The notes under the pieces are model-generated. The model was not told where the DNA came from and did not search any database. It saw only the letters and a list, made by a program, of their open reading frames with translations. DNA of 64,000 nucleotides, taken from NCBI RefSeq assembly GCF_003726095.1, contig NZ_CP026031.1:4156001-4220000 (forward strand), written 5' to 3'. Positions 1 to 64,000 of this stretch are shown piece after piece. Source of the stretch: Niallia circulans (GTDB lineage: Bacteria > Bacillota > Bacilli > Bacillales > Cytobacillaceae). Position numbers and translations under genes: made by a program. Numbering within the stretch: the first letter of the stretch is position 1; every line of letters starts with the position of its first letter.

Positions 1-104
1 AGGAGCGCTATGTACCAGTCATGCTTCTGTCCATCGGAAAAGCAGCTGATGAAGGATATGCTTCATACCGTCTCCCTGTCGATAGAATTGCGCAATGGAA
101 ATAA
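1..104 (+). CDS. Nitroreductase-family protein, C-terminal end (partial)
   Basis: Only the last 33 or so codons are inside the window, reading from position 3 to the TAA at 102-104. The tail, containing VPVMLLSIGKAADEGY and ending RLPVDRIAQWK, resembles the C-terminus of FMN-dependent NAD(P)H nitroreductases of the YdgI/YfkO type, where a VPV.L.SIGKA segment lies near the FMN site. The start and all catalytic regions are upstream of the window, so the family call rests on this short stretch only. Confidence 0.55.
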   Translation, partial: ERYVPVMLLSIGKAADEGYASYRLPVDRIAQWK

Positions 105-145
105 TATAAATTGATATTAGGAAACAGAAAAGGGGGGATTAGTGA

Positions 146-517
146 GTGGAAGTACTTGCGGCCATTTTAGTTGGGATAGTAGCAATAGAACATTTATTTA
201 TTATGATCCTTGAAATGTTTTTTATTGATTCAAAATTGGCAAAACGAGCTTTCAATTTACCGAAGCACTTAGAAAGAGATCGAAATGTAGCCATCATGTT
301 TGCAAATCAAGGTCTATATAATGGGTTTTTAGCAGCTGGTCTCATTTGGGGACTCATACTTGGACTTAATTCAATTGGCTATATGATTCAGTTGTTTTTC
401 ATAATTTGTGTGGTAGTGGCAGCCATTTTCGGAGGCTTTACATCCAACAAATCAATTATGGTGAAACAAGGGCTTCCGGCTATTTTAGCACTGGTTACCC
501 TTTTGTCTGTAATGTAG
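146..517 (+). CDS. DUF1304 family membrane protein
   Basis: 123-residue, four-helix membrane protein of the DUF1304 family, whose function is unknown. The N-terminal helix carries the family-like pattern AIEHLFIMILEMF, and a conserved-looking FANQGLYNGFLA segment follows the first loop. The GTG at 146 is chosen because an AGGGGGGA ribosome binding site (131-138) precedes it. The gene stands alone, between the end of a nitroreductase gene and a strong terminator at 567. Confidence 0.8.
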   Translation: MEVLAAILVGIVAIEHLFIMILEMFFIDSKLAKRAFNLPKHLERDRNVAIMFANQGLYNGFLAAGLIWGLILGLNSIGYMIQLFFIICVVVAAIFGGFTSNKSIMVKQGLPAILALVTLLSVM

Positions 518-566
518 AACCGAAGCTTTTATATTTTATAAAAAAATCTAACAGAGTTATTAAAAG

Positions 567-607
567 AAAATCCATTTTGAACAATCTTTCTTCAAAATGG
601 ATTTTTT
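567..607 (+). terminator. Rho-independent terminator after DUF1304 gene
   Basis: A perfect 15-bp inverted repeat (567-581 with 591-605) around a 9-nt loop, running into a short T tract. It ends the DUF1304 transcript. Confidence 0.85.
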
Positions 608-693
608 GTATTCTTTGATAAATAAAGAGTCCATAAAATGTTTTAATTAATCTTTATTTGAAAGCTACATTTGTATAAAGTTGCAACGTTTAT

Positions 694-729
694 CCCCCTT
701 TAGTTCTAATAATTGGCAGGGGGTTTTTA
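694..729 (+). terminator. Terminator-like hairpin in gene-free stretch
   Basis: CCCCC at 694-698 can pair with GGGGG at 719-723 and is followed by a T-rich run. No gene ends nearby on this strand, so it may be a second terminator or an attenuator in the leader of the gene at 861. The rest of 608-860 shows nothing else recognisable. Confidence 0.35.
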
Positions 730-860
730 GTGAAAGGAAGAGGTTTGTAAATTCAAATGGGAGAATGCAGGAAGGGAAGTAGCGGGGAAATTTATGTCAT
801 AAAATAGTTTCCTGATAACAAATATAGTAAAATAAAGGAAAAAGAAAAGGCGGTTTTTGA

Positions 861-1667
861 ATGCAGCGCAACTTTGGAAAGTATGATATACCAGCAAGCC
901 TTCAAAAATTAATGGAATTAGAGAAGGAACTTGGCGATTGTGAATCTTTTTATAATGGGCTTCACTTTTATATTTCATTATCCGACTTTCGCTATTTTAA
1001 CACACCAAGCGATGTTATTGTATTTGGCCATATTGGAGTAGATGGTATTCATTATGGATTTTTAACAGACTATGGATCGGTTTCTGACCTTGAAGAGGCG
1101 CCTATTGTCTGTATATGTCCAATGGAGTTTGAAAAGCCAACCCGTATAGTCGCAAAAAATTTGCGTGAATTTTTACGTATCAATTGCACAGATAGTGATT
1201 TATTTTATAATTATTTCGCTGATGAAGACAGTTATTTAGTATTCAAGGAACGGGAAGTGGATGATGAACTTCATCCTCAGTCTGAACGACAATTATTAAA
1301 GTATATCGATAACTTTTTAGAAAAAAACATTCAAATGCCTATTATAGCTAATCCTTATCGCTATATTCAAACGCTTAGATTGCAGCGACAAAAAATGATA
1401 ACTATTCAAACCCAGGATGGCATTGGTGTAATTGCTCCATTTCTTGCTAATGAAACGCACTTTCCTTTAAAAATTAATAAAGACGTTGAACCAGACTTAG
1501 CAGCTTTAAAAGCATACTTATCTCGTGCACCAATACCATCACAATATGCTGTATTTCGAGATATACAACTTCATCATGTTTTATCAGATGAACCACTGTT
1601 AAAGAAAATTGTGCTGGAATCCATGTATAATATAGGGCTTATCGATGAAGCGAATAGACTATCTTAA
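861..1667 (+). CDS. Hypothetical protein, possibly SMI1/KNR4 (SUKH)-like
   Basis: 268-residue soluble protein that I do not recognise with certainty. The first half has the general look of SUKH/SMI1-KNR4 domains: an IPASLQKLMELEKELG helix near the start, then alternating strands with GHIGVDGIHYGFLTD and the acidic VSDLEEAPIVCICPM stretch. Such proteins often serve as immunity proteins, but no toxin gene is adjacent. There is no signal peptide or membrane segment. It is monocistronic, with a hairpin terminator about 75 bp after the stop. The fold assignment is a guess. Confidence 0.6.
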   Translation: MQRNFGKYDIPASLQKLMELEKELGDCESFYNGLHFYISLSDFRYFNTPSDVIVFGHIGVDGIHYGFLTDYGSVSDLEEAPIVCICPMEFEKPTRIVAKNLREFLRINCTDSDLFYNYFADEDSYLVFKEREVDDELHPQSERQLLKYIDNFLEKNIQMPIIANPYRYIQTLRLQRQKMITIQTQDGIGVIAPFLANETHFPLKINKDVEPDLAALKAYLSRAPIPSQYAVFRDIQLHHVLSDEPLLKKIVLESMYNIGLIDEANRLS

Positions 1668-1742
1668 AATCTCTTACCAGGTCTAAAAAATCAGCTGGAA
1701 AATGTTTCTAAATGAAAGTGTTTGAAGACATATTAACCTAAG

Positions 1743-1766
1743 AAGTGCTGCATATCAGCATTTTTT
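1743..1766 (+). terminator. Probable terminator of the 861-1667 gene
   Basis: Eight-bp stem (1743-1750 with 1756-1763, one G-U pair), five-nt loop and a run of six T. Confidence 0.6.
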
Positions 1767-1910
1767 GAATTTTTCTTTGAATATTTATATAAATGGACTT
1801 TTACAATTGTTCCATAAACAGATGCTTGTTTCACATGAATTATTCGAAATAATTAAATTTTATTTAAATGCTAAACTAGTCGTTGAATTGAAATGTGTTG
1901 CACCGCTTTA

Positions 1911-1947
1911 CTCCTTTGGTTAATACTGTCTAAAAGGGGTGTTTTTT
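1911..1947 (+). terminator. Terminator-like hairpin upstream of the two-component operon
   Basis: CTCCTTT (1911-1917) can pair with AAAGGGG (1933-1939), followed by TGTTTTTT. It sits in the 425-bp gene-free stretch before the response regulator and could be a leader attenuator or a leftover terminator. Nothing else in 1767-2092 is recognisable. Confidence 0.35.
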
Positions 1948-2092
1948 AACATTCATAAGAAAAAGAAAGTCTTAGATTTAGCAGTGGATGAAATAAGGCC
2001 AAAGGAGAGGTTGGAACTAAGATCTCTTTTGATAGGTTGATATAGGTATGTTATATGTAAAAGAAAACAGCTATTTTAAAAAGGAGGAAGAA

Positions 2093-2761
2093 ATGGTTCA
2101 TGTATTGTATATAGAAGATCAAAGTGATATAGGCAGCTGGGTGACAAAGGATCTAACGGGAAGAGGATATGAAGTAACATGGCTACAGTCAGGCGAAGGA
2201 GTGGAAGAGTATCTATTAACCGTAGATATCCTCATTTTGGACGTAATGTTACCAGGATTAGATGGTTTCTCTATCGGAAAGCGTATCAAAAAAGAAAATA
2301 GAGATTTGCCTATTTTAATGCTTTCCGCACGTACCTCAATTGAGGATAAAATAGAAGGTCTTTATTTTGCAGATGATTATTTAACAAAACCCTTTCATCC
2401 TGATGAGCTTGCAGCTCGTGTCGAAGTATTAATAAGAAGATATCAAAAGAATGACGATATATTAGAATTGCGACATTTAACTATTTATACAAAAGACATG
2501 AGATTAGTAAACAATGACACAGGAAGCGAAATTCAATTAACAGGAAAACAATATCATTTATTTCAATTCTTTATTCGACATTTGAACCAAATATTAACAA
2601 AGGAACAGCTATATGAAGGTGTTTGGGGCGAGCGATATATCGAAGGAGATAAGACTTTAATGGTTCATATTCGTTATTTACGAGAAAAAATTGAAAAGAA
2701 TCCTTCAAATCCAACAATCATTGAAACGATTCGCGGCATCGGATATCGGGTGAAAATATGA
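2093..2761 (+). CDS. OmpR-family response regulator (probable antimicrobial-peptide sensing)
   Basis: 222-residue OmpR/PhoB-type response regulator. The receiver domain (about 1-115) has the acidic pair E8-D9, phosphoacceptor D50 in LILDVMLPG, S78 and K99 of the TKP motif. The C-terminal winged helix (about 130-222) ends in the typical TIRGIGYRVKI. The ATG at 2093 is preferred over the in-frame ATG at 2048 because AAGGAGGAAG lies just before it. It overlaps the sensor kinase by ATGA. The ABC genes that follow after a terminator resemble LanFEG, so it probably switches them on, as in Bce/Spa-type systems (inference). Confidence 0.9.
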   Translation: MVHVLYIEDQSDIGSWVTKDLTGRGYEVTWLQSGEGVEEYLLTVDILILDVMLPGLDGFSIGKRIKKENRDLPILMLSARTSIEDKIEGLYFADDYLTKPFHPDELAARVEVLIRRYQKNDDILELRHLTIYTKDMRLVNNDTGSEIQLTGKQYHLFQFFIRHLNQILTKEQLYEGVWGERYIEGDKTLMVHIRYLREKIEKNPSNPTIIETIRGIGYRVKI

Positions 2762-4158
2762 GAAGGTTTTTCCAATCATTATTGGCGAAGTACATGATGA
2801 TTATTTTAATAGCCATTTTTCTTGTTCAATTCGCATTCCTAGTTGTCACAATATTTGTGTCTGGTGTTGCAGAAAACATGGAAAGTGGAAGTCAATCCCA
2901 ATATAGGAATGATTTCAATGAAATAGAGACAAAGTGGCATGCTGAAGCAAACAATTTGAAAAACGTCACGCCTGAAACAATTGAACAGCATTTTTCCAAG
3001 TGGAAAAATCAATTTCACGATGCCTCTATGTTTTGGGTTGATGAAAATGGTAAGTTAGGAAAGCAAGTAAATGTAAGAGAACAACTTCCTTCCGAATGGT
3101 CATCTGTTTTTACAGCAAAATTTATCAAAGGTCGATATGAAGGGGACCCCTTTACGGTTATTGCCTTTGTTGGAAAGGAAGAATCTCGAGGCTTTATAGT
3201 TTTTGAGATTCCTAGAACTGCGTTAAAATCTCCGCTTGAAAAAGCAAATGATAATTATGGCACGATATTATTAGTCGGTGTTATCTGTATCATCTTCTTA
3301 TTTATTATAGCTTCCTTTTTATTTTTTAGAGGCATCAGAAAACGATTATTACAATTACAAGATGCGATGGAGATACGGGATGTTGACGGTTTGCCAATCC
3401 AGATTAACGTAAAAAAGCAGGATGAAATTGGACAACTTGAAAAAACGTTTAATCAAATGGTATTTGAACTCAAGGAAAGTAAACAACGTGAACAGAAAGA
3501 AGAACAAATACGGCGGGAATTAATTGCTAATCTTTCTCATGACTTACGGACACCTTTAACTAAAATAAGAGCTCAAACCTATTCAATTGCTAAAGAAGAT
3601 TTATCAGAAGAGGGTACAAAAGCAATAAAGGCGTTGGAAGCCTCGGTAGTGAATATTGATAGGTTAATGGAAAATTTGATGTCATATACTCTACTAATGG
3701 CTAGTAAATATAAAGTTGATTGGAAGGATATAGATGTTATTCGTTATGTGCGTGAATGTTTAGCTTTATGGTACCCGGTTTTTGAAAAAGAGGGATTTGA
3801 AATAGAAGTTAAATTACTCCCGTTTAAAAATAGTAAATGGACGGTTGATCCAATTTGGTTAGGACGTATATTAGATAATTTATTACAAAATGTATTGCGT
3901 CACGCTAAAAGTGGAAGATATATTTGTGTGAAAACGGAATCCACAGATCAATATGATGCTATAGTTGTTTCAGATAAAGGAAAAGGGATGAAGGGTATTT
4001 CAAATGAAGCAGGTGCAGGAATTGGTTTGTCTATTGTTGATATGATGGTGAAAGGTATGGAGTTATATTGGGAAATTAAGTCAAGTGAACATGGAACAAC
4101 AATAAAAATAATAAAAAAAAGAGACTCAAGTAAAGATAGATTGGAAAAGGTCATTTAG
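2758..4158 (+). CDS. Two-component sensor histidine kinase
   Basis: 466-residue membrane kinase. TM1 spans about 12-36, an extracytoplasmic sensor of roughly 130 residues follows, then TM2 about 168-190 and HAMP to about 243. The dimerisation box has phospho-acceptor H261 in NLSHDLRTPLTK. The ATPase domain shows an N box (ILDNLLQNVLRHA, 371-383), a short G1 (VSDKGKG) and G2 (GAGIGLSIV). The large extracellular loop differs from the loop-less BceS type, so it may sense its ligand directly. Translationally coupled to the response regulator (ATGA overlap). Confidence 0.92.
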   Translation: MRRFFQSLLAKYMMIILIAIFLVQFAFLVVTIFVSGVAENMESGSQSQYRNDFNEIETKWHAEANNLKNVTPETIEQHFSKWKNQFHDASMFWVDENGKLGKQVNVREQLPSEWSSVFTAKFIKGRYEGDPFTVIAFVGKEESRGFIVFEIPRTALKSPLEKANDNYGTILLVGVICIIFLFIIASFLFFRGIRKRLLQLQDAMEIRDVDGLPIQINVKKQDEIGQLEKTFNQMVFELKESKQREQKEEQIRRELIANLSHDLRTPLTKIRAQTYSIAKEDLSEEGTKAIKALEASVVNIDRLMENLMSYTLLMASKYKVDWKDIDVIRYVRECLALWYPVFEKEGFEIEVKLLPFKNSKWTVDPIWLGRILDNLLQNVLRHAKSGRYICVKTESTDQYDAIVVSDKGKGMKGISNEAGAGIGLSIVDMMVKGMELYWEIKSSEHGTTIKIIKKRDSSKDRLEKVI

Positions 4159-4183
4159 CACCTTTTCCAATCTATCTTTTTTT
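4133..4183 (+). terminator. Strong terminator overlapping the 3' end of the kinase gene
   Basis: Perfect 19-bp inverted repeat (4133-4151 with 4160-4178) around 8 nt, followed by a T run. The 5' arm lies inside the kinase coding sequence. It separates the two-component genes from the ABC transporter, which therefore probably has its own promoter. Confidence 0.9.
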
Positions 4184-4191
4184 AAACAAAA

Positions 4192-4221
4192 TTTAACCTG
4201 TCAGCATACTCAGTTTTAACC
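4192..4221 (+). promoter_or_regulatory. Candidate response-regulator direct repeat before the ABC operon
   Basis: TTTAACC occurs at 4192-4198 and again at 4215-4221, 23 bp apart (about two helical turns), in the short gap between the terminator and the ABC ATPase gene. OmpR-type regulators commonly bind directly repeated sites of this kind. Assignment to the adjacent regulator is inference. Confidence 0.35.
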
Positions 4222-4255
4222 TTCTTTTCCTAGGATAGAAGATGAGGTGAGAGAA

Positions 4256-5167
4256 ATGGAATATGTAGTGCAGACGGAAAATTTATCTAAACGTTTTGGT
4301 AAAGAAGAGGCTGTTGCAGGCTTGAATATGAAGATTAAAAAAGGAGAAATATACGGATTTTTAGGGCCTAATGGTGCAGGGAAGACAACGACGATTCGTA
4401 TGCTTTTGGGGTTGATGAAATCAACATCGGGTAGGATTCATATTTTTCAAAAGGATTTAAGGCTGGAAAGAAGAGACATATTAAAAAGAGTAGGTTCACT
4501 AGTAGAGAATCCATCCTATTATCCACATCTAACTGCTTATGAGAATTTAGAAGCATTGAGAAAGATTTTAGGGGTGCCGAAAACGAGAATTAACGAAGTA
4601 TTAGAGATTGTTCGATTACAAGACGTGGCAAATAAAAAAGTAAAAGGCTTTTCATTAGGAATGAAGCAACGGTTAGGAATTGCTGCTTCTCTATTAAACA
4701 ATCCCGAATTATTAATCTTGGATGAACCTACAAATGGACTAGACCCATCCGGAATTATTGAGATCCGAAATTTAATTAAACGATTGCCTGCTGAGACAGG
4801 AATGACTATATTGATTTCTAGTCATTTGTTGTCAGAGATTGATCAAATGGCGACAACGGTAGGGATCGTTACAAAAGGAAAAATGATTTTTCAGGATTCC
4901 ATTGAAGCATTACGTATGTATGCGCAGCAAAGGATTTTATTAAAGGTTAGTGATAGTAAGCTAGCTTGGCGCTCCTTATTAGGAAAAGGGATAAATGCTG
5001 ATTGGCAAGATGAGATCATTTTATTAACCGAGCATTCAAATGAGGGGGTAGCAAAAGCTGTACAGTCTCTTGTTCAAGAGGGATTTTCGATTTATCGTGT
5101 TGAAGAGGAAAAGAGATCATTGGAAGAAATATTCCTTCAAATGACTATGGAGGAGAAAGCAGTATGA
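4256..5167 (+). CDS. ABC transporter ATP-binding protein, LanF/BcrA-like
   Basis: 303-residue ATPase: Walker A GPNGAGKT (37-44), signature SLGMKQ (133-138), Walker B LLILDE (152-157) and switch H190. The SLGMKQRLGIA form of the signature and the long C-terminal extension are typical of drug and lantibiotic self-protection ATPases (BcrA, LanF). The ATG at 4256 is preferred to the GTG at 4247 because GAGGTGAG lies before it. It overlaps the first permease by ATGA. The set of one ATPase and two ABC-2 permeases beside a two-component system points to bacteriocin or lantibiotic protection. Confidence 0.88.
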   Translation: MEYVVQTENLSKRFGKEEAVAGLNMKIKKGEIYGFLGPNGAGKTTTIRMLLGLMKSTSGRIHIFQKDLRLERRDILKRVGSLVENPSYYPHLTAYENLEALRKILGVPKTRINEVLEIVRLQDVANKKVKGFSLGMKQRLGIAASLLNNPELLILDEPTNGLDPSGIIEIRNLIKRLPAETGMTILISSHLLSEIDQMATTVGIVTKGKMIFQDSIEALRMYAQQRILLKVSDSKLAWRSLLGKGINADWQDEIILLTEHSNEGVAKAVQSLVQEGFSIYRVEEEKRSLEEIFLQMTMEEKAV

Positions 5168-5874
5168 TTGGAAAACTTTTAAGGGCAGACTTTTTAAAAA
5201 CTAAACGAAAAGGATTTTGGTTTCTAACCTTTTTAGGCCCCTTTGGTGTTGTCGCATTACAGATGGTTAACTATGGAGTGAGAAAGGATTATTTATTAAA
5301 ACAGAGTGAGGATGATTGGGGATATTATTTATTGAATGTAAGTTCTTTTACACCACTTGCACTTGCATTAGGCATCGTCATTTTAACATCCTTTATGGCT
5401 AGTATTGAAAATGAAACGAATTCATGGAAGCAACTGATTTCGTTGCCTGTTTCCAAAATGAATGTTTATTTATCAAAATTTACAGTGCTTGCATTTTTTT
5501 TATTCCTATCATCCGTGCTATTGATGGTATTTACCATAGCTTTTGGAGTCTTTTTAGATTTGGGAGAGCAAACTCCATTTGTTGAAATAGTAAAATATAG
5601 TTTTTATCCGTATTTTGCCGCACTGCCTATATTGGCATTACAGCTTTGGATTGCCACTGTTAGTCAGAATCAAGGGATTCCGATTACCATAGGGATTTTA
5701 GGCGTGATTTTCGTTTATTCGGCCATGGTTTTACCAGATTGGATGATTTGGAAGTGGCCTTCATTAACGAACGAATGGAATGAGCCGATGATCAATGTCC
5801 TGCTTGGAATTGGAGTAGGTGTTTTATTATATATCGCTGGAATGATAGATTTTACAAGAAGGGATGTGAAATAA
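5164..5874 (+). CDS. ABC-2 permease, LanE/MutE-like immunity transporter subunit
   Basis: 236-residue membrane protein with about six helices. It starts with a basic cytoplasmic stretch (ADFLKTKRKGFWFL) typical of LanE/LanG permeases and contains the family-like SIENETNSWKQLISLP motif after the second helix. It is encoded directly behind the ATPase with ATGA overlap and 3 bp before the second permease, so the two permeases probably form the membrane heterodimer. Confidence 0.82.
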   Translation: MIGKLLRADFLKTKRKGFWFLTFLGPFGVVALQMVNYGVRKDYLLKQSEDDWGYYLLNVSSFTPLALALGIVILTSFMASIENETNSWKQLISLPVSKMNVYLSKFTVLAFFLFLSSVLLMVFTIAFGVFLDLGEQTPFVEIVKYSFYPYFAALPILALQLWIATVSQNQGIPITIGILGVIFVYSAMVLPDWMIWKWPSLTNEWNEPMINVLLGIGVGVLLYIAGMIDFTRRDVK

Positions 5875-5877
5875 TAA

Positions 5878-6609
5878 ATGCTCTCTATTCTTCAATCAGA
5901 ATGGTTTAAATTGCGAAAATCAAAAATCCTATTAATTATTTTTACCGGTCCACTCATTGGCCTTTTTACAGGGTTGACTGCTAAACCTTTCCATCTCGAA
6001 ACGGAAATGAATGAATGGTATCTACCATTATTATCAATGAACTTGACATATGCTTTACTATTTTTACCTTTAGTCACAGGGGTGCTGGCGAGTGTGATAT
6101 GCAGATATGAACATCAAGCTGGTGGTTGGAAGCAGCTGTTAGCACTGCCCGTAACAAGAGGACAAGTATTTACAGGGAAATACATATTGTTAATGCTCCT
6201 CGTATTGGTTATACAATTATTCTACCTTGGTGCCGTTTATGGAGTGGGAATGATGAAAGGTTTCACAGATCCATTTCCAATTGAAATTGTTTGGAAAAGT
6301 ATTTTCGGAGGATGGGTTGCCACGTTTCCATTAGTAGCTTTTCAATTGTGGATGTCTATTCTATTCAAGAGTTTTGCTGCTCCTTTGGCTGTCAATGTGA
6401 TCTTCACATTACCGTCAATATTAGCGGTGAATTCTGAGCGTTTTGGACCTTATTATCCATGGGCCCAGCCCTTTGCAATGATGTATATGAGTGATACTAG
6501 TGGTGATGTGTTTTCAGTTCCTTGGGACCAATTATTAATCGTAGTGGGAGGAAGTTTTATTTTATTTTTTCTTGGAGGGTATTTATACTTTCATAGGAAA
6601 ACTGTATAG
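5878..6609 (+). CDS. ABC-2 permease, LanG/MutG-like immunity transporter subunit
   Basis: 243-residue, about six-helix membrane protein similar in plan to the preceding permease: a short basic N-terminus (EWFKLRKSKILLI) and the related ICRYEHQAGGWKQLLALP segment. The pair looks like diverged duplicates. Last gene of the operon, with a terminator about 70 bp downstream. Confidence 0.82.
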   Translation: MLSILQSEWFKLRKSKILLIIFTGPLIGLFTGLTAKPFHLETEMNEWYLPLLSMNLTYALLFLPLVTGVLASVICRYEHQAGGWKQLLALPVTRGQVFTGKYILLMLLVLVIQLFYLGAVYGVGMMKGFTDPFPIEIVWKSIFGGWVATFPLVAFQLWMSILFKSFAAPLAVNVIFTLPSILAVNSERFGPYYPWAQPFAMMYMSDTSGDVFSVPWDQLLIVVGGSFILFFLGGYLYFHRKTV

Positions 6610-6675
6610 AACGGGTAAGCCTTATTCCAAATCAACTTACTTAATTGTTGTAAATTTATTTTTCCACATCACAAC

Positions 6676-6724
6676 AAGAAAACCTTGGTATATTCAATTC
6701 TTGCTGTACCAAGGTTTTCTTTAT
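6676..6724 (+). terminator. Terminator, shared by convergent genes
   Basis: Perfect 15-bp inverted repeat (6676-6690 with 6707-6721). It lies between the ABC operon and the minus-strand HxlR gene and could work in both directions. Confidence 0.7.
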
Positions 6725-6790
6725 AAAATATAAAGGAAGACTCTACAAAGGTGGAGAGACTATATCCGATCGATATATATGCTTATAAAC

Positions 6791-7150
6791 CTATTTTAAT
6801 TCCCGCTTATTTTCTTTTAAAAACTCTTTGTAATTTTCTCCCCATTCATTCATTAGAGAAATAATTGGTTCGAGCGTTCTTCCAAATTCCGTTAATGAGT
6901 ATTCCACTTTAGGGGGGATTTCGGGATATACTTCTCGATGAACAATTCCGTCTTCTTCCAGTTCTCTTAATTGGAGAGATAACATTCGTTTGGTAATACC
7001 AGGCATTAATCTACTGAATTCATTAAATCTTTTCTTTCCATCTAATAAATAAAACAAAATAACGCCTTTCCATTTACCCCCAATCACATCAAGCGTTCCC
7101 TCAACCGGACATCCTTCGGGGCATCCATACCCTTTCTTTCGATTTCTCAT
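6791..7150 (-). CDS. HxlR-family transcriptional regulator
   Basis: 119-residue winged-helix protein of the HxlR family. It has the typical core [19 protein letters not shown], the wing [20 protein letters not shown] and a C-terminal dimer helix. C14, just before the first helix, matches the position of the redox-sensing Cys of YodB/CatR-like members, and C10 is a second nearby Cys. It is divergent from an MDR oxidoreductase, the usual layout for HxlR sensors of quinones, aldehydes or hypochlorite. The thiol-switch role is inferred. Confidence 0.88.
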
Positions 7151-7198
7151 CGGTATTCATACCTTTCTCATTTCTGCTTGTTCTTATTTTCTTAATTA

Positions 7199-7295
7199 GT
7201 AACATAGTTAATAGCAGATTACAAGAATGTCAGTTGCAGCTGCTTTCATTTCTCTCCTAATAGGTAACATGTGTGATACCGGATTACAAGAATGT
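7199..7295. promoter_or_regulatory. Two direct operator-like repeats between hxlR-type gene and MDR gene
   Basis: A 32-bp element at 7199-7230 recurs at 7264-7295. Both share GTAACAT at the 5' end and GATTACAAGAATGT at the 3' end. Within each copy GTAA and TTAC form inverted half-sites 24 bp end to end. The second copy lies just upstream of a weak -35 (7302-7307) and a TATAAT -10 (7325-7330) for the MDR gene. Likely HxlR binding sites. Confidence 0.55.
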
Positions 7296-7359
7296 GCGTA
7301 CTTACTCTTAATATATTTCTTTTTTATAATAAACATGAATAAAAAAGGAGGGCTTTTAA

Positions 7360-8379
7360 ATGAAAGCAGTTGGATTGTATAAATATTTACCGATAGAAGA
7401 GGAAGAAAGTTTGATAGATGTCCAAGTGGAAAAACCAACACCAACCAAAAGAGATATACTTGTTAAAATAAAAGCTGTTTCGGTTAATCCGGTTGATGTA
7501 AAGGTACGTGCTCCTAAAGATAAAGAAGAATCAGAACCAAGAATTTTAGGCTGGGATGCAAGTGGAGTGGTGGAAGAAGTTGGACCAGATTGTAGAATGT
7601 TTAAACCTGGAGACGAAGTGTTTTATTCTGGTGACCTAACTCGACCAGGGACGTATAGTGAATACCATTTAGTTGATGAAAGAATTGTCGGATTAAAGCC
7701 AAAGTCTTTAAATTTTGCACAATCAGCAGCTTTACCACTGACATCGATAACAGCATGGGAAAGTTTATTTGATCGATTAATGATAGATGTAAATAACTAC
7801 GAAGAAAATCAAACTAAGAGCATTCTTATTATTGGTGGGGCTGGAGGAGTGGGCTCCATAGCGATTCAATTAGCTAAAATGGCAGGTTTACAAGTGATTG
7901 CCACAGCATCCAGAGAAGAGAGTAAGCAATGGGTGAATAAATTAGGTGCTGATTATATCATTAACCATCACGAAAACTTTCGAACTCAACTACAAGATCA
8001 TGATATAAAGGGCGTTGAGTACATTTTATGTTTGAACGAAACAGAGCAGCATTGGAAAAATATGGCCGATATTATTTTCCCTCAAGGAAGGATTTGCTCG
8101 ATTGTAGAAATGGCTAATCCTATCGACCTTACTGCTTTAAAAAATAAAAGTGTCACGTTTGTTTGGGAATTTATGTTTACAAGATCTATGTATGAAACTC
8201 CAGACATGATTAAACAACATGAACTTTTATCCAAACTAAGTAAACTAATAGACGGCGGGAAAGTAACAACAACCCTTACAGAAACTCTTAGACCAATTAA
8301 TGCCGAAACGTTACGTAAAGCACATAAAATTGTAGAAACGGGAAGTATGATTGGTAAAATAGTAGTTGAGAATGAATAA
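7360..8379 (+). CDS. MDR-family zinc-type alcohol dehydrogenase / quinone oxidoreductase
   Basis: 339-residue medium-chain dehydrogenase/reductase. The GroES-like domain carries GWDASGVVEEVG and FKPGDEVFYSG. The NAD(P)-binding Rossmann motif is GGAGGVGS at 159-166. The catalytic and structural zinc Cys/His sets of classical alcohol dehydrogenases are not evident, so it probably acts as an NADPH-dependent quinone or enone reductase. Its divergent HxlR regulator and the paired operator repeats suggest induction by electrophiles. GGAGGGC precedes the ATG. Confidence 0.87.
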   Translation: MKAVGLYKYLPIEEEESLIDVQVEKPTPTKRDILVKIKAVSVNPVDVKVRAPKDKEESEPRILGWDASGVVEEVGPDCRMFKPGDEVFYSGDLTRPGTYSEYHLVDERIVGLKPKSLNFAQSAALPLTSITAWESLFDRLMIDVNNYEENQTKSILIIGGAGGVGSIAIQLAKMAGLQVIATASREESKQWVNKLGADYIINHHENFRTQLQDHDIKGVEYILCLNETEQHWKNMADIIFPQGRICSIVEMANPIDLTALKNKSVTFVWEFMFTRSMYETPDMIKQHELLSKLSKLIDGGKVTTTLTETLRPINAETLRKAHKIVETGSMIGKIVVENE

Positions 8380-8490
8380 ATGCCTAATGGGATTGTCATC
8401 TTATCTAAAAAGTAGACTGTTTGGTTAACAATGACTTAGGATTAAAGATTATTAGTCTATTTAAAACTAAATTTTGGGGATTTGCCTTAT

Positions 8491-8533
8491 AAAAGGGAGA
8501 GGAAAACCAGCGAAGCTGTTATCCTCTCCTTAA
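8491..8533. terminator. Bidirectional terminator between convergent genes
   Basis: Long inverted repeat (8493-8511 with 8515-8532, a few mismatches) between the MDR gene and the minus-strand SDR gene, with A/T-rich flanks on both sides. Confidence 0.75.
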
Positions 8534-8555
8534 GAATAAATACTCATCACATCCT

Positions 8556-9401
8556 CTACTCCTCACTATTCAAAAATTCCCTTACATAAATTCTGTCTAC
8601 TCCCTCTAAAACAAGGGAACTATATTCAGCAAAATTAACCTTTGTGCTTTTCCCCTTTACAATAAAGTCCCCAGAAACTGCTCTAGTCTTATCCATTGCG
8701 GCATCGTAGAGTAAAGTAGCCCCTTTCGTGGGTGGAGAAGAGAAAAACTTCATCAATGGTTTTATATAAAAGGGAATACCTGATTTTTTTTCTTTCCGTA
8801 ACGTATTGTTACTCCCGGGGTCTACACTTAGAAACCGGAATCCATTGGCACTCTCTTTTTTTGCTATTTCTTTTGTCCATAAAGATAGAGCTAGCTTTGC
8901 TGTCGCATAGGGACCAAATAATCTTTTAAAGGAAGATGGATTTTCCAATGTGTCTGGATCAAACTGTTTCATATGAAGGATGACAGCTGAAGAGGTATTC
9001 ACAATTGTCTTATCCTCTCCCTTTTCAAATAAAGGGGACAGTTCCTTAAAAATAATATAAGGCACTACTGTCTGAAGTTCATAATGTAGTTCGCGATTTT
9101 GCTTAGAAAATAACAGCGAAGGAAAGGTGCCGCCGGCATTATTGAAAAGGAAATCTATTTTCTTCTCCGCTGCGTTTATTTCTTCCAGCGCTTTTTTTAG
9201 ACTGTTAAAATCAGATAAATCGGCTTTATAAATTCGTAACTGTCCTGTTGTAATTTTTGATTGAATAAAGATGTCATCCTTCAAAAAAGAAGAACGTATT
9301 AATGCAATGACTTGACTCCCTTCTGCTAGGATTTTTTTTGTTAATTCTAGACCAATCCCATTATTTGCTCCAGTAATGACTACTACCTTTCCTGTTTCCA
9401 A
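8556..9401 (-). CDS. Short-chain dehydrogenase/reductase (SDR)
   Basis: 281-residue SDR. The cofactor motif TGANNGIG is at residues 10-17, LFNNAGG marks the NNAG region, and the active-site Tyr/Lys are in PYATAKLALS. The start is taken as TTG at 9401 because CGGAGGG lies 8-10 nt upstream. The reading frame continues upstream to 9449 but has no ribosome binding site there. It is divergent from a TetR regulator with a palindrome between them, so it is probably the regulator's target. Substrate unknown. Confidence 0.85.
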   Translation of the reverse strand: METGKVVVITGANNGIGLELTKKILAEGSQVIALIRSSFLKDDIFIQSKITTGQLRIYKADLSDFNSLKKALEEINAAEKKIDFLFNNAGGTFPSLLFSKQNRELHYELQTVVPYIIFKELSPLFEKGEDKTIVNTSSAVILHMKQFDPDTLENPSSFKRLFGPYATAKLALSLWTKEIAKKESANGFRFLSVDPGSNNTLRKEKKSGIPFYIKPLMKFFSSPPTKGATLLYDAAMDKTRAVSGDFIVKGKSTKVNFAEYSSLVLEGVDRIYVREFLNSEE

Positions 9402-9458
9402 AATAATTCCCTCCGATAGGATAAATAATTTTTGTTGGTAAATGAACAATTGACACTT

Positions 9459-9497
9459 AAGTTACAATTGTCACTTAGCTTGAAAGGATTGTATAAT
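9459..9497 (+). promoter_or_regulatory. tetR-type promoter with overlapping palindromic operator
   Basis: An 18-bp near-perfect palindrome AAGTTACAATTGTCACTT (9459-9476, one mismatched pair) includes the -35 box TTGTCA (9468-9473). The -10 TATAAT (9492-9497) follows after 18 bp. A related half-site, CAATTGACACTTAA, lies directly upstream. Placement between divergent genes fits TetR control of both. Confidence 0.6.
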
Positions 9498-9562
9498 AAA
9501 TTTAAGCAAAGAAAAAGCAAAGAATTTTTTTATGTGACACAGGAAAGGAAATTGGTGCATAA

Positions 9563-10108
9563 ATGGATAAACGGGTTGAAAGAACACAAAAATTATTGCT
9601 GCAAAGTTTAATGATGTTTAATCTTAAGAATAAAAACTTTTATGAGATTTCCATCCGAGATTTATGCGAGCAAGCTGGAATTGCAAGGCAAACTTTTTAT
9701 AGAAATTATTTAGTGAAAGAAGACATCATTATAAGACAGATATCCAACGTAATGAGTGATTTTAAGTCGGTTTTAAAGCAGCAATCTTTTAACGCTTCAG
9801 GCTTTATTCAACTACTAATTCAATTTTGGAAACAAAATCAAGAGACATTTGTATTAATTGAATGGGCTGGAATTAGTAATGAATTTATTCGTCAGTTAGC
9901 CAATTTTAATAAGCTTGTAATGGAGCAACATAAAGCATTCGGTAAGAATAGTGAATATATTGCAAACTATTATGCAGGCGCTACTTACATGTTTTTAAAG
10001 ACATTTATGGAAAAGAACGATTTTAGCCAAGAGGCTTATGCCAAAGGAGCTGCGGTTTATAATCAGTTGACCAACCAATGCAAAGGTTTGTTTGAACCAC
10101 TTAATTAG
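9563..10108 (+). CDS. TetR/AcrR-family transcriptional regulator
   Basis: 181-residue TetR-type repressor. The N-terminal HTH (about 1-55) has the recognition region IRDLCEQAGIARQTFYRNY followed by the conserved K..II pattern. The C-terminal half is helical and of the DhaS/TetR_C_8 style. Divergent from the SDR gene, with an operator-like palindrome over its own -35, so it is probably autoregulated and controls the SDR. Confidence 0.88.
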   Translation: MDKRVERTQKLLLQSLMMFNLKNKNFYEISIRDLCEQAGIARQTFYRNYLVKEDIIIRQISNVMSDFKSVLKQQSFNASGFIQLLIQFWKQNQETFVLIEWAGISNEFIRQLANFNKLVMEQHKAFGKNSEYIANYYAGATYMFLKTFMEKNDFSQEAYAKGAAVYNQLTNQCKGLFEPLN

Positions 10109-10172
10109 GAATGGAGTTAAGTTCATAACATAGGAATAACAATATTTCCCATAAAAGAAACGGAGGACGAAT

Positions 10173-10742
10173 ATGAATAGAGAGACAGATGATTCAAAAC
10201 AGGTAGTTATTCAAGTTGGAACCGTGCTTAAAAAATTGCGAAAAGAGAGGCGGTTGAGTCTTGAAAATTTATCTGAGATATCAGGTGTAAGTAAGCTGAC
10301 GCTGGGAAATATTGAGCGGGGAGAAACTAATCCAACAATTGGGGTATTGTGGAAGATTTCGCAAAGTTTATCGATCCCTCTGATGGCGTTATTTTCCTCA
10401 GGAAACAGTGTAAATGTATCGCGAGCTGGTAGCGGGGTAAGAATTTTCGGAGATGATGGCAATTGGGCTGTAGAGCCGATTTTTCAAAATCAAAAGGATG
10501 AGATGGAAATGTGTCGAGCATATTTACAACCGCACAGTTCTTATTATCCAGAAAAGCATCACCCCAATACGACGGAAATAGCAACGGTGATGTCGGGAAC
10601 CATCACCATTAATGTCAATAATGAGTCATATATCTTAAATGAATATGATTCGATTAGTTTTGATGCAAATGGAAACCATTCCTATATAAATCAAACCGAT
10701 AACGTTGCTGTACTCTACATCTTATTGAGATACGGGAGATAG
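10173..10742 (+). CDS. XRE-family regulator with C-terminal cupin domain
   Basis: 189-residue protein. The N-terminal HTH (about 15-70) contains LSLENLSEISGVSKLTLGNIERGE. The C-terminal cupin (about 110-185) has the HHPNTTEIATVMSGTITI strand pattern and ends in YINQTDNVAVLYILLRYG. This architecture usually binds a small ligand in the cupin and controls a neighbouring transporter; the next gene is a CynX-type MFS protein. CGGAGGACG precedes the ATG. Confidence 0.88.
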   Translation: MNRETDDSKQVVIQVGTVLKKLRKERRLSLENLSEISGVSKLTLGNIERGETNPTIGVLWKISQSLSIPLMALFSSGNSVNVSRAGSGVRIFGDDGNWAVEPIFQNQKDEMEMCRAYLQPHSSYYPEKHHPNTTEIATVMSGTITINVNNESYILNEYDSISFDANGNHSYINQTDNVAVLYILLRYGR

Positions 10743-10943
10743 TGGTTAGGTTATACCATCCAGTAGCGGGGATATATTTTGTTCTAGAAAAAAGAATGGA
10801 CAAACACCCGCTTGTTATATTATATTATTCATTATCACGGTGAAAATATATTATAATATACCAAATTGCTTGGCTGACGACTTCTTATTAATGAGGAAGG
10901 ACTCATTTCATAGTCATTTGGCTATTAGAATCAGGAGGAAACA

Positions 10944-12161
10944 ATGACTAATCAACATATACAATCAAATCGAGCTGTTCATAAATCAGCCGTTTGGATG
11001 ATTGTTATAGGAATAATCTTTATTGCTGCTAATTTAAGAGCTCCATTAACATCAGTGGGTCCAATAGTAGGATTTATTAGGGATGATCTTCATATTTCTA
11101 ATACATTAGCAGGGATGATTACCACATTGCCATTATTATCTTTTGCGTTTTTTTCTCAGCTTGTACCTAAATTGGCTCGTAAATTTGGTGTGGAAATGAT
11201 GATTCTGATGTCTATTATCTTTCTTACACTAGGCATTATTTTACGTTCATTATCTGGGGTGGCTGCTTTATATATTGGTACTGCTGTGCTAGGATTGGCG
11301 ATTTCAATTTCTAATGTGCTATTACCAAGTCTGATTAAACAAGAGTTTCCAACTCGAATTGGATTAATGACAGGTGTATATTCTATTTCGATGAATTTAT
11401 TGGCTGCTATTGCTTCGGGAATAAGCGTTCCAATTGCCATTGGACTTGGAATTGGCTGGAAGGGTGGATTGGGAATTTGGGCGATACTTAGCTTCCTATC
11501 CATTTTATTCTGGCTGCCTCAAGTAAAGCATCTCAACAAGGAAACACCAGCTGTTCGAAATAAAGTAGTAGATACTCAGGTGAACTTGTGGCGCTCTCCA
11601 TTAGCTTGGCAGGTGACCTTATTTATGGGGTTACAATCGATGGTCTTTTACATTCTTATTGCATGGCTGCCTGAGATTTTACAACAACAAGGAATAAGTT
11701 CAGACCAATCTGGCTGGCTGCTTTCTGTGATGCAATTAGCATTACTTCCGTTTACCTTTATTGTGCCTATTATTGCAGGGCGTATGAAAAGTCAGCGTTC
11801 TTTAGTCACTATCATGAGCGTTTTGCTTTTAGCGGGGACACTTGGACTAATTTATGGAAGTGCAAAGTTAATTGTATGCTGGATTATCATGATAGGCATT
11901 GGGGGAGGTTGTGCCTTCAGTTTATCGATGATGTTTTTTGGCTTGCGAACGGAGAATGGCAGACAGGCTGCAGAACTATCTGGCATGGCTCAATCAGTTG
12001 GTTATTTACTCGCGGCTATTGGTCCTACGCTTTTCGGGTATTTACATGATGTAACGAATAGCTGGACTGTTCCGTTGTTCATTTTAGCTGCTGCTTCATT
12101 ACTGCTCTTTGTATTTGGATTAGGAGCAGCTAGAGATAGGTATGTAAGCACAAGTAAATAG
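10944..12161 (+). CDS. MFS transporter, CynX/NimT family
   Basis: 405-residue, 12-helix major facilitator. N-terminal AANLRAPLTSVGPIVGFIRD is characteristic of the CynX/NimT (cyanate/2-nitroimidazole) group and of B. subtilis YycB-like proteins. The substrate cannot be told from sequence. AGGAGG precedes the ATG. The 200-bp gap before it holds a perfect AT palindrome TATATTATAATATA near 10849 that may be part of its promoter or an operator for the XRE-cupin regulator. Confidence 0.87.
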   Translation: MTNQHIQSNRAVHKSAVWMIVIGIIFIAANLRAPLTSVGPIVGFIRDDLHISNTLAGMITTLPLLSFAFFSQLVPKLARKFGVEMMILMSIIFLTLGIILRSLSGVAALYIGTAVLGLAISISNVLLPSLIKQEFPTRIGLMTGVYSISMNLLAAIASGISVPIAIGLGIGWKGGLGIWAILSFLSILFWLPQVKHLNKETPAVRNKVVDTQVNLWRSPLAWQVTLFMGLQSMVFYILIAWLPEILQQQGISSDQSGWLLSVMQLALLPFTFIVPIIAGRMKSQRSLVTIMSVLLLAGTLGLIYGSAKLIVCWIIMIGIGGGCAFSLSMMFFGLRTENGRQAAELSGMAQSVGYLLAAIGPTLFGYLHDVTNSWTVPLFILAAASLLLFVFGLGAARDRYVSTSK

Positions 12162-12169
12162 TTTATCTT

Positions 12170-12215
12170 AACGAAGGTTTTTCCTGGTGCACCGCCGGAG
12201 AATCTTCGTTTTTTT
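12170..12215 (+). terminator. Terminator after MFS gene
   Basis: AACGAAG (12170-12176) pairs with CTTCGTT (12204-12210), with further pairing possible inside, followed by a T run to 12215. Confidence 0.8.
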
Positions 12216-12344
12216 GTGTGTGGGTTAAAAAAGACGAAGGAAGAATGAGATAGAAATGGAGATTATTGCTAAGTACATATAAAGTTTCACGGGGCTTTTC
12301 TGGGGAATAGTTAAGAGACTAAAACATTGGAGGGAATATTATTG

Positions 12345-12656
12345 ATGAATAATTATAATGCAGATCCCAACAAGGCAGAAGAAACAGTGAAAGAAATGAA
12401 TAGAAAAACAATCCAAGAGAAGCTAGAGAATTTTGATGAGTTTAAATCTTATTTAAGCAGTAAAATAGAAGTAGGCAAAAATCTTGGCATGGATGAAGAA
12501 CAATTAGCGAAAAGCGCGGAGAAAGTCGCTGGCTATCTTGCTAACAATGCAGAACCACAAAATCGAGAGGAGGCACTTCTTCAGGAACTGTGGAAAGTGG
12601 GAAATGAAGAGGAACGACATAAATTAGCACATATGCTTGTGAAATTGGCAAATTAA
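12345..12656 (+). CDS. DUF3243 family protein
   Basis: 103-residue small helical protein of the DUF3243 family (B. subtilis YmfJ-like), function unknown. Shows FDEFKSYLSSKIEVGKNLGM and, near the end, ELWKVGNEEERHKLAHMLV, both typical of the family. The ATG at 12345 with GGAGGG at 12329-12334 is favoured over the upstream in-frame TTG codons. Monocistronic. Confidence 0.82.
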   Translation: MNNYNADPNKAEETVKEMNRKTIQEKLENFDEFKSYLSSKIEVGKNLGMDEEQLAKSAEKVAGYLANNAEPQNREEALLQELWKVGNEEERHKLAHMLVKLAN

Positions 12657-12721
12657 TATTAATTCGGGATTTCAATTATTTAGAGGATAAAGGAAATGAG
12701 GGAAAGTTAATGAGAATTTAA

Positions 12722-12750
12722 AAAGGGCAATCGCTTTCGCGTTGCCCTTT
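12722..12750 (+). terminator. Terminator after DUF3243 gene
   Basis: AAAGGGCAA (12722-12730) pairs with TTGCCCTTT (12742-12750). The T run after it is poor, so it may be weak or act in both directions. Confidence 0.55.
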
Positions 12751-12871
12751 AAATATGTCTAAAAGAGTTTAAATTTATTAGTAGTCTACTTGATTTTACC
12801 GCCTCATAGTTGGTGAAATGGAGAATTTTCATCAAAAGATGGCAAAATCACGTATAACTTACTATTTGTAA

Positions 12872-12923
12872 TTGACAGAAAAATAGAAAACAAGTATTAT
12901 AATTGAGAATGATAATCATTTAT
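12872..12923 (+). promoter_or_regulatory. Fur-controlled promoter of the siderophore uptake operon
   Basis: Consensus -35 TTGACA (12872-12877), exact 17-bp spacer, -10 TATTAT (12895-12900). A Fur box (GAGAATGATAATCATTTAT, 12905-12923) matches 15 of 19 positions of the classic GATAATGATAATCATTATC and covers the expected transcription start. Iron-loaded Fur should block it. Confidence 0.85.
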
Positions 12924-12958
12924 ATTATAAAATAATATAGAAAAAGAGGGACATACAT

Positions 12959-14008
12959 ATGTTTAAAAAACGAAGAAAGCCATCTATTCCTATTTTTTTG
13001 TTCTCTATTGTAGCCATTCTTTTACTAGCGGGTTGTTCAAGTCAGTCATCTTCGAAGGCTGATAAAGAAAAATCGGCTGATTCCAATACAGATTCATCGT
13101 ATCCAATAACGATTAAGCATGCGCTTGGAGAGACTGTAATTAAGGAAAAACCTGAACGTGTTGCGACGATTGCCTGGTCTAACCAAGATGTAGCACTTGC
13201 GCTTGGCGTTGTACCTGTTGGTTTCTCAGCAGCAAATTATGGTGTTCAAGATGATAGCGGAATGTTACCTTGGACTGCAAAAAAACTTGAAGAGCTAGGT
13301 GAAAAAAATCCGAATATTTATCAAGATACAGATGGCATAGACTTTGAGGCGATTTCTGATTCTAATCCAGATGTCATTCTTGCAGCGTACTCAGGACTTA
13401 CACAGGAAGAGTATGATACTTTAAGTGAAATTGCTCCTGTTGTTGCATATCAAAAAAACCCTTGGGTTGCTTCTTGGCGTGAACAAGTAACGTATAATTC
13501 AATGGGGATGGGTATGGAAGAAGAAGGGAAGCAGCTTATTGCAGATACAGAAAAATTCATTGCAGATAAAGCAAGTGAGTTTCCTGAATTGAAAGGGAAA
13601 AAAGCGGCATTTGTAAGTGTTAATGGTGCTGACTTATCCAAGTTTTATATCTATTCACCAACAGATCCACGGGGTGAATTCCTTACAGAGTTAGGGATGG
13701 AATACCCGGAAAGTATTACCAGTCAAATTAAGGATCCAACTAGTTTCTATTTGGAAGTAAGTGCTGAAAATGCAGACATATTAAATGATGTAGATATTTT
13801 TGTATCGTATGGAAATGATAAAACACTTGCCGCTTTACAAAAAGATCCGATTTATGGAAAGATTCCAGCTGTACAGCGAGGGTCTGTTGTCATTATCGAG
13901 GATAATACGCCACTTGCAGCAGCCGGAACACCAAGTACACTTTCGATTGAATATACGCTCGACGAGTACCTAAAATTACTCTCAGAAGCTGTAAGTAAAG
14001 TGAAGTAA
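12959..14008 (+). CDS. Iron-siderophore ABC transporter substrate-binding lipoprotein
   Basis: 349-residue periplasmic-binding-like lipoprotein. A basic signal peptide ends in the lipobox LLAGC, giving lipidated C26. The mature part is of the FepB/FhuD/YhfQ type, with the early motif PERVATIAWSNQDVALALGVVPVG and the linker region typical of class III binding proteins. It delivers ferric siderophore to the permease pair encoded directly downstream. First gene of a Fur-controlled operon; its stop is immediately followed by the next ATG. The siderophore cannot be named from sequence. Confidence 0.9.
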   Translation: MFKKRRKPSIPIFLFSIVAILLLAGCSSQSSSKADKEKSADSNTDSSYPITIKHALGETVIKEKPERVATIAWSNQDVALALGVVPVGFSAANYGVQDDSGMLPWTAKKLEELGEKNPNIYQDTDGIDFEAISDSNPDVILAAYSGLTQEEYDTLSEIAPVVAYQKNPWVASWREQVTYNSMGMGMEEEGKQLIADTEKFIADKASEFPELKGKKAAFVSVNGADLSKFYIYSPTDPRGEFLTELGMEYPESITSQIKDPTSFYLEVSAENADILNDVDIFVSYGNDKTLAALQKDPIYGKIPAVQRGSVVIIEDNTPLAAAGTPSTLSIEYTLDEYLKLLSEAVSKVK

Positions 14009-15043
14009 ATGGAACAGACATCCGTTTTAAAAAATAAGCAGTTATTAATACCGAGAAAATTTATTAGCGTATTAGTAATTTCTATTATCTTAGTCGGTAT
14101 AAGTATATTGGCGTCTCTTGCTTTTGGATCTCGCACTGTTGGCTGGAATGAAATACTGGATGGATTATTCCATCCGGAAGTACAGTCTCACGGAGCAAAT
14201 GTTGTCCGCCAAAGAATTGCTAGAACTGTATTTAGTTTGTTGTGTGGTGCTGCATTGGGAGTTTCTGGTGCTCTTATGCAATCCGTCACTCGTAATCCGA
14301 TTGCAGATCCTAGTATATTAGGAGTAAACACAGGTGCAGCTCTATTTGTTGTTTGTGGGATATCCTTTTTCCATATTGGCACTGCTGGTCAATACATTTG
14401 GTTTGCATTAGTAGGAGCAATCTTAACTGCCATTTTTGTATTCGGAATTGGTTCGATGGGGAGTGGCGGTGCCACCCCCCTTAAACTCGTTTTAGCGGGA
14501 GCAGCGACAAGTGCAGCTTTATCCTCTCTTGTAATGGCTATTATGATTCCGCGTTCCAATGTTATGGATCAATTTAGATTTTGGCAGGTGGGAAGTGTTG
14601 GTGCTGGAAATTGGGATTCTATCTCTATTTTCATTCCTTTTCTCCTTATAGGCATTCTAATCGCCTTGTTCTCTGCCCCGGGCTTAAATGCTTTGGCCTT
14701 AGGGGATGAAGCAGCAAAGGGATTGGGTGTGCGGACCGGCACACTTAGACTTGTTGCGGCATTTGGAGGGGTCTTATTGTGTGGGGCAGCAACAGCTCTA
14801 GCGGGCCCAATTGGTTTTATAGGTTTACTTGCAACCCATGTGATCCGTCTTATTATTGGTCCTGATTTGCGCTACATTATTCCAATGTCCGCTCTAGCAG
14901 GAGCGATTATACTAACGATTTCAGATGTGTGCGGCCGGATTATTGGCAGTCCCGGTGAACTGGAAGTGGGCGTAGTTACAGCCTTTATCGGGGCACCAAT
15001 TTTAATCTTAATAACTATGAAAGCGAAAATGCGTACGTTATGA
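14009..15043 (+). CDS. Iron-siderophore ABC transporter permease (FecCD family)
   Basis: 344-residue permease with about ten helices. FecCD hallmarks are the N-terminal RIARTVFSLLCGAALGVSGA, the QSVTRNPIADPSILGVNTGA loop, and GPIGFIGLLATHVIRLIIG near the end, which contacts the ATPase. Starts at the base after the binding-protein stop and overlaps the second permease by ATGA, implying translational coupling. Confidence 0.93.
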   Translation: MEQTSVLKNKQLLIPRKFISVLVISIILVGISILASLAFGSRTVGWNEILDGLFHPEVQSHGANVVRQRIARTVFSLLCGAALGVSGALMQSVTRNPIADPSILGVNTGAALFVVCGISFFHIGTAGQYIWFALVGAILTAIFVFGIGSMGSGGATPLKLVLAGAATSAALSSLVMAIMIPRSNVMDQFRFWQVGSVGAGNWDSISIFIPFLLIGILIALFSAPGLNALALGDEAAKGLGVRTGTLRLVAAFGGVLLCGAATALAGPIGFIGLLATHVIRLIIGPDLRYIIPMSALAGAIILTISDVCGRIIGSPGELEVGVVTAFIGAPILILITMKAKMRTL

Positions 15044-16071
15044 TGAATGAATCAATGAATCTTATTATGGTAGGTAGAACAAGAAGACGTCGTCGTTTTA
15101 TTATTGTGATTTGTTTGTTAGCAATCATTGCTTTTGCTTTATGCTGCATGATGCTTATGCTGGGAAATACGATTTATCCAGTTGGGGATGTAATTAGTGT
15201 TTTACTAGGCGAGCAAGTGAAAGGAGCCTCTTTTGCGGTCGGAACAATCCGTTTTCCAAGGATGGTGGCTGGTGTTTTTGCTGGTTTTGCTTTTGGTATT
15301 TCGGGACATGTGTTTCAAACAATGCTTCGTAATCCTCTAGCAAATCCAAATGTTATTGGAATAACAGCTGGCTCAAGTGCCGCTGCGGTATTTTGTATCA
15401 TCGTTCTTCATGCAAGCAGTACTTTTGTCTCCATTGCTTCTATTATTGGTGGATTAGCTACAGTCCTGGTTATTTTTCTATTGTCGAAAGGAACTTCTTT
15501 TTCTATTGGCAGGTTAATATTGATAGGTATTGGCATACAGGCAATGCTAAATGCCGTAATATCCTATTTATTGCTAATTGGACAGCATCATGATGTTCCG
15601 ACAGCAATGAGATGGTTAAGTGGTAGTTTAAATGGGGTGAAGATGGAAAATATTTACCCGCTTATGATTACTGTTCTTCTTTTGGCACCTATCATTATCT
15701 TACTTGGAAAGCGACTCGATATGTTAGAGCTTGGCGAACAAACTGCCGCATCACTAGGCATCAACACAGATAGAACAAGAGTTGTACTGGTTATTAGTTC
15801 GGTTCTAATCATTGCGTTAGCTACTGCTACCACTGGACCGATTGCATTTGTTGCATTCCTTTCGGGCCCTATCGCTAAACGATTAGTTGGAATAGGATTT
15901 TCTAGTGTTATTCCAGCAGGTCTGGTGGGAATCATTTTGGTTTTAGCATCTGACCTTATTGGACAGTTTGCATTTGTCGCTAGATACCCAGTAGGTGTGA
16001 TCACTGGTATTCTAGGTGCACCATACTTAATCATGCTATTAATTCGAATGAATCGAAAGGAAGAATTGTAA
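15040..16071 (+). CDS. Iron-siderophore ABC transporter permease (FecCD family)
   Basis: 343-residue second FecCD permease with the same hallmarks: RFPRMVAGVFAGFAFGISGH, QTMLRNPLANPNVIGITAGS and GPIAFVAFLSGPIAKRLVG. It forms the heterodimeric channel with the preceding permease. It overlaps its neighbours by 4 and 1 nt. Confidence 0.93.
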   Translation: MMNESMNLIMVGRTRRRRRFIIVICLLAIIAFALCCMMLMLGNTIYPVGDVISVLLGEQVKGASFAVGTIRFPRMVAGVFAGFAFGISGHVFQTMLRNPLANPNVIGITAGSSAAAVFCIIVLHASSTFVSIASIIGGLATVLVIFLLSKGTSFSIGRLILIGIGIQAMLNAVISYLLLIGQHHDVPTAMRWLSGSLNGVKMENIYPLMITVLLLAPIIILLGKRLDMLELGEQTAASLGINTDRTRVVLVISSVLIIALATATTGPIAFVAFLSGPIAKRLVGIGFSSVIPAGLVGIILVLASDLIGQFAFVARYPVGVITGILGAPYLIMLLIRMNRKEEL

Positions 16072-16874
16072 TGGATAAGATACATGAGTTTCGAGCGGAA
16101 ATGTTAACAGCAGGCTATGAAGGCAAAACGATATTGCAAGATATTGAGCTTGAAATTCCGAGTAATAAAATTAGTGTGATTATCGGTGCAAATGGCTGCG
16201 GAAAATCAACGCTTTTAAAAACACTATCCAATCTTATTAAGTCTTCCTCTGGCAGTATTGCACTCGACGGAAAGGCAATTAGTAAATTTCCGCCAAAACA
16301 ATTAGCACGCATTCTCGGTATTTTACCACAATCTCCTATTGTACCAGAAGGAATAACAGTAGCAGATCTAGTTGGGCGAGGGAGATTTCCTCATCAAAAT
16401 TTCTTTAGTGGCTGGTCTAAGAAGGATTATGAAGCAGTTGCAGAAGCAATGGAAATTATGAAGATTACAGAATTTGCTAATCGAAATATTGATGAGCTCT
16501 CAGGTGGTCAGAGACAACGTGTCTGGATTGCAATGGCACTTGCTCAGCAAACAGATATTTTATTTCTTGATGAGCCAACCACTTTCTTAGATATCACCTA
16601 TCAAGTGGAAATATTAGATTTACTGACAGATCTTAATCGAAAATACGGTACAACGATCGTAATGGTCCTGCATGATATTAATCTTTCGGCACGATATGCA
16701 GACTATATTTTTGCACTGGAAAAAGGCAAGCTTGTAGGAGAAGGGAAGCCAGCTGATATCATTACAAGTAAGTTGGTTAAAGATATCTTTGGACTTAATT
16801 GTACGGTGATTAATGATCCGGTCTCAGGAACTCCTTTAGTTGTGCCGAAGGGCCGATATCATGTTAATGCATAG
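16071..16874 (+). CDS. Iron-siderophore ABC transporter ATP-binding protein
   Basis: 267-residue ATPase of the FepC/FhuC type: Walker A GANGCGKS (39-46), Q loop in LPQSP, signature LSGGQ (143-147), Walker B ILFLDE (163-168), switch His in VLHDINLSARYAD. It powers the FecCD pair. Its start overlaps the permease stop by one base (TAATG). Last gene of the iron operon. Confidence 0.93.
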   Translation: MDKIHEFRAEMLTAGYEGKTILQDIELEIPSNKISVIIGANGCGKSTLLKTLSNLIKSSSGSIALDGKAISKFPPKQLARILGILPQSPIVPEGITVADLVGRGRFPHQNFFSGWSKKDYEAVAEAMEIMKITEFANRNIDELSGGQRQRVWIAMALAQQTDILFLDEPTTFLDITYQVEILDLLTDLNRKYGTTIVMVLHDINLSARYADYIFALEKGKLVGEGKPADIITSKLVKDIFGLNCTVINDPVSGTPLVVPKGRYHVNA

Positions 16875-16886
16875 GTTTATGATGAG

Positions 16887-16922
16887 AAAGCCTTCAAGTA
16901 TATGAAAACTTGAAGGCTTTTT
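16887..16922 (+). terminator. Terminator of the iron uptake operon
   Basis: Perfect 13-bp inverted repeat (16887-16899 with 16908-16920), 8-nt loop, short T run. Confidence 0.85.
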
Positions 16923-17040
16923 GTGTCTATATACCGGACGATCTTAACACTGGCAATAATACTTTATTTTGGAAATAATATTGTTTCTTTTGGGCATATT
17001 ACATGTTATATGCCAAATCTTCTTTAAAGGATGATTATTT

Positions 17041-17514
17041 ATGTCCATCGCTATTATGTCACTGTTAGCATGTATAGTATTGATTGTATTTGCTATTGTT
17101 CCTAAAGGTTTAATGCTTACGGAAATTGTTTTTTTGTACTTTATTATTGCAATTTTAACAATTACAATATTTACAATATTAGATGTTAATTTGCACTGGG
17201 TCCCTCTTACTCGCACGGTTGAAGGTTCATTTGCTATGTATATTTGTCGCTTTATTGTGATTCCATTTCAAATTCTCTTGTCAATTTGCATACTTTGCTC
17301 TTCTTGGAAAATAAAATGGCGATTACTATTTTCCGGGATTATTGTATTATTCTTATGTTTGGAAGATCGGATATATATATGGGCAGATCTTCTTGCTTTC
17401 GAGAATTGGAATCAGTTATATTCTGCTCTTTTGTATGTTATATCAATAGTCTTAGTATGGTGGATAGCCCGCTGGTTTATTGGCCTAGATAAAGGAGAGT
17501 TGGAAGAAAAATGA
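17041..17514 (+). CDS. Hypothetical multi-pass membrane protein
   Basis: 157 residues, about five helices, no recognised catalytic motif. Pairs with the next gene (ATGA overlap), so the two are translated together. The general plan (short hydrophobic protein with W/Y-rich loops) recalls the CBO0543-type group, but this one is less clear than its neighbour. Function unknown. Confidence 0.65.
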   Translation: MSIAIMSLLACIVLIVFAIVPKGLMLTEIVFLYFIIAILTITIFTILDVNLHWVPLTRTVEGSFAMYICRFIVIPFQILLSICILCSSWKIKWRLLFSGIIVLFLCLEDRIYIWADLLAFENWNQLYSALLYVISIVLVWWIARWFIGLDKGELEEK

Positions 17515-18014
17515 AAGAATTACATTATGATTTTCATTTTAATTTAAATGAGTGGAGTATCCTTATCTCGATCTTTTTGGGATTTCTATTGGTGATATTG
17601 CTCCCAAGACGTTTTACTAAAAAGACGATGAGTATATACCTCATGTGTGGTGTTTTTTTTGGTTTCATTTTCGACCATACGTTAAGTATTTTACCAGTGC
17701 GGTATTATATAATAAATGACAGTTCTTCTTTTGAGATAATGGACTTCTTTTCCCATGTGATGTATGCCCCGATAAGCTACCTTTTCTTTTATCTATATGA
17801 TCTCTTCAATATTAAGCCCCATTTTACGCTGTTATACATTTTAGGCTGGGCCCTTGTGAGTATCGCGATAGAAAGGGTTTGTGGCATGATAGGGATTTTT
17901 CATTATCAACATGGATATACGATTTATTATTCCTTTGTTATTTATTTATTAGTTATTAGTATTTGGGTTATCTTTTACAGATTGATTAAAGAACATGGGG
18001 AGAAACAATATTAG
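17511..18014 (+). CDS. CBO0543-like multi-pass membrane protein
   Basis: 167 residues with about five helices. The features MCGVFFGFIFDHTLSI, FFSHVMYAPISYLFFYLYDL and IAIERVCGMIGIFHYQHGY are like those of the CBO0543 family of uncharacterised Firmicute membrane proteins. A clear further member is at 45165-45650. It overlaps the preceding gene by 4 nt. Function unknown. Confidence 0.7.
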   Translation: MKELHYDFHFNLNEWSILISIFLGFLLVILLPRRFTKKTMSIYLMCGVFFGFIFDHTLSILPVRYYIINDSSSFEIMDFFSHVMYAPISYLFFYLYDLFNIKPHFTLLYILGWALVSIAIERVCGMIGIFHYQHGYTIYYSFVIYLLVISIWVIFYRLIKEHGEKQY

Positions 18015-18194
18015 CCGAATTCCGTTTAGATTTTTCCTAATCGTTTGTATGAAAAAAGCGTAAATATGCGTCATGATTAGAAAAAGGAAGAAGAAGAACG
18101 AGAATAGGTTCTTACTGCTTATTATTGCGCTAATTTTGTCCGAAATGGCTCTTTACAAATCTATATACAGAGGAGTAAGATACAAAAAAATAAG

Positions 18195-18335
18195 TATATC
18201 GCTGAATCCTCAACTAGAGGAACGGGGGACCCAATTTTTTGTGATAAAACACTTGGGGTGAATCCTTTTTGTAAAAGGTAGGGTTATTCTTAGACCCGAA
18301 TCCGACTGCTAACTTCGTAAGCGTTTAAAGAAGGA
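18195..18335 (+). promoter_or_regulatory. c-di-AMP (ydaO-yuaA) riboswitch aptamer
   Basis: The conserved ydaO segments appear in order: CGCTGAATCC, AGAGGAACGGGGGACCCAA, CTTGGGGTGAATCC, GTAGGGTTATTC, AGACCCGAATCCGAC and TGCTAACTTCGTAAGCG. A terminator follows at 18372 and then a KtrB-type potassium transporter gene. This is the known ydaO arrangement, in which c-di-AMP turns K+ import off. Confidence 0.92.
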
Positions 18336-18371
18336 GAATCGATACTTGTGTTCATGGATGGAAGATTAATG

Positions 18372-18400
18372 AACCACAGGGGGATACCTCTGTGGTTTTT
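18372..18400 (+). terminator. Riboswitch expression-platform terminator
   Basis: Eleven-bp stem (18372-18382 with 18387-18397, one G-U) and a T run, between the aptamer and the K+ transporter gene. Ligand-bound aptamer should favour it. Confidence 0.85.
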
Positions 18401-18459
18401 GGTATGCCGATATTTTAGAGTTGGTAAGACTATGGTAACGGAAGGAAGAAGGGGAAAAA

Positions 18460-19794
18460 ATGAGGTTTCCTAAGAAAAAGGATATAATTGCTTTAAATCC
18501 ACCTCAGATTCTTATTTTTGTTTTTTTAGCTTTTACTTTGCTAGGGACAATGCTTTTGAAGATGCCCTTAGCTACAACAGGAACCATAACATGGACGGAT
18601 GCTCTGTTTACGTCGACTTCTGCGATGACGGTTACAGGTTTGGCTGTTATTGATACGGGTGGTTCATTTACTTTGTTTGGAGAAATTGTAATTTTATGCT
18701 TAATCCAAGTTGGTGGATTAGGAATCATGACGTTTGCTGTTTTAATTTTTATGACATTGGGAAGAAAAATTGGCTTTAAAGAGCGGCTGTTGATCCAACA
18801 GGCTCTCGGTCAAACATCCATTGGCGGAATTATAAAATTGGCAAAACAGTTGTTCTTATTTTCTATTACTCTGGAGACTATTGCGGCAGTTCTTCTAGCG
18901 ATTAGATGGATTCCAGAAATGGGGTGGCAAAAAGGGGTCTATGCTGCTATATTTCACTCTATTTCCTCTTTTAATAATGCTGGATTTTCGATTTGGCCAG
19001 ATAACTTATCTAGATATGTGGCAGATCCAGTCGTAAATATCGTTATTTCGCTTCTGTTTATTATAGGAGGAATAGGTTTTACTGTTATATTTGATCTTTG
19101 GAAAAAATCAGAGTTTAAAAAACTAACTCTTCATACTAAGATAATGGTAGTTGGAACAATTGTAATTAATGTTGTTGCTGTGCTGCTCGTATTTGGCTTT
19201 GAATACGATAACCCTCAAACATTAGGAGATCTATCTTGGTCTGGTAAGATTCAAGCTGCTTATTTTCAAGGAGTGGTTCCAAGAACGGCAGGCTTCAATA
19301 CAGTTGATATTGGAGGACTAAATGAATCTACCTTGTTTTTTATGATTTTGCTTATGTTTATTGGAGCAGGAAGCGGGTCTACTGGAGGAGGGATTAAATT
19401 AACAACTTTCCTTGCAATGGTATTTTCTGTTCTATCGTTTTTAAGAAACAAAGAGGATATTGTCATCTTTAATCGATCAATAGATGATCGAACAGTTGTT
19501 AAATCTTTAGCCATTACTATTATTAGTCTGTTTGTAATTTTTGTTGCCATTTTTATTTTAGACATAACTGAGAAAGACGCAAGATTCCTTGCTATTGTAT
19601 TTGAAGTAGTATCTGCTTTTGGAACATCAGGATTGTCGATGGGATTAACATCAACGTTAACGATGGCAGGGAAGTTTGTCATTGTCCTTGTTATGTTTGT
19701 TGGGAAAATTGGCCCTTTAACCTTGGCCTTCTCATTAGCAAAACCAAATAAATCAAAGATTCGTTTTCCGAAAGAGGATATTTTAACAGGATGA
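18460..19794 (+). CDS. ktrB: K+ uptake channel subunit, TrkH/KtrB/KtrD family
   Basis: 444-residue membrane protein with four M1-P-M2 repeats, close in length and sequence to B. subtilis KtrB. Filter-loop regions include SAMTVTGLAVID, FNNAGFSIWPDN, PRTAGFNTVD and FGTSGLSMGLT. The gate loop is in MFIGAGSGSTGGGIKLTTF. It imports K+ together with a cytoplasmic RCK subunit (KtrA/KtrC), which is not encoded nearby. That solo layout could mean it is the KtrD paralogue, so the symbol is tentative. Controlled by the upstream c-di-AMP riboswitch. Confidence 0.9.
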   Translation: MRFPKKKDIIALNPPQILIFVFLAFTLLGTMLLKMPLATTGTITWTDALFTSTSAMTVTGLAVIDTGGSFTLFGEIVILCLIQVGGLGIMTFAVLIFMTLGRKIGFKERLLIQQALGQTSIGGIIKLAKQLFLFSITLETIAAVLLAIRWIPEMGWQKGVYAAIFHSISSFNNAGFSIWPDNLSRYVADPVVNIVISLLFIIGGIGFTVIFDLWKKSEFKKLTLHTKIMVVGTIVINVVAVLLVFGFEYDNPQTLGDLSWSGKIQAAYFQGVVPRTAGFNTVDIGGLNESTLFFMILLMFIGAGSGSTGGGIKLTTFLAMVFSVLSFLRNKEDIVIFNRSIDDRTVVKSLAITIISLFVIFVAIFILDITEKDARFLAIVFEVVSAFGTSGLSMGLTSTLTMAGKFVIVLVMFVGKIGPLTLAFSLAKPNKSKIRFPKEDILTG

Positions 19795-19799
19795 ATAAT

Positions 19800-19839
19800 A
19801 AAGGGGACTGTTTTCAGGAAGAAAACAAGCCCCTTTTTT
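19800..19839. terminator. Terminator between ktrB and convergent DUF1634 gene
   Basis: Stem-loop with GTTTTC/GAAAAC inner and AAAGGGG/CCCCTTT outer pairing, then a T run on the plus strand. Confidence 0.75.
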
Positions 19840-20218
19840 AAGAAGTATAACCAATTAAGAAACTGATAAATAATATTATTAATACTATGGCTGTTATTCC
19901 AACATATAACCAGTCCTTTTCTTTATAGAAAGCATAACAGGATATTCCAACTCTTAATACAGGGGTTAGGATTAAACAAAAGAGACCTAGCATAATAATG
20001 GCAAATGGTTTAAAGGCAGCAACCCCAATAAAAATATCTTTAAAATTAGTAGGGAACGTTTCCTTATAACCAGAGTTATTTGTAATCAAATAAGTAATAA
20101 TGCCTACTAAAATAATCAGTGCAGAGACAAGAACCCCGAATCTAAGTATTTTTCCGATTGTTTCCTCAATAATGACTAATTCTTCTTCAAAAGTTTGTTC
20201 TTTTTTTTGTGCTTCCAT
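19838..20218 (-). CDS. DUF1634 family membrane protein
   Basis: 126 residues, three predicted helices, of the DUF1634 family. Such proteins are regularly encoded next to TauE/SafE permeases, as here: its ATG overlaps the upstream permease stop by one base (TAATG). Likely a partner or regulator of that permease; biochemical role unknown. Confidence 0.83.
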   Translation of the reverse strand: MEAQKKEQTFEEELVIIEETIGKILRFGVLVSALIILVGIITYLITNNSGYKETFPTNFKDIFIGVAAFKPFAIIMLGLFCLILTPVLRVGISCYAFYKEKDWLYVGITAIVLIILFISFLIGYTS

Positions 20219-21060
20219 TAAAATTTCACCCCAAACCCTTCAAATATCATTTGAACACCGATATAGCATAAAAGTGGAATAAAGATAATTCGGATCCATT
20301 TTGCTGGTAATATTTGCATTACTTTTGCTCCAATTGTGGATCCAATTAATACCCCAATAGCAACGGGAGCAGCAACTTCTGGTAAGATAGAGCCGTTGAA
20401 AAATAATACAGTTGTACTTGCAGCAGCAGTAACTCCCATCATTAGGTTGCTAGTTGCGCTAGAAGGCTTGAGTGGCATTTTCATAAAGGTATCCAATGCC
20501 ATTACTTTAAAGGCACCACTGCCAATCCCTAGTAACCCACTAGCCAATCCTGCCCCAAACATCACACTAAATCCTGCTGGGACTTTTTCGACTTGATAAT
20601 CAATTTGTGTCTTTAGGCTTTTATCATAATATGTATTATTTAGTTTTAGCCTGTCCGATAAATAGTCAGGTTGTGCCTTTTTTAATACTTTTTCGCCTGA
20701 ACGGAGCTTTTGTACCATATTGATCGCTGAGTAAAGTAAGAAAGAACCAAATAAAATAAACATAAGAGTTGGCGAGAGAATGCCTACTAAAATTGCTCCT
20801 ATGATCGCTCCAGCAGTAGTAGCGATCTCTAAAAACATGGCTACGCGAATATTGAGCATTCGATCCCTTAAGTATGCTACTGCTGAACCTGAACTTGTTG
20901 CAATAACTGATATTATACTTGCTCCAATCGCATGGTGGATATCAAACCCAAATCCTAGTGTTAGAACTGGAGTAAGAATAATCCCTCCGCCTATTCCGAG
21001 GATAGAGCCCAGAAGCCCGGCAAAAATACAAATAAAAAGAAGTAAAATGAAAGTTAGCAT
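20218..21060 (-). CDS. TauE/SafE family permease (sulfite/sulfonate-type anion exporter)
   Basis: 280-residue, about eight-helix permease. The family's duplicated motif appears as GLLGSILGIGGGIILTPVL near the N-terminus and GLASGLLGIGSGAFKVMAL in the second half. Members export or import sulfite, sulfoacetate and similar anions; substrate not predictable here. Forms a two-gene unit with DUF1634. The ribosome binding site before the ATG is weak. Confidence 0.87.
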   Translation of the reverse strand: MLTFILLLFICIFAGLLGSILGIGGGIILTPVLTLGFGFDIHHAIGASIISVIATSSGSAVAYLRDRMLNIRVAMFLEIATTAGAIIGAILVGILSPTLMFILFGSFLLYSAINMVQKLRSGEKVLKKAQPDYLSDRLKLNNTYYDKSLKTQIDYQVEKVPAGFSVMFGAGLASGLLGIGSGAFKVMALDTFMKMPLKPSSATSNLMMGVTAAASTTVLFFNGSILPEVAAPVAIGVLIGSTIGAKVMQILPAKWIRIIFIPLLCYIGVQMIFEGFGVKF

Positions 21061-21360
21061 TACATAGCCTGTTTTTTCCTAGTAATTTTAGTTTGCTTAA
21101 AAACTAAATAAGCTTTAAAAAAGAGTGAAATGGAACGAATTGATTTCATTTCATCACTGAATTAGAGATTGTTCGTCTTTATCCAATATATATTATGTTT
21201 TTTCCCACCCTCTTGTTTTAACTGATAATAAGTTTTACTAGAATAATATTTTTTGGTAGAACAAGAGATTTGAATGGTGAAACACTTTTTTTATGCTTGC
21301 AGATTTCCCTATATAGTTTGTGTACAACGAGAGTGAGAAAAGAAAATTAATAGAATTCCC

Positions 21361-21387
21361 TAGCATATTTTGTCAGAAAATATGCTA
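21361..21387 (+). promoter_or_regulatory. Inverted repeat upstream of the 524-residue membrane protein gene
   Basis: Perfect 11-bp inverted repeat TAGCATATTTT / AAAATATGCTA with a 5-nt spacer, followed by a T-rich run, 58 bp before the gene. It could be an attenuator or an operator. The rest of the gap 21061-21444 shows nothing else I can name. Confidence 0.45.
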
Positions 21388-21444
21388 TTATTATTTTATT
21401 CATAATACAAAGAGAACTTATTTAAAACACTATGGGGGAATAAG

Positions 21445-23019
21445 ATGAAGACCTGGGTACTACAGAAATTATATTGGATCATACCAGGGGTGCTGATTTT
21501 ATTAGGACTGTTTTTATTATTTGTTGAAAATTTTTCCAATGTGACGGCGCAACCAGAGTCAGATTGGAGCAGAGGATTGTTAGTTGGACAATCTGAAGTA
21601 AGTAAACTGCCGGCAATCAAGGAAACGGAGGATGGGCATTACTTGTTCTCCTTCTTTCAGGAAAATAAATTAAAGACGGCTATCATGACCAATGATTTTC
21701 GGATTGAGGCAGAGAAATATTATGATATACCTGCAGACAAATGGACACAAATATATCAGGGAAAAGACGAGCTTATTTATTTTGATTATAAAAATATTTT
21801 TGACCAAGATAAAACACAATTAGTTGCGGATGTTGCGGAGTTTTTTCCGCTCGAGAAAATCATTCTTTATATAAAAGAAAATAAGCTTTTTCAATTAAAT
21901 CCTGAAACCAAACAAACGTCGGAAATTATGGATATTGATCTAGAAAAGGAAAAGTTAGCGGTAGAGGAAAATGCGGATGGCGTTCACCTTCTGTTATTTG
22001 CAAAGAAGAAGGGCAATGTTGATCTTGCTTTATCTCGAGTCCAAGATGGGAAAGTTAACCACCTATATGAAACAAAGATAAAGGTTGATCCTGGGAAAAT
22101 AGTAAATGGCATATCTTTTACGTTTGAAGATCAAAAACTGGCGTTATTGCTTCAAGAGGAATTAGAATTAACGCAAGGGAAACCAGAGTTTTTTAACTAT
22201 TATGCAGAAATTGATATTACAAAAGGACAAGAGGCTGCGCAATATAAGTTAACGTTCCAAGACCCTGCAAGGGAGAATGGAGAGTTAACAGAAATTTCGG
22301 ATGTTGCCTTTACCTTTAGGGATGGAAAGCCGCGTCTGCTATTTAAGGCGAATGGTTATACAGAAACGAAATATAATGAAAAGACTGGCTTCAATATTTA
22401 TGAATCGGAAATAGGCGAAAACGGAAGTACCAAGACGGAGCGACGCAGCAATACAGCCGCGATATCGACGATTCCACAATGGTTAGATGAAGATATGATT
22501 GCATGGATGGATTTACATGGAGATGACAATAAAGTCTATGTTTCTTCTAATGAACTTACAAAAATAAACAAGCAAATAAAACATTCTTCTGAGGATTGGC
22601 TGCAGGCATTAGGCAAGACATTTGGAATGATTTCCACCTCTTTTTTCGCTTTTGCACTTTCCTTTATATGGTTATTGTGGCCAATAGCATTTGTTATCTT
22701 TATGTATCTATTTTTTAGTAGAAAGGTTGATTACAATCCACCTTGGATTTTCTATACTGGCATTGGAATCTATTTAATCGCAGCGGTTATATGGAAGGAT
22801 CGTTTCTTTGTTCCGAATATACTTGCAACCGCACCTAAGTACCTAACATTTACGGGCAGTACTTATTTTTATCTGTTATTATTTGCGGTTATTTCCTATT
22901 TTTTATCCATATTAACAAAACGTATCAATGAATGGACAGGTACACCGAGGATTATCTATTTTGTGGGTGTACACATTATCTTGTTAACTGTATATTTTGG
23001 TCCGTATATTATTTATTAG
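21445..23019 (+). CDS. Hypothetical membrane protein with large extracytoplasmic domain
   Basis: 524 residues; family not recognised. An N-terminal signal-anchor helix (about 8-30) is followed by some 360 extracytoplasmic residues rich in repeated beta-type segments. Those resemble a beta-propeller or solenoid: recurring patterns of FQENKLKTAIM, YIKENKLFQL and SRVQDGKVNHL type. About four C-terminal helices (roughly 395-524) complete it. Possibly an envelope sensor or polymer-handling protein. The leader ORF of aadK begins 15 bp after its stop, so both may lie on one transcript. Confidence 0.65.
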   Translation: MKTWVLQKLYWIIPGVLILLGLFLLFVENFSNVTAQPESDWSRGLLVGQSEVSKLPAIKETEDGHYLFSFFQENKLKTAIMTNDFRIEAEKYYDIPADKWTQIYQGKDELIYFDYKNIFDQDKTQLVADVAEFFPLEKIILYIKENKLFQLNPETKQTSEIMDIDLEKEKLAVEENADGVHLLLFAKKKGNVDLALSRVQDGKVNHLYETKIKVDPGKIVNGISFTFEDQKLALLLQEELELTQGKPEFFNYYAEIDITKGQEAAQYKLTFQDPARENGELTEISDVAFTFRDGKPRLLFKANGYTETKYNEKTGFNIYESEIGENGSTKTERRSNTAAISTIPQWLDEDMIAWMDLHGDDNKVYVSSNELTKINKQIKHSSEDWLQALGKTFGMISTSFFAFALSFIWLLWPIAFVIFMYLFFSRKVDYNPPWIFYTGIGIYLIAAVIWKDRFFVPNILATAPKYLTFTGSTYFYLLLFAVISYFLSILTKRINEWTGTPRIIYFVGVHIILLTVYFGPYIIY

Positions 23020-23034
23020 AAAGGAGAGGTTTTT

Positions 23035-23061
23035 ATGAACTTATTAGAGGGATTTTTATAA
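23035..23061 (+). CDS. Candidate 8-residue leader peptide upstream of aadK
   Basis: A short ORF (MNLLEGFL) with a very good ribosome binding site AAAGGAGAGG 5-6 nt before its ATG. It sits directly ahead of the hairpin that covers the aadK ribosome binding site. Short, well-initiated leader ORFs of this kind drive translational attenuation of many resistance genes. No protein evidence; role inferred from position. Confidence 0.45.
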   Translation: MNLLEGFL

Positions 23062-23083
23062 CGAGATTACAGCAGGATTCGTG

Positions 23084-23138
23084 CCCTCCAATTATAAATA
23101 GAAGAATAGAATCATATAAATAATTTATAATTGGAGGG
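23084..23138 (+). promoter_or_regulatory. Hairpin sequestering the aadK ribosome binding site
   Basis: Perfect 16-bp inverted repeat: 23084-23099 (begins CCCTCCAATT) pairs with 23123-23138 (ends AATTGGAGGG), around a 23-nt loop. The 3' arm contains the GGAGGG used by aadK, whose ATG is at 23144. No T run follows, so it is not a terminator. GAGGG inside the leader ORF (23047-23051) could compete for the CCCTC of the first arm. Confidence 0.7.
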
Positions 23139-23143
23139 ATAGT

Positions 23144-24013
23144 ATGAGAACAGAGAAGCAAATGTTAGATTTAGTGTTAAAAGTGGCAAATCAGGATAAT
23201 AGAGTAAGAGCTGTTTGCATGAATGGCTCGAGAACAAATCCAACAGTACCAAAGGATGCTTTTCAGGATTTTGATATTGTTTATTTAGTAGATAATATGG
23301 AATCTTTTTTGAATGAGCCTAACTGGATTGATGTTTTTGGGGAACGAATCATTATGCAAACCCCAGAGGATTCCACGCTTTTTCCCGCAGAGCTAGGTGG
23401 AAGATTTTCTTATCTTATGCTATTTACGGATGGGAACCGCATAGACTTAACCCTTGTTCCGCTGGAGGAAAAGAACAAGTATTGTCAGGAGGATGGGTTG
23501 ACGGTGATTCTATTAGATAAAGACAATAGTCTCCCTTATATGCCCCCTAGTACAGATAAAGATTATTGGGTGAAAAAGCCAGCTGCCGAACAATTTTCTG
23601 ACTGCTGTAACGAATTTTGGTGGGTCTCGACCTATGTGGTTAAAGGGTTATGGAGGCAAGAAATTCTTTATGCGATTGACCATATGAATACCATAAGAGC
23701 GATGTTGTTAAAAATGTTGGAATGGAAGGTTGGCATGGAAACAGATTTTTCCCTTAGCATAGGAAAAAACAGTAAGTACTTAAAGCGGTATATCGATGAT
23801 GATACGTGGGAAAGGCTCATGTATACTTATCCGAGTGGAGATTATAATCGAGTCTGGGAATCGTTATTTTCTATGACATCATTATTTGAGAAAATCGGAT
23901 TAGAAGTTGGCAGAAAGATGGGATTTCTTTACCCTTTCGAAGAGGCGGAAAGGGTGAAAGCCTATTTACACCATGTTCGTCAATTGAATCCTAATGCAAC
24001 AGAGGTATATTAA
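23144..24013 (+). CDS. aadK: Aminoglycoside 6-adenylyltransferase (ANT(6), streptomycin)
   Basis: 289-residue nucleotidyltransferase very like chromosomal B. subtilis AadK. It transfers AMP from ATP to the 6-position of streptomycin. The nucleotidyltransferase core shows MNGSRTNPTVP (the GS motif), catalytic acids in FQDFDIVYLVDN, and a third acid in DGNRIDLTLVPLEE. Family signature DCCNEFWWVSTYVVKGLWR lies in the helical half. The ribosome binding site lies inside a perfect hairpin and a leader ORF precedes it, suggesting controlled expression. No mobile-element marks nearby. Confidence 0.9.
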   Translation: MRTEKQMLDLVLKVANQDNRVRAVCMNGSRTNPTVPKDAFQDFDIVYLVDNMESFLNEPNWIDVFGERIIMQTPEDSTLFPAELGGRFSYLMLFTDGNRIDLTLVPLEEKNKYCQEDGLTVILLDKDNSLPYMPPSTDKDYWVKKPAAEQFSDCCNEFWWVSTYVVKGLWRQEILYAIDHMNTIRAMLLKMLEWKVGMETDFSLSIGKNSKYLKRYIDDDTWERLMYTYPSGDYNRVWESLFSMTSLFEKIGLEVGRKMGFLYPFEEAERVKAYLHHVRQLNPNATEVY

Positions 24014-24020
24014 AGGTAAT

Positions 24021-24056
24021 AGGCGGTTTTTATGCATCAGCAGAGACCGCCTTTTG
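24021..24056 (+). terminator. Terminator after aadK
   Basis: AGGCGGT (24021-24027) pairs with ACCGCCT (24046-24052), followed by T residues. Confidence 0.75.
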
Positions 24057-24068
24057 ATATGGGAAGCT

Positions 24069-24545
24069 TTAAATAAAAAGCTGAATATCAGATTTTAAAG
24101 CATCTTTAAGGTAAACCTTGGCGTCGACAATTTCGACTTCAGGATAAAATTCTTCTTGCTTAAATCCAAGTATATCAACTGATAATTTGCAGGCAAGAAA
24201 CTTAACGTGTTTTTTTCTTGCCCCTTTTAAGAAAGCTATAAGTGGTGGGGCCTCTTCCTCCTCAAGCATTTCCTTCATCATTATTTTACCTAGACCAGCA
24301 TAATTCATTTTGGATAAAGGAAGCTGCTCTACGTCTTTAGGTTGGAAGGTGTTAAACATTTTTTCATAGAAGGATTTACCTTCCAAATCGATTTTTTCGG
24401 GGTCGCGAAGTAATAAAAGCCCCCAAAAAGTGAAAAACATGGTTACTTCCACATCTATTTCCCGGGCACTATTAGCTAGAATTAAACCAGCCATTGCTTT
24501 ATCGTAGTCCCCGCTAAACATTAATACGTTTAACTTTTGTTCCAT
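24069..24545 (-). CDS. DsrE/DsrF-like family protein
   Basis: 158-residue protein of the DsrE/DsrF/DsrH-like fold. Features: MFSGDYDKAMAGLILANSA, VTMFFTFWGLLLL, and the closing segment with a Cys in KFLACKLSVDILGF. Such proteins take part in sulfur relay or peroxiredoxin-like roles in Bacillus. Start set at the second Met (24545), which has AAAGGA upstream; the ORF extends to 24590 without a ribosome binding site. Standalone, convergent with aadK. Confidence 0.8.
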   Translation of the reverse strand: MEQKLNVLMFSGDYDKAMAGLILANSAREIDVEVTMFFTFWGLLLLRDPEKIDLEGKSFYEKMFNTFQPKDVEQLPLSKMNYAGLGKIMMKEMLEEEEAPPLIAFLKGARKKHVKFLACKLSVDILGFKQEEFYPEVEIVDAKVYLKDALKSDIQLFI

Positions 24546-24680
24546 GGGAAAATTCCTTTCTTGTTTTAGAATATCTTTAGCTTTCATCAAATTGTTTTGG
24601 ATATACGAATTTCACTATATTGTCATTTTTACGGAAGAGATTAGAAAAAAGCGAATATAATAGGAAGGTGATGAGCAGTC

Positions 24681-25157
24681 ATGCTATTTCGAAAATTTAC
24701 AGCAAATGATTTTGAGTTGTATTACCAATTAGTTTCTAATGAGCGAGTGATGGCCCAGATTACAGAAAGAGCTATTCCGTTAGAAGAGGCAAAGATTGAC
24801 TTTGAAAAACTATTAATCCGCAATGACAAGAATCAGCTCTTTGGATCCTATGCTTTTTTTCAACCAGACTCAGAAGTATTTATCGGGCTTGGCCATGTGA
24901 CTTTAACGGAGCAAGAGCTTGCTGAAGCAGAGCTTGGCTATATGCTTTTGCCAGAACATTGGGGGAAGGGATATGGCGGTATGGTTGCGGATAGATTAAT
25001 GTCATTAGTGAAACAAACAGATCTAAAGGTAATAAAGGCAATTATAGATCCTGCTAATATAGCCTCGAGAAAAATATTAGTGAGTAAAGGATTTACTTCG
25101 GCATGGATTGGAGAAATAGAAGGCCTGCCAGGAGAGATTTTGAAGAAAGTTCTTTAA
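24681..25157 (+). CDS. GNAT family N-acetyltransferase (RimJ/RimL-like)
   Basis: 158-residue acetyltransferase. The acetyl-CoA-binding motif A appears as LGYMLLPEHWGKGYGGMVADRL, with the Q/R-x-x-G-x-G/A signature as GKGYGG. Motif B is in IIDPANIASRKILVSKGF. Substrate unknown. AGGAAGGTGATG precedes the ATG. Confidence 0.83.
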   Translation: MLFRKFTANDFELYYQLVSNERVMAQITERAIPLEEAKIDFEKLLIRNDKNQLFGSYAFFQPDSEVFIGLGHVTLTEQELAEAELGYMLLPEHWGKGYGGMVADRLMSLVKQTDLKVIKAIIDPANIASRKILVSKGFTSAWIGEIEGLPGEILKKVL

Positions 25158-25263
25158 TAGTCTAGAAGGTATTATGTGAAAATTCATTTAAAAAGTTGTT
25201 GTGTACTTTTAAACGTTCCCGTATTATCTAATTTATATGTATTTATAAAGGAGTATTAGATTT

Positions 25264-26592
25264 ATGCAATCAAGAATTTCTTTTTCAACTTATGCTCTAA
25301 TTGGGACGATGCTTTTTGGTATGTTTTTTGGAGCGGGAAATTTAATTTTTCCTATTCAGCTTGGACAGCTTGCGGGAACAAACTTTTGGCTTGCGCTAGC
25401 AGGCTTTTTAGTAACGGCGATTGGGCTTCCTTTTCTCGGTATATTAGCAATTGGATTATCAGGAAGCAATGGTCTGCGCGAGCTTTCAAGTCGCGTTCAT
25501 CCAGTATTCGGATTTCTCTTTTCGTTATTTCTATATTTAACGATTGGTCCATTCTTTGCTATTCCACGTACAGCGACAGTTCCATTTGCAATAGGGATTG
25601 AGCCGTTTGTCGCGAATAGCCATATTGCTTTATTTTTAGCTATTTTTAGTTTTCTTTTCTTTTTACTGGTTTACTATTTTTCCTTAAATCCGGCAAAGAT
25701 TATGGATGTGATCGGGAAATATCTGACTCCTGCTTTTCTGCTGTTTTTATTTTTATTAATAATAGTAAGTATTGTTCGCCCGATGGGGAGCTTTCAAGAG
25801 CCACAGGGAGCATATCTAAATAATGCTTTTATGACAGGGTTTAAAGAAGGATATAACACCATGGATGCTCTAGCATCTCTTGCCTTTGGGATAGTGGTGA
25901 TTAATGCTATCAAAGGGAAGGGAATTATGGACGTAAAGAGTATTGCAAAAACGACATGGAAATCAGGAATATTTGCCATGCTGCTAATGATGCTTATCTA
26001 CGGATTTATCACTTATATGGGTTCTTCTAGTGTACAAGCTGTAGGAACTTTTGAAAATGGCGGACTTATCTTTGCTGCAGTAGCTAAGCATTATTTTGGT
26101 CCTTTTGGCGGCATTTTGCTTGCGGTTATCATTGTGCTTGCCTGTTTAAAAACAAGTATTGGATTAATAACGTCTTGTAGTGAATTTTTTCATGAAGTAT
26201 TTCCGAAGATTGGCTATAAGACTTTTGTGCTTAGTCTATGTGTTGTTTCTTTCTTATTTGCCAATTTAGGCTTAAATAAAATTATACTATTTGCAGTACC
26301 TGTGCTCATGTTCTTATACCCTTTAGCAATTGTGCTTATCATACTTGCTCTTTTTTCGCGATTATTCAAAGGCAAGCAAAGTGTGTACCTAATGGCAATG
26401 GTGCTAACATTCTTTGTAAGTATATTGGATGGCTATCAAGCACTTGTAAAAAGCATCCCAGAAGCTAAGCTTGGCTTTTTTGAGGAGATTGGGCATTTTT
26501 ACGAGAATATTCTCCCCTTTTACGAAATAGGGTTAGGCTGGATTTTACCTGCCCTTATTGGTACGGTGATTGGATATTTCATTCGTAAATAG
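25264..26592 (+). CDS. brnQ: Branched-chain amino acid transport system II carrier protein
   Basis: 442-residue LIVCS-family secondary transporter with 12 helices that takes up Ile, Leu and Val with Na+ or H+. Diagnostic are MLFGMFFGAGNLIFPIQLG at the N-terminus, FLYLTIGPFFAIPRTATV, and the middle segment EGYNTMDALASLAFGIVVIN. AAAGGAG precedes the ATG. No T-box or CodY box is evident in the 106 bp upstream. Confidence 0.93.
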   Translation: MQSRISFSTYALIGTMLFGMFFGAGNLIFPIQLGQLAGTNFWLALAGFLVTAIGLPFLGILAIGLSGSNGLRELSSRVHPVFGFLFSLFLYLTIGPFFAIPRTATVPFAIGIEPFVANSHIALFLAIFSFLFFLLVYYFSLNPAKIMDVIGKYLTPAFLLFLFLLIIVSIVRPMGSFQEPQGAYLNNAFMTGFKEGYNTMDALASLAFGIVVINAIKGKGIMDVKSIAKTTWKSGIFAMLLMMLIYGFITYMGSSSVQAVGTFENGGLIFAAVAKHYFGPFGGILLAVIIVLACLKTSIGLITSCSEFFHEVFPKIGYKTFVLSLCVVSFLFANLGLNKIILFAVPVLMFLYPLAIVLIILALFSRLFKGKQSVYLMAMVLTFFVSILDGYQALVKSIPEAKLGFFEEIGHFYENILPFYEIGLGWILPALIGTVIGYFIRK

Positions 26593-26602
26593 TACGTAGA
26601 GG

Positions 26603-26650
26603 GACGGTTCTCCTGCATTCCATAGAGGAATCGGGAGAACCGTCTTTTTT
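26603..26650 (+). terminator. Terminator after brnQ (member of GAGGGAC repeat family)
   Basis: Perfect 11-bp inverted repeat (26603-26613 with 26634-26644) and a T run. The AGAGGGACGGTTCTCC arm resembles other copies at 27625, 28581 and 30244. Confidence 0.85.
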
Positions 26651-26688
26651 GTTTAGTAGTCAATAAATCAAAGAAATTAAGGGCTGAT

Positions 26689-27597
26689 TCAATATTGATT
26701 TATCATCTGCTGAATTCTCCTTTTTATTTCCTTTCTTATGTCTGTGGGTTCGATTACTTCTAAATAATTTCCATAGGATAATAGGTAGCTGTATAACCAT
26801 TCCCCTTTTATATGAGAGGTGGAAATGATATGATAACCATCCTTTTCTTTGGAAATATCCTTTTCCTCAAATTCATCATAAATCCGATAACTGGCTCTGG
26901 AACTAATTTTGAGCACTAAGTCTGCCCATTCTAAATAATCCCCATCCAAAGAATCATTTAAAAGTAATTCTTCCGTTTTTTTTATGTTGTCATAAATTTC
27001 ATTAGTTAAAGCTATATTAGACATACGGTTTATTTTAAAAGTTCTATTCGCCGATTTTTCTAGGCAAAAACCTTCTAAATACCAGGCTTTATCCTTAAAC
27101 AATAATTTTTCTGCAAGAATTCGCCGTAAGCTCTTTTCCCCATTCGAATTGATATAGTGAAAAGAGAGGACATGACGCTCTAGAATGGCTTGTCTAAAAA
27201 GAGAGAAGTATTCCTTTCTTTTTGTATCACTGCCCCATGCTGAAAAATCTACCTCAATCCACTTAGTTTCGCTTTTTTGAAATAGATGACTTAGTTTCGC
27301 TAAAATATCGCTTGTATCTGGATAATTAGTGGCAGATAGACTTTGCAGGGAAAATAGTATTTCATCCTGCTCTTTGTCTAAAAGGAGTGATTTGTTGAGT
27401 ACAAACTGATCCATCAAGGTAATTCCGCCTCCTTTACCTTGCATTGTATAAATAGGAATGCCAGACTCCGTAAGGACTTCAATATCGCGGTATATAGTTC
27501 GCACAGAAACTTCAAGTTTATCGGCTAGTTCGTTAGCCGTGATCATTTTTCTTTCTAGCAAAATATAGATAATTTGAAACAGTCTACTTATTTTCAT
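26689..27597 (-). CDS. YafY-type HTH / WYL-domain transcriptional regulator
   Basis: 302-residue regulator. The N-terminal DeoR-like HTH (about 1-55) has ITANELADKLEVSVRTIYRDIEVL. The middle WYL domain (about 120-200) contains FHYINSNGEKSLRRILAEKL with KAWYLEGFC, and a WCX-like C-terminus follows. Such proteins sense a small ligand or nucleic acid. Start placed at 27597 behind AAGGAGG; the upstream extension to 27657 runs through a dispersed repeat and has no ribosome binding site. Confidence 0.87.
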   Translation of the reverse strand: MKISRLFQIIYILLERKMITANELADKLEVSVRTIYRDIEVLTESGIPIYTMQGKGGGITLMDQFVLNKSLLLDKEQDEILFSLQSLSATNYPDTSDILAKLSHLFQKSETKWIEVDFSAWGSDTKRKEYFSLFRQAILERHVLSFHYINSNGEKSLRRILAEKLLFKDKAWYLEGFCLEKSANRTFKINRMSNIALTNEIYDNIKKTEELLLNDSLDGDYLEWADLVLKISSRASYRIYDEFEEKDISKEKDGYHIISTSHIKGEWLYSYLLSYGNYLEVIEPTDIRKEIKRRIQQMINQY

Positions 27598-27624
27598 GGA
27601 AAGCCTCCTTATTTGAGGAATATA

Positions 27625-27652
27625 AGAGAAACAGAAGAACTGTCCCTCTGTC
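27625..27652. repeat. Dispersed GAGGGAC-family repeat (half copy)
   Basis: Minus-strand reading begins GACAGAGGGACAGTTCTTCT, closely like the arms of the palindromic copies at 26599 and 30244. Single arm only. Confidence 0.5.
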
Positions 27653-27734
27653 ACCATTTTAATGGTGGTTTATCTAATTGAGCTTCTATTCCTAATTCTT
27701 CGGCTGCTGTTAATAAAGGGAATTTACCTTCTAG
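27651..27734 (-). pseudogene. Possible C-terminal gene remnant
   Basis: The minus strand reads about 27 codons ending LDKPPLKW and TGA, preceded by EGKFPLLTAAEELGIEA. This has protein-like composition but no start and a stop just upstream. It may be the surviving tail of a deleted gene. Parent family not recognised. Confidence 0.3.
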
Positions 27735-27895
27735 CGTTTATCCTATATATAACGGCTAGGTAGAATAAAATTATACTAAGTGTATCATCCAAAGAAAAGA
27801 GAAGCGAGAAGTGGTATCAAAATATGACATACTGTTGTCAGGTTAATTGGATTATACTAAAGAATAAGAATAATTTATTTAAAGAGGATGGTTTG

Positions 27896-28453
27896 ATGGA
27901 AACTAGATGTGCCTGGGCAAATTCCAGTGATTTAATGCGAGAATATCATGATAAAGAGTGGTGTATTCCAAGTCATAATGATCGATATTTGTTTGAAATG
28001 CTTGTACTAGAGGGAGCACAAGCTGGATTGTCTTGGTCAATCATTTTAAAAAAGCGAGAAGCATACAAAAAGGCCTTTCATGATTTCGATTTAGAATACT
28101 GTGCAAACCTAACAGAAACAGAGTTGGAAAATATCCGAATTAATACAGAGGTTGTGAAACATCCGTTAAAGATTAAATCAGTTAAAAGCAATGCCTTAGC
28201 AATGATAGAAATACAGAAAGAATACGGAAGTTTTGCTGAATTTTTATGGTCTTATGTAGATGGAAAACCAATCATATCAAATTGGCAGTATGACAACGAA
28301 ATACCAGCGCAAACTGACCTATCAAAGAAGGTCAGCAAAGATTTGAAAAAAAGAGGATTCAAGTTTGTTGGACCCGTCACGATCTATTCCTATCTACAAG
28401 CAATTGGAATAGTCAACGATCACATAACTAGCTGTGCTTTTCATAAAGAATAA
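27896..28453 (+). CDS. tag: DNA-3-methyladenine glycosylase I
   Basis: 185-residue TAG-type base-excision enzyme that removes 3-methyladenine. Zn-binding residues typical of TAG are present: Cys in METRCAW, His in EYHDKEW, and the C-terminal pair in NDHITSCAFH. LFEMLVLEGAQAGLSWSIILKKR is the family core. Start at 27896 behind AAAGAGGA; the ORF extends 24 codons upstream without support. Monocistronic. Confidence 0.92.
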   Translation: METRCAWANSSDLMREYHDKEWCIPSHNDRYLFEMLVLEGAQAGLSWSIILKKREAYKKAFHDFDLEYCANLTETELENIRINTEVVKHPLKIKSVKSNALAMIEIQKEYGSFAEFLWSYVDGKPIISNWQYDNEIPAQTDLSKKVSKDLKKRGFKFVGPVTIYSYLQAIGIVNDHITSCAFHKE

Positions 28454-28580
28454 AGGAAATCGAGGAAGTTCTCCTGTTTCTGAAAGTATTTCAAGCTTTT
28501 AAACAAACTGGATAGGGATCTTACAAAAAGTATATAGGGAAGCTTGACTAAACCAGCGCTTTTCTTTTAGGAAAAATATT

Positions 28581-28610
28581 CAGCAGAAAACAGAAGAATT
28601 GCCCCTCTAC
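28581..28610. repeat. Dispersed GAGGGAC-family repeat (diverged half copy)
   Basis: Contains AACAGAAGAATTGCCCCTCT, a diverged version of the arm at 27625. It lies directly ahead of the hflX promoter and may supply part of it. Confidence 0.4.
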
Positions 28611-28629
28611 TTCCCATTTATGGTATAAT
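28599..28629 (+). promoter_or_regulatory. Promoter of the hflX leader
   Basis: -10 TATAAT at 28624-28629 with a weak -35 (TTGCCC, 28599-28604, spacer 19). Transcription would start near 28636, giving a leader of about 345 nt before hflX. Confidence 0.5.
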
Positions 28630-28663
28630 AATGTTAATTAGATGAATGGAGGGTTGCTTTAAG

Positions 28664-28699
28664 ATGTGGAATTCTATCTCGATTGTATACTTTATGTAA
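28664..28699 (+). CDS. 11-residue leader ORF in the hflX 5' region
   Basis: ATG at 28664 reads MWNSISIVYFM then TAA. GGAGGG at 28648-28653 is an excellent ribosome binding site. It lies upstream of a terminator/antiterminator switch, the layout of ribosome-mediated attenuators of antibiotic-response genes. Coding role inferred from position and initiation signal. Confidence 0.6.
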   Translation: MWNSISIVYFM

Positions 28700-28726
28700 C
28701 TAATTTTATAGTACTTAAAGGCTCTG

Positions 28727-28958
28727 CCTGTGTGTAGAGTAATCGGGATTAGTTTGCCTATTTTTAAAAGCAACCTTTCATTAACGTTATTTATAATGAT
28801 GTGGTGTAAAAGGGGAGAATTATGCTCTCTTTTTATTAAAATGGAATAATATTTTCTTTAGAAACCCATTTTAGGCTTAGGGTTTACTTTAAATAAATAC
28901 TATTCCTCTTTCTTATTCCGATTGCTTCACACACAGGTGACCACCTGTGTGTTTTTTT
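28727..28958 (+). promoter_or_regulatory. hflX transcription attenuator (antiterminator and terminator)
   Basis: The terminator stem CACACAGGT (28930-28938) / ACCTGTGTG (28943-28951) is followed by seven T. CCTGTGTGT at 28727-28735, just after the leader ORF, is identical to the terminator's 3' arm and can pair perfectly (9 bp) with ACACACAGG at 28929-28937, which would prevent the terminator. That upstream strand sits in the loop of a small CTCT/AGAG hairpin (28722-28739). A further 10-bp hairpin (28808-28817 with 28825-28834) lies between. Confidence 0.75.
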
Positions 28959-28981
28959 ATGAACAGAATGGAGGAACAGGA

Positions 28982-30238
28982 ATGGAAGGAAAACAAAAAG
29001 CGATAGTAGTAGGCGTTCATTATGATCAGAAAGAAGACTTTGCTAATTCAATGGAAGAGCTAATTCAATTGGCAGAAGCTTGTGATATAGAAGTAGTGGG
29101 AGAGATAACGCAGAAGTTGGATCGGGTTCATTCTGCACACTATATTGGGAAAGGGAAACTGCAGGAGTTAACTGCATTGCTTGCGGAGAAGGACGTACAG
29201 GCTGTTCTTTTCAATGATGAGCTGTCTCCTTCCCAAGTTCGTAATTTAGAGGAAGCAACAGATTGCCGAATCATTGACAGGACAGTATTGATTTTAGATA
29301 TATTTGCTCAAAGAGCGAAGACAAAAGAAGCGATGCTCCAAGTTGAAATCGCAAAATTGCAATATATGCTGCCTCGATTAGCTGGTTTAGGAGAATCACT
29401 AGGTCGTCAGGGAGGAGGATCTGGCCTTATAAATAGAGGGTCAGGGGAAACGAAGCTTGAATTGGATCGAAGACGGATTGAAGACAGAATTAGTCGCTTG
29501 CATAAAGAATTAGATACGCTTGTGGTCCAACGTAAAAACCAGCGAAAGATGCGAAAAAAGAAAGAGTTGCCAAGTATTGCACTCGTTGGCTATACGAATG
29601 CTGGGAAGTCGACTTTAATGAATGTGCTGCTTGAAAAATATCATGCTGCAACAGAGAAAATGGTGTTTGAAAAGAATATGCTCTTCGCAACCCTTGAAAC
29701 ATCAGTGCGCAATATTACATTACCAAATAATAAATCCTTTTTATTAACAGATACAGTTGGGTTTATTAGTAAATTACCGCACCAATTAGTAAAAGCATTC
29801 AGGTCGACCTTGGAGGAAGTGGCGGAAGCTGATTTGCTTATTCATGTCGTTGACTACTCTAATCCAAATTATCAAGAGCAAATCAATGTGACTAATAAGA
29901 CTTTAAAAGAACTTAACGCGGAAAATATCCCAGCTATCTATGCTTTTAATAAGATAGATTTAGCAGCAGGAGATACATCGATGGCAGGAACAGATGGAGT
30001 TTACCTTTCCGCTAAAAAGCAAATAGGAATAAATGAACTAGTGGAAGCTATTTCTAAAAATGTCTTTAAGCAGTATATTTCCTGTGAAATGACTATCCCG
30101 TATGATAAAGGGAATGTACTATCCTATTTGACGGAAAAGGCAAATATCCTTTCAACAGAATATAAGGAAGAAGGCATATTCCTATCCATCGAATGCAAAG
30201 AAGAAGACTATAATCGTTATCGAGAATATGTAATATAA
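28982..30238 (+). CDS. hflX: Ribosome-associated GTPase HflX
   Basis: 418-residue GTPase that splits or rescues stalled ribosomes; some Firmicute homologues confer macrolide/lincosamide resistance. An N-terminal glycine-rich HflX domain (GGGSGLINRGSGETKLELD) and coiled coil precede the G domain: G1 GYTNAGKS (203-210), G3 DTVGF, G4 NKID, G5 SAKK. Start 28982 behind GGAGG is preferred; the ORF to 28922 would run through the terminator hairpin. Expression is probably controlled by the upstream attenuator. Confidence 0.93.
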   Translation: MEGKQKAIVVGVHYDQKEDFANSMEELIQLAEACDIEVVGEITQKLDRVHSAHYIGKGKLQELTALLAEKDVQAVLFNDELSPSQVRNLEEATDCRIIDRTVLILDIFAQRAKTKEAMLQVEIAKLQYMLPRLAGLGESLGRQGGGSGLINRGSGETKLELDRRRIEDRISRLHKELDTLVVQRKNQRKMRKKKELPSIALVGYTNAGKSTLMNVLLEKYHAATEKMVFEKNMLFATLETSVRNITLPNNKSFLLTDTVGFISKLPHQLVKAFRSTLEEVAEADLLIHVVDYSNPNYQEQINVTNKTLKELNAENIPAIYAFNKIDLAAGDTSMAGTDGVYLSAKKQIGINELVEAISKNVFKQYISCEMTIPYDKGNVLSYLTEKANILSTEYKEEGIFLSIECKEEDYNRYREYVI

Positions 30239-30243
30239 AATAC

Positions 30244-30302
30244 GCAGAGGGACGTTCTACGCTTCTATTTTGAAAAAGAAAGCGCAAGAGCCGTCCCTCT
30301 GC
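30244..30302. terminator. Convergent terminator built from a GAGGGAC-family repeat
   Basis: Arms GCAGAGGGACG (30244-30254) and CGTCCCTCTGC (30292-30302) form a perfect 11-bp stem between hflX and the minus-strand gene at 30303. Confidence 0.65.
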
Positions 30303-31427
30303 TCATTCTACATCCTGCAAGTACATAGAAAAATCTGCTGCCTCTCCGTTTACTATTAAGGATCCATCATCGGTGAAACGGGGCATGACTAGGCGTTCTT
30401 TTATATTATTAAATATGGGTAGTTCCTTTAAATTTTCCGTTTCTAATTGATATAGTTTAACTGTATCTGTATTTTTTTCCACTACACTTAATGCAACGTA
30501 ATTTTTATAGACAGCATAAGTAGTAAAGGGTGGTGTGGGGATTTCATGAAATACTCCATTAGTGAGATCGATATACCCTAAAATAGATGGGCTCTCATCC
30601 TCATTTGAAAAAGCTGCATATATTTTATTATTTATTAAAGTAACGTTTTCCGCTGCTTTATAGGGAACGCTATAATTCCCAACTTGTTTTAGGTTGGTTA
30701 GATTATAGACAAAAAACTCCGTTTTATTTCTGTTATTTGATTTAAACTGCTCAGGAATAACAAGTAAATTACGATCTAAATCAGCTTTGCTGTTTCTGGC
30801 AATTCCCGTGAAACCATGAATGCTAGTTTCCTTAAATGTTGATAAATTTAACTGCTTATATCCAGAAGTATCATCATAAATTAATGTATTTCCTTTCAAT
30901 TGAACATCTCCTATAATGTCCTTTTTATATTCTTTCTGTGAGAGTGTTTTTCGATTTTTAATAAAAAGCTTATTATTTTTTTCTCCCCACACAAGCCAAT
31001 GCGCATTTGCTGTCAGTGCATATATATCAATGTTTGCACCAGATTCGACAAGTACTTGCTGTGAGTGCGATGTGAGGGAATAAGAATAAATGCTTTTTTT
31101 ATCAGCATAAATCAATTCGTTCGTTTCCTTTATATAGAAAGAATGGATTAAAGATGAATAATCAACATTTGGTATAGTTACTTTTTCCATCGGTGTATGA
31201 AAAGAAGAGTGTGTTGAAAGCCGGTTTACTAGAGAAGGACTAATTAAAATAAGGAGAAGACTAATAATGGCAACTACACTGCATATTGGACGGAATATTC
31301 GTTTTCTCTGACTAATGTTTTGCATTTGCTGGTTTGCATTTCGTAAAATCCTTTGTTTGTTTTCTTCGGAAAGGGTGATATCCGCTGGGATTATTTCATC
31401 AAATAATTGTTTAATGTTCTTTGGCAC
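30303..31427 (-). CDS. Putative membrane-bound anti-sigma factor with beta-propeller-like ectodomain
   Basis: 374 residues: about 60 cytoplasmic residues, one TM helix (about 47-67), then some 300 extracytoplasmic residues of repeated beta type (KSIYSYSLTSHSQ, KNRKTLSQKEY, YKNYVALSVVEK). It overlaps the upstream ECF sigma gene by 17 nt, so it is most likely its anti-sigma factor, with the outer domain as sensor. No classical zinc-finger (HxxxCxxC) motif is seen. Confidence 0.7.
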   Translation of the reverse strand: MPKNIKQLFDEIIPADITLSEENKQRILRNANQQMQNISQRKRIFRPICSVVAIISLLLILISPSLVNRLSTHSSFHTPMEKVTIPNVDYSSLIHSFYIKETNELIYADKKSIYSYSLTSHSQQVLVESGANIDIYALTANAHWLVWGEKNNKLFIKNRKTLSQKEYKKDIIGDVQLKGNTLIYDDTSGYKQLNLSTFKETSIHGFTGIARNSKADLDRNLLVIPEQFKSNNRNKTEFFVYNLTNLKQVGNYSVPYKAAENVTLINNKIYAAFSNEDESPSILGYIDLTNGVFHEIPTPPFTTYAVYKNYVALSVVEKNTDTVKLYQLETENLKELPIFNNIKERLVMPRFTDDGSLIVNGEAADFSMYLQDVE

Positions 31428-31944
31428 GATTTATCTCCTCCTCACTCATTGTTAGTTGTGCTTTCTTCCGTCCTCTCGCTAGTCTAGTTTTAACCGTATT
31501 GCTGGAACAGTTTAATATCTCGCTGATTTCCTGTGTAGATAATTCACCATAGTAATATAACCATAAGACTTCCTTATACTTTATTGGTAGTTTATTAAGT
31601 AAGTCGGCAAGATAATTTTTACTTTCCTGTTTTAAATAGGCTTCTTCGGGTGTTTCTTTATGGATCAGAAAAGTGTTCTTAATCTTCGAAACTTCGACTT
31701 TTCGAAAAGCCCAGCTTTTAAAGTAGTTTCGGCATTCATTTACCGTTATACGATATAAATATGTTTTCACACTAGATCGACCTTCAAATTGATCAAGCTG
31801 CAAATAATAACGAATAAACACATCCTGCACAATGTCCTCTGCTTTTTCCCTATCTTTCACAAGGGCGTAGGCAAGTCGGGATAAATAATGACCATATGTA
31901 TCCATCGCGTTTGTAAGCAATTTATCTCTTTCTTGCTTCTCCAC
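31411..31944 (-). CDS. ECF-type RNA polymerase sigma factor
   Basis: 177-residue ECF sigma. Region 2 has AEDIVQDVFIRYYLQLDQFEG and KTYLYRITVNECRNYFKSW. Region 4 has LPIKYKEVLWLYYYGELSTQEISEIL with SSNTVKTRLARGRKK. GTG start behind AAAGGAGAGG. Co-transcribed with the downstream membrane protein and preceded by an ECF-like promoter, so probably autoregulated. Confidence 0.92.
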   Translation of the reverse strand: MEKQERDKLLTNAMDTYGHYLSRLAYALVKDREKAEDIVQDVFIRYYLQLDQFEGRSSVKTYLYRITVNECRNYFKSWAFRKVEVSKIKNTFLIHKETPEEAYLKQESKNYLADLLNKLPIKYKEVLWLYYYGELSTQEISEILNCSSNTVKTRLARGRKKAQLTMSEEEINRAKEH

Positions 31945-31970
31945 AGTCCCCTCTCCTTTCTACCTACAGA

Positions 31971-31999
31971 TTAGACAAAACAAACAGACGAACGGTTTC
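31971..31999 (-). promoter_or_regulatory. Candidate ECF autoregulatory promoter
   Basis: On the minus strand GAAACC (31994-31999) is followed after 17 bp by GTCTAA (31971-31976). This resembles the GAAAC / CGTC elements of Bacillus ECF promoters, about 27 bp before the sigma gene. It matches the site before the second ECF gene at 38134. Confidence 0.55.
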
Positions 32000-32078
32000 T
32001 CTTTTTTACAAATTTATTCTAGCACTACGAAGGCAACGTCGTTCATATACTTAAAATAGAAGGAAAAAGGGGGAATCT

Positions 32079-32990
32079 ATGGAGATGAATATTCTTGATT
32101 GTATAGTTATTGGTGGTGGTCCAGCTGGAATGAGTGCTGCGCTGACACTAGGGAGAGCGAGAAGAAGTGTGGCTATCTTTGATGATGGAACGAATAGAAA
32201 TAGAGTAAGTCATGAATCACATGGCTTTCTAACAAGAGATGGAATAAGTCCACAGATGTTTAAGGAATTAGGGATGAATGATTTAATGAACTATCCGAGC
32301 ATTTTTCCCTATAAGGATACGGTAACGGAAATAGAAAAGTTAAGAGGGGCAGAAGTGTTTCTGGTTAAAACGAAAAAACATAAAGAATATTTAGCAGAGA
32401 AAATTATTTTAGCGACTGGTGTACAAGAGATTATTCCGATTCCTAATGCGAGACAATATTATGGGAAAAGCCTTTTTAGCTGCCCATACTGCGATGGCTG
32501 GGAGCTAAGAGATCAAGCTCTTCTTATTATTGCTTACACGGAAGCACAAGCATTACATATGGGAAGGTTAGTTTATAATTGGTCGAAGGATTTAGTGATA
32601 GCAACAAATGGTGCAGCGATTTCTCCAACTACAAAAGAAATATTCCTCAAGCGGAATGTTCCAATCGTTACCGAACCAATAAAGAGCTTAATAGGCGAAA
32701 ATGGGTATCTTCAGCAAGTTGTGTTTACATCAGGAAGGCAGATTGCTAGAACGGGTGGCTTCGTTTCTCCTTCTTATTATCGCTCCAATCAGTTTGTGGA
32801 GCAGCTAAGATTAGATGTCTATGAAAATGGAGTGTTAGTAACAGATGGATCAGGGAGAACATCCAAAAAAAATGTTTATGTTGCCGGAGAAACCGAAAAG
32901 GAAGGGGCATCATCCTTACTGTTTGCTGCTGCGGATGGAAGCAAAGTAGCTATAGCTGTAAATACAGATCTTATGCTGGAAAGATTTTAA
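32079..32990 (+). CDS. Thioredoxin-reductase-like FAD/NAD(P) oxidoreductase
   Basis: 303-residue flavoprotein of the TrxB-like family. FAD motif GGGPAG at 12-17, redox-active C135-C138 in CPYCDGWE, second FAD motif NVYVAGETEKEGASSLLFAAADGS. The expected NAD(P)-binding GGG motif after the CxxC is degenerate (LLIIAYTEAQALHMG), so cofactor use may differ from true TrxB. Divergent from the sigma operon. GGGGG-type ribosome binding site before the ATG. Confidence 0.87.
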   Translation: MEMNILDCIVIGGGPAGMSAALTLGRARRSVAIFDDGTNRNRVSHESHGFLTRDGISPQMFKELGMNDLMNYPSIFPYKDTVTEIEKLRGAEVFLVKTKKHKEYLAEKIILATGVQEIIPIPNARQYYGKSLFSCPYCDGWELRDQALLIIAYTEAQALHMGRLVYNWSKDLVIATNGAAISPTTKEIFLKRNVPIVTEPIKSLIGENGYLQQVVFTSGRQIARTGGFVSPSYYRSNQFVEQLRLDVYENGVLVTDGSGRTSKKNVYVAGETEKEGASSLLFAAADGSKVAIAVNTDLMLERF

Positions 32991-33063
32991 AGGAATCAAA
33001 GGGCTGGTTCTTATGCTTCTGTTGTTTAAAAAAGGGAAGTGTAATAACCTTCCCCCTGATTCT

Positions 33064-34221
33064 TTATCCTCTCGTCATTGGTAACGAATTACTGCTTTTC
33101 TTAACCAATAAATATTGAATAACATCAATGTTGCTGGCTTTAAAGGAAGCGGCACAAGCCTGCAAATACAAGTCCCACATGCGGATAAAGCATTCATCCT
33201 TTGTTTTCCTGATTTCCTCTAGGTTAGCGATAAAGTTAGCATGCCATATTTCTAATGTTTTTTGATAATGGCGACGAAGGCTTTCTAAGTCTACTAATTG
33301 GAGATTTTCAGCTGTCATATGGCTGACTAGCTCTGCGACTCCAGGGATATAGCCTCCAGGAAAAATATATTTATTGATCCAAGCATTAGTTGCGCCACCT
33401 TGTTGACGTGAAATTCCATGAATTAAGGCTGCCCCATCGTCTTTTAGCAATTGATGTACCTGGTGGAAATAGGCTTGAAGATTTTCCTTACCTACATGTT
33501 CAAACATCCCTACACTAGTGATGCGGTCAAAGTTCCTATCCTTTAAATCACGATAATCCATTAAATAGACGGTTATGCTTTCCGATAATCCTTTTTCCTT
33601 AGCTAGTTGGGTCACATAATCATACTGTTCTTGGCTCAAAGTAATGCCGGTTGCCTTCACCTGATAATCTTTAACCGCAGTAAAAATAAGATTCCCCCAT
33701 CCACAGCCAATGTCTAAGAGATGCTGGCCCGGAGATAGATTTAATTTTTTTAAAATATGATCCACCTTATTTTGCTGTGCGGTTTCTAATGTGTCTTCTG
33801 GATTTTTGAAATAGGCACAGGAATAAGTCATGGAACGGTCTAGCCATAGTTTATAAAAGTCATTGCCGATATCGTAATGATTTTGGATATCTTCTTTACT
33901 TCGCGCTTTCGTATGAGATTGTTTGGGAACAAATTTCCTAAACTTATTATTTTGCATAAAGCTAGATGCATTTTCATAGGCAGACGCAATTAAATCCTCA
34001 ATACTTCCTTTTATTTCAATCTTCCCGTTCATGTATGCTTCTCCTAAAGCTAATGATGCGTTATTATGAATGTCTTTAATACGAATAGGCTTTCTAAAAA
34101 TAAGCTCTATGGCAGGATCGCCGTTACCATAAACAGCTGATTTTCCATCCCAATAAGTAACCTTCACTGGAATGGTGAAGGAATTGCTTAGAATAGTTTT
34201 ATATATAGATTTCTCGAACAC
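33064..34221 (-). CDS. cfa: Cyclopropane-fatty-acyl-phospholipid synthase family methyltransferase
   Basis: About 385 residues; transfers a methylene group from SAM to unsaturated fatty acyl chains of membrane lipids. SAM motif I is [11 protein letters not shown]. The CFA signature [23 protein letters not shown] and downstream FPGGYIPG are present. GTG at 34221 is preferred because AAGAGGTGA lies at a good distance; a GTG at 34230 would also be in frame. Confidence 0.9.
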
Positions 34222-34389
34222 ACCATTCACCTCTTACTCTTATGTTATATGTATAATTTTACCTCTATTCCATGAAATATGTGTTCGATATGCTCAAACG
34301 AGAAAATGGACATTTATAAGGGAAATTATCCCCATATAAGAGTGAAAATGGTAAAATAGAGACGAGCATCATGATAGGAAAGAGGTGGA

Positions 34390-34902
34390 ATGAAATTGCG
34401 ATTTATAACGGCAAGAGCCAATATGCTAGAAGAAGTTAATGATATATATATCAAATGCAGAGAAAATCTAATTAAGCATGATATTTTCCAATGGGATGAT
34501 CATTATCCTAATAGAGGTTATTTCCAGGACTGCATGGAAAACAAGATGCTATTCGTTTTATTAGAAGAGGATAAGATAGTGGGACATGTGGTATTAAATG
34601 AATGGCAAACAGAGGAATGGCAGTCCATTCCATGGAATGGAAATAATCCTTTGATTATTCACTCTCTCATGCTTAATCCCCGTTACCAAGGAAAAGGCAT
34701 AGGAGCAATCATGGTCCAGCATATGGAGGAATATGCTCTTGCCAAAGGATATGATAGCATCCGATTAGATGTATTTTCAGGAAACCCTCAAGCTTTAAAG
34801 TTATATAAAAAGCATGGTTATATAGAAAAAGGAGAGGTTTTCTTTGCCTCTAAGCCTATTGGGCATCAAAAATATCTTTGTATGGAGAAGGAACTGAGAT
34901 GA
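34390..34902 (+). CDS. GNAT family N-acetyltransferase
   Basis: 170-residue GNAT with motif A NPRYQGKGIGAIMVQHME and motif B DVFSGNPQALKLYKKHGYIEKG. Substrate unknown. First of three GNAT genes in a row; overlaps the next by ATGA. AGAGGTGG precedes the ATG. Confidence 0.85.
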   Translation: MKLRFITARANMLEEVNDIYIKCRENLIKHDIFQWDDHYPNRGYFQDCMENKMLFVLLEEDKIVGHVVLNEWQTEEWQSIPWNGNNPLIIHSLMLNPRYQGKGIGAIMVQHMEEYALAKGYDSIRLDVFSGNPQALKLYKKHGYIEKGEVFFASKPIGHQKYLCMEKELR

Positions 34903-35387
34903 ATATTACCGCGATTACTGAAACCAACCGTGAAAAAGTAAAATTATTTTTCCAATCTCATTGGGGAAGCCCCGAAATGGTCCTTTCTACAGGCATCTAT
35001 GATTGCAGTGCTTTAGATGGATTTATTGCCTGGAATAAAGAAGGGGAAATGATTGGTTTAATAACCTACATTTTAAGAGATACGGAGTGTGAAATTATCT
35101 CTTTAGACAGTATCGAAGAAGGAAGGGGCGTTGGAACAAAGCTTTTACAAACTGTTGAACGAACAGCCAAACAAGCCCCATGTGATCAGGTCAAAATAAT
35201 TACAACAAATGATAATTTACTAGCCTTAAAGTTTTACCAAAAAAGGGGCTATTGTTTAGCAGAATTGCTTAAAGACGCAGTAAAAGAAGCTAGAAAGATT
35301 AAACCAGAAATCCCTTTCTTCGGAAACGATGGTATTCCTATTAGAGATGAAGTGGTGCTAGTGAAAAATCTATCAACAACAAAGTAA
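34899..35387 (+). CDS. GNAT family N-acetyltransferase
   Basis: 162-residue GNAT. DSIEEGRGVGTKLLQTVER is motif A, and TTNDNLLALKFYQKRGY is motif B. Starts at ATG 34899 inside the stop of the previous gene (ATGA). The longer frame from 34878 has no ribosome binding site. Substrate unknown. Confidence 0.83.
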   Translation: MNITAITETNREKVKLFFQSHWGSPEMVLSTGIYDCSALDGFIAWNKEGEMIGLITYILRDTECEIISLDSIEEGRGVGTKLLQTVERTAKQAPCDQVKIITTNDNLLALKFYQKRGYCLAELLKDAVKEARKIKPEIPFFGNDGIPIRDEVVLVKNLSTTK

Positions 35388-35394
35388 ATGGAAG

Positions 35395-35877
35395 GTGAAG
35401 ATAGTGCCTCTATCATTGGAATTTTATGAAGAAAAATATAAGCGGCAATTAGAAGAATATCTTTTATCGGATGAACAGCTATATTATACAAGTACGCCGC
35501 TTGATGCTTTAGAGAAATGTTTAACGGAAGAGGATCGTCATCCTATTGTTATCTTAAATGATGGGATGGTTGCGGGTTTTTTTGTCCTTCATGGATGGGA
35601 GGGAGTAAAATCGTATAGTGACAATAAAGAAGCTATTCTTATGCGAGCTTATTCTATTCAGCATTCGTTTCAGGGGCAAGGGATAGGCGGGAAATCAATG
35701 GAACAATTAGTTCCCTTTGTGAAAAAGCATTTTCCTGCGAAAAAGGAAGTAATCTTGGCTGTGAATGTAAAAAATACTAGAGCACAATATGTTTATCAGA
35801 AAGCAGGATTTGCTGAGACAGGAAGAAGAGTAATGGGACCAAAAGGAGAACAAATTATTCTCAGCAGAAAAGTGTAA
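35395..35877 (+). CDS. GNAT family N-acetyltransferase
   Basis: 160-residue GNAT: motif A SIQHSFQGQGIGGKSMEQLV, motif B NVKNTRAQYVYQKAGF. Starts at GTG 35395, which keeps the first beta strand (KIVPLSLEFYE); GTG 35404 would fit the AGGTGA ribosome binding site almost as well. Third of the GNAT run, seven bp behind the second. Substrate unknown. Confidence 0.8.
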   Translation: MKIVPLSLEFYEEKYKRQLEEYLLSDEQLYYTSTPLDALEKCLTEEDRHPIVILNDGMVAGFFVLHGWEGVKSYSDNKEAILMRAYSIQHSFQGQGIGGKSMEQLVPFVKKHFPAKKEVILAVNVKNTRAQYVYQKAGFAETGRRVMGPKGEQIILSRKV

Positions 35878-35881
35878 GTAG

Positions 35882-35902
35882 GACTGTTTAAAAAAACAGT
35901 CT
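35882..35902 (+). terminator. Hairpin after the three-GNAT operon
   Basis: GACTGTTT / AAACAGTC inverted repeat; weak T run. Probable terminator. Confidence 0.5.
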
Positions 35903-35913
35903 GAATTAAATAG

Positions 35914-35941
35914 TTGCAAAATGCAAATAATAAGATATAAT
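35914..35941 (+). promoter_or_regulatory. Promoter and candidate operator of the marR-type gene
   Basis: -35 TTGCAA (35914-35919), 16-bp spacer, -10 TATAAT (35936-35941). The inverted repeat TTGCA-AAA-TGCAA (35914-35926) overlaps the -35. The motif TGCAAATAATA here recurs just after the -10 of the permease gene (36481-36491), suggesting one regulator for both. Confidence 0.55.
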
Positions 35942-35974
35942 AAAAATAACTTCATAAAGAAAAGGGGAAATAGG

Positions 35975-36421
35975 ATGGAGAATATCCGTGAGATTTTACA
36001 AATTACGATGAGGAGATTTGGTGTACTTGATAAAAATTGTTGTTCTGTTGGAAAAACAGAAATATCGCTTGTCCAAAGTCATATTTTATATGAAATTGAT
36101 AAGAGAAGTAATCCGTCAATGCAAGAAATAGCGGAGCTTATTGGAATGGATATTACCACCTTTAGCCGGCAAATTCAATCTTTAGTAAAAATGGAATTAG
36201 TGAATAAGCAACAATCAATGAACGACAAGAGAGTATACGTACTCCAATTAACAATGCAAGGAAAAGCGATTGCGACTTCTATTGATACCCAAATGAATCA
36301 ATATTTAGAAGAAGTTCTCTCCTTTATGTCAGACTTTGAAAGAGAAACGGTAATACGGTCGTTAAAGTTATTAAATAGTTCCATGGCAAAAAGCAATATG
36401 TGTTGTCACCCGGTTAAGTGA
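35975..36421 (+). CDS. MarR-family transcriptional regulator, Cys-rich
   Basis: 148-residue winged-helix regulator. SMQEIAELIGMDITTFSRQIQSL is the DNA-reading helix-turn-helix and MNDKRVYVLQLTMQGK the wing. Unusual Cys pairs occur near both ends (NCCSVGK and MCCHPVK), which could bind a thiophilic metal or metalloid. Start at 35975 behind AAAGGGG is preferred to 35921, which lies in the promoter. Probably controls itself and the permease operon that follows. Confidence 0.85.
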   Translation: MENIREILQITMRRFGVLDKNCCSVGKTEISLVQSHILYEIDKRSNPSMQEIAELIGMDITTFSRQIQSLVKMELVNKQQSMNDKRVYVLQLTMQGKAIATSIDTQMNQYLEEVLSFMSDFERETVIRSLKLLNSSMAKSNMCCHPVK

Positions 36422-36464
36422 TGGAAAAAAGCTATGTTAGATTTCCTTCTTAATATAGCTTTGA

Positions 36465-36491
36465 TATAATACTTGTATTTTGCAAATAATA
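36465..36491 (+). promoter_or_regulatory. Permease operon promoter with TGCAAATAATA motif
   Basis: -10 TATAAT at 36465-36470; the shared motif TGCAAATAATA lies at 36481-36491, at the expected transcription start, where a repressor would block initiation. The -35 is weak. Confidence 0.45.
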
Positions 36492-36504
36492 GGAGGCTTT
36501 TAAG

Positions 36505-37371
36505 ATGTGGTATGAAGTGTTGAAAAATTTCGCATGGTTAGTAATCGAATTAACTGTTCTGTTTGTGGTTGTATCTTTCATTGTTAACCTGCTGCAAGGA
36601 TTTATTCGCTATAACAAAGTGGAGATGTGGATGAAGGAGGCTCCACCTATTGTTAGTGCGCTGATTGCAGTAGTCTTTGCTTTTATTACCCCTTTTTGTT
36701 CCTGTTCTACCATACCGGTTGTGGTGAATTTATTAAAAAATAAAATCCGGTTTAGCACCGTTATGATTTTTTTATTTACTTCTCCCGTTCTTGATCCAAC
36801 TATTTTAACTGTAATGGCTGTTCTAATGGGATGGAAAGTAGCTCTCACATATACGGCAATTACAACGATACTTTCAGTTATACTTGGCTTTGTATTAGAG
36901 AAATGGGGGTTTGAAAAAGAAGTAAAAAATGTCATCATCAAAAATGCGTCTCAAGCAGAGAAGGGATTTAGCTTGAAAAATACAGTTTCTGAAATTTTAA
37001 CATTAATGAAAACTGTTTACCCTTTTTTGTTACTAGGAGCAGGTATTGGAGCAGTGATAGGAGGAATCGTGCCAACAGAGTTTGTAGCAACCTACTTAGG
37101 CGGAGAGAAGTGGTGGTTGATTCCAATCGCAGCCATTATTGGTATTCCTTTATATATTCGGTTATCATCTATGATTCCGATTTCCCAGATTCTTATTGCG
37201 AAGGGGATGGCGCTCGGACCAGTCATGGCAATGATGATCAGCTCAGCAGGAGCAAGTCTCCCAGAGCTAAGCTTATTAAATAGCATCTTTAAGCGGAAAT
37301 TAGTGTTCGCGTTTATTTTATCGGTTATTTCGATGTCCACGATTTCAGGATTTTTGTTTTATTTTATCTAA
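36505..37371 (+). CDS. PF03773-type permease (ArsP / SO_0444 family)
   Basis: 288-residue, about eight-helix permease. The family signature is ITPFCSCSTIPVV (C65 and C67), mirrored by the second-half segment IPISQILIAKG. PF03773 members include ArsP, which exports trivalent organoarsenicals, and proteins linked to copper/zinc resistance. The downstream Cys-pair peptide and PAT/ArsN-like acetyltransferase favour an arsenical role (inference). AGGAGG before the ATG. Confidence 0.85.
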   Translation: MWYEVLKNFAWLVIELTVLFVVVSFIVNLLQGFIRYNKVEMWMKEAPPIVSALIAVVFAFITPFCSCSTIPVVVNLLKNKIRFSTVMIFLFTSPVLDPTILTVMAVLMGWKVALTYTAITTILSVILGFVLEKWGFEKEVKNVIIKNASQAEKGFSLKNTVSEILTLMKTVYPFLLLGAGIGAVIGGIVPTEFVATYLGGEKWWLIPIAAIIGIPLYIRLSSMIPISQILIAKGMALGPVMAMMISSAGASLPELSLLNSIFKRKLVFAFILSVISMSTISGFLFYFI

Positions 37372-37404
37372 AAGGAAAACAATTAGCAGGAGGAATGATT
37401 TATT

Positions 37405-37539
37405 ATGAATATTTTAAAAAAAATAATGAAAAAAGAGCAGAAAAATGATTGTTGTACCATTATGATAGAAGAAGTAGGAAAGAAAAAAGATGGCTGTTGT
37501 GTCGTGAAGGAGGAGAAGGAGGATGAGCGTAAAGGTTGA
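37405..37539 (+). CDS. Small Cys-pair protein (44 residues)
   Basis: 44-residue, strongly charged peptide with two Cys-Cys pairs (NDCCTIMIEE and DGCCVVKEE) about 15 residues apart. AGGAGG lies 10 nt before the ATG. It overlaps the next gene by 17 nt, so it is translated within the operon. Family not recognised. Vicinal cysteines fit binding of a soft metal or trivalent arsenical, so it may be a chaperone for the upstream permease (inference). Confidence 0.6.
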   Translation: MNILKKIMKKEQKNDCCTIMIEEVGKKKDGCCVVKEEKEDERKG

Positions 37540-38017
37540 GAAGATTTCGGAGAAATACTGGGAAGCAATCGCAGCTATTTATAGATTAGGGATACAATCA
37601 AGACAAGCAACATTTGAGACAGATGTTCCCACTTGGGAAAAATGGAGCAATAATAAAGATTTAACTGCTAGCCTAGTCCTATTAGATAAAGAAACGCATA
37701 GAGTGATTGGTTGGGCTGCTATCAGCAAAGTATCGAACCGTTGTGTATATCAAGGGGTTGGGGAGCACAGTGTGTATATACATCCAGCTTATCATCGCAA
37801 AGGATATGGGAAACTTTTATTAGAAAAATTAATTGAACATTCTGAACAAAGTGGTTATTGGACACTGCAATCAGGCATATTTCCAGAAAATAAAGCAAGC
37901 ATCTATCTTCATAAGAGCTGTGGCTTTAGAGAAGTCGGCATTCGAGAGAAAATTGGCAAGCTAGATGGTGAGTGGAGAGATATAGTATTGGTGGAAAGAA
38001 GAAGTAGGAAATTCTAA
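37523..38017 (+). CDS. GNAT acetyltransferase, phosphinothricin acetyltransferase / ArsN-like
   Basis: 164-residue GNAT of the PAT group. The N-terminal IYRLGIQSRQATFETDVPTWEKW matches the family hallmark, motif A is SVYIHPAYHRKGYGKLLLEKL, and the tail KLDGEWRDIVLVERRS is typical. Homologues acetylate phosphinothricin or, as ArsN1, arsinothricin. Its place behind an ArsP-like permease supports the arsenical reading, but substrate is unproven. GGAGGAGAAGGAGG precedes the ATG. Confidence 0.82.
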   Translation: MSVKVEKISEKYWEAIAAIYRLGIQSRQATFETDVPTWEKWSNNKDLTASLVLLDKETHRVIGWAAISKVSNRCVYQGVGEHSVYIHPAYHRKGYGKLLLEKLIEHSEQSGYWTLQSGIFPENKASIYLHKSCGFREVGIREKIGKLDGEWRDIVLVERRSRKF

Positions 38018-38021
38018 TTGT

Positions 38022-38058
38022 AATCCGAGAAAGTGATAGATGCTTTCTTGGATTTTTT
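38022..38058 (+). terminator. Terminator of the permease/GNAT operon
   Basis: Twelve-bp stem (38022-38033 with 38043-38054, one G-U pair) and a T run to 38058. Confidence 0.85.
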
Positions 38059-38133
38059 TAGTTGGATTGTAAATACAATAAATCTCTAAAGAAAGTCTCT
38101 TACCATATTAAAAGAAAATATGGAGAAAAAACA

Positions 38134-38158
38134 GAACCTAAAAGAGGTTTGTGTCGTC
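38134..38158 (+). promoter_or_regulatory. ECF-type promoter of the second sigma operon
   Basis: GAACC (38134-38138), 16-bp spacer, CGTC (38155-38158) followed by TAA: close to the Bacillus ECF consensus GAAAC-N16-CGTC. It lies 32 bp before the sigma gene and implies autoregulation. Confidence 0.65.
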
Positions 38159-38190
38159 TAAACGTAATAGGAAAAAGGAGGAGGTTTTAG

Positions 38191-38763
38191 ATGCTTGAGA
38201 AAAAGCACAATATGCATCAGAGAGAGCAAATGAGCTCTACCGATCCTCTTGAAAAGGAAGAACGCCTTATTTGGTTAATGGATGAGTACGGAAAAAGTGT
38301 TGTCCGATTAGCATATACCTATGTTCGCCATAAACAAACAGCAGAGGATATTGCTCAGGATGTATTTATAAAATGTTATGAAAATATCGATAATTTTCGA
38401 AACGAGGCATCCTATAAGACTTGGGTATACCGTATCACGGTAAATCGCTGTAAAGATGTATTAAAAAGCTGGTCTTATAAAAATATCCTTTTTGCAGACT
38501 TTCTTTCTTTTAAAAGAGATACTAAGGAGCAATCGGTGGAGAAACAAATTCTTTTAAATGAAGAGAATCGCTTTATTTCCGAACAAGTCATTTCTTTGTC
38601 TGTTCCCCTTCGAGAAGTTATTATTCTCTACTACTATGAAGGTCTTTCTCAACATGAAATAGCAGAATTACTAGAATTGAATGAGAATACGGTAAAGTCC
38701 AGAATGCATCGTGCACGTCAGAAGCTAAAAAAACTGCTTGATGGAGGAGATGGCAATGGATGA
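38191..38763 (+). CDS. ECF-type RNA polymerase sigma factor
   Basis: 190-residue ECF sigma of the SigM/SigX/SigV-like group. Region 2: AEDIAQDVFIKCYENIDNFR and KTWVYRITVNRCKDVLKSW. Region 4: VPLREVIILYYYEGLSQHEIAELL with ENTVKSRMHRARQKL. AAGGAGGAGG precedes the ATG. Overlaps its anti-sigma-like partner by 8 nt. Confidence 0.92.
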   Translation: MLEKKHNMHQREQMSSTDPLEKEERLIWLMDEYGKSVVRLAYTYVRHKQTAEDIAQDVFIKCYENIDNFRNEASYKTWVYRITVNRCKDVLKSWSYKNILFADFLSFKRDTKEQSVEKQILLNEENRFISEQVISLSVPLREVIILYYYEGLSQHEIAELLELNENTVKSRMHRARQKLKKLLDGGDGNG

Positions 38764-39580
38764 AAAACTAAAAAATTTAGATGAGAAAATGAATGGAACG
38801 ATATTAAAGGAAATAAATTTTTCGGAGGAACAGAAGCAAAAGGTATTGAAGCAGATTAATTATTCTGGAAAGAAAAGAAAAAGCCCATGGTTTGTTCATA
38901 AATATATTCCGGCAATCATTAGTGTAGTCATGATTATCCTTTTTTTTATTGGTATAAAAAGTCTTATGATAAATCAGAGTGTTTCAGCACAATACCGAGA
39001 TAAAAAGGAAATTGTTGAAAGATTATCCCAAACATTTAAACCTGTGCATACTGTTGTTGGCCAATTCGAGAATAGAATGAGTGATGGAGATAAAGCTAAT
39101 ACTATAACTTTTACATTAAATCTAGACAAAGAACTATATAAATCCAGCGAGAAAGTATGGACCGAAGATGGTTATCAAACAATAAATATATTATGGAAAG
39201 ATGGAAAGCTAATCTATAAAAATTCCACAATAGGCATTTCTGATGAAAAAAATTTAACAAAACAGGAATTTATAGAATCAGGATATTTAGGTTCCATTTT
39301 CGAAGGCAGAAAGTATATTTCACTTCTTGAAAATTATAATAATTGGAAATACAAGGAAGTAGAGCGGTTTGGGAGAGTGCTCTATCAGATTGAAGGTAAG
39401 CAGCCGGATAATACTCATTTTCCCAAGAAAGATGCTTTTGCTCTGACAGTAGATAAGGAAACAGGTATTATTTTGTATTTAGCCTTATATGATCAAAATG
39501 GCGCGAGTAAAGTAATAATAGATACAATTGATATATGGATAAATAAGGAAGTTCCGGACGATGTATTCCAACTTTTTTAA
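38756..39580 (+). CDS. Putative membrane-anchored anti-sigma factor
   Basis: 274 residues: a short cytoplasmic N-terminus with LKEINFSEEQKQKVLKQI, a TM helix (about 47-68) and an extracytoplasmic domain of about 200 residues of unknown family. The N-terminal part resembles that of the product of 30303-31427 (LSEENKQRILRNANQQ), so both are probably sigma-binding segments. ATG 38756 has GGAGGAG six nt upstream; the ORF could start at 38738. Confidence 0.72.
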   Translation: MDEKLKNLDEKMNGTILKEINFSEEQKQKVLKQINYSGKKRKSPWFVHKYIPAIISVVMIILFFIGIKSLMINQSVSAQYRDKKEIVERLSQTFKPVHTVVGQFENRMSDGDKANTITFTLNLDKELYKSSEKVWTEDGYQTINILWKDGKLIYKNSTIGISDEKNLTKQEFIESGYLGSIFEGRKYISLLENYNNWKYKEVERFGRVLYQIEGKQPDNTHFPKKDAFALTVDKETGIILYLALYDQNGASKVIIDTIDIWINKEVPDDVFQLF

Positions 39581-39612
39581 ATAAGGAGTAATAAAAAGAA
39601 AGAGAGATAACC

Positions 39613-40533
39613 ATGAAAAAACATAAGAAAATTACTATAAGTATATTATCTATTATTTTTATTAGTATATGTAGTTTTGTATTTTACTTGTATAAAACGA
39701 TAGATAATACAGTAGATAAGGTTTATGAACCTATTGATGGAGAAACAAAAACGGAAAGTAAGCTAAGAAGTGAAAATGTCAAAGATAAAAAGCCTATCTC
39801 CATTTTATTAATGGGAGTGGATGAGCGGAAGAACGATGTGGGGAGAACTGATGCCTTGATTGTTATGACGTTAAATCCGGTGAAGGAAAAATTACAAATG
39901 ATAAGTATACCGAGAGATACAAGAGCAGAAATAGTCGGAAACGGGGCGATTACTAGAATTAACTCTGCTTATGCGTTAGGGGGAGTGAAGATGGTATTAG
40001 ATACAGTGGAGGGATTTACTGGCCAAAAATTGGACTATTATATAAAAATTAATATGGAAGCACTAAGTGGGATGGTCGATGCTTTAGGTGGCATAACTGT
40101 AGATAATGAAATTGAATGGCTTGATGAAGGGTACTACAAGAAAGGATATCATTATCAATTAGGAAATATAGATTTAGATGGGGAGCAGGCATTAGGTTAT
40201 GCGAGAATGAGAAAACTGGACCCTAGAGGAGATTTTGGCAGGAATGAAAGACAAAGAAAGGTGATAGCAGCGATTATTGATAAAGGAACTAGTATCTCCT
40301 CAGTTACTAAATTTAAGGATATATTAGAGACTTTAGGTGAAAATGTTAAAACTAATATTCCCTTGAATGAGATGATATCTATTGAAAAAGGCTATAAGAA
40401 TACTAGAAATAGAATGGAACAATATGAGGTAAAAGGTGAGGATGCTTATATAGATGGTAAGTATTTCTTCGTGGTAAATGAAGAGGAAAGAAATCATATT
40501 AAGGAAATGCTTGCGAATAATCTTTTAGATTGA
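39613..40533 (+). CDS. LytR-CpsA-Psr (LCP) family cell-wall glycopolymer ligase
   Basis: 306 residues: N-terminal TM anchor (about 9-30) and an extracytoplasmic LCP domain with ILLMGVDERKNDVGRTDALIV, the Arg motif ISIPRDTRAEI, INSAYALGGVKMVLDTVE and YARMRKLDPRGDFGRNERQ. LCP enzymes attach teichoic acids or other polymers to peptidoglycan. It lies 32 bp after the sigma operon without a terminator, so it is probably part of the envelope-stress response of that sigma factor. Confidence 0.9.
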   Translation: MKKHKKITISILSIIFISICSFVFYLYKTIDNTVDKVYEPIDGETKTESKLRSENVKDKKPISILLMGVDERKNDVGRTDALIVMTLNPVKEKLQMISIPRDTRAEIVGNGAITRINSAYALGGVKMVLDTVEGFTGQKLDYYIKINMEALSGMVDALGGITVDNEIEWLDEGYYKKGYHYQLGNIDLDGEQALGYARMRKLDPRGDFGRNERQRKVIAAIIDKGTSISSVTKFKDILETLGENVKTNIPLNEMISIEKGYKNTRNRMEQYEVKGEDAYIDGKYFFVVNEEERNHIKEMLANNLLD

Positions 40534-40816
40534 GATGGTAAGAATTAAATATGCGTTGGACTGTGAAAATAAAGCAAGTATCCATCTATATTATGATTTT
40601 GGTGGCAAAGTAGGAAGATTGATTCCGCTCTTAACGGACGGTAGGACTGCAACTACTAGCTAATCCAGAATGATAGAATGATAGTAGGCATCTCAAGATC
40701 CAGTAAAAGCCAAAAGAAAACGACTAGCCATTATTTTTATCAAATCTATTCTCGTTCTATGCAAACATATTATAATAAGGTAAATCTAAATAAAATAGGG
40801 AAGAAGGTTACTTTAT
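40534..40816. other. Gene-free stretch of about 280 bp
   Basis: No ORF with a ribosome binding site. A likely -10 TATAAT near 40771 serves the NTF2-like gene. No clear terminator for the LCP gene is visible. Confidence 0.4.
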
Positions 40817-41182
40817 ATGAGCCCAATTAATCTATTAGAGCAATATATTGATGCGACAAATACGCATGACTTCGAAAATGTAGAACGGCTGCTGCACCCA
40901 CAAGCGATATATTGGTTCTCAGACCAAACATGCAGAAGTAAAGAGGAGATAAAAAATTATTTTGAGAATGCGTGGAACACTATCAAGGAAGAAAAGTATT
41001 CAGCTGCAGATATACAGTGGCTAGGTATGGGAAATGACACAGCAACATGCGTCTATCATTATCATTATGAGGGATATTATAAAGGCGAATTTATAAAAGG
41101 CAGTGGACGAGCAACGAATGTGTTCGTAAAAGATACAGATGGAAATTGGAAAATCATTCATGAGCATTTGAGTAGCTTTTAA
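40817..41182 (+). CDS. NTF2-like / SnoaL-like domain protein
   Basis: 121-residue single-domain protein of the NTF2/DUF4440 type. Typical elements: LLEQYIDATNTHDFENVERLLHP, the acidic turn before ENAWNTIKEE, and the closing strand GNWKIIHEHLSSF. Function unknown; members serve as isomerases or binding domains. Confidence 0.75.
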   Translation: MSPINLLEQYIDATNTHDFENVERLLHPQAIYWFSDQTCRSKEEIKNYFENAWNTIKEEKYSAADIQWLGMGNDTATCVYHYHYEGYYKGEFIKGSGRATNVFVKDTDGNWKIIHEHLSSF

Positions 41183-41209
41183 TGCCGATTACAAGGAAGA
41201 TAAGGGGAA

Positions 41210-41252
41210 AGTCCGTTTCCAATTATTCATTGTGAATCAGTGGAAACGGACT
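41210..41252. terminator. Inverted repeat between convergent genes
   Basis: Perfect 12-bp repeat AGTCCGTTTCCA (41210-41221) / TGGAAACGGACT (41241-41252), no T run. Likely a 3'-end hairpin for the NTF2-like gene or the minus-strand GNAT gene. Confidence 0.5.
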
Positions 41253-41287
41253 GGCCTGCAGTTATAATCGAATGAATCTTTAAAATC

Positions 41288-41749
41288 TTATTTTTCTAAT
41301 GCTAACGTCATAAAAACACTATTTGGATCTTCGGTATAATCCGAAAATGGGCCGCAATACTCAAATCCTAAGCTTTCGTATAGTTTTTTGGCTGGTAGAA
41401 AAGCATCCATGGAACCTGTCTCTAAACTTAATCGGCTATAGCCACGATTTTTGGCTTCTGCGATAATATGGAGGAGTAGTTTTCTTGCTACTCCTTTTCG
41501 TAGATGATGAGGGGAGGTTTTCATAGACTTTATTTCTCCATGCTTGTTATCTAGCTCTTTTAATGCGCCGCAGCCAGTTAGCTCTCCATCCTCCCATGCA
41601 CTCCAAAAGGTTACATCTGGTTTTCTTAATCCTTCCACATCTAATGCATGAATGCTCTCAGGAGGGGAGTGAAGGGTCATGCTATGTAAATGATCCTCTA
41701 ATAAAGCAATGATTTCTTTTGATGTAACAGGGTCGATTATAATGTGCAT
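41288..41749 (-). CDS. GNAT family N-acetyltransferase
   Basis: 153-residue GNAT: motif A MKTSPHHLRKGVARKLLLHI, motif B LETGSMDAFLPAKKLYESLGF, followed by YCGPFSDYTEDPNSVFM, typical of the YsnE/YjaB-like group. The Met at 41749 is chosen because AAAAGGAT lies at a suitable distance; the ORF opens at 41767. Confidence 0.8.
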   Translation of the reverse strand: MHIIIDPVTSKEIIALLEDHLHSMTLHSPPESIHALDVEGLRKPDVTFWSAWEDGELTGCGALKELDNKHGEIKSMKTSPHHLRKGVARKLLLHIIAEAKNRGYSRLSLETGSMDAFLPAKKLYESLGFEYCGPFSDYTEDPNSVFMTLALEK

Positions 41750-41837
41750 CCTCATCATCCTTTTCATTATTTTACCTACTATTCTACTAATTTCCTCATT
41801 CCAATGGAATAGCTTATTTGCATTTTGATTGGAAATA

Positions 41838-41861
41838 TTTAATTAAATATCTTTAATTAAA
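41838..41861. promoter_or_regulatory. Tandem palindromes upstream of azoreductase gene
   Basis: TTTAATTAAA occurs at 41838-41847 and 41852-41861 (offset 14 bp), each a perfect palindrome, about 80 bp before the azoreductase ATG. Candidate operator, but AT-rich composition makes chance possible. Confidence 0.3.
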
Positions 41862-41942
41862 AATATTTGCCTTTGAACCATTTTTTTTGTTATGATATTC
41901 ACATAGGTTTAAATTTGTATGAGGGAAAGGAAAATGAAATAA

Positions 41943-42584
41943 ATGAATGTATTAGTAGTAAAAGCAAACAATCGTCCAGCAGCTGAAGCTGTATCAAGCA
42001 AAATGTATGAAACGTTTATGGAATCTGTTAAGGGTGCTGAAAACCTTAATGTGAATGTATATGATGTCTATGCAGAAGATACTCCTTATTTTGGTCAAGA
42101 ATTATTTGATGCTTTCGGTAAAGTGCAAAGCGGAGAAGAATTAACAGATATAGAGCAACGCTTATTAGCTGCAAAGCAAAAAGCGATGGATGCTTTAACA
42201 GCTGCTGATGTAGTAGTGTTCGCATTCCCGCTTTGGAACTTAACTATTCCAGCTAAATTACAAACATTTATTGATTATGTATATGCTGCAGGCTTTGCCT
42301 TTAAATTTGATGCAGAAGGTATCATGATTCAATTAATGACAGATAAGAAAGCAATCCTTTTAAATGCTCGTGGCGGCGTTTATTCTACTCCAGAAGCTGC
42401 TTCTTCTGAAATGGCTGTTAACTATATGCGTGCTGTATTTGGTGGCGTATTTGGTATGGAAATCATTGATGAAGTTATTATCGAAGGCCATAACGCAATG
42501 CCTGATAAAGCTGCTTCTATCATTGAAGAAGGATTACAAAAAGTTGCTGCTGCTGGAAAGAAATTAGCAGCACAAACTGTTTAA
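41943..42584 (+). CDS. azoR: FMN-dependent NADH-azoreductase
   Basis: 213-residue flavodoxin-fold enzyme that reduces azo dyes and quinones using NADH and FMN. Signatures: VVVFAFPLWNLTIPAKLQTFIDYV, the GFAFKFD loop, and LLNARGGVYSTPEA, which binds flavin. An ATGAAATAA mini-ORF lies directly before the ATG. Codon use is biased towards A/T-ending optimal codons, hinting at high expression. A strong terminator follows. Confidence 0.92.
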   Translation: MNVLVVKANNRPAAEAVSSKMYETFMESVKGAENLNVNVYDVYAEDTPYFGQELFDAFGKVQSGEELTDIEQRLLAAKQKAMDALTAADVVVFAFPLWNLTIPAKLQTFIDYVYAAGFAFKFDAEGIMIQLMTDKKAILLNARGGVYSTPEAASSEMAVNYMRAVFGGVFGMEIIDEVIIEGHNAMPDKAASIIEEGLQKVAAAGKKLAAQTV

Positions 42585-42609
42585 TAGATATTTAACTAGT
42601 TAAATAGAT

Positions 42610-42647
42610 AAACTCCGTTTGAAATTAAGTTTTCAGACGGAGTTTTT
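42610..42647 (+). terminator. Strong terminator after azoreductase gene
   Basis: Fifteen-bp stem (42610-42624 with 42631-42645, one G-U pair), six-nt loop, T run. Confidence 0.92.
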
Positions 42648-42760
42648 TTATGGAAAAAAGATTATACTAGGAGAAGGAGTATTTAGGACATATGTCCTTT
42701 TCCTATTTTTAGAAATCGATTATCTTTAAAAAGGAAATCAAACAACAAGGGGTCGAACAA

Positions 42761-43186
42761 ATGAGAGGTATTTTATTTGCACTAATGGGTGGGGCATTCA
42801 TTACCCTTCAAGGAGTGGCAAATGCAAAAATTAGTCAGGATATTGGTTCTTGGCAGGCAGCTACCATTACACAATTTACTGGTTTTGTACTTGCATTTCT
42901 AATCTTGTTAATCGTAAAGGAAGAAGCATTTTCAAAATATAAACAAGTAAAGCCATTATATTTGGCGGGAGGATCTTTTGCTTCGGTTGTTATTTTCAGT
43001 ACGATTACTGCCATGCATTTAGTGGGAGCAACGTTAACAATCTCAACAGCTTTGATTGCCCAGTTATTTATAACTTTTCTAATAGATAGCAATGGCTGGT
43101 TTGGACTGGAAAAGCAGCAAATGAGGGCTCCGCAGTTTATTGGAATTGGTATGATGATAATAGGTGTTCTTTTATTAAAAATGTAA
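42761..43186 (+). CDS. DMT-family (DUF606) small membrane transporter subunit
   Basis: 141-residue, about five-helix half-size DMT protein of the DUF606 type. GGAFITLQGVANAKISQDIGSWQAA is the family N-terminus. A paralogue is encoded two genes downstream, so the two may form a heterodimer. First gene of a tight four-gene unit. Confidence 0.83.
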   Translation: MRGILFALMGGAFITLQGVANAKISQDIGSWQAATITQFTGFVLAFLILLIVKEEAFSKYKQVKPLYLAGGSFASVVIFSTITAMHLVGATLTISTALIAQLFITFLIDSNGWFGLEKQQMRAPQFIGIGMMIIGVLLLKM

Positions 43187-43198
43187 GGAGAACCATCC

Positions 43199-43912
43199 TT
43201 GAAAGAAATGGGAAATCTAGAGCAGATAGAAAAATATATTCGCAAGTTTCAATTAGAAGCAATCTTTCCGAAAAAGTTGAAAGACCATTTACATCTTTAT
43301 GCTTTTAATCAAGGGGAATTTATTTGTACGCAAGGACAGGCAGCGGAATATCTTTACATTTTGGTAGATGGCAAGGTGAAAATATATACGACAACAGCAG
43401 AAGGAAAAACGTTAATTCTATCCTTTAAAACACCAATCGAAATGGTTGGGGACGTTGAATATGTAAGGAATACAGATATTTTGAACACGGTGGAAGCTAT
43501 CACAGATGGGGTGGTCATTGGTGTACACAAACGATATTTAAAGCAATATGCGAATGATTATGCCCCTTTCTTGCAGTTTCTATTGGATATTATTACGAAA
43601 AAATTCTATATAAAATCTAGTTCGATGCGTTTCAATTTATTTTACCCAGTGGAAGTGAGACTGGCTAGCTATTTAGTATCTGTTTCTTTTGATAAGGAGG
43701 ATCCTTTATACAATACGGATGGTAAGGAAATTAATCTTAAGGATACAGCCAATCTAATTGGCACTAGCTATCGTCATTTAAATAGGGTAATACAGCAATT
43801 CTGTCAGGATGGATTGATTGAACGGAAAAAGGGGTTTATTATCGTGAAAAACCGCGATGGTTTATTGAATTTAGCTGGTAAAAGTATTTACGAAGAAGGG
43901 GCAGGTGAATAA
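43199..43912 (+). CDS. Crp/Fnr-family transcriptional regulator (YeiL-like)
   Basis: 237-residue regulator: cyclic-nucleotide-like sensor (about 15-130; FICTQGQAAEYLYILVDGKVKIY) and C-terminal winged helix (INLKDTANLIGTSYRHLNRVIQQF). No Fe-S Cys cluster is evident. TTG start at 43199 behind AAGGAGA; ATG 43208 is the alternative. Lies between two DMT genes, whose expression it probably controls. Confidence 0.83.
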   Translation: MKEMGNLEQIEKYIRKFQLEAIFPKKLKDHLHLYAFNQGEFICTQGQAAEYLYILVDGKVKIYTTTAEGKTLILSFKTPIEMVGDVEYVRNTDILNTVEAITDGVVIGVHKRYLKQYANDYAPFLQFLLDIITKKFYIKSSSMRFNLFYPVEVRLASYLVSVSFDKEDPLYNTDGKEINLKDTANLIGTSYRHLNRVIQQFCQDGLIERKKGFIIVKNRDGLLNLAGKSIYEEGAGE

Positions 43913-43917
43913 AAAAC

Positions 43918-44391
43918 ATGATATATGGATTACTGATTGCCTTTATTAGTGGGAGTCTCGTTGGGGTGCAGAATATATTCAATAATCGAGTAAATCAGAA
44001 GGCTGGTCTTTGGGCAACGACGACTCTAGTGTTAGCGTTAGGCTTTATTGCCTCCTTTACTTTGGGTATTATTTCAGAAGGTACAGGCCTTTTTCACTTA
44101 GAAAATATGCACACATGGTATTGGTTCAGCGGAATTATTGGTGTCGGTGTTGTTGTATGCATGACAAAGGGGATTAAGCATTTGGGAGCAACATATGCTG
44201 TGTCGATTTCTTTGTCTTCTCAGCTTGTTTTTGCCTTGCTATTTGATTCCTTTGGTTTATTGGGATTAGATCAGGTTCCGTTTACTTTCAAGCAATTAAT
44301 AGGAGTATTAGTTATTATCGGTGGAATTCTCGTGTTCAAAATGGGTGGTGCATCAGAGAAGAAACAGCCAGTGAAAGAACTGCTGAAATAA
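43918..44391 (+). CDS. DMT-family (DUF606) small membrane transporter subunit
   Basis: 157-residue paralogue of the gene at 42761, with GSLVGVQNIFNNRVNQKAGLWA at the N-terminus and about five helices. Five bp behind the Crp-type gene. Probably forms a transporter with its paralogue; substrate unknown, though a nucleoside or base would fit the YjjG gene next to it (inference). Confidence 0.83.
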   Translation: MIYGLLIAFISGSLVGVQNIFNNRVNQKAGLWATTTLVLALGFIASFTLGIISEGTGLFHLENMHTWYWFSGIIGVGVVVCMTKGIKHLGATYAVSISLSSQLVFALLFDSFGLLGLDQVPFTFKQLIGVLVIIGGILVFKMGGASEKKQPVKELLK

Positions 44392-44406
44392 TAGGAGTGA
44401 GTTTAC

Positions 44407-45168
44407 ATGCAAGGATTACTGAATAATAAGGAAGAGACCACTAGCAAAAACGCTGGGAGCGTAAAGTGTTATCAAACATTGCTTTTTGATGTGGACGATA
44501 CTTTACTAGACTTTACAGCTGCAGAAGATCACGCCTTTCGATTATTGCTGCAAGAGCAAGGAGTTTCCTACAGAGATGAATGGAAACAGCAATACCAAGA
44601 GCTCAATAAGGGCCTTTGGAAAGCCTTTGAAGAAGGAAAAATAACGCGCGATGAGGTCGTCAATACAAGATTTACCCTCTTCTTTGACACATTGGGCATA
44701 AAAGTAGACGGTGTTTTATTACAACAAAGCTATCGCGATTATTTAGGAGAAGGAAATCAGCTGTTAGATGGAGCATTTGATTTAATTCAAAGGATTTCCA
44801 ATCGATTTGATTTATATATTGTGACCAATGGAATATCAAAAATCCAAGAGAAGCGGTTAAAATCCTCAGGTCTTTACCCATTCTTTAAAGCTGTATTTGT
44901 CTCAGAAGAGACTGGCTATCAAAAGCCAATGAAGGAGTTCTTTGATTATTGCTTTGAACGAATCCCGCAAATCAACAAAGAGACAACTTTAATTATTGGC
45001 GATTCGCTAAGCGCCGATATACAAGGCGGATGCAATGCAGGAATTGATACATGCTGGTTTAATCCATTAAAAAAGAAAAAAGAATTAGAAGTCCAGCCAA
45101 CATATGAAATAGCAAAACTAGAAGAATTGCTTGTGCTTCTTGACCAAGAAAAACAATCGAACCCTTAA
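44407..45168 (+). CDS. HAD-family 5'-nucleotidase, YjjG-like
   Basis: 253-residue HAD hydrolase. Motif I FDVDDTLLDF (D28, D30) with a 20-residue N-terminal extension, motif II IVTNG, motif III Lys in SEETGYQKPMKEFF, motif IV IIGDSLSADIQGGCNAGIDTCW. The YjjG group dephosphorylates noncanonical pyrimidine nucleotides. Last gene of the DMT-Crp-DMT unit; it overlaps the convergent gene at 45165 by four bases. Confidence 0.87.
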   Translation: MQGLLNNKEETTSKNAGSVKCYQTLLFDVDDTLLDFTAAEDHAFRLLLQEQGVSYRDEWKQQYQELNKGLWKAFEEGKITRDEVVNTRFTLFFDTLGIKVDGVLLQQSYRDYLGEGNQLLDGAFDLIQRISNRFDLYIVTNGISKIQEKRLKSSGLYPFFKAVFVSEETGYQKPMKEFFDYCFERIPQINKETTLIIGDSLSADIQGGCNAGIDTCWFNPLKKKKELEVQPTYEIAKLEELLVLLDQEKQSNP

Positions 45169-45183
45169 TGGATCGATTGTTTT
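45150..45183. terminator. Bidirectional terminator overlapping two convergent gene ends
   Basis: AAAACAATCGA (45150-45160) / TCGATTGTTTT (45173-45183), perfect 11 bp, T runs both ways. It contains both stop codons. Confidence 0.8.
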
Positions 45184-45650
45184 TTATCTTCTTTGTCCAA
45201 TTTACGGATAATCCCAATACACATTCTGGAAATTAAGAAGGTACAAGTTTCGGTTAACAATGTATCATACCAATTCCAGCCTTTCTTATAGGAGATTAAC
45301 TTTGTGTATTTTTCGAACAGAAATTCTACAATCGTCATCGGGATACTAAAACAAAGTGCTTTGAGAATAATTCCAGGTAGTTTGGAATGATAGCTTATTT
45401 GATTATAAACAACAGAGGTGATCGGGAATAGTAAATAGTCAAATAACACATTAATTTTAAAATGCTTTGGTAACAATCGAACAGGGAAACTAAGGCGTTT
45501 TTTCGAAGTAACAATACCGTCAATAAAACTGGACATATACCCTTTTAAAAAGAAAACAAGAAACCAATCCTTTGCTTGTTTTTTTCTAAAGATAATTGGT
45601 AAAAGTCCAATTCCTAAAATTAGGAGAAATCTTAATATTTTCCGTTCCAC
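45165..45650 (-). CDS. CBO0543-family membrane protein
   Basis: 161-residue, about four-helix protein of the CBO0543 family: DWFLVFFLKGYMSSFIDGIVT, RLSFPVRLLPKHFKINVLFDYLLFP split by loops, and WNWYDTLLTE near the end. Function unknown. Compare the related pair at 17041-18014. Confidence 0.8.
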   Translation of the reverse strand: MERKILRFLLILGIGLLPIIFRKKQAKDWFLVFFLKGYMSSFIDGIVTSKKRLSFPVRLLPKHFKINVLFDYLLFPITSVVYNQISYHSKLPGIILKALCFSIPMTIVEFLFEKYTKLISYKKGWNWYDTLLTETCTFLISRMCIGIIRKLDKEDKKQSIH

Positions 45651-45737
45651 TAAATAATCACCCGTCTAGTTACGATTATCCTTTCTCTAAGTTATCATAG
45701 GATTTTTTTATATTCCCCCAATACGAAAAAAGTATGA

Positions 45738-45767
45738 AAAAAAAGCATCTGTTTGGATGCTTTTTTT
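45738..45767. terminator. Bidirectional terminator (end of ganR)
   Basis: AAAAAAAGCATC / GATGCTTTTTTT, perfect 12-bp stem with six-nt loop. On the minus strand it ends the ganR transcript. Confidence 0.85.
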
Positions 45768-45796
45768 GTGACAATGAAACCCTGTTGCCTTTTTGA

Positions 45797-46795
<999 letters not shown>

Positions 46796-46844
46796 CTAAA
46801 AGCACTGTTCTCAATAAATACATTATAAGCGATTTGTTTATAAA

Positions 46845-46974
46845 TTAGTAATGTTTTTTAGTAAATTATTTTCCTTTTGTTGTTTTTAATAAGTAAATGT
46901 TTTTATTTGTATTTATTATATTATTAAATTTATTAAGTGTTGTATTTTTCTATGTTAATAAAATATATTACTAA
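46845..46974. promoter_or_regulatory. TTAGTAA/TTACTAA half-sites between ganR and ganS
   Basis: TTAGTAA at 46845-46851 and 46858-46864 and its inverse TTACTAA at 46968-46974, with related AAGTAAA at 46891. Candidate GanR sites in the very AT-rich divergent region; composition alone could give some of them. Confidence 0.35.
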
Positions 46975-46979
46975 ATATA

Positions 46980-47027
46980 TTTACAAAAAAATCTTTGTAT
47001 AGTATTCTTTTGTTAGAAAACGTTTTC
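46980..47027 (+). promoter_or_regulatory. ganS promoter with cre/LacI-type operator
   Basis: -35 TTTACA (46980-46985), 17-bp spacer, -10 TATTCT (47003-47008). The perfect palindrome GAAAACGTTTTC (47016-47027) lies over the expected transcription start and fits the CcpA cre pattern (central CG), though GanR could use it instead. Confidence 0.7.
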
Positions 47028-47058
47028 AGAAAATAAAAAAGCAAAGGGTGGAAAAAAG

Positions 47059-48327
47059 ATGAAAAAGAGGCTTACCGCAATACTTTTGAGTAGTTCTTTA
47101 GCTTTAGCGTTAGCAGGTTGTGGACCATCAGATGAAGCAAGTAGCGATACATCTTCAAAGAAAAATAACAATGGCTATGATCTCCTTGTATGGGAAGATC
47201 AAAGCAAGTCGGAAGGAATTGCAGATGCAATTAAAAAATTTGAAGAAGAAAATAAGGTGAAAATTAAAGTTGAAGAGAAAGCTTATGCAGATCAATTAGA
47301 AGATTTGCGATTAGATGGGCCAGCAGGTACAGGAGCTGATGTTATCACAATTCCCGCAGATCAGATTGGAACGGCTGTAACAGAGGGGATTTTAAAGGAA
47401 ATCACAGTTAATGATACGCAAAAGGCAATGTATACAGAGGCAGCGATGGAATCCCAAATGGTTGATGGCAAAGTATATGGGCTTCCTAAAGCCGTGGAAA
47501 CGACCATTTTATATTATAACAAGGACTTAGTAAGTGAAGACCAATTGCCGAAAACAACAGAGGAATGGTATGAGTTCTCTAAAGGGGTAACCAAGGATGG
47601 AAATTATGGCTTATTGGCTTTATGGGATCAAATATACTATGCAAATGGCGTTCTAAGTGGATATGGAGGTTATGTATTCGGGCAGGACAGTTCTGGAGCA
47701 TACAATCCAGAGGATATTGGTTTAGCAAATGAAGGAGCCATTGAAGGAGCAGAGTATATTTCCAAATTTTATAAAGATGGATTGTTCCCATCCGGAATTA
47801 TTGGCGAGCAAGGGATAAATGTTCTGGATTCTCTATTTACAGAAGGGAAAGCCGCTGCAGTTATTTCTGGACCGTGGAATTTAGAGCCGTATGCGAAAGC
47901 AGGCGTCAATTATGGAGTAGCAGAGCTCCCGATGTTAGCAAATGGAGAACATATGGGATCCTTCATAGGGGTGAAAAGCTATAACGTAAGCACTTATAGT
48001 AAAAATGCAGAACTAGCAGAAAAATTAGTTGAATTTTTAGCAAATGAAGAGAATTCTAAAACACGTTATGAAATTACGAAAGAAGTTCCAGCAGTAAAGG
48101 CGTTAGCAGAAGATCCAGCTGTGAAAGAAAGTGAAAATGCAAAGGCAGTAGCGAATCAATCTCAATATTCACAATTAACACCAGGCATTACAGCAATGGA
48201 TGCAGTGTGGCAGCCAATTGACTCAGCACTTCAAACGATTGCAACAGGAAAAGCGAAGCCAAAAGAGGCCCTGTCAACAGCAGTCGAGACAATTAAAGGT
48301 TCCATTGCTGCTAATAGTGGAAACTAA
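47059..48327 (+). CDS. ganS: Galacto-oligosaccharide-binding lipoprotein
   Basis: 422-residue extracellular solute-binding protein (family 1). Signal peptide with lipobox ALAGC, then a MalE-like fold: LLVWEDQSKSEGIADAIKKF, GADVITIPADQIGTA, KVYGLPKAVETTILYYNKDL, and FTEGKAAAVISGPWNL. Matches B. subtilis GanS (CycB) in length and place. Captures galactan-derived oligosaccharides for GanPQ. A hairpin after the stop may raise its mRNA level relative to the permeases. Confidence 0.92.
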   Translation: MKKRLTAILLSSSLALALAGCGPSDEASSDTSSKKNNNGYDLLVWEDQSKSEGIADAIKKFEEENKVKIKVEEKAYADQLEDLRLDGPAGTGADVITIPADQIGTAVTEGILKEITVNDTQKAMYTEAAMESQMVDGKVYGLPKAVETTILYYNKDLVSEDQLPKTTEEWYEFSKGVTKDGNYGLLALWDQIYYANGVLSGYGGYVFGQDSSGAYNPEDIGLANEGAIEGAEYISKFYKDGLFPSGIIGEQGINVLDSLFTEGKAAAVISGPWNLEPYAKAGVNYGVAELPMLANGEHMGSFIGVKSYNVSTYSKNAELAEKLVEFLANEENSKTRYEITKEVPAVKALAEDPAVKESENAKAVANQSQYSQLTPGITAMDAVWQPIDSALQTIATGKAKPKEALSTAVETIKGSIAANSGN

Positions 48328-48337
48328 CTAGGAATAA

Positions 48338-48373
48338 GAGGGGAACAGTATCCAAAAAATACTGGTCCCTTTT
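48338..48373 (+). terminator. Hairpin between ganS and ganP (partial terminator or mRNA stabiliser)
   Basis: Imperfect 15-bp stem (48338-48352 with 48359-48373, containing CAGTAT/ATACTG) and a short T run. It probably causes partial termination or 3' protection, giving more binding protein than permease. Confidence 0.6.
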
Positions 48374-48398
48374 AAAAGGAGAGAGGTGAAGTTTAAGT

Positions 48399-49688
48399 AT
48401 GAGCTTCCAAGCAAAGGCAGTTGATACAGATACAAAGACAGCGAAAAGAGCTGCATTATTATCAATCATTCCAGGTTTAGGACAGTTCTATAATAAACAA
48501 TGGGGAAAGGGAGCATTCTTCCTTATCTTTTCTATCGCATTTATTGTTGTTTTTAAGGATTTATTTAATATGGGACTATGGGGGATTGTTACGCTTGGGG
48601 AACAAGTGCCCCGAGATAATTCCATCTTCTTGCTTGCAGAGGGCATTATCGCTGTAATTGTTATTTTCTTCGGATTAGCTTTTTATTACTTAAATATAAA
48701 AGATGCCTATGCGATTGGAAAGAGAAGAGAAGAAGGATTTGCTATTCCCTCCATAAAAGAGCAGTATCAGGTTCTTTTAGCAGAAGGATATCCATATATC
48801 ATTACAAGTCCAGCCTTCCTTTTACTTATTTTCTCTGTTATTTTTCCGATCCTATTTTGTTTTGCACTTGCCTTTACTAATTATGACCTGTATCATTCCG
48901 CTCCAGCTAATTTAGTGGATTGGGTAGGACTTGAGACATTTAAAAAGATATTTACCGTCGATATATGGAGAGCTACTTTTTTTGATGTATTAGGATGGAC
49001 TTTAATTTGGACACTGATTGCCTCAACGCTTCAAGTGGCAATCGGGATTTTTTTAGCGGTGGTTGTTCATCAGAAGGAATTACGCTTTAAAAAATTCTTT
49101 CGTACTATTTTAGTGCTACCGTGGGCTGTACCTGGATTTGTAACAATTTTAGTATTTGCAGGTATGTTCAATGATAGCTTTGGTGCGATTAATACTTCCA
49201 TCTTAGCCTTTTTGGGGATCGATAGTATTCCTTGGCTGACAAGTCCAAACTGGACACGATTAGCGTTATTGCTTATACAAGGATGGCTCGGTTTTCCATA
49301 TATATTCATTGTCACCACGGGGGTACTTCAATCGATTTCCGATGATCTTTACGAAGCAGCAACGATTGACGGAGCATCCCCCCTTCAAAAGTTCAAAAAT
49401 ATTACGCTGCCACTTATTTTATACTCAATGGCACCTATTATTATTACGCAATATACGTTTAATTTTAATAACTTTAATATTATCTATCTTTTTAATGCGG
49501 GAGGACCAGCTGTGCCAGGATCAACAGCCGGTGGTACAGATATTTTAGTTTCTTGGATTTATAAATTAACGATGCAGAACAGTCAATATGCACTTGCTGC
49601 TGCATTGACGATTTTACTAAGTATTTTTGTTATTAGTATTGCTCTTTGGCAATTCAGAAGAACGAATTCGTTTAAGGAGGTAAAATAA
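48399..49688 (+). CDS. ganP: Galacto-oligosaccharide ABC permease, MalF-like
   Basis: 429-residue permease with an N-terminal extension (SIIPGLGQFYNKQWGKGAFF) as in MalF/GanP of Firmicutes. The EAA loop is DLYEAATIDGASPLQKFKNITLPL, which docks the shared ATPase. About eight helices. AAAAGGAGAGAGG precedes the ATG. No ATPase gene is in the operon; the multi-use ATPase MsmX serves GanSPQ in B. subtilis. Confidence 0.93.
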   Translation: MSFQAKAVDTDTKTAKRAALLSIIPGLGQFYNKQWGKGAFFLIFSIAFIVVFKDLFNMGLWGIVTLGEQVPRDNSIFLLAEGIIAVIVIFFGLAFYYLNIKDAYAIGKRREEGFAIPSIKEQYQVLLAEGYPYIITSPAFLLLIFSVIFPILFCFALAFTNYDLYHSAPANLVDWVGLETFKKIFTVDIWRATFFDVLGWTLIWTLIASTLQVAIGIFLAVVVHQKELRFKKFFRTILVLPWAVPGFVTILVFAGMFNDSFGAINTSILAFLGIDSIPWLTSPNWTRLALLLIQGWLGFPYIFIVTTGVLQSISDDLYEAATIDGASPLQKFKNITLPLILYSMAPIIITQYTFNFNNFNIIYLFNAGGPAVPGSTAGGTDILVSWIYKLTMQNSQYALAAALTILLSIFVISIALWQFRRTNSFKEVK

Positions 49689-49689
49689 G

Positions 49690-50550
49690 ATGGCCAAAAA
49701 AACGGTCAGTATCAAAAAACAGCGGACTATTCGGATGACACTTACTTACCTCCTCTTGCTTATTGTATGTACCCTTATTATTTATCCGTTAGTATGGACG
49801 ATTGGTGCTAGCTTCAATCCAGGTAACAGTTTGGTAAGCACGAGTATTATCCCAGATAATCCAACAGTGGGTCATTACAAAGACCTTTTTCAACAGGAAG
49901 GCACTCTTTACTATGGAAAATGGTATATGAATTCCATGAAGATTAGTATTCTTACAATGGTGTTTTCGATACTATGTGTCTCTTATACGGCATATGCTTT
50001 CTCTCGTTTTCGGTTTAAAGGGAGAAAAAATGGTTTAATGCTATTCTTGCTATTACAAATGATTCCACAGTTTTCTGCTTTAATCGCAATCTTTGTTTTG
50101 GCGCAAATGCTTGGATTAATCAATAGTCATTGGCTCTTAATATTTATTTATGTTGGTGGCCAAATCCCAATGAATACCTATTTAATGAAGGGATATATTG
50201 ATTCTATACCGCTTGACCTTGATGAAAGTGCGAAAATTGATGGAGCTAGCAACACCAGAATATTTTGGAGAATACTCATGCCCTTATCTAGACCAATGCT
50301 TGCGGTAGTTGCAATGAACGGATTCACTGCTCCGCTGGGAGATTTCGCGATATCATCGGTCATATTGAGAAATCCAGAATACTATACACTTCCGATAGGC
50401 TTGTATAAATTAGTCAGCGACAAAATGGGAGCAAGCTATACCACCTTTGCAGCTGGAGCTATTCTGATAAGTATTCCGGTTGCGATTGTATTTGTAGCTT
50501 TACAGAAGCATTTCGTATCTGGATTAACAGCAGGAGGAACAAAAGGATAG
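49690..50550 (+). CDS. ganQ: Galacto-oligosaccharide ABC permease, MalG-like
   Basis: 286-residue, six-helix partner of GanP with EAA loop DLDESAKIDGASNTRIFWRILMPL. AAGGAGG lies inside the end of ganP, and the start is one base after the ganP stop, so the pair is translationally coupled. Confidence 0.93.
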   Translation: MAKKTVSIKKQRTIRMTLTYLLLLIVCTLIIYPLVWTIGASFNPGNSLVSTSIIPDNPTVGHYKDLFQQEGTLYYGKWYMNSMKISILTMVFSILCVSYTAYAFSRFRFKGRKNGLMLFLLLQMIPQFSALIAIFVLAQMLGLINSHWLLIFIYVGGQIPMNTYLMKGYIDSIPLDLDESAKIDGASNTRIFWRILMPLSRPMLAVVAMNGFTAPLGDFAISSVILRNPEYYTLPIGLYKLVSDKMGASYTTFAAGAILISIPVAIVFVALQKHFVSGLTAGGTKG

Positions 50551-50568
50551 AAATCGGAGGACTTTAAG

Positions 50569-52614
50569 ATGATAGATAAAACAGTAGCAGATAATCGCTT
50601 ATTGCATGGTGGAGATTATAATCCGGATCAATGGCTCGATTATCCAGAAATATTGAAAGATGATTTACGATTGATGAAATTAGCAAAAGCAAATACGTTT
50701 ACCTTAGGTGTATTTGCATGGAGTGCACTTGAACCAACAGAAGGGGAATTCCAGTTTGACTGGCTCGATGAAAGAATAGAGGCCATTTATCAAATGGGCG
50801 GGAGAGTCATCTTAGCTACTCCAAGTGGCGCTAGACCAGCATGGATGTCTAAGAAGTACCCAGAAGTCTTAAGAACCACCGAAAATCGCATGAAAATGTT
50901 ACATGGGGGACGCCATAATCATTGTTTTTCTTCCCCTATCTATCGTGAAAAAGTAGCAATTATTAATAGAAAGCTAGCGGAGCGCTATGGAAATCATCCT
51001 GCGTTACTAATGTGGCATATTTCTAATGAGTATAGCGGCGATTGTCACTGTGAACTTTGCCAAGATAATTTCCGTAATTGGCTGAAAAAGAAGTATGGGA
51101 CATTAGATAAACTAAATCATGCTTGGTGGGGGCCATTTTGGAGCCATACAATCACAGATTGGTTAGAAGTTGAATCTCCTTCTTCCATTGGAGAAAGTAT
51201 GGTTCATGGATTGAATTTAGATTGGAAACGTTTTGTCACTGACCAAACAATTGATTTTTACAAGCATGAAATAGTGCCATTAAGGGAAATCTCTCCATCT
51301 ATCCCTATTACAACAAACTTTATGGCAGACACGCATGATTTAATACCCTTTCAAAGTTTGAATTATAGTGAGTTTGCAAAGCATGTGGATATTGTTAGTT
51401 GGGATTGCTATCCTGCTTGGCACAATGATTGGGAGGAAACAAAGGACTTAGCTGCAAAAGTTGGTTTTATCAATGATTTGTATCGCTCTTTAAAACAACA
51501 GCCTTTTCTCATTATGGAAAGTACACCAAGTGGCGTCAACTGGCATGATGTGAATAAAACGAAGAGACCTGGTATGCATTTGCTATCCTCCATGCAATTT
51601 ATCGCACATGGTTCAGACAGTGTTCTGTATTTTCAATGGAGAAAATCAAGAGGATCCTCCGAGAAATTTCATGGGGCAGTAGTGGATCATGATAATAGTG
51701 AAACGAATCGAGTCTTTCAAGAGGTTTCAGCAGTTGGTGGAGCTCTAGAGAAGATTGCTGAAGTAAAGGGAACACATAAACAAGCAAGAGTAGCAATTGT
51801 ATATGATTGGGAAAATAACTGGGCTTTAAACGATGCACAAGGATTCTCCGATTCAACAAAGCAATATCCTCAAACGTTGCAAAAGCATTATCAAAGTTTT
51901 TGGAAAAAGGATATTAGTGTCGATATAGTTACATTAAATCAAGAGCTTGCTTCCTATGATTTAGTTATTGCTCCAATGCTCTACATGATGTCTCTTGATA
52001 CAATTTCTAAATTAGAAAACTATGTTGCAAATGGAGGAACACTTGTAAGTTCATATATTAGCGGCCTTGTTAATGAAACGGATCTTGCCCATTTATCAGG
52101 TTGGCCTGCAATGCTAAAACGAATATTTGGCATTGATGTAAAAGAAATAGATACTCTTTATCCAAAAGATAGAAATACCCTTATCTATAACGGGAAGCAA
52201 TATGAAATAAAAGATTATTGCACCATTTTTGAAAGGAAAGAAGCGAATATTTTAGCGACGTATATGGAGGACTTTTATCAAGGGAATCCTGCTGTTGTAG
52301 AAAACTGCTACGGGAAAGGAAAAGCCTATTTTATAGGGGCAAGAACGGAACAGGCCTTTTTAGATGATTTTTATGAGGAATTGCAAAAAGAAGGTAATCT
52401 TGACAGCGAAAGGGAAATTCTGCATAAAGAAGGTGTTTCCGTCCAAAGAAGGGATTCGGCTGAGTGCTACTATTTATTTGTCATGAATTTTACAGAACAA
52501 AAGCAAACAGTAACGTTAAAAGAATCCTTTTTCGATTTACTTACACAAGAAATAAAGCAAGAACAGATAGAACTTTTGCCATATGAAGTAAGGGTGTTAA
52601 AAAGAGAAAAATAA
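50569..52614 (+). CDS. ganA: GH42 beta-galactosidase (galactan oligosaccharide hydrolase)
   Basis: 681-residue GH42 enzyme. The TIM barrel (about 10-390) has acid/base E154 in WHISNEYSG and nucleophile E317 in FLIMESTPSG. A zinc site is formed by C119, C159, C161 and C164 (CHCELC). A trimerisation domain and small C-terminal beta domain follow. No signal peptide, so it cleaves imported oligosaccharides in the cytoplasm. Length and operon position match B. subtilis GanA (687 residues). No endo-galactanase (ganB) follows here. Confidence 0.95.
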   Translation: MIDKTVADNRLLHGGDYNPDQWLDYPEILKDDLRLMKLAKANTFTLGVFAWSALEPTEGEFQFDWLDERIEAIYQMGGRVILATPSGARPAWMSKKYPEVLRTTENRMKMLHGGRHNHCFSSPIYREKVAIINRKLAERYGNHPALLMWHISNEYSGDCHCELCQDNFRNWLKKKYGTLDKLNHAWWGPFWSHTITDWLEVESPSSIGESMVHGLNLDWKRFVTDQTIDFYKHEIVPLREISPSIPITTNFMADTHDLIPFQSLNYSEFAKHVDIVSWDCYPAWHNDWEETKDLAAKVGFINDLYRSLKQQPFLIMESTPSGVNWHDVNKTKRPGMHLLSSMQFIAHGSDSVLYFQWRKSRGSSEKFHGAVVDHDNSETNRVFQEVSAVGGALEKIAEVKGTHKQARVAIVYDWENNWALNDAQGFSDSTKQYPQTLQKHYQSFWKKDISVDIVTLNQELASYDLVIAPMLYMMSLDTISKLENYVANGGTLVSSYISGLVNETDLAHLSGWPAMLKRIFGIDVKEIDTLYPKDRNTLIYNGKQYEIKDYCTIFERKEANILATYMEDFYQGNPAVVENCYGKGKAYFIGARTEQAFLDDFYEELQKEGNLDSEREILHKEGVSVQRRDSAECYYLFVMNFTEQKQTVTLKESFFDLLTQEIKQEQIELLPYEVRVLKREK

Positions 52615-52630
52615 TGAGGAATAACAAAAG

Positions 52631-52656
52631 AGGACGACGGGATATCGTCCTTTTTT
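52631..52656 (+). terminator. Terminator of the gan operon
   Basis: AGGACGA (52631-52637) / TCGTCCT (52645-52651), T run of six. Confidence 0.85.
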
Positions 52657-52662
52657 GCTGTT

Positions 52663-53559
52663 CTAAGTCGTAACCATAGCACCGCCATTTACATGAATCG
52701 TTTGTCCTGTCATATAAGAACCATCATCAGAAGCAAGCAACACATAGACTGGAGCAATTTCATACGGCTGCCCCGCCCGCTTCATTGGTACATCTGAGCC
52801 TAATGTAGCAATATTTTCAGCCGATTGTGAGGCAGGCTGGATGGGTGTCCAGAAAGGTCCAGGAGCAACAGCGTTCACACGGATACCTTTTTGCACAAGG
52901 TTGTTGGCTAGCGCTCTTGTATAACTAACAATCGCACCTTTCGTCGTCGTATAATCAATCAAGTGACTTACCCCAATATAGGCAACAAGAGAAGTCGTAT
53001 TAACAATACTGGCTCCTTCTTTTAAATGGGGTAAGGCAGCCTTTGTTAAGTGAAAATAGGCATGGATATTTACATCAAACGTTAATTCCCATTGTTCGTC
53101 TGGTATGGAAGTTAAGTCTTCTCGCAAAAATTGTACAGCTGCATTATTAACCAAAATGTCAATTTTTCCAAATGTTTCTAATGTTTTTTGCACAATGAAT
53201 TCACAATGTTCTCTTCTTCGCAAGTCTCCTGGAATGAGTAAGCAGGAGCGACCATATTGCTCGACAACTCGCTTTGTTGTTTCTGCATCTGTATGCTCGT
53301 CAAAATAAGAGATGACAATGTTTGCCCCTTCCTTCGCAAAGGCGACGGCAACGGCTCTGCCGATGCCGCTGTCTCCTCCAGTAATAATAGCTGTACGGTC
53401 CTTTAACTTGCCTGTTCCAATATATTTGGGGTTATCAAAAATAGGAAGTGGATCCATCAAATATTCAAACCCCGGCTGTCGTGTTTGCTGCTGAGGTGGA
53501 AACGTCCATTCAATTTCTTCACATTTTACTTCAGAACCATAATGTTGTTTCTTTGTCAC
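52663..53559 (-). CDS. SDR-family oxidoreductase, YdaD/YhdF general-stress type
   Basis: 298-residue SDR with the long N-terminal extension (about 50 residues, with WTFPPQQQTRQPG) typical of stress proteins such as YdaD and YhdF. Cofactor motif TGGDSGIGRA, NNAA, catalytic Tyr-Lys in LIDYTTTKGAI, C-terminal MTGQTIHVNGGAMV. GTG at 53559 has GGAGG seven nt upstream; the ATG at 53574 has none. No sigma-B promoter identified with confidence. Confidence 0.87.
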   Translation of the reverse strand: MTKKQHYGSEVKCEEIEWTFPPQQQTRQPGFEYLMDPLPIFDNPKYIGTGKLKDRTAIITGGDSGIGRAVAVAFAKEGANIVISYFDEHTDAETTKRVVEQYGRSCLLIPGDLRRREHCEFIVQKTLETFGKIDILVNNAAVQFLREDLTSIPDEQWELTFDVNIHAYFHLTKAALPHLKEGASIVNTTSLVAYIGVSHLIDYTTTKGAIVSYTRALANNLVQKGIRVNAVAPGPFWTPIQPASQSAENIATLGSDVPMKRAGQPYEIAPVYVLLASDDGSYMTGQTIHVNGGAMVTT

Positions 53560-53593
53560 AGTAATAACCTCCATACTTTCTTACTTTTCTTGG

Positions 53594-54214
53594 TTAATAA
53601 GCGTGGGGAGGAGAGGAAAGATTGAGATAAGGATGTATAGTAGGTGTAGGCTGAGTGGCATGGTATGGATAGTTTACGGCTCCTCCGATTTGGTCACATC
53701 CTGGTGGTGGCCCGAGAATAGTAGACTGGGTAATGGGGGCAAGGGCATGTGCGTAGGCGGCTTCGTTTACACAATAAGCTCTGTTAGCAATTTCTTTTGG
53801 CAAAAAACGTAGAAAATCAGAACCAAACACGATATCAGGTTGCGGCTGGTCGAAAATAGTAAGAAAATGAGTATTGTTTCGCAATGCTACTATCCAATGG
53901 AACCACCCCTTTGGAAATTGGGAAGCTTGCCCGGGTTTTACATGATAAGTCATGATGCTTTGTGTAAAAGGGTTGAAGACAGAGGTCATAACTTCCCCAC
54001 TAACGACAAAAACAAGTTCATTCACATTTGTGTGCCAGTGTGGCTGGACAATGAATCCTTGATTAAGATGGACATTGAATAACCCAGTATGTATTGCAGG
54101 CATTTGTTCAGAAAATAACTGTGTAATGTAATTATAAGAATCCCTTTTATAATTAACAGACTGGGTAGAATCCCCGAATAGTTGAAAGGCAGGGGAAGCT
54201 GGATTAACAGACAT
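53594..54214 (-). CDS. Cupin-domain protein
   Basis: 206 residues with one clear germin-like cupin: motif 1 HWHTNVNELVFVVSGEV (two His and Glu) and motif 2 PKGWFHWIVALRN (His and Asn). Metal binding is therefore expected. The C-terminal 60 residues are Pro/His-rich and include GPPPGCDQIGGAVNYPYHA. AGGAGG precedes the ATG. Its role is unknown; similar cupins occur in Bacillus stress or spore regulons. Confidence 0.8.
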   Translation of the reverse strand: MSVNPASPAFQLFGDSTQSVNYKRDSYNYITQLFSEQMPAIHTGLFNVHLNQGFIVQPHWHTNVNELVFVVSGEVMTSVFNPFTQSIMTYHVKPGQASQFPKGWFHWIVALRNNTHFLTIFDQPQPDIVFGSDFLRFLPKEIANRAYCVNEAAYAHALAPITQSTILGPPPGCDQIGGAVNYPYHATQPTPTIHPYLNLSSPPHAY

Positions 54215-54289
54215 AATGTAGCCTCCTATTTTTCATATGAAAATATTTATATGGCTTACAACTTTAAATATATACAAAACTAGGTTGGA

Positions 54290-54507
54290 CTATGAGTGGG
54301 AAAATCAGTTTGTTTATAGGAAAAGTCAAGCAATGGCTTGATGTGGATAGGGAAGGGTGGAAATCGAAGTGGGAGAATCGGCGAAATCTGGGGTATAACA
54401 GTTAAAGTAGTGGGGAAATCAGTAAAACTATGAGTATTATATTAGTCAAAATAGTAGGGGAATAGGTGAAATTATGAGTGTACCAGCCAAGAAGAAGGGG
54501 GAAAATG
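54290..54507. repeat. Degenerate flank of the minisatellite
   Basis: Contains decayed versions of the repeat phrase, such as GTGGGGAAATCAGT and GTAGGGGAATAGGTGAAAT, suggesting older copies of the array. No gene. Confidence 0.45.
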
Positions 54508-55136
54508 GGCAAAGTGGAGAGGGAATCAGCCAACCTCTGGATAAATCAGCCAAAGTAGAGAGGGAATCAGCCAACCTCTGGATAAATCAGCCAAAGTAGA
54601 GAGGGAATCAGCCAACCTCCGAAAATATCAGCCAAAGTGGAGAGGGAATCAGCCAACCTCTGGATAAATCAGCCAAAGTGGAGAGGGAATCAGCCAACCT
54701 CTGGATAAATCAGCCAAAGTAGAGAGGGAATCAGCCAACCTCTGGATAAATCAGCCAAAGTAGAGAGGGAATCAGCCAACCTCCGAAAATATCAGCCAAA
54801 GTGGAGAGGGAATCAGCCAACCTCTGGATAAATCAGCCAAAGTGGAGAGGGAATCAGCCAACCTCTGAAATATCAGCCAAAGTGGAGAGGGAATCAGCCA
54901 ACCTCCAGATAAATCAGCCAAAGTAGAGAGGGAATCAGCCAACCTCCGGAAATATCAGCCAAAGTAGAGAGGGAATCAGCCAACCTCTGAATATATCAGC
55001 CAAAGTAGAGAGGGAATCAGCCAACCTCCGAAAATATCAGCCAAAATGGAGGTAGAATCAGCCAAACTCCAAATATATCAGCCAAAGTGGAGAGGGAATC
55101 AGCCAACCTCTGAAATATCAGCCGACCTCCAACCTC
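54508..55136. repeat. Minisatellite of about fourteen 41-bp units
   Basis: Units begin ATCAGCCAAAGTRGAGAGGG and end AATCAGCCAACCTC plus TGGATAA or CGAAAAT. Full units run from 54545 to 55116, with partial units at both ends. Each unit is itself two half-units sharing ATCAGCCAA. Units 54545-54667 and 54709-54831 have the same order of variants, pointing to duplication of a four-unit (164-bp) block. 41 is not a multiple of three, stops are frequent and no ORF spans it, so it is non-coding. Confidence 0.95.
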
Positions 55137-55162
55137 AATCTCTACCGCCCAATTCCAACCAC

Positions 55163-55200
55163 AAAAAAGCACCACTCAATCAAAACGATTAAAGTGGTGC
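55163..55200 (-). terminator. Terminator of cysJI
   Basis: Minus strand: GCACCACT pairs with AGTGGTGC with further inner pairing, then a run of six T. It separates cysI from the minisatellite. Confidence 0.88.
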
Positions 55201-55213
55201 AATGACTCATCTG

Positions 55214-56938
55214 TCAATCATGAAAGTTTGTGCCGTCGGTTACTTCTTTAACAATACCAGCGCGAATAACAAAGTCTCCAAAATGTTCATTTGCCGTTCT
55301 TTCTTTCGCATAGCGCGGGAGCAGTACGCGAAGTTCTGAAAGGATTTCTTCCTCGCCAACATTTTCGCGATAGAGTTTGCTTAAGCGGCTTCCATTAAAG
55401 GCGGCGCCTAGGTACATATTGTACTTTCCAGGTCCTTTTCCAATGAAGGCGATTTCCCCTAATGCATGGCGGGCGCAGCCATTTGGACAGCCTGTCATAC
55501 GGATGGTAATTTCTTCATCACGTAGCCCATTTTCGTCCACGATTTCTTCTATCTTATCGATTAAGACTGGTAAGTATCGTTCTGCTTCTGCCATCGCAAG
55601 CCCGCAGGTTGGCAGGGATACACAAGCAATAGAATTACGACGCAGTGCAGAGAAACGTTTTCCATCCATAATGCCATATTGCTCGATTAAATCAGCGATT
55701 TGCTTTTTATTGCGGCTGGAGACATTCGCAATGACTAGATTTTGATTGGCAGTTAATCGGAAATCGCCAGTATGTACTTTAGCGATTTCGCGTAAGCCTG
55801 TCATTAACGGATAATTTTCATAGTCTTTAATGCGGCCGCCTTCCACGAATAAAGTGAAGTGCCATTTTCCTTTAATGCCTTTTTCCCAGCCATAGCGGTC
55901 GCCGTTATGGTTAAAGTGAAATTCTCTCGCTTCTTGAAGTTTCCAGCCTAGGCGATTTTCTAGTTCTTCTACTACATTATCTAGACCAAGGCGATCCACG
56001 GTATATTTAAAACGAGCATTCTTTCGAACAGAGCGATTTCCATAATCGCGTTGAATCGTAATTACTTTTTCCGCCACATCAAGAATTTGCTCAGGTGTAC
56101 AGAATCCAATTACTTTTGCGAGCTGTGGGTATGTTGCTTTATCTCCATGGGTCATTCCCATTCCCCCGCCGATGGCAACATTAAATCCAATTAGTTTTTC
56201 TTCTTCCGTAATGGCAATTAGCCCCAGGTCTTGGGAAAATACATCAATATCATTAGAAGGAGGAACGGCAATACCAATTTTAAATTTTCTAGGTAAATAT
56301 AATTTTCCGTACATTGGCTCCACTTCTGTTTCCTCAACAGTTGGAGTGAAAGCTACCTTTTCCTTATCTAACCAGAGCTCATGATAAGCTTGTGTACGAG
56401 GTAGTAAATAATCACTTAATTTTTTGGACCATTCATACACTTCACTATGCAAAGCTGATTGATACGGATTAGGGTTGCACATCACATTTCTATTGACGTC
56501 GCCACAAGCAGCAATTGTATCAAGTAAGGATTGGTGTATATCTTGAATAGTCTGCTTCATATTCCATTTTAAAATGCCATGCATTTGGAAAGCTTGGCGT
56601 GTCGTTAATTTTAATGTATTATTTCCATACTTTTGTGCAAGATCATCCATTGTCAGCCATTGAGCCGGTGTAGCTATTCCACCCGGTGTTCGAACTCGGA
56701 GCATAAATTGGTAGGCTGGTTCTAATTTTTGCTTGGCACGTTCATTGCGTAAATCACGATCATCTTGCAGGTAACTTCCGTGGAATTTCATTAAGCGGTT
56801 ATCATCGTCTGAAATACCAGCGCTTAATTCTTCCTCCATGGATTCCTTCAATGTGCCACGTAAATAATTACTTTCTTCTTTTATTCGTTCCACATCACTT
56901 GGTGGTCCATCTGGCGCTTTTAATATTTGTTTTGCCAT
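55214..56938 (-). CDS. cysI: Assimilatory sulfite reductase (NADPH) hemoprotein beta subunit
   Basis: 574-residue siroheme/[4Fe-4S] enzyme that reduces sulfite to sulfide with electrons from CysJ. The two cluster-binding Cys pairs are in [10 protein letters not shown] and [15 protein letters not shown], the latter also giving the siroheme ligand. Siroheme-contacting Arg/Lys segments include [10 protein letters not shown] and RNVMCNPNP. Thirty bp behind cysJ; expressed from the cysJ promoter under CysL. Confidence 0.96.
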
Positions 56939-56967
56939 TGTAGAAAAACTCCTTTCCTGCCAATTAT

Positions 56968-58785
56968 TTAATAAACGTCACGCTGATAACGTTTGGTTTG
57001 AGTCATAGAAGCTATATATTCCTCAGCCTTTTCTAAAGACATTTGACCTTCTTTTTGGATAATAGTAAGGAGTGTTTGGTGAACATCATGTGCCATATGC
57101 TTTTCGTCTCCACAAACATATAGAACAGCTCCTTCTTCCAGCCATTCAAATAGCTCTTTGCTATGCTCCAGCATGCGGTGCTGCACATATACCTTTTCCG
57201 CTTTATCCCGGGAAAAAGCAATACTCATTTTTGTTAACACACCATCTTTAAGCCAATTTTGCCATTCTGTTTGATAAAGAAAGTCTGTAACAAAATGTTG
57301 GTTTCCAAAGAATAGCCATGCTTTTCCTTCGGCACCGATTTCTTCTCTTTCCTGCAGGAAGGAACGGAAGGGTGCCACTCCTGTCCCTGGACCAACCATA
57401 ATAATAGGGGTATCTGGGTTATCCGGAAGTTTGAAATTTTCATTGTTTTGTATATAGATAGGCAGTTTATCACCTGGCTGAATACGTTCCGCTATTTGAA
57501 CGGAGCAAACACCATTGCGATCTCGGCCGTTTGCATGGTAACGAACGGCGCCAATCGTTAAATGTGCTTCATCAGGATTTGCTTTGTAGCTGCTGGCAAT
57601 CGAATAAAGGCGGGTAGGCAGTTTACGAAGCAAGGATACAAATGTTTGCACATCTGCTTCAATTGGCCCATAGTCTCGAATAAGGTCTAATAAGTCACGC
57701 CCATTTATATATGCCTTTAATTTATCTTCGTTTCCCTTAGCAAGTAAGTCTTCTAAAGCTGGATTGGTTGTTATTTTTGCAAATTTCTCTACCAATGGTT
57801 TGGTTAAAACTGTAATTTCAAAATAGGTTAATAAAGCTTCTCGAAAAGCCAGAACTTCTCCTTGTTTATTGATTGTGACACTTTCTGTTGGAGAAAAACG
57901 TAACTCTTGTATTAAAAGATCAACTAATACTGGATCATTATGGGGAAAAATTCCAAGGCTGTCACCTGGTTCATAAGAGATTCCAGAATCCTCAAGCGAA
58001 AGCTCTACATGCAATGTTTCTTTATTGGAACCACGTCCATTTAAATTAATGACCTCCAGTACCTCCGCATAATACGGATTACTGCGAGAATAACCAGAAT
58101 CTTGAAGAGACGGTGGTGTTATACTTATGGACTGAGCGGTTGATTCTGATTGAAGGCTCAAGCTGCTGACGATGCCTTCGAACCATTCACTAGCTGGTTC
58201 ATCATAATCAAGATCACAATCCACACGTGGATAAAGTCTTGTTCCACCCAATTCTTCTAAACGTTTATCAAATTGCTTCCCTGTTTCGCAGAAGAATTCA
58301 TACGAGCTGTCACCAAGCGCTAACACAGAATATTGGAAGTTCTCCAGCTTAGGCGCTCGTTTTCCATGTAAGAATTCATGGAAAGCTATTGCAGTATCTG
58401 GTGGGTCGCCTTCTCCATGAGTACTCACAATAACAAGAAGATTTTGTATTTTTTTTAGATTATTAGGTTTAAAGTCACCCATTGACTGTACAGTGACATT
58501 AAACCCTAATTCTTTTAAACGATTGCCATGATTTTTGGCAAGGCTTTGTGCATTTCCGGTTTGGGATCCAAAAAGAATCGTAATATCTTTTGTAATTGGT
58601 TCAGCTGCCTTTTGCTCCGTTAATTCAGTATTGGAGATAGGTTCTGCTGATGCTGTGACTGCAGTGGAAGCAGATAAATACCCACTTAGCCAAATTTTCT
58701 GTGATTCAGTTAAAGTTGGTAAAAGACGGTTTAATAATTCTGTTTGTTCTTGATTAAAAGGACTATTTATTACTTGAAGCTGCAA
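56968..58785 (-). CDS. cysJ: Assimilatory sulfite reductase (NADPH) flavoprotein alpha subunit
   Basis: 605-residue diflavin reductase. The flavodoxin domain binds FMN ([38 protein letters not shown]). The FAD-binding core has RLYSIASS and GVCS, and the NADPH part [18 protein letters not shown] ends with C-terminal RYQRDVY. Start taken as TTG 58785 (reading [10 protein letters not shown]), six nt after GAGGTG; GTG 58788 or 58794 are possible. Divergent from cysL. Confidence 0.95.
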
Positions 58786-59199
58786 CACTTTCACCTCGCA
58801 TAGATAATGGTATTCTCTTTTGTAATTTGATTAGTGTGATAATTCTTGCAATTTATTTTATAAGGAAGAGGGAGGATTGTCACTCTGTTTTTTATTAATC
58901 CTATCAGACAAATCGGATTAGGAACACAAAAGAAGCTTGTTACTAATTGAAACAAGCAGGGGATATTGTTTTTCTAAATAGATCAGTATCTAATCAGATT
59001 AATTTAAACAGGTGACGAAAGCTTGGATAGGCGTTAAGGCATCCATACATGAAAGCAGCCGCCTAGAGCATCCTCGTATGACACGTATTCTAATTGTACT
59101 TTACTGGAAATGAAAGAATTAGTAAAATACATATAATTAATGGCAACTATTAGTAATCTTAATAATTAACTATTTAATTAGCGAAAAGGAGGAGAAAAA
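58786..59199. promoter_or_regulatory. cysJI / cysL divergent control region
   Basis: About 400 bp without genes. It should hold the cysJ promoter and CysL sites, but I cannot pick a convincing LysR box. An inverted repeat GCTTGTT (58935-58941) / AACAAGC (58951-58957) is present. The more GC-rich piece around 59020-59090 is not recognised. Confidence 0.4.
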
Positions 59200-60093
59200 A
59201 TGCAGTATGAAGCTCTAAAAACATTTGTGACGCTTGTTGAAGTAAAGAATTTTACAAAGACAGCAGAAATGCTGTTAATGAGTCAGCCGAGTGTAAGTCT
59301 ACATATTAAGAATCTTGAAAAGGAGTTTCAAACAAAGCTATTGGAACGGTCACCAAAATATTTAAAAGTAACACCAACCGGTCAAATGCTTTATGATTGC
59401 GCCATTCAAATGATACGCTTATATGACCAGACGAGACAGCATATTTTAGAGCATCATCATGCAATTAAGGGTGAATTAAAAATAGGTGCTAGTTTTACGA
59501 TCGGCGAATACATTCTTCCGGCATTACTGCTTGATCTGCAAAGAGAGCATTCCGAGTTGCAAATTCAAGCTACGATTGGAAATACAGAAGAAATTGTCCA
59601 AGCGGTAAGATTATATGAAGTAGATATCGGTTTAATTGAAGGACAAACAAATGATAAGGAATTGCAGGTGGTGCCTTTTATGGAGGATGAGTTATTTATT
59701 GTTGCATCTGTTCATCATCCACTTGCGACTCAGGAAAGCATTTCGATTTCTGAACTCCATGATCAGACATGGATTACAAGAGAGCTTGGATCTGGTACAA
59801 GAGAGTACTTAGATCATGTTATTCGATCCAATGGGTTAAGAGCTGAATCCTTTTTAACTATTAGCAGTAATCAAGGCATCAAGGAAACGCTTATTAATGG
59901 CAATGGCTTATCACTTTTATCCAAAAGTGTGATCGAAAGGGATGTGAAGAATGGAAACCTAAGTATTATCCCAATCACAAATGCGCGATTTACAAGACGA
60001 TTATCTTATCTCTTTGCTCCCATTATGAAGGAGAAACAAAATGTTATCACCTTTATTGAAACACTTAAAAAGACTTTTCCTTATACCGAGTAA
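59200..60093 (+). CDS. cysL: LysR-family activator of cysJI
   Basis: 297-residue LysR regulator: N-terminal HTH FTKTAEMLLMSQPSVSLHIKNLE, effector domain with GELKIGASFTIGEYILP and DIGLIEGQ. This matches CysL (YwfK), which activates cysJI in B. subtilis; here it is directly divergent from cysJI, strengthening the call. AAGGAGGAG precedes the ATG. Confidence 0.9.
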   Translation: MQYEALKTFVTLVEVKNFTKTAEMLLMSQPSVSLHIKNLEKEFQTKLLERSPKYLKVTPTGQMLYDCAIQMIRLYDQTRQHILEHHHAIKGELKIGASFTIGEYILPALLLDLQREHSELQIQATIGNTEEIVQAVRLYEVDIGLIEGQTNDKELQVVPFMEDELFIVASVHHPLATQESISISELHDQTWITRELGSGTREYLDHVIRSNGLRAESFLTISSNQGIKETLINGNGLSLLSKSVIERDVKNGNLSIIPITNARFTRRLSYLFAPIMKEKQNVITFIETLKKTFPYTE

Positions 60094-60260
60094 TCCAATA
60101 ATGTATAACAGCAAGTAATTAACCCCATCCTAAAGGGAAATGCAGAAAAATCCTTCTTATTATCATAGAAAAAATACTTGTTTTTGTAGTATGATAACAA
60201 AGGAATTTTATTAAATTGAGGGAAAAGTGGATAATGCTTTTTCCACATAAGGAGAACTAC

Positions 60261-60854
60261 TTGCAGATGAAGAAAAAAAATAAAACTACTCGCTTGGTTC
60301 TACTAGGACTACTTACGGCTATTATTATTATTCAAACCTTTGTTCCGATACTAGGGTATATTCCGACTCCTGTACTTAGTATAACAATCATTCAGATCAC
60401 AGTTATTATTGCAGCGATTGTTTTAGGACCATTAGAGGGAGCGATTATTGGAGGAGTATGGGGCATTATCACATTTATCCGTGCTTTCACTTATCCGACA
60501 AGTGTCCTTGCCCCGATTATTTTTACCAATCCGTTAATATCTGTTTTTCCAAGAGTAATGATTGGAGTAGTGGCAGGACTGTTATTTTATAAGGTGCTGA
60601 GAGACAAAATGAATGAGACGGTAGCAATGAGTATTTCTGGTGTGATAGGATCTCTAATCAATACAATCCTTGTGCTAGGATTTGTCTATTTATTTGTAAG
60701 AGAGCCTTATGCAAACGCAATTGGTGTAAATGTGGAAGATCTCTTGCCTGCGATACTAGCTATAGTTGGTACAAATGGGGTGCCAGAGGCAATTTTATCA
60801 GGGATTTTAACACCCATCATTGCAAAGCCGTTATTAAAGATACGAAAAAAATAA
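60261..60854 (+). CDS. ECF transporter S component (vitamin-binding subunit)
   Basis: About 197 residues, six helices, of the ECF S-component family. LVLLGLLTAIIIIQTFVPILG at the N-terminus, the substrate-loop region with FTYPTSVLAPIIFTNP, and LAIVGTNGVPEAILSGI near the end resemble pantothenate-type (PanT) members, but the vitamin is uncertain. TTG 60261 lies six nt after AAGGAG; ATG 60267 is the alternative. Uses a shared EcfA/T module encoded elsewhere. Confidence 0.82.
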   Translation: MQMKKKNKTTRLVLLGLLTAIIIIQTFVPILGYIPTPVLSITIIQITVIIAAIVLGPLEGAIIGGVWGIITFIRAFTYPTSVLAPIIFTNPLISVFPRVMIGVVAGLLFYKVLRDKMNETVAMSISGVIGSLINTILVLGFVYLFVREPYANAIGVNVEDLLPAILAIVGTNGVPEAILSGILTPIIAKPLLKIRKK

Positions 60855-60861
60855 GGATGGA

Positions 60862-60901
60862 AAAATAGCTGATTTAGTCTAGTGCTAATCAGCTATTTTT
60901 G
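60862..60901 (+). terminator. Terminator after the S-component gene
   Basis: AAATAGCTGAT / ATCAGCTATTT stem with T run. Confidence 0.88.
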
Positions 60902-61020
60902 CCAACAATAGTAATGGGACATTCACTAATACTATATTTTCTTCTATAATAAAAAGAGTATTCACCCTAAAATACTAGGAAATAGATTGTTAATCCCGAC
61001 TAAACAACTCGAAAAACTTA

Positions 61021-61048
61021 TTGACAATTATGGCAATTATGATAAAAT
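61021..61048 (+). promoter_or_regulatory. Promoter of the sulfur-assimilation operon
   Basis: Consensus -35 TTGACA (61021-61026), 16-bp spacer, -10 TAAAAT (61043-61048), immediately ahead of the S-box aptamer. Confidence 0.82.
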
Positions 61049-61064
61049 TTAGAAAATAACGATG

Positions 61065-61167
61065 CCTATCAAGAGAGATGGAGGGAATTGGCCGAAGAAA
61101 AGTCTGGCAACCTGCTGAATGCAAGGTGCTAAATCCAACAAAATGGATACCCATTTTGAAAGATAGG
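61065..61167 (+). promoter_or_regulatory. S-box (SAM-I) riboswitch aptamer
   Basis: Classic S-box phrases in order: CCTATCAAGAGAGATGGAGG, GGAATTGGCCGAAGAAA, GTCTGGCAACCTG, CAAGGTGCTAAATCC, GAAAGATAGG. P1 is formed by 61065-61070 with 61162-61167. SAM binding should shut off the downstream sulfur genes. Confidence 0.96.
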
Positions 61168-61188
61168 GGAAGGAATAAATACTCAACT

Positions 61189-61211
61189 CTTTCCAAATGG
61201 AAGGATTTTTT
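61189..61211 (+). terminator. S-box expression-platform terminator
   Basis: CTTTCC (61189-61194) / GGAAGG (61199-61204) and six T. GGAAGGA at 61168-61174, right after P1, repeats the terminator's 3' arm and can act as antiterminator by pairing with TCTTTCC. Confidence 0.8.
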
Positions 61212-61342
61212 AAATCGTAAATGCATTTCACTTGCGATGGTCGAGCATTCCTTTGATAGGCGTTTTCGATTCAAAAATATGTCTGGCGTAAACGCTATTC
61301 AAATGGTTTAGTAAGATTTCACCTTTTTTAAGGAGGGATTTG

Positions 61343-61492
61343 TTGGTGGGGGAAACAAATCAGCTGGACAAAGTGAAAATTCAATTAGAGCAAATTCTAA
61401 ACACAATGAAATTTGGATCGGTCACATTAGTCGTACAGGATGGAAAAATTATTCAAATCGAAAAAAATGAAAAGATACGCTTAGGGAAATAA
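61343..61492 (+). CDS. yezD: YezD-family (DUF2292) small protein
   Basis: 49-residue protein with the DUF2292 core FGSVTLVVQDGKIIQIEKNEK. YezD-like genes lead S-box sulfur operons in Bacillus; role unknown. TTG at 61343, five nt after AGGAGGG; GTG 61346 is equally possible. A terminator separates it from cysH. Confidence 0.82.
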   Translation: MVGETNQLDKVKIQLEQILNTMKFGSVTLVVQDGKIIQIEKNEKIRLGK

Positions 61493-61542
61493 CAGGAGTT
61501 TCCTATTTAGGGCGTTTAATAAAGAAGCTGACTAGACAAACT

Positions 61543-61588
61543 AGAGGCAACTTTAACTGAGAAAGTGGGTTAAAGCTGCCTCTTTTTA
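61543..61588 (+). terminator. Terminator between yezD and cysH
   Basis: Fifteen-bp stem AGAGGCAACTTTAAC (61543-61557) / GTTAAAGCTGCCTCT (61569-61583), one mismatch, T run. It would stop much of the S-box transcript before cysH, or cysH has its own signals. Confidence 0.85.
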
Positions 61589-61644
61589 TATTTTGGGCAC
61601 ATAATCCACGAACAAAATACTATGATGAAATTGGAGGATTTTTA

Positions 61645-62361
61645 ATGAGTCAGTTATTAACCTATGAAACTATTGATACGTATCCTCCTGTGGACTTTTC
61701 AAGCGAAACGGAAACAAAGGGAGCTTTAGAGGTTTTAAAGTGGGCTTATGATACGTACCGAGAGGATATTGTCTATGCTTGCAGTTTTGGAATTGAAGGA
61801 ATTGTTCTTATCGATTTAATTTCAAAGATAAAAAAGGATGCTCGTATTGTTTTTTTAGATACAGATGTACATTTTGATGAAACCTATGAATTAATTGAGA
61901 AGGTGAAACAGCGGTATCCAGATTTGCAAATTGAAATGAAAAAACCAGCCATTACGTTAGAAGAACAGGCTGCACAATATGGAGAAGAACTTTGGTTATC
62001 TAATCCAAATAAATGCTGTGAGATTCGCAAGGTTGTTCCTTTACATGAAGTGCTGTCTGAACCGATTGCTTGGATTTCAGGACTTCGCAGAGAACAGTCA
62101 GAAACAAGAAAAAACACGCAATATCTAAATAAGGATAATAAATTTAAATCCATAAAGGTTTGTCCACTGATTCATTGGACATGGAAAGATGTTTGGAGAT
62201 ATGCCCATAAGAACTCTTTGGACTACAATATTCTTCACGATAAGGGGTATCCGAGCATTGGCTGCAGAACATGTACCCAGCCTGCTATTAATATGGATGA
62301 TTTACGTTCTGGTAGATGGACGGGAAAAGGAAAAACAGAATGCGGGCTACACTTACAATAA
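61645..62361 (+). CDS. cysH: Phosphoadenylyl-/adenylyl-sulfate reductase
   Basis: 238-residue thioredoxin-dependent enzyme reducing activated sulfate to sulfite. P-loop-like [13 protein letters not shown], and catalytic Cys in the C-terminal TECGLHL. The CC (NKCCEIRK) and CxxC (GCRTC) pairs indicate a [4Fe-4S] cluster and hence the ability to use APS, as in B. subtilis CysH. TTGGAGG before the ATG. Confidence 0.94.
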
Positions 62362-62380
62362 TGAGTAGAGGTACAAAGAG

Positions 62381-63456
62381 ATGATCATTATTTTAGCAGG
62401 TATTATGTCATTGTTTTTTGCAATGAACATTGGCGCAAGTGGTGCAGCAGCAAGCCTTGGTGTTGCCTATGGATCAGGCGCCATACCAAAAAAGAGAGTT
62501 GCTCTGCTTATATGTGCGGTAGCGATTTTTCTAGGAGCGGTAATTGGCGGGAGTGAAGTAGTAAAAACAGTTGGGGAAGGATTAATTCCGAGTAGTATCC
62601 TTGATGCTAAAATTGTCTTAATCATTTTATCATCAGCTGCACTCTCTCTATTTATAGCTAATATAATGGGGATTCCATTATCAACAAGTGAAATTACAGT
62701 TGGCAGTGTAGTAGGAGTAGGTGTGGCTTTTAAAAGCTTATATATTGCGAATATATTATGGATTGTCTTCTTTTGGCTTCTTGTTCCAATCGTGTCTTTT
62801 TTCATCGCGCTAGGGCTGGGAAATATGTAAGAAAGCTTGAGAATCAAAATGAATGGATTCGCAATCCAAGTAATGAAAAATACTTATCTATTTTTGTTAT
62901 TATCGTGGGGTGCTTTGAAGCATTCTCTGCGGGAATGAATAATGTTGCAAACTCTATTGGACCATTAGTTGGCGCTGACATGATATCCATGCAAACAGGA
63001 GTAGTAGTGGGTGGATTTTTTATTGCAATCGGCGCTTTTCTGCTAGGGGGAAGAGTCTTGCAGACAAATGGAAAGAAAATTGTCCAATTCACGAAGCTGG
63101 AAGGAGGACTAATTTCTGGCACGGGCGCGACATTAGTGACAATAGCTTCTATATTTGGAATACCAGTTCCGTTAACGCAAGTAACTAGCTCTGCCATTAT
63201 CGGAATAGGTGTCTCGAAGAATGGATATGAGATTCTGAAGAAGAAACTAGTGTTAAGAATTTTTAAGGTATGGATTGTTTCGCCAGTCCTATCATTAGTT
63301 ATTTCTTACGGTTTAGTTCAATTATTTATTGAAGCAGATATCTATAATGTACTTATTATTCTTAGTGTATGTATTGCTACACTTGGAATTATAAGCCTAA
63401 TGAAAACGATTCGTGAAGATAACAGTACTATTTATGAAGATGGTGGCGGAATTTAA
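62381..63456 (+). pseudogene. cysP: Sulfate permease CysP (PiT family), reading frame broken
   Basis: The product matches PiT-family sulfate permease CysP over its whole length, but in two frames. 62381-62829 gives the N-terminal half (MNIGASGAAASLGVAYGSG, MGIPLSTSEITVG) and stops after LGLGNM. The frame opened at 62818 continues as GKYVRKLENQNEW with MNNVANSIGPLVGAD and GIPVPLTQVTSSAI. One extra G at the GGG of 62818-62820 would restore one continuous protein of about 358 residues. It could be a mutation, a sequencing error or a programmed -1 shift. Confidence 0.85.
62818..62824 (+). other. Candidate -1 slippery heptamer at the cysP frame break
   Basis: GGGAAAT is in the X-XXY-YYZ register of the upstream frame (codons CTG GGA AAT), with a TAA stop two codons later. 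Slipping back one base reads GGG AAA TAT GTA, exactly entering the downstream frame. The nearest clear hairpin (TGGATT/AATCCA, 62854-62868) is about 30 nt away, further than usual stimulators. Confidence 0.35.
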
Positions 63457-63506
63457 CGGAAATCATTTATAAGAAAAAGTCCGAAAAAAGAAAGGTGTGC
63501 TAAAAA

Positions 63507-64000
63507 ATGTCATTAAGTCAACCACATGGTGGAAAATTAATTAATTTATACGATCCTAATTATGATATCTCTGAACTAAAGGTGGAGGTAGAAATTGATA
63601 CTATTGCACTTAGTGATTTAGAACTGATTGGAAATGGAGCATATAGCCCGCTTACAGGATTTTTATCCCAAAAAGATTATGAAGCAGTGGTAGAGAATAT
63701 GCGCTTAGCAACAGGTGAGGTTTGGAGCATACCTATTACATTGCCCATTTCAAAGGAACAATCAGATACCATTGAACTTCAGGATACGGTAAAACTAGTC
63801 CATCAAAGTGAAGTATATGGTGTGCTGACAGTAGAGGATATTTATATTCCAGATAAAAGTAAAGAGGCTGTTTCTGTTTACCGTACAGATGATTTAGCAC
63901 ATCCAGGTGTAAAGAAAATGTTTGATCGCGGAAATATATATATTGGCGGCCCGATTAAACTCATAAAGAAAGTAGAGAAAACGGATTTTAGTAATTTTTA
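63507..64000 (+). CDS. sat: Sulfate adenylyltransferase (ATP sulfurylase), N-terminal part
   Basis: First 164 or so residues of ATP sulfurylase; the gene runs off the window. MSLSQPHGGKLINLY, IGNGAYSPLTGFLSQKDYE and GEVWSIPITLP are characteristic; the QxRNP active-site loop lies beyond the end. Follows cysP by 50 bp, as in B. subtilis (cysH-cysP-sat). AAAGGTG precedes the ATG. Confidence 0.94.
   Translation, partial: MSLSQPHGGKLINLYDPNYDISELKVEVEIDTIALSDLELIGNGAYSPLTGFLSQKDYEAVVENMRLATGEVWSIPITLPISKEQSDTIELQDTVKLVHQSEVYGVLTVEDIYIPDKSKEAVSVYRTDDLAHPGVKKMFDRGNIYIGGPIKLIKKVEKTDFSNF

Follow-up and report, generated by a model that had tools for sequence, protein, structure and literature searches.

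Organization of the hflXr locus and its leader

The window, i.e., the whole analysed stretch of 64,000 nt, carries on its forward strand a gene for an HflX-type protein of 418 aa (28982..30238), which is preceded by the Shine-Dalgarno (SD) sequence GGAGGA at 28970..28975. This protein is the second HflX of the genome and is 48% identical to the other copy, located at 1.13 Mb. A tree of 45 proteins was midpoint-rooted, its proteins being labelled by us as HflXr or other HflX on the basis of their matches, with no Listeria sequence included by name. In this tree, the 21 HflXr-type proteins and the 24 other HflX proteins were fully separated (support of 1.0 and 0.889). The window protein was found on the HflXr side, and its TIGR03156 score was 454.2 bits (cut-off of 216.75); it was accordingly assigned to HflXr. 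Within HflXr, the Niallia proteins were grouped with four clostridial proteins with support of 0.997, and the gene was detected at E ≤ 1e-120 in 5 of the 13 genomes of the genus. Together, these two findings suggest that the gene was gained horizontally. The nesting of Niallia HflXr among clostridial HflXr (loci L036, L037, L039 and L040) suggests horizontal movement of the gene together with its leader.

The leader extends over approximately 345 nt, from a putative transcription start at about 28636 to the hflXr ATG at 28982, and all of its elements lie on the forward strand. The promoter (28599..28629) consists of TTGCCC at 28599-28604, a spacer of 19 nt and an extended -10 region, TGGTATAAT, in which TATAAT at 28624-28629 is preceded by TGG. 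It was absent from the list produced by a consensus scan, which accepts only spacers of 16-18 nt. The ATGGTATAATAA of this promoter is also present in the Niallia leaders L005-L007. The leader ORF encodes MWNSISIVYFM (28664..28699) and has an ATG at 28664 and a UAA stop (TAA at 28697-28699). Its SD, GGAGGG (28648-28653), belongs to a segment (28648..28663) that is also the 5' strand of the outer hairpin P1; in the MFE fold, it pairs with the P1 3' strand at 28766..28779, which was further supported by strand swaps and by masking in the folding model. Strand 1 (28674..28685) lies within the codons of the leader ORF and forms, with strand 2 (28726..28749), the anti-antiterminator helix PAAT. The hairpin P3 (28722..28739) holds most of CCTGTGTGT in its loop, and a conserved core described by the covariance model R1 extends over 28682..28770.

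Downstream of the core, a weak terminator, T1 (28810..28834; -6.5 kcal/mol), is followed by strand 3 (28915..28927), which was supported by strand swaps, and by the terminator T2 (28929..28958; -14.7 kcal/mol), whose stem of 10 pairs at 28929-28952 precedes a U run. CCTGTGTGT at 28727-28735 is identical to the T2 3' arm and exactly complementary to 28929-28937. The region 28637-28960 was predicted to fold at -96 kcal/mol, as compared with -64.3 kcal/mol (sd 4.8) for 100 shuffles, none of which was as stable (z of -6.55).

The sequence-only reading of this DNA had described a leader of this length with an 11-codon ORF and a strong SD, as well as the identity of CCTGTGTGT with the terminator 3' arm and its perfect pairing with 28929-28937, and all of this can be read directly in the sequence. 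Its further statement that CCTGTGTGT is displayed in a hairpin loop holds if four P3 pairs are counted; with six pairs counted, CCTGTGTGT occupies the loop plus three arm bases.

When the leader was scanned against Rfam 15, no family was found above chance, and the best sub-threshold match (E of 0.2) was taken as chance. Elsewhere in the window, a c-di-AMP riboswitch and a SAM riboswitch were matched at the gathering thresholds (18190-18338 and 61063-61169).

Competing pairings and their conservation

Strand 2 is complementary both to strand 1, within the ORF codons, and to strand 3, so that these pairings compete. The antiterminator comprises 23 bp, formed by 28726-28735 with 28929-28938 (10 pairs) and by 28737-28749 with 28915-28927 (13 pairs). 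Its energy of -36.0 kcal/mol was not reached when the partner strand was shuffled 200 times, nor with any of 28 foreign strands in either direction. As a comparison set, 28 terminator-like hairpins were collected by a script from both strands of the window. The duplex of T2 with its own upstream 300 nt was the strongest among them (-37.1 kcal/mol; next, -24.7; median, -16.7), and an exact upstream complement of at least 9 nt was present for three of the 28, T2 included.

Conservation was studied at 86 loci whose HflX proteins match that of the window at 42-100% identity. The core was present within 6 mismatches at 49 of them and absent from 37, which means that 37 of the 86 related HflX loci have no such leader. 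After removal of three near-duplicates (L004, L033 and L034, with 5, 5 and 0 differences from their respective neighbours) and of two weak matches (L009 and L070), 44 leaders were kept. Own strands were compared with strands of other families in 5000 group permutations, for which 11 groups with the 32 leaders that have a recognised T2 were used in the case of the antiterminator, and 18 groups with all 44 leaders in the case of PAAT and P1. The number of permutations as good as the own strands was 0 for the antiterminator (1 for its inner and 27 for its outer helix), 1 for PAAT and 0 for P1. One of the 11 groups, f30, was an exception, pairing better with foreign partners than with its own. Single leaders were often equalled by foreign strands, for example by 23 of 29 in L036, L040 and L047. 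Shuffles as good as the native strand, out of 200, numbered 13 in L048, 14 in L050, 5 in L036 and 0-4 in the remaining leaders.

Column covariation was modest. In the inner helix, 73.8% of positions were paired, as against 70.2% in row shuffles (reached by 3 of 300); the corresponding values were 76.5% and 75.7% for the outer helix (28 of 300) and 75.1% and 72.5% for PAAT (7 of 300). RNAalifold applied to the 44 leaders predicted P3 alone, with 6 pairs, of which 3 were changed on both sides, and the helices were therefore assessed by strand swaps and counts. The helix of strands 1 and 2 was retained in Niallia even though both strands differ from those of the relatives. The mutual exclusion of terminator and antiterminator proposed in the sequence-only reading was thus recovered by computation and found to be coupled to a strand of the leader ORF, column covariation being modest.

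T1-like hairpins were assigned in 22 of the 44 leaders, although two of them (L048 and L050) are probably T2. Opening of T1 by the P1 3' strand (AT1) was considered and rejected: 205 of 5000 permutations were as good, and Niallia fell below the foreign strands. In L098, L100, L105 and L107, no terminator other than one of the T1 type was detected, which may point to a more compact form of the attenuator. The stretch AUUUUUA at 28760-28766, 3' of strand 2, was more conserved in the 44 aligned leaders than the pairings account for; one guess is that it serves as an RNA polymerase pause.

Predicted response to a ribosome on the leader ORF

The switch was modelled by equilibrium folding with a crude ribosome mask. 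In the free RNA of the window leader, the predicted probability of T2 was 0.97 and that of the antiterminator was 0.00. With a ribosome on the start codon, these values became 0.01 and 0.98, respectively, and a ribosome at codon 7 yielded an antiterminator probability of 0.61. When 36 blocks of 32 nt were masked in turn, a near-complete flip was predicted for six blocks only, three within 28637-28684 (SD and early ORF) and three within 28749-28796 (P1 3' strand and its surroundings). Three further blocks over the ORF produced partial flips (28661-28692, 0.13; 28669-28700, 0.59; 28677-28708, 0.25), so that, within this model, a ribosome arrested near the end of the ORF would trigger the switch only poorly.

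Eighteen leaders, chosen by us from the 32 with a recognised T2, were modelled in the same way, with the start codons of the other leaders assumed to lie at a constant distance from the SD. Clean switching was predicted for 10 of them with the region from the SD to codon 7 covered, for 9 with a ribosome at the start and for 7 with a ribosome at codon 7. The Niallia leaders L006 and L007 were predicted to be antiterminated even as free RNA, L058 was mixed when free, and L008, L048, L082, L089 and L092 flipped poorly.

Distribution of the R1 element

The covariance model R1 of the core was built from 37 of the 44 leaders and covers 88 positions. A search with this model detected 121 places in 102 of the 299 genomes of the order. 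The window core, which could be aligned with those of the 43 other leaders as a homologous RNA, scored 92.9 bits (E of 5e-18 in 64 kb), the window being one of the 37 training rows. Another match in the window, at 3956-4043 (23.4 bits; E of 0.022), falls within a kinase-like gene and was regarded as a chance match.

The genes downstream of R1 encode macrolide 2'-phosphotransferase-like proteins (Mph, 29 places), HflXr (26), ABC-F proteins (25), Mef-like MFS transporters (19), RlmA-II-like methyltransferases (7), Erm (6), LmrB-like MFS transporters (2) and other proteins (5, namely, two short-chain dehydrogenases, one OsmF-like, one RbsA-like and one unassigned); at 2 places, there was no ORF. 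Known or likely classes of macrolide-lincosamide-type resistance thus stand at 114 of the 119 places with a downstream ORF, the classes resting on BLAST clusters. Sixteen downstream proteins and the window HflXr were scanned against NCBIfam: the Mph, Mef and RlmA representatives were under the curated cut-offs and those of Erm and HflX over them, and the LmrB-like representative was under the LmrB cut-off and over that for DHA2 efflux. Two of the three scanned ABC-F proteins exceeded the Msr cut-off, and the third exceeded the general ABC-F cut-off.

Leader ORFs with an R/K-x-R/K arrest motif were present at 107 of the 121 places, as compared with 32% for shuffled leader peptides. Among the 26 HflXr leaders found with R1, 25 have this motif, and the exception is that of the window. 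The antiterminator strand and a T2-like terminator were also detected outside HflXr. For each leader, up to three terminators were tried and the best was retained; on this basis, an antiterminator duplex that beat all 40 shuffles was found in 62 of 112 leaders: 21 of 25 for ABC-F, 17 of 25 for HflXr, 9 of 28 for Mph, 5 of 7 for RlmA, 5 of 16 for Mef, 3 of 6 for Erm, 1 of 2 for LmrB-like and 1 of 3 for other genes.

A second R1 copy is present in the genome of the window (L142, G000:C1:5003865-5003949). Its leader peptide is MTASMRLRFPHFIVN, and it precedes a Mef-like frame of 191 aa, which is apparently truncated, since two scanned relatives have 402 and 414 aa. Phages were searched with the leader of this second copy and plasmids with the window leader, and neither search yielded a match. 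In L230 and L244, R1 is located before short-chain dehydrogenases and lacks an R/K-x-R/K leader ORF; L043 is an HflXr-type leader with an RIR leader ORF (by eye) and no recognisable core.

The Niallia leader peptide

An R/K-x-R/K motif was found in 40 of the 44 aligned leaders, the exceptions being the four distinct Niallia leaders. These encode MWNSISI(V/L)YFM-UAA, with MWNSISILYFM in L005, L006 and L007; accordingly, a single V/L change occurs in 11 codons across four species, and the SD, start and stop are intact in all of them. Because the peptide has no R/K-x-R/K, the inducing drug cannot be read from the sequence.

From the SD to the core, the four leaders differ at 1-3 of 119 positions, whereas the 100 nt ending 40 nt upstream of the SD are 46-78% identical among them. 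This difference argues for strong constraint, which may serve the peptide or the RNA. A short, SD-bearing leader ORF ahead of the terminator is kept in all four, and the conservation of the ORF and paired strands in related genomes, on which the sequence-only reading had made its proposal depend, was observed, although not at 37 of the 86 related HflX loci.

The distance from the ATG to the shared TGTAACTAA is 31 nt in the window and 33 nt in L039. Owing to these two missing nucleotides, the Niallia peptide is read in a different frame. The neighbouring frame reads ...SR(L/F)YTLCN, which resembles the ends of the relatives' peptides, and no ATG, GTG or TTG was found in it between its upstream stop and TGTAACTAA.

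The Niallia peptide bears some likeness to arrest peptides of other classes. ISIV/ISIL recalls IAVV, the named motif of erm(A) L1 according to the accessible part of PMC12698558, and may be regarded as a lead. The end I-(V/L)-Y-F-M-UAA is close to Y-L-I-F-M-UAA of MsrDL, whose peptide MYLIFM is described as stalling at its UAA stop (PMC10314930, accessible part); the two peptides differ in length (11 and 6 residues), and the likeness may be due to chance.

Relation to known attenuators

The closest description was found for uORFC-6-1, a candidate motif from a survey of 26 bacterial genomes, with 51 representatives, mainly from Bacillales, that is located upstream of hflX and contains a uORF with Arg-Leu-Arg. 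It has an RNA structure with covariation downstream of the uORF start, and its authors propose an influence of stalled ribosomes on transcription (PMC8632094, accessible text). The window element fits this motif by description in its hflX target, its uORF and the downstream structure, but the conserved Arg-Leu-Arg is absent from MWNSISIVYFM. The accessible account of uORFC-6-1 names hflX as the main target and gives no terminator/antiterminator model (PMC8632094). The sequence-only reading had called the window leader unrelated-looking, and this has to be corrected, since the leader is a member of a widespread element that agrees with uORFC-6-1 as described.

For hflXr/rli80 of Listeria, attenuation with alternative terminator and antiterminator and a 14-aa RLR leader ORF is supported by experiments, and lincomycin induces transcription more than erythromycin, as far as the accessible part of the paper goes (PMC6310831). 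Compared by description, the two systems share a second hflX, alternative terminator and antiterminator structures and a short leader ORF, which in the window has 11 codons and no RLR.

Leader peptides printed in the accessible parts of PMC4335068 and PMC10314930 include MTHAMRLRFPTLNQ (ErmK), MTHSMRLRFPTLNQ (ErmD) and MTASMRLR (MefE). Among the R1 leaders, MTHSMRLRFPTLNQ is encoded in L140, MTHAMRLRFPTLNQ in L165, L166 and L195, and MTASMRLR forms the N-terminus of several. Judging by these peptides, R1 appears to be homologous as an RNA to the ermK/ermD and mef(E) leaders. The authors of PMC4335068 state, in the text accessible, that the mef(E) and erm(K) leaders have no homology beyond the peptide. 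As in the window, two adjacent terminators are described for erm(K) (PMC4335068 and PMC10314930, accessible parts), but the target genes and peptides of ermK/ermD and mef(E) are different. In Bacillus subtilis tlrB (yxjB), the accessible account describes stalling on the leader peptide MIIQFIRYR with attenuation of both transcription and translation (PMC6851288). There, the ribosome, once stalled, directly obstructs the base of the terminator, whereas seven RlmA-II-like genes found here carry R1 instead. For the short uORFs of CplR and VmlR, stalling is thought to occur after initiation with little context, although for VmlR an influence of the uORF sequence on induction by lincomycin is reported (PMC10201436, accessible part).

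In a literature search outside which most subscription papers and the original ermK/ermD papers lay, no account of one homologous RNA before these gene types was found. Likewise, neither the long antiterminator model nor the motif-less Niallia variant was found described in this search, which covered few subscription papers.

Probable mechanism and alternative explanations

The computation yielded the parts of the switch, showed that their pairings exclude one another and that they are conserved, and predicted the flip; on these grounds, it is highly probable that this element is a ribosome-mediated transcription attenuator of hflXr. In the absence of drug, ribosomes would translate the 11-codon leader and leave, and the P1/PAAT/P3 fold would lock strand 2 away. 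T2, and the weak T1, would then form, and transcription in the cell would stop before hflXr. An antibiotic that stalls a ribosome at the start or early leader codons would leave the SD strand and strand 1 covered. The freed strand 2 would form the 23-bp duplex with strand 3 and the T2 5' arm, T2 would be blocked, and readthrough would allow HflXr to be made, probably for recycling of stalled ribosomes.

A narrower version of this mechanism is a serious contender, though we stop short of calling it probable: the peptide would be irrelevant, and in Niallia only drugs that trap initiation (lincosamides, pleuromutilins and streptogramin A) would switch the gene on. The absence of R/K-x-R/K from the four distinct Niallia leaders agrees with this version, as do the strongest flip in the model, predicted with the ribosome at the start codon, the stronger induction of Listeria hflXr by lincomycin than by erythromycin in the accessible text of PMC6310831, and the post-initiation, nearly context-free stalling considered for CplR and VmlR in that of PMC10201436. 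However, the same source reports an effect of the VmlR uORF sequence on lincomycin induction, and the peptide is kept in four species with one V/L change, which RNA pairing alone could nevertheless explain. We give a lower probability, on the unlikely side, to the reading that Niallia kept the RNA switch of a shared cassette serving at least six resistance gene types and, through the frame change, swapped Arg-x-Arg for another arrest peptide, so that the drugs to which hflXr responds were retuned. The replacement might lie in the IAVV-like ISIV/ISIL body or in the MsrDL-like FM-UAA at the stop. It is improbable that the motif was simply lost through a frame slip, leaving a decayed sensor and a gene now fixed on or off. 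Such decay would account for the frame offset, for the relatives-like ending in a startless neighbouring frame and for the predicted ON fold of free L006 and L007, but not for the 1-3 differences in 119 nt in four species with far more divergent upstream regions, the strand 1/strand 2 helix kept despite changes in both strands, or the SD, start and stop intact in four of four leaders.

Ordinary tandem terminators, with the pairings as by-products and hflXr expressed constitutively at a low level, would also place two terminators in an intergenic stretch, and hairpins resembling terminators are frequent, with 28 in the window. This explanation is very improbable, given that a promoter follows the upstream gene, that the upstream duplex of T2 exceeds the next strongest of the 28 by 12 kcal/mol, that own strands beat foreign ones at the group level and that homologous leaders carry ORFs with arrest motifs. 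Still less credence is given to a ligand-binding riboswitch or a protein-binding leader in place of a ribosome sensor. The core is more strongly conserved than pairing fully explains, as such a leader would lead one to expect; against it, no Rfam 15 family was found above chance, an SD-preceded ORF with an arrest motif occurs at 107 of 121 places, and the targets are mostly of ribosome-drug resistance types.

The element is very probably, as far as these models go, a conserved, ribosome-mediated transcription attenuator of hflXr. This mechanism, which had been put forward from the letters of the stretch, is now supported by conserved parts, by HflXr leaders of other families and by constrained folding. 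The earlier observation was correct, yet understated: the pairing extends over 23 bp instead of 9, and the weak T1, the pairing of the ORF strand with strand 2 and the second hflX copy lay beyond it. The leader itself appears to be of a known attenuator kind, with an altered sensor peptide that would set it apart from its family.

From the distribution of R1, it seems that a single conserved RNA, placed before six gene classes within one order, underlies attenuators which had been described separately. The sensor appears to persist or move independently of the resistance mechanism that it controls. Niallia provides a natural experiment in which the RNA and the gene stay while the peptide changes, and in which the contribution of the peptide to drug specificity may be told apart from that of the RNA.
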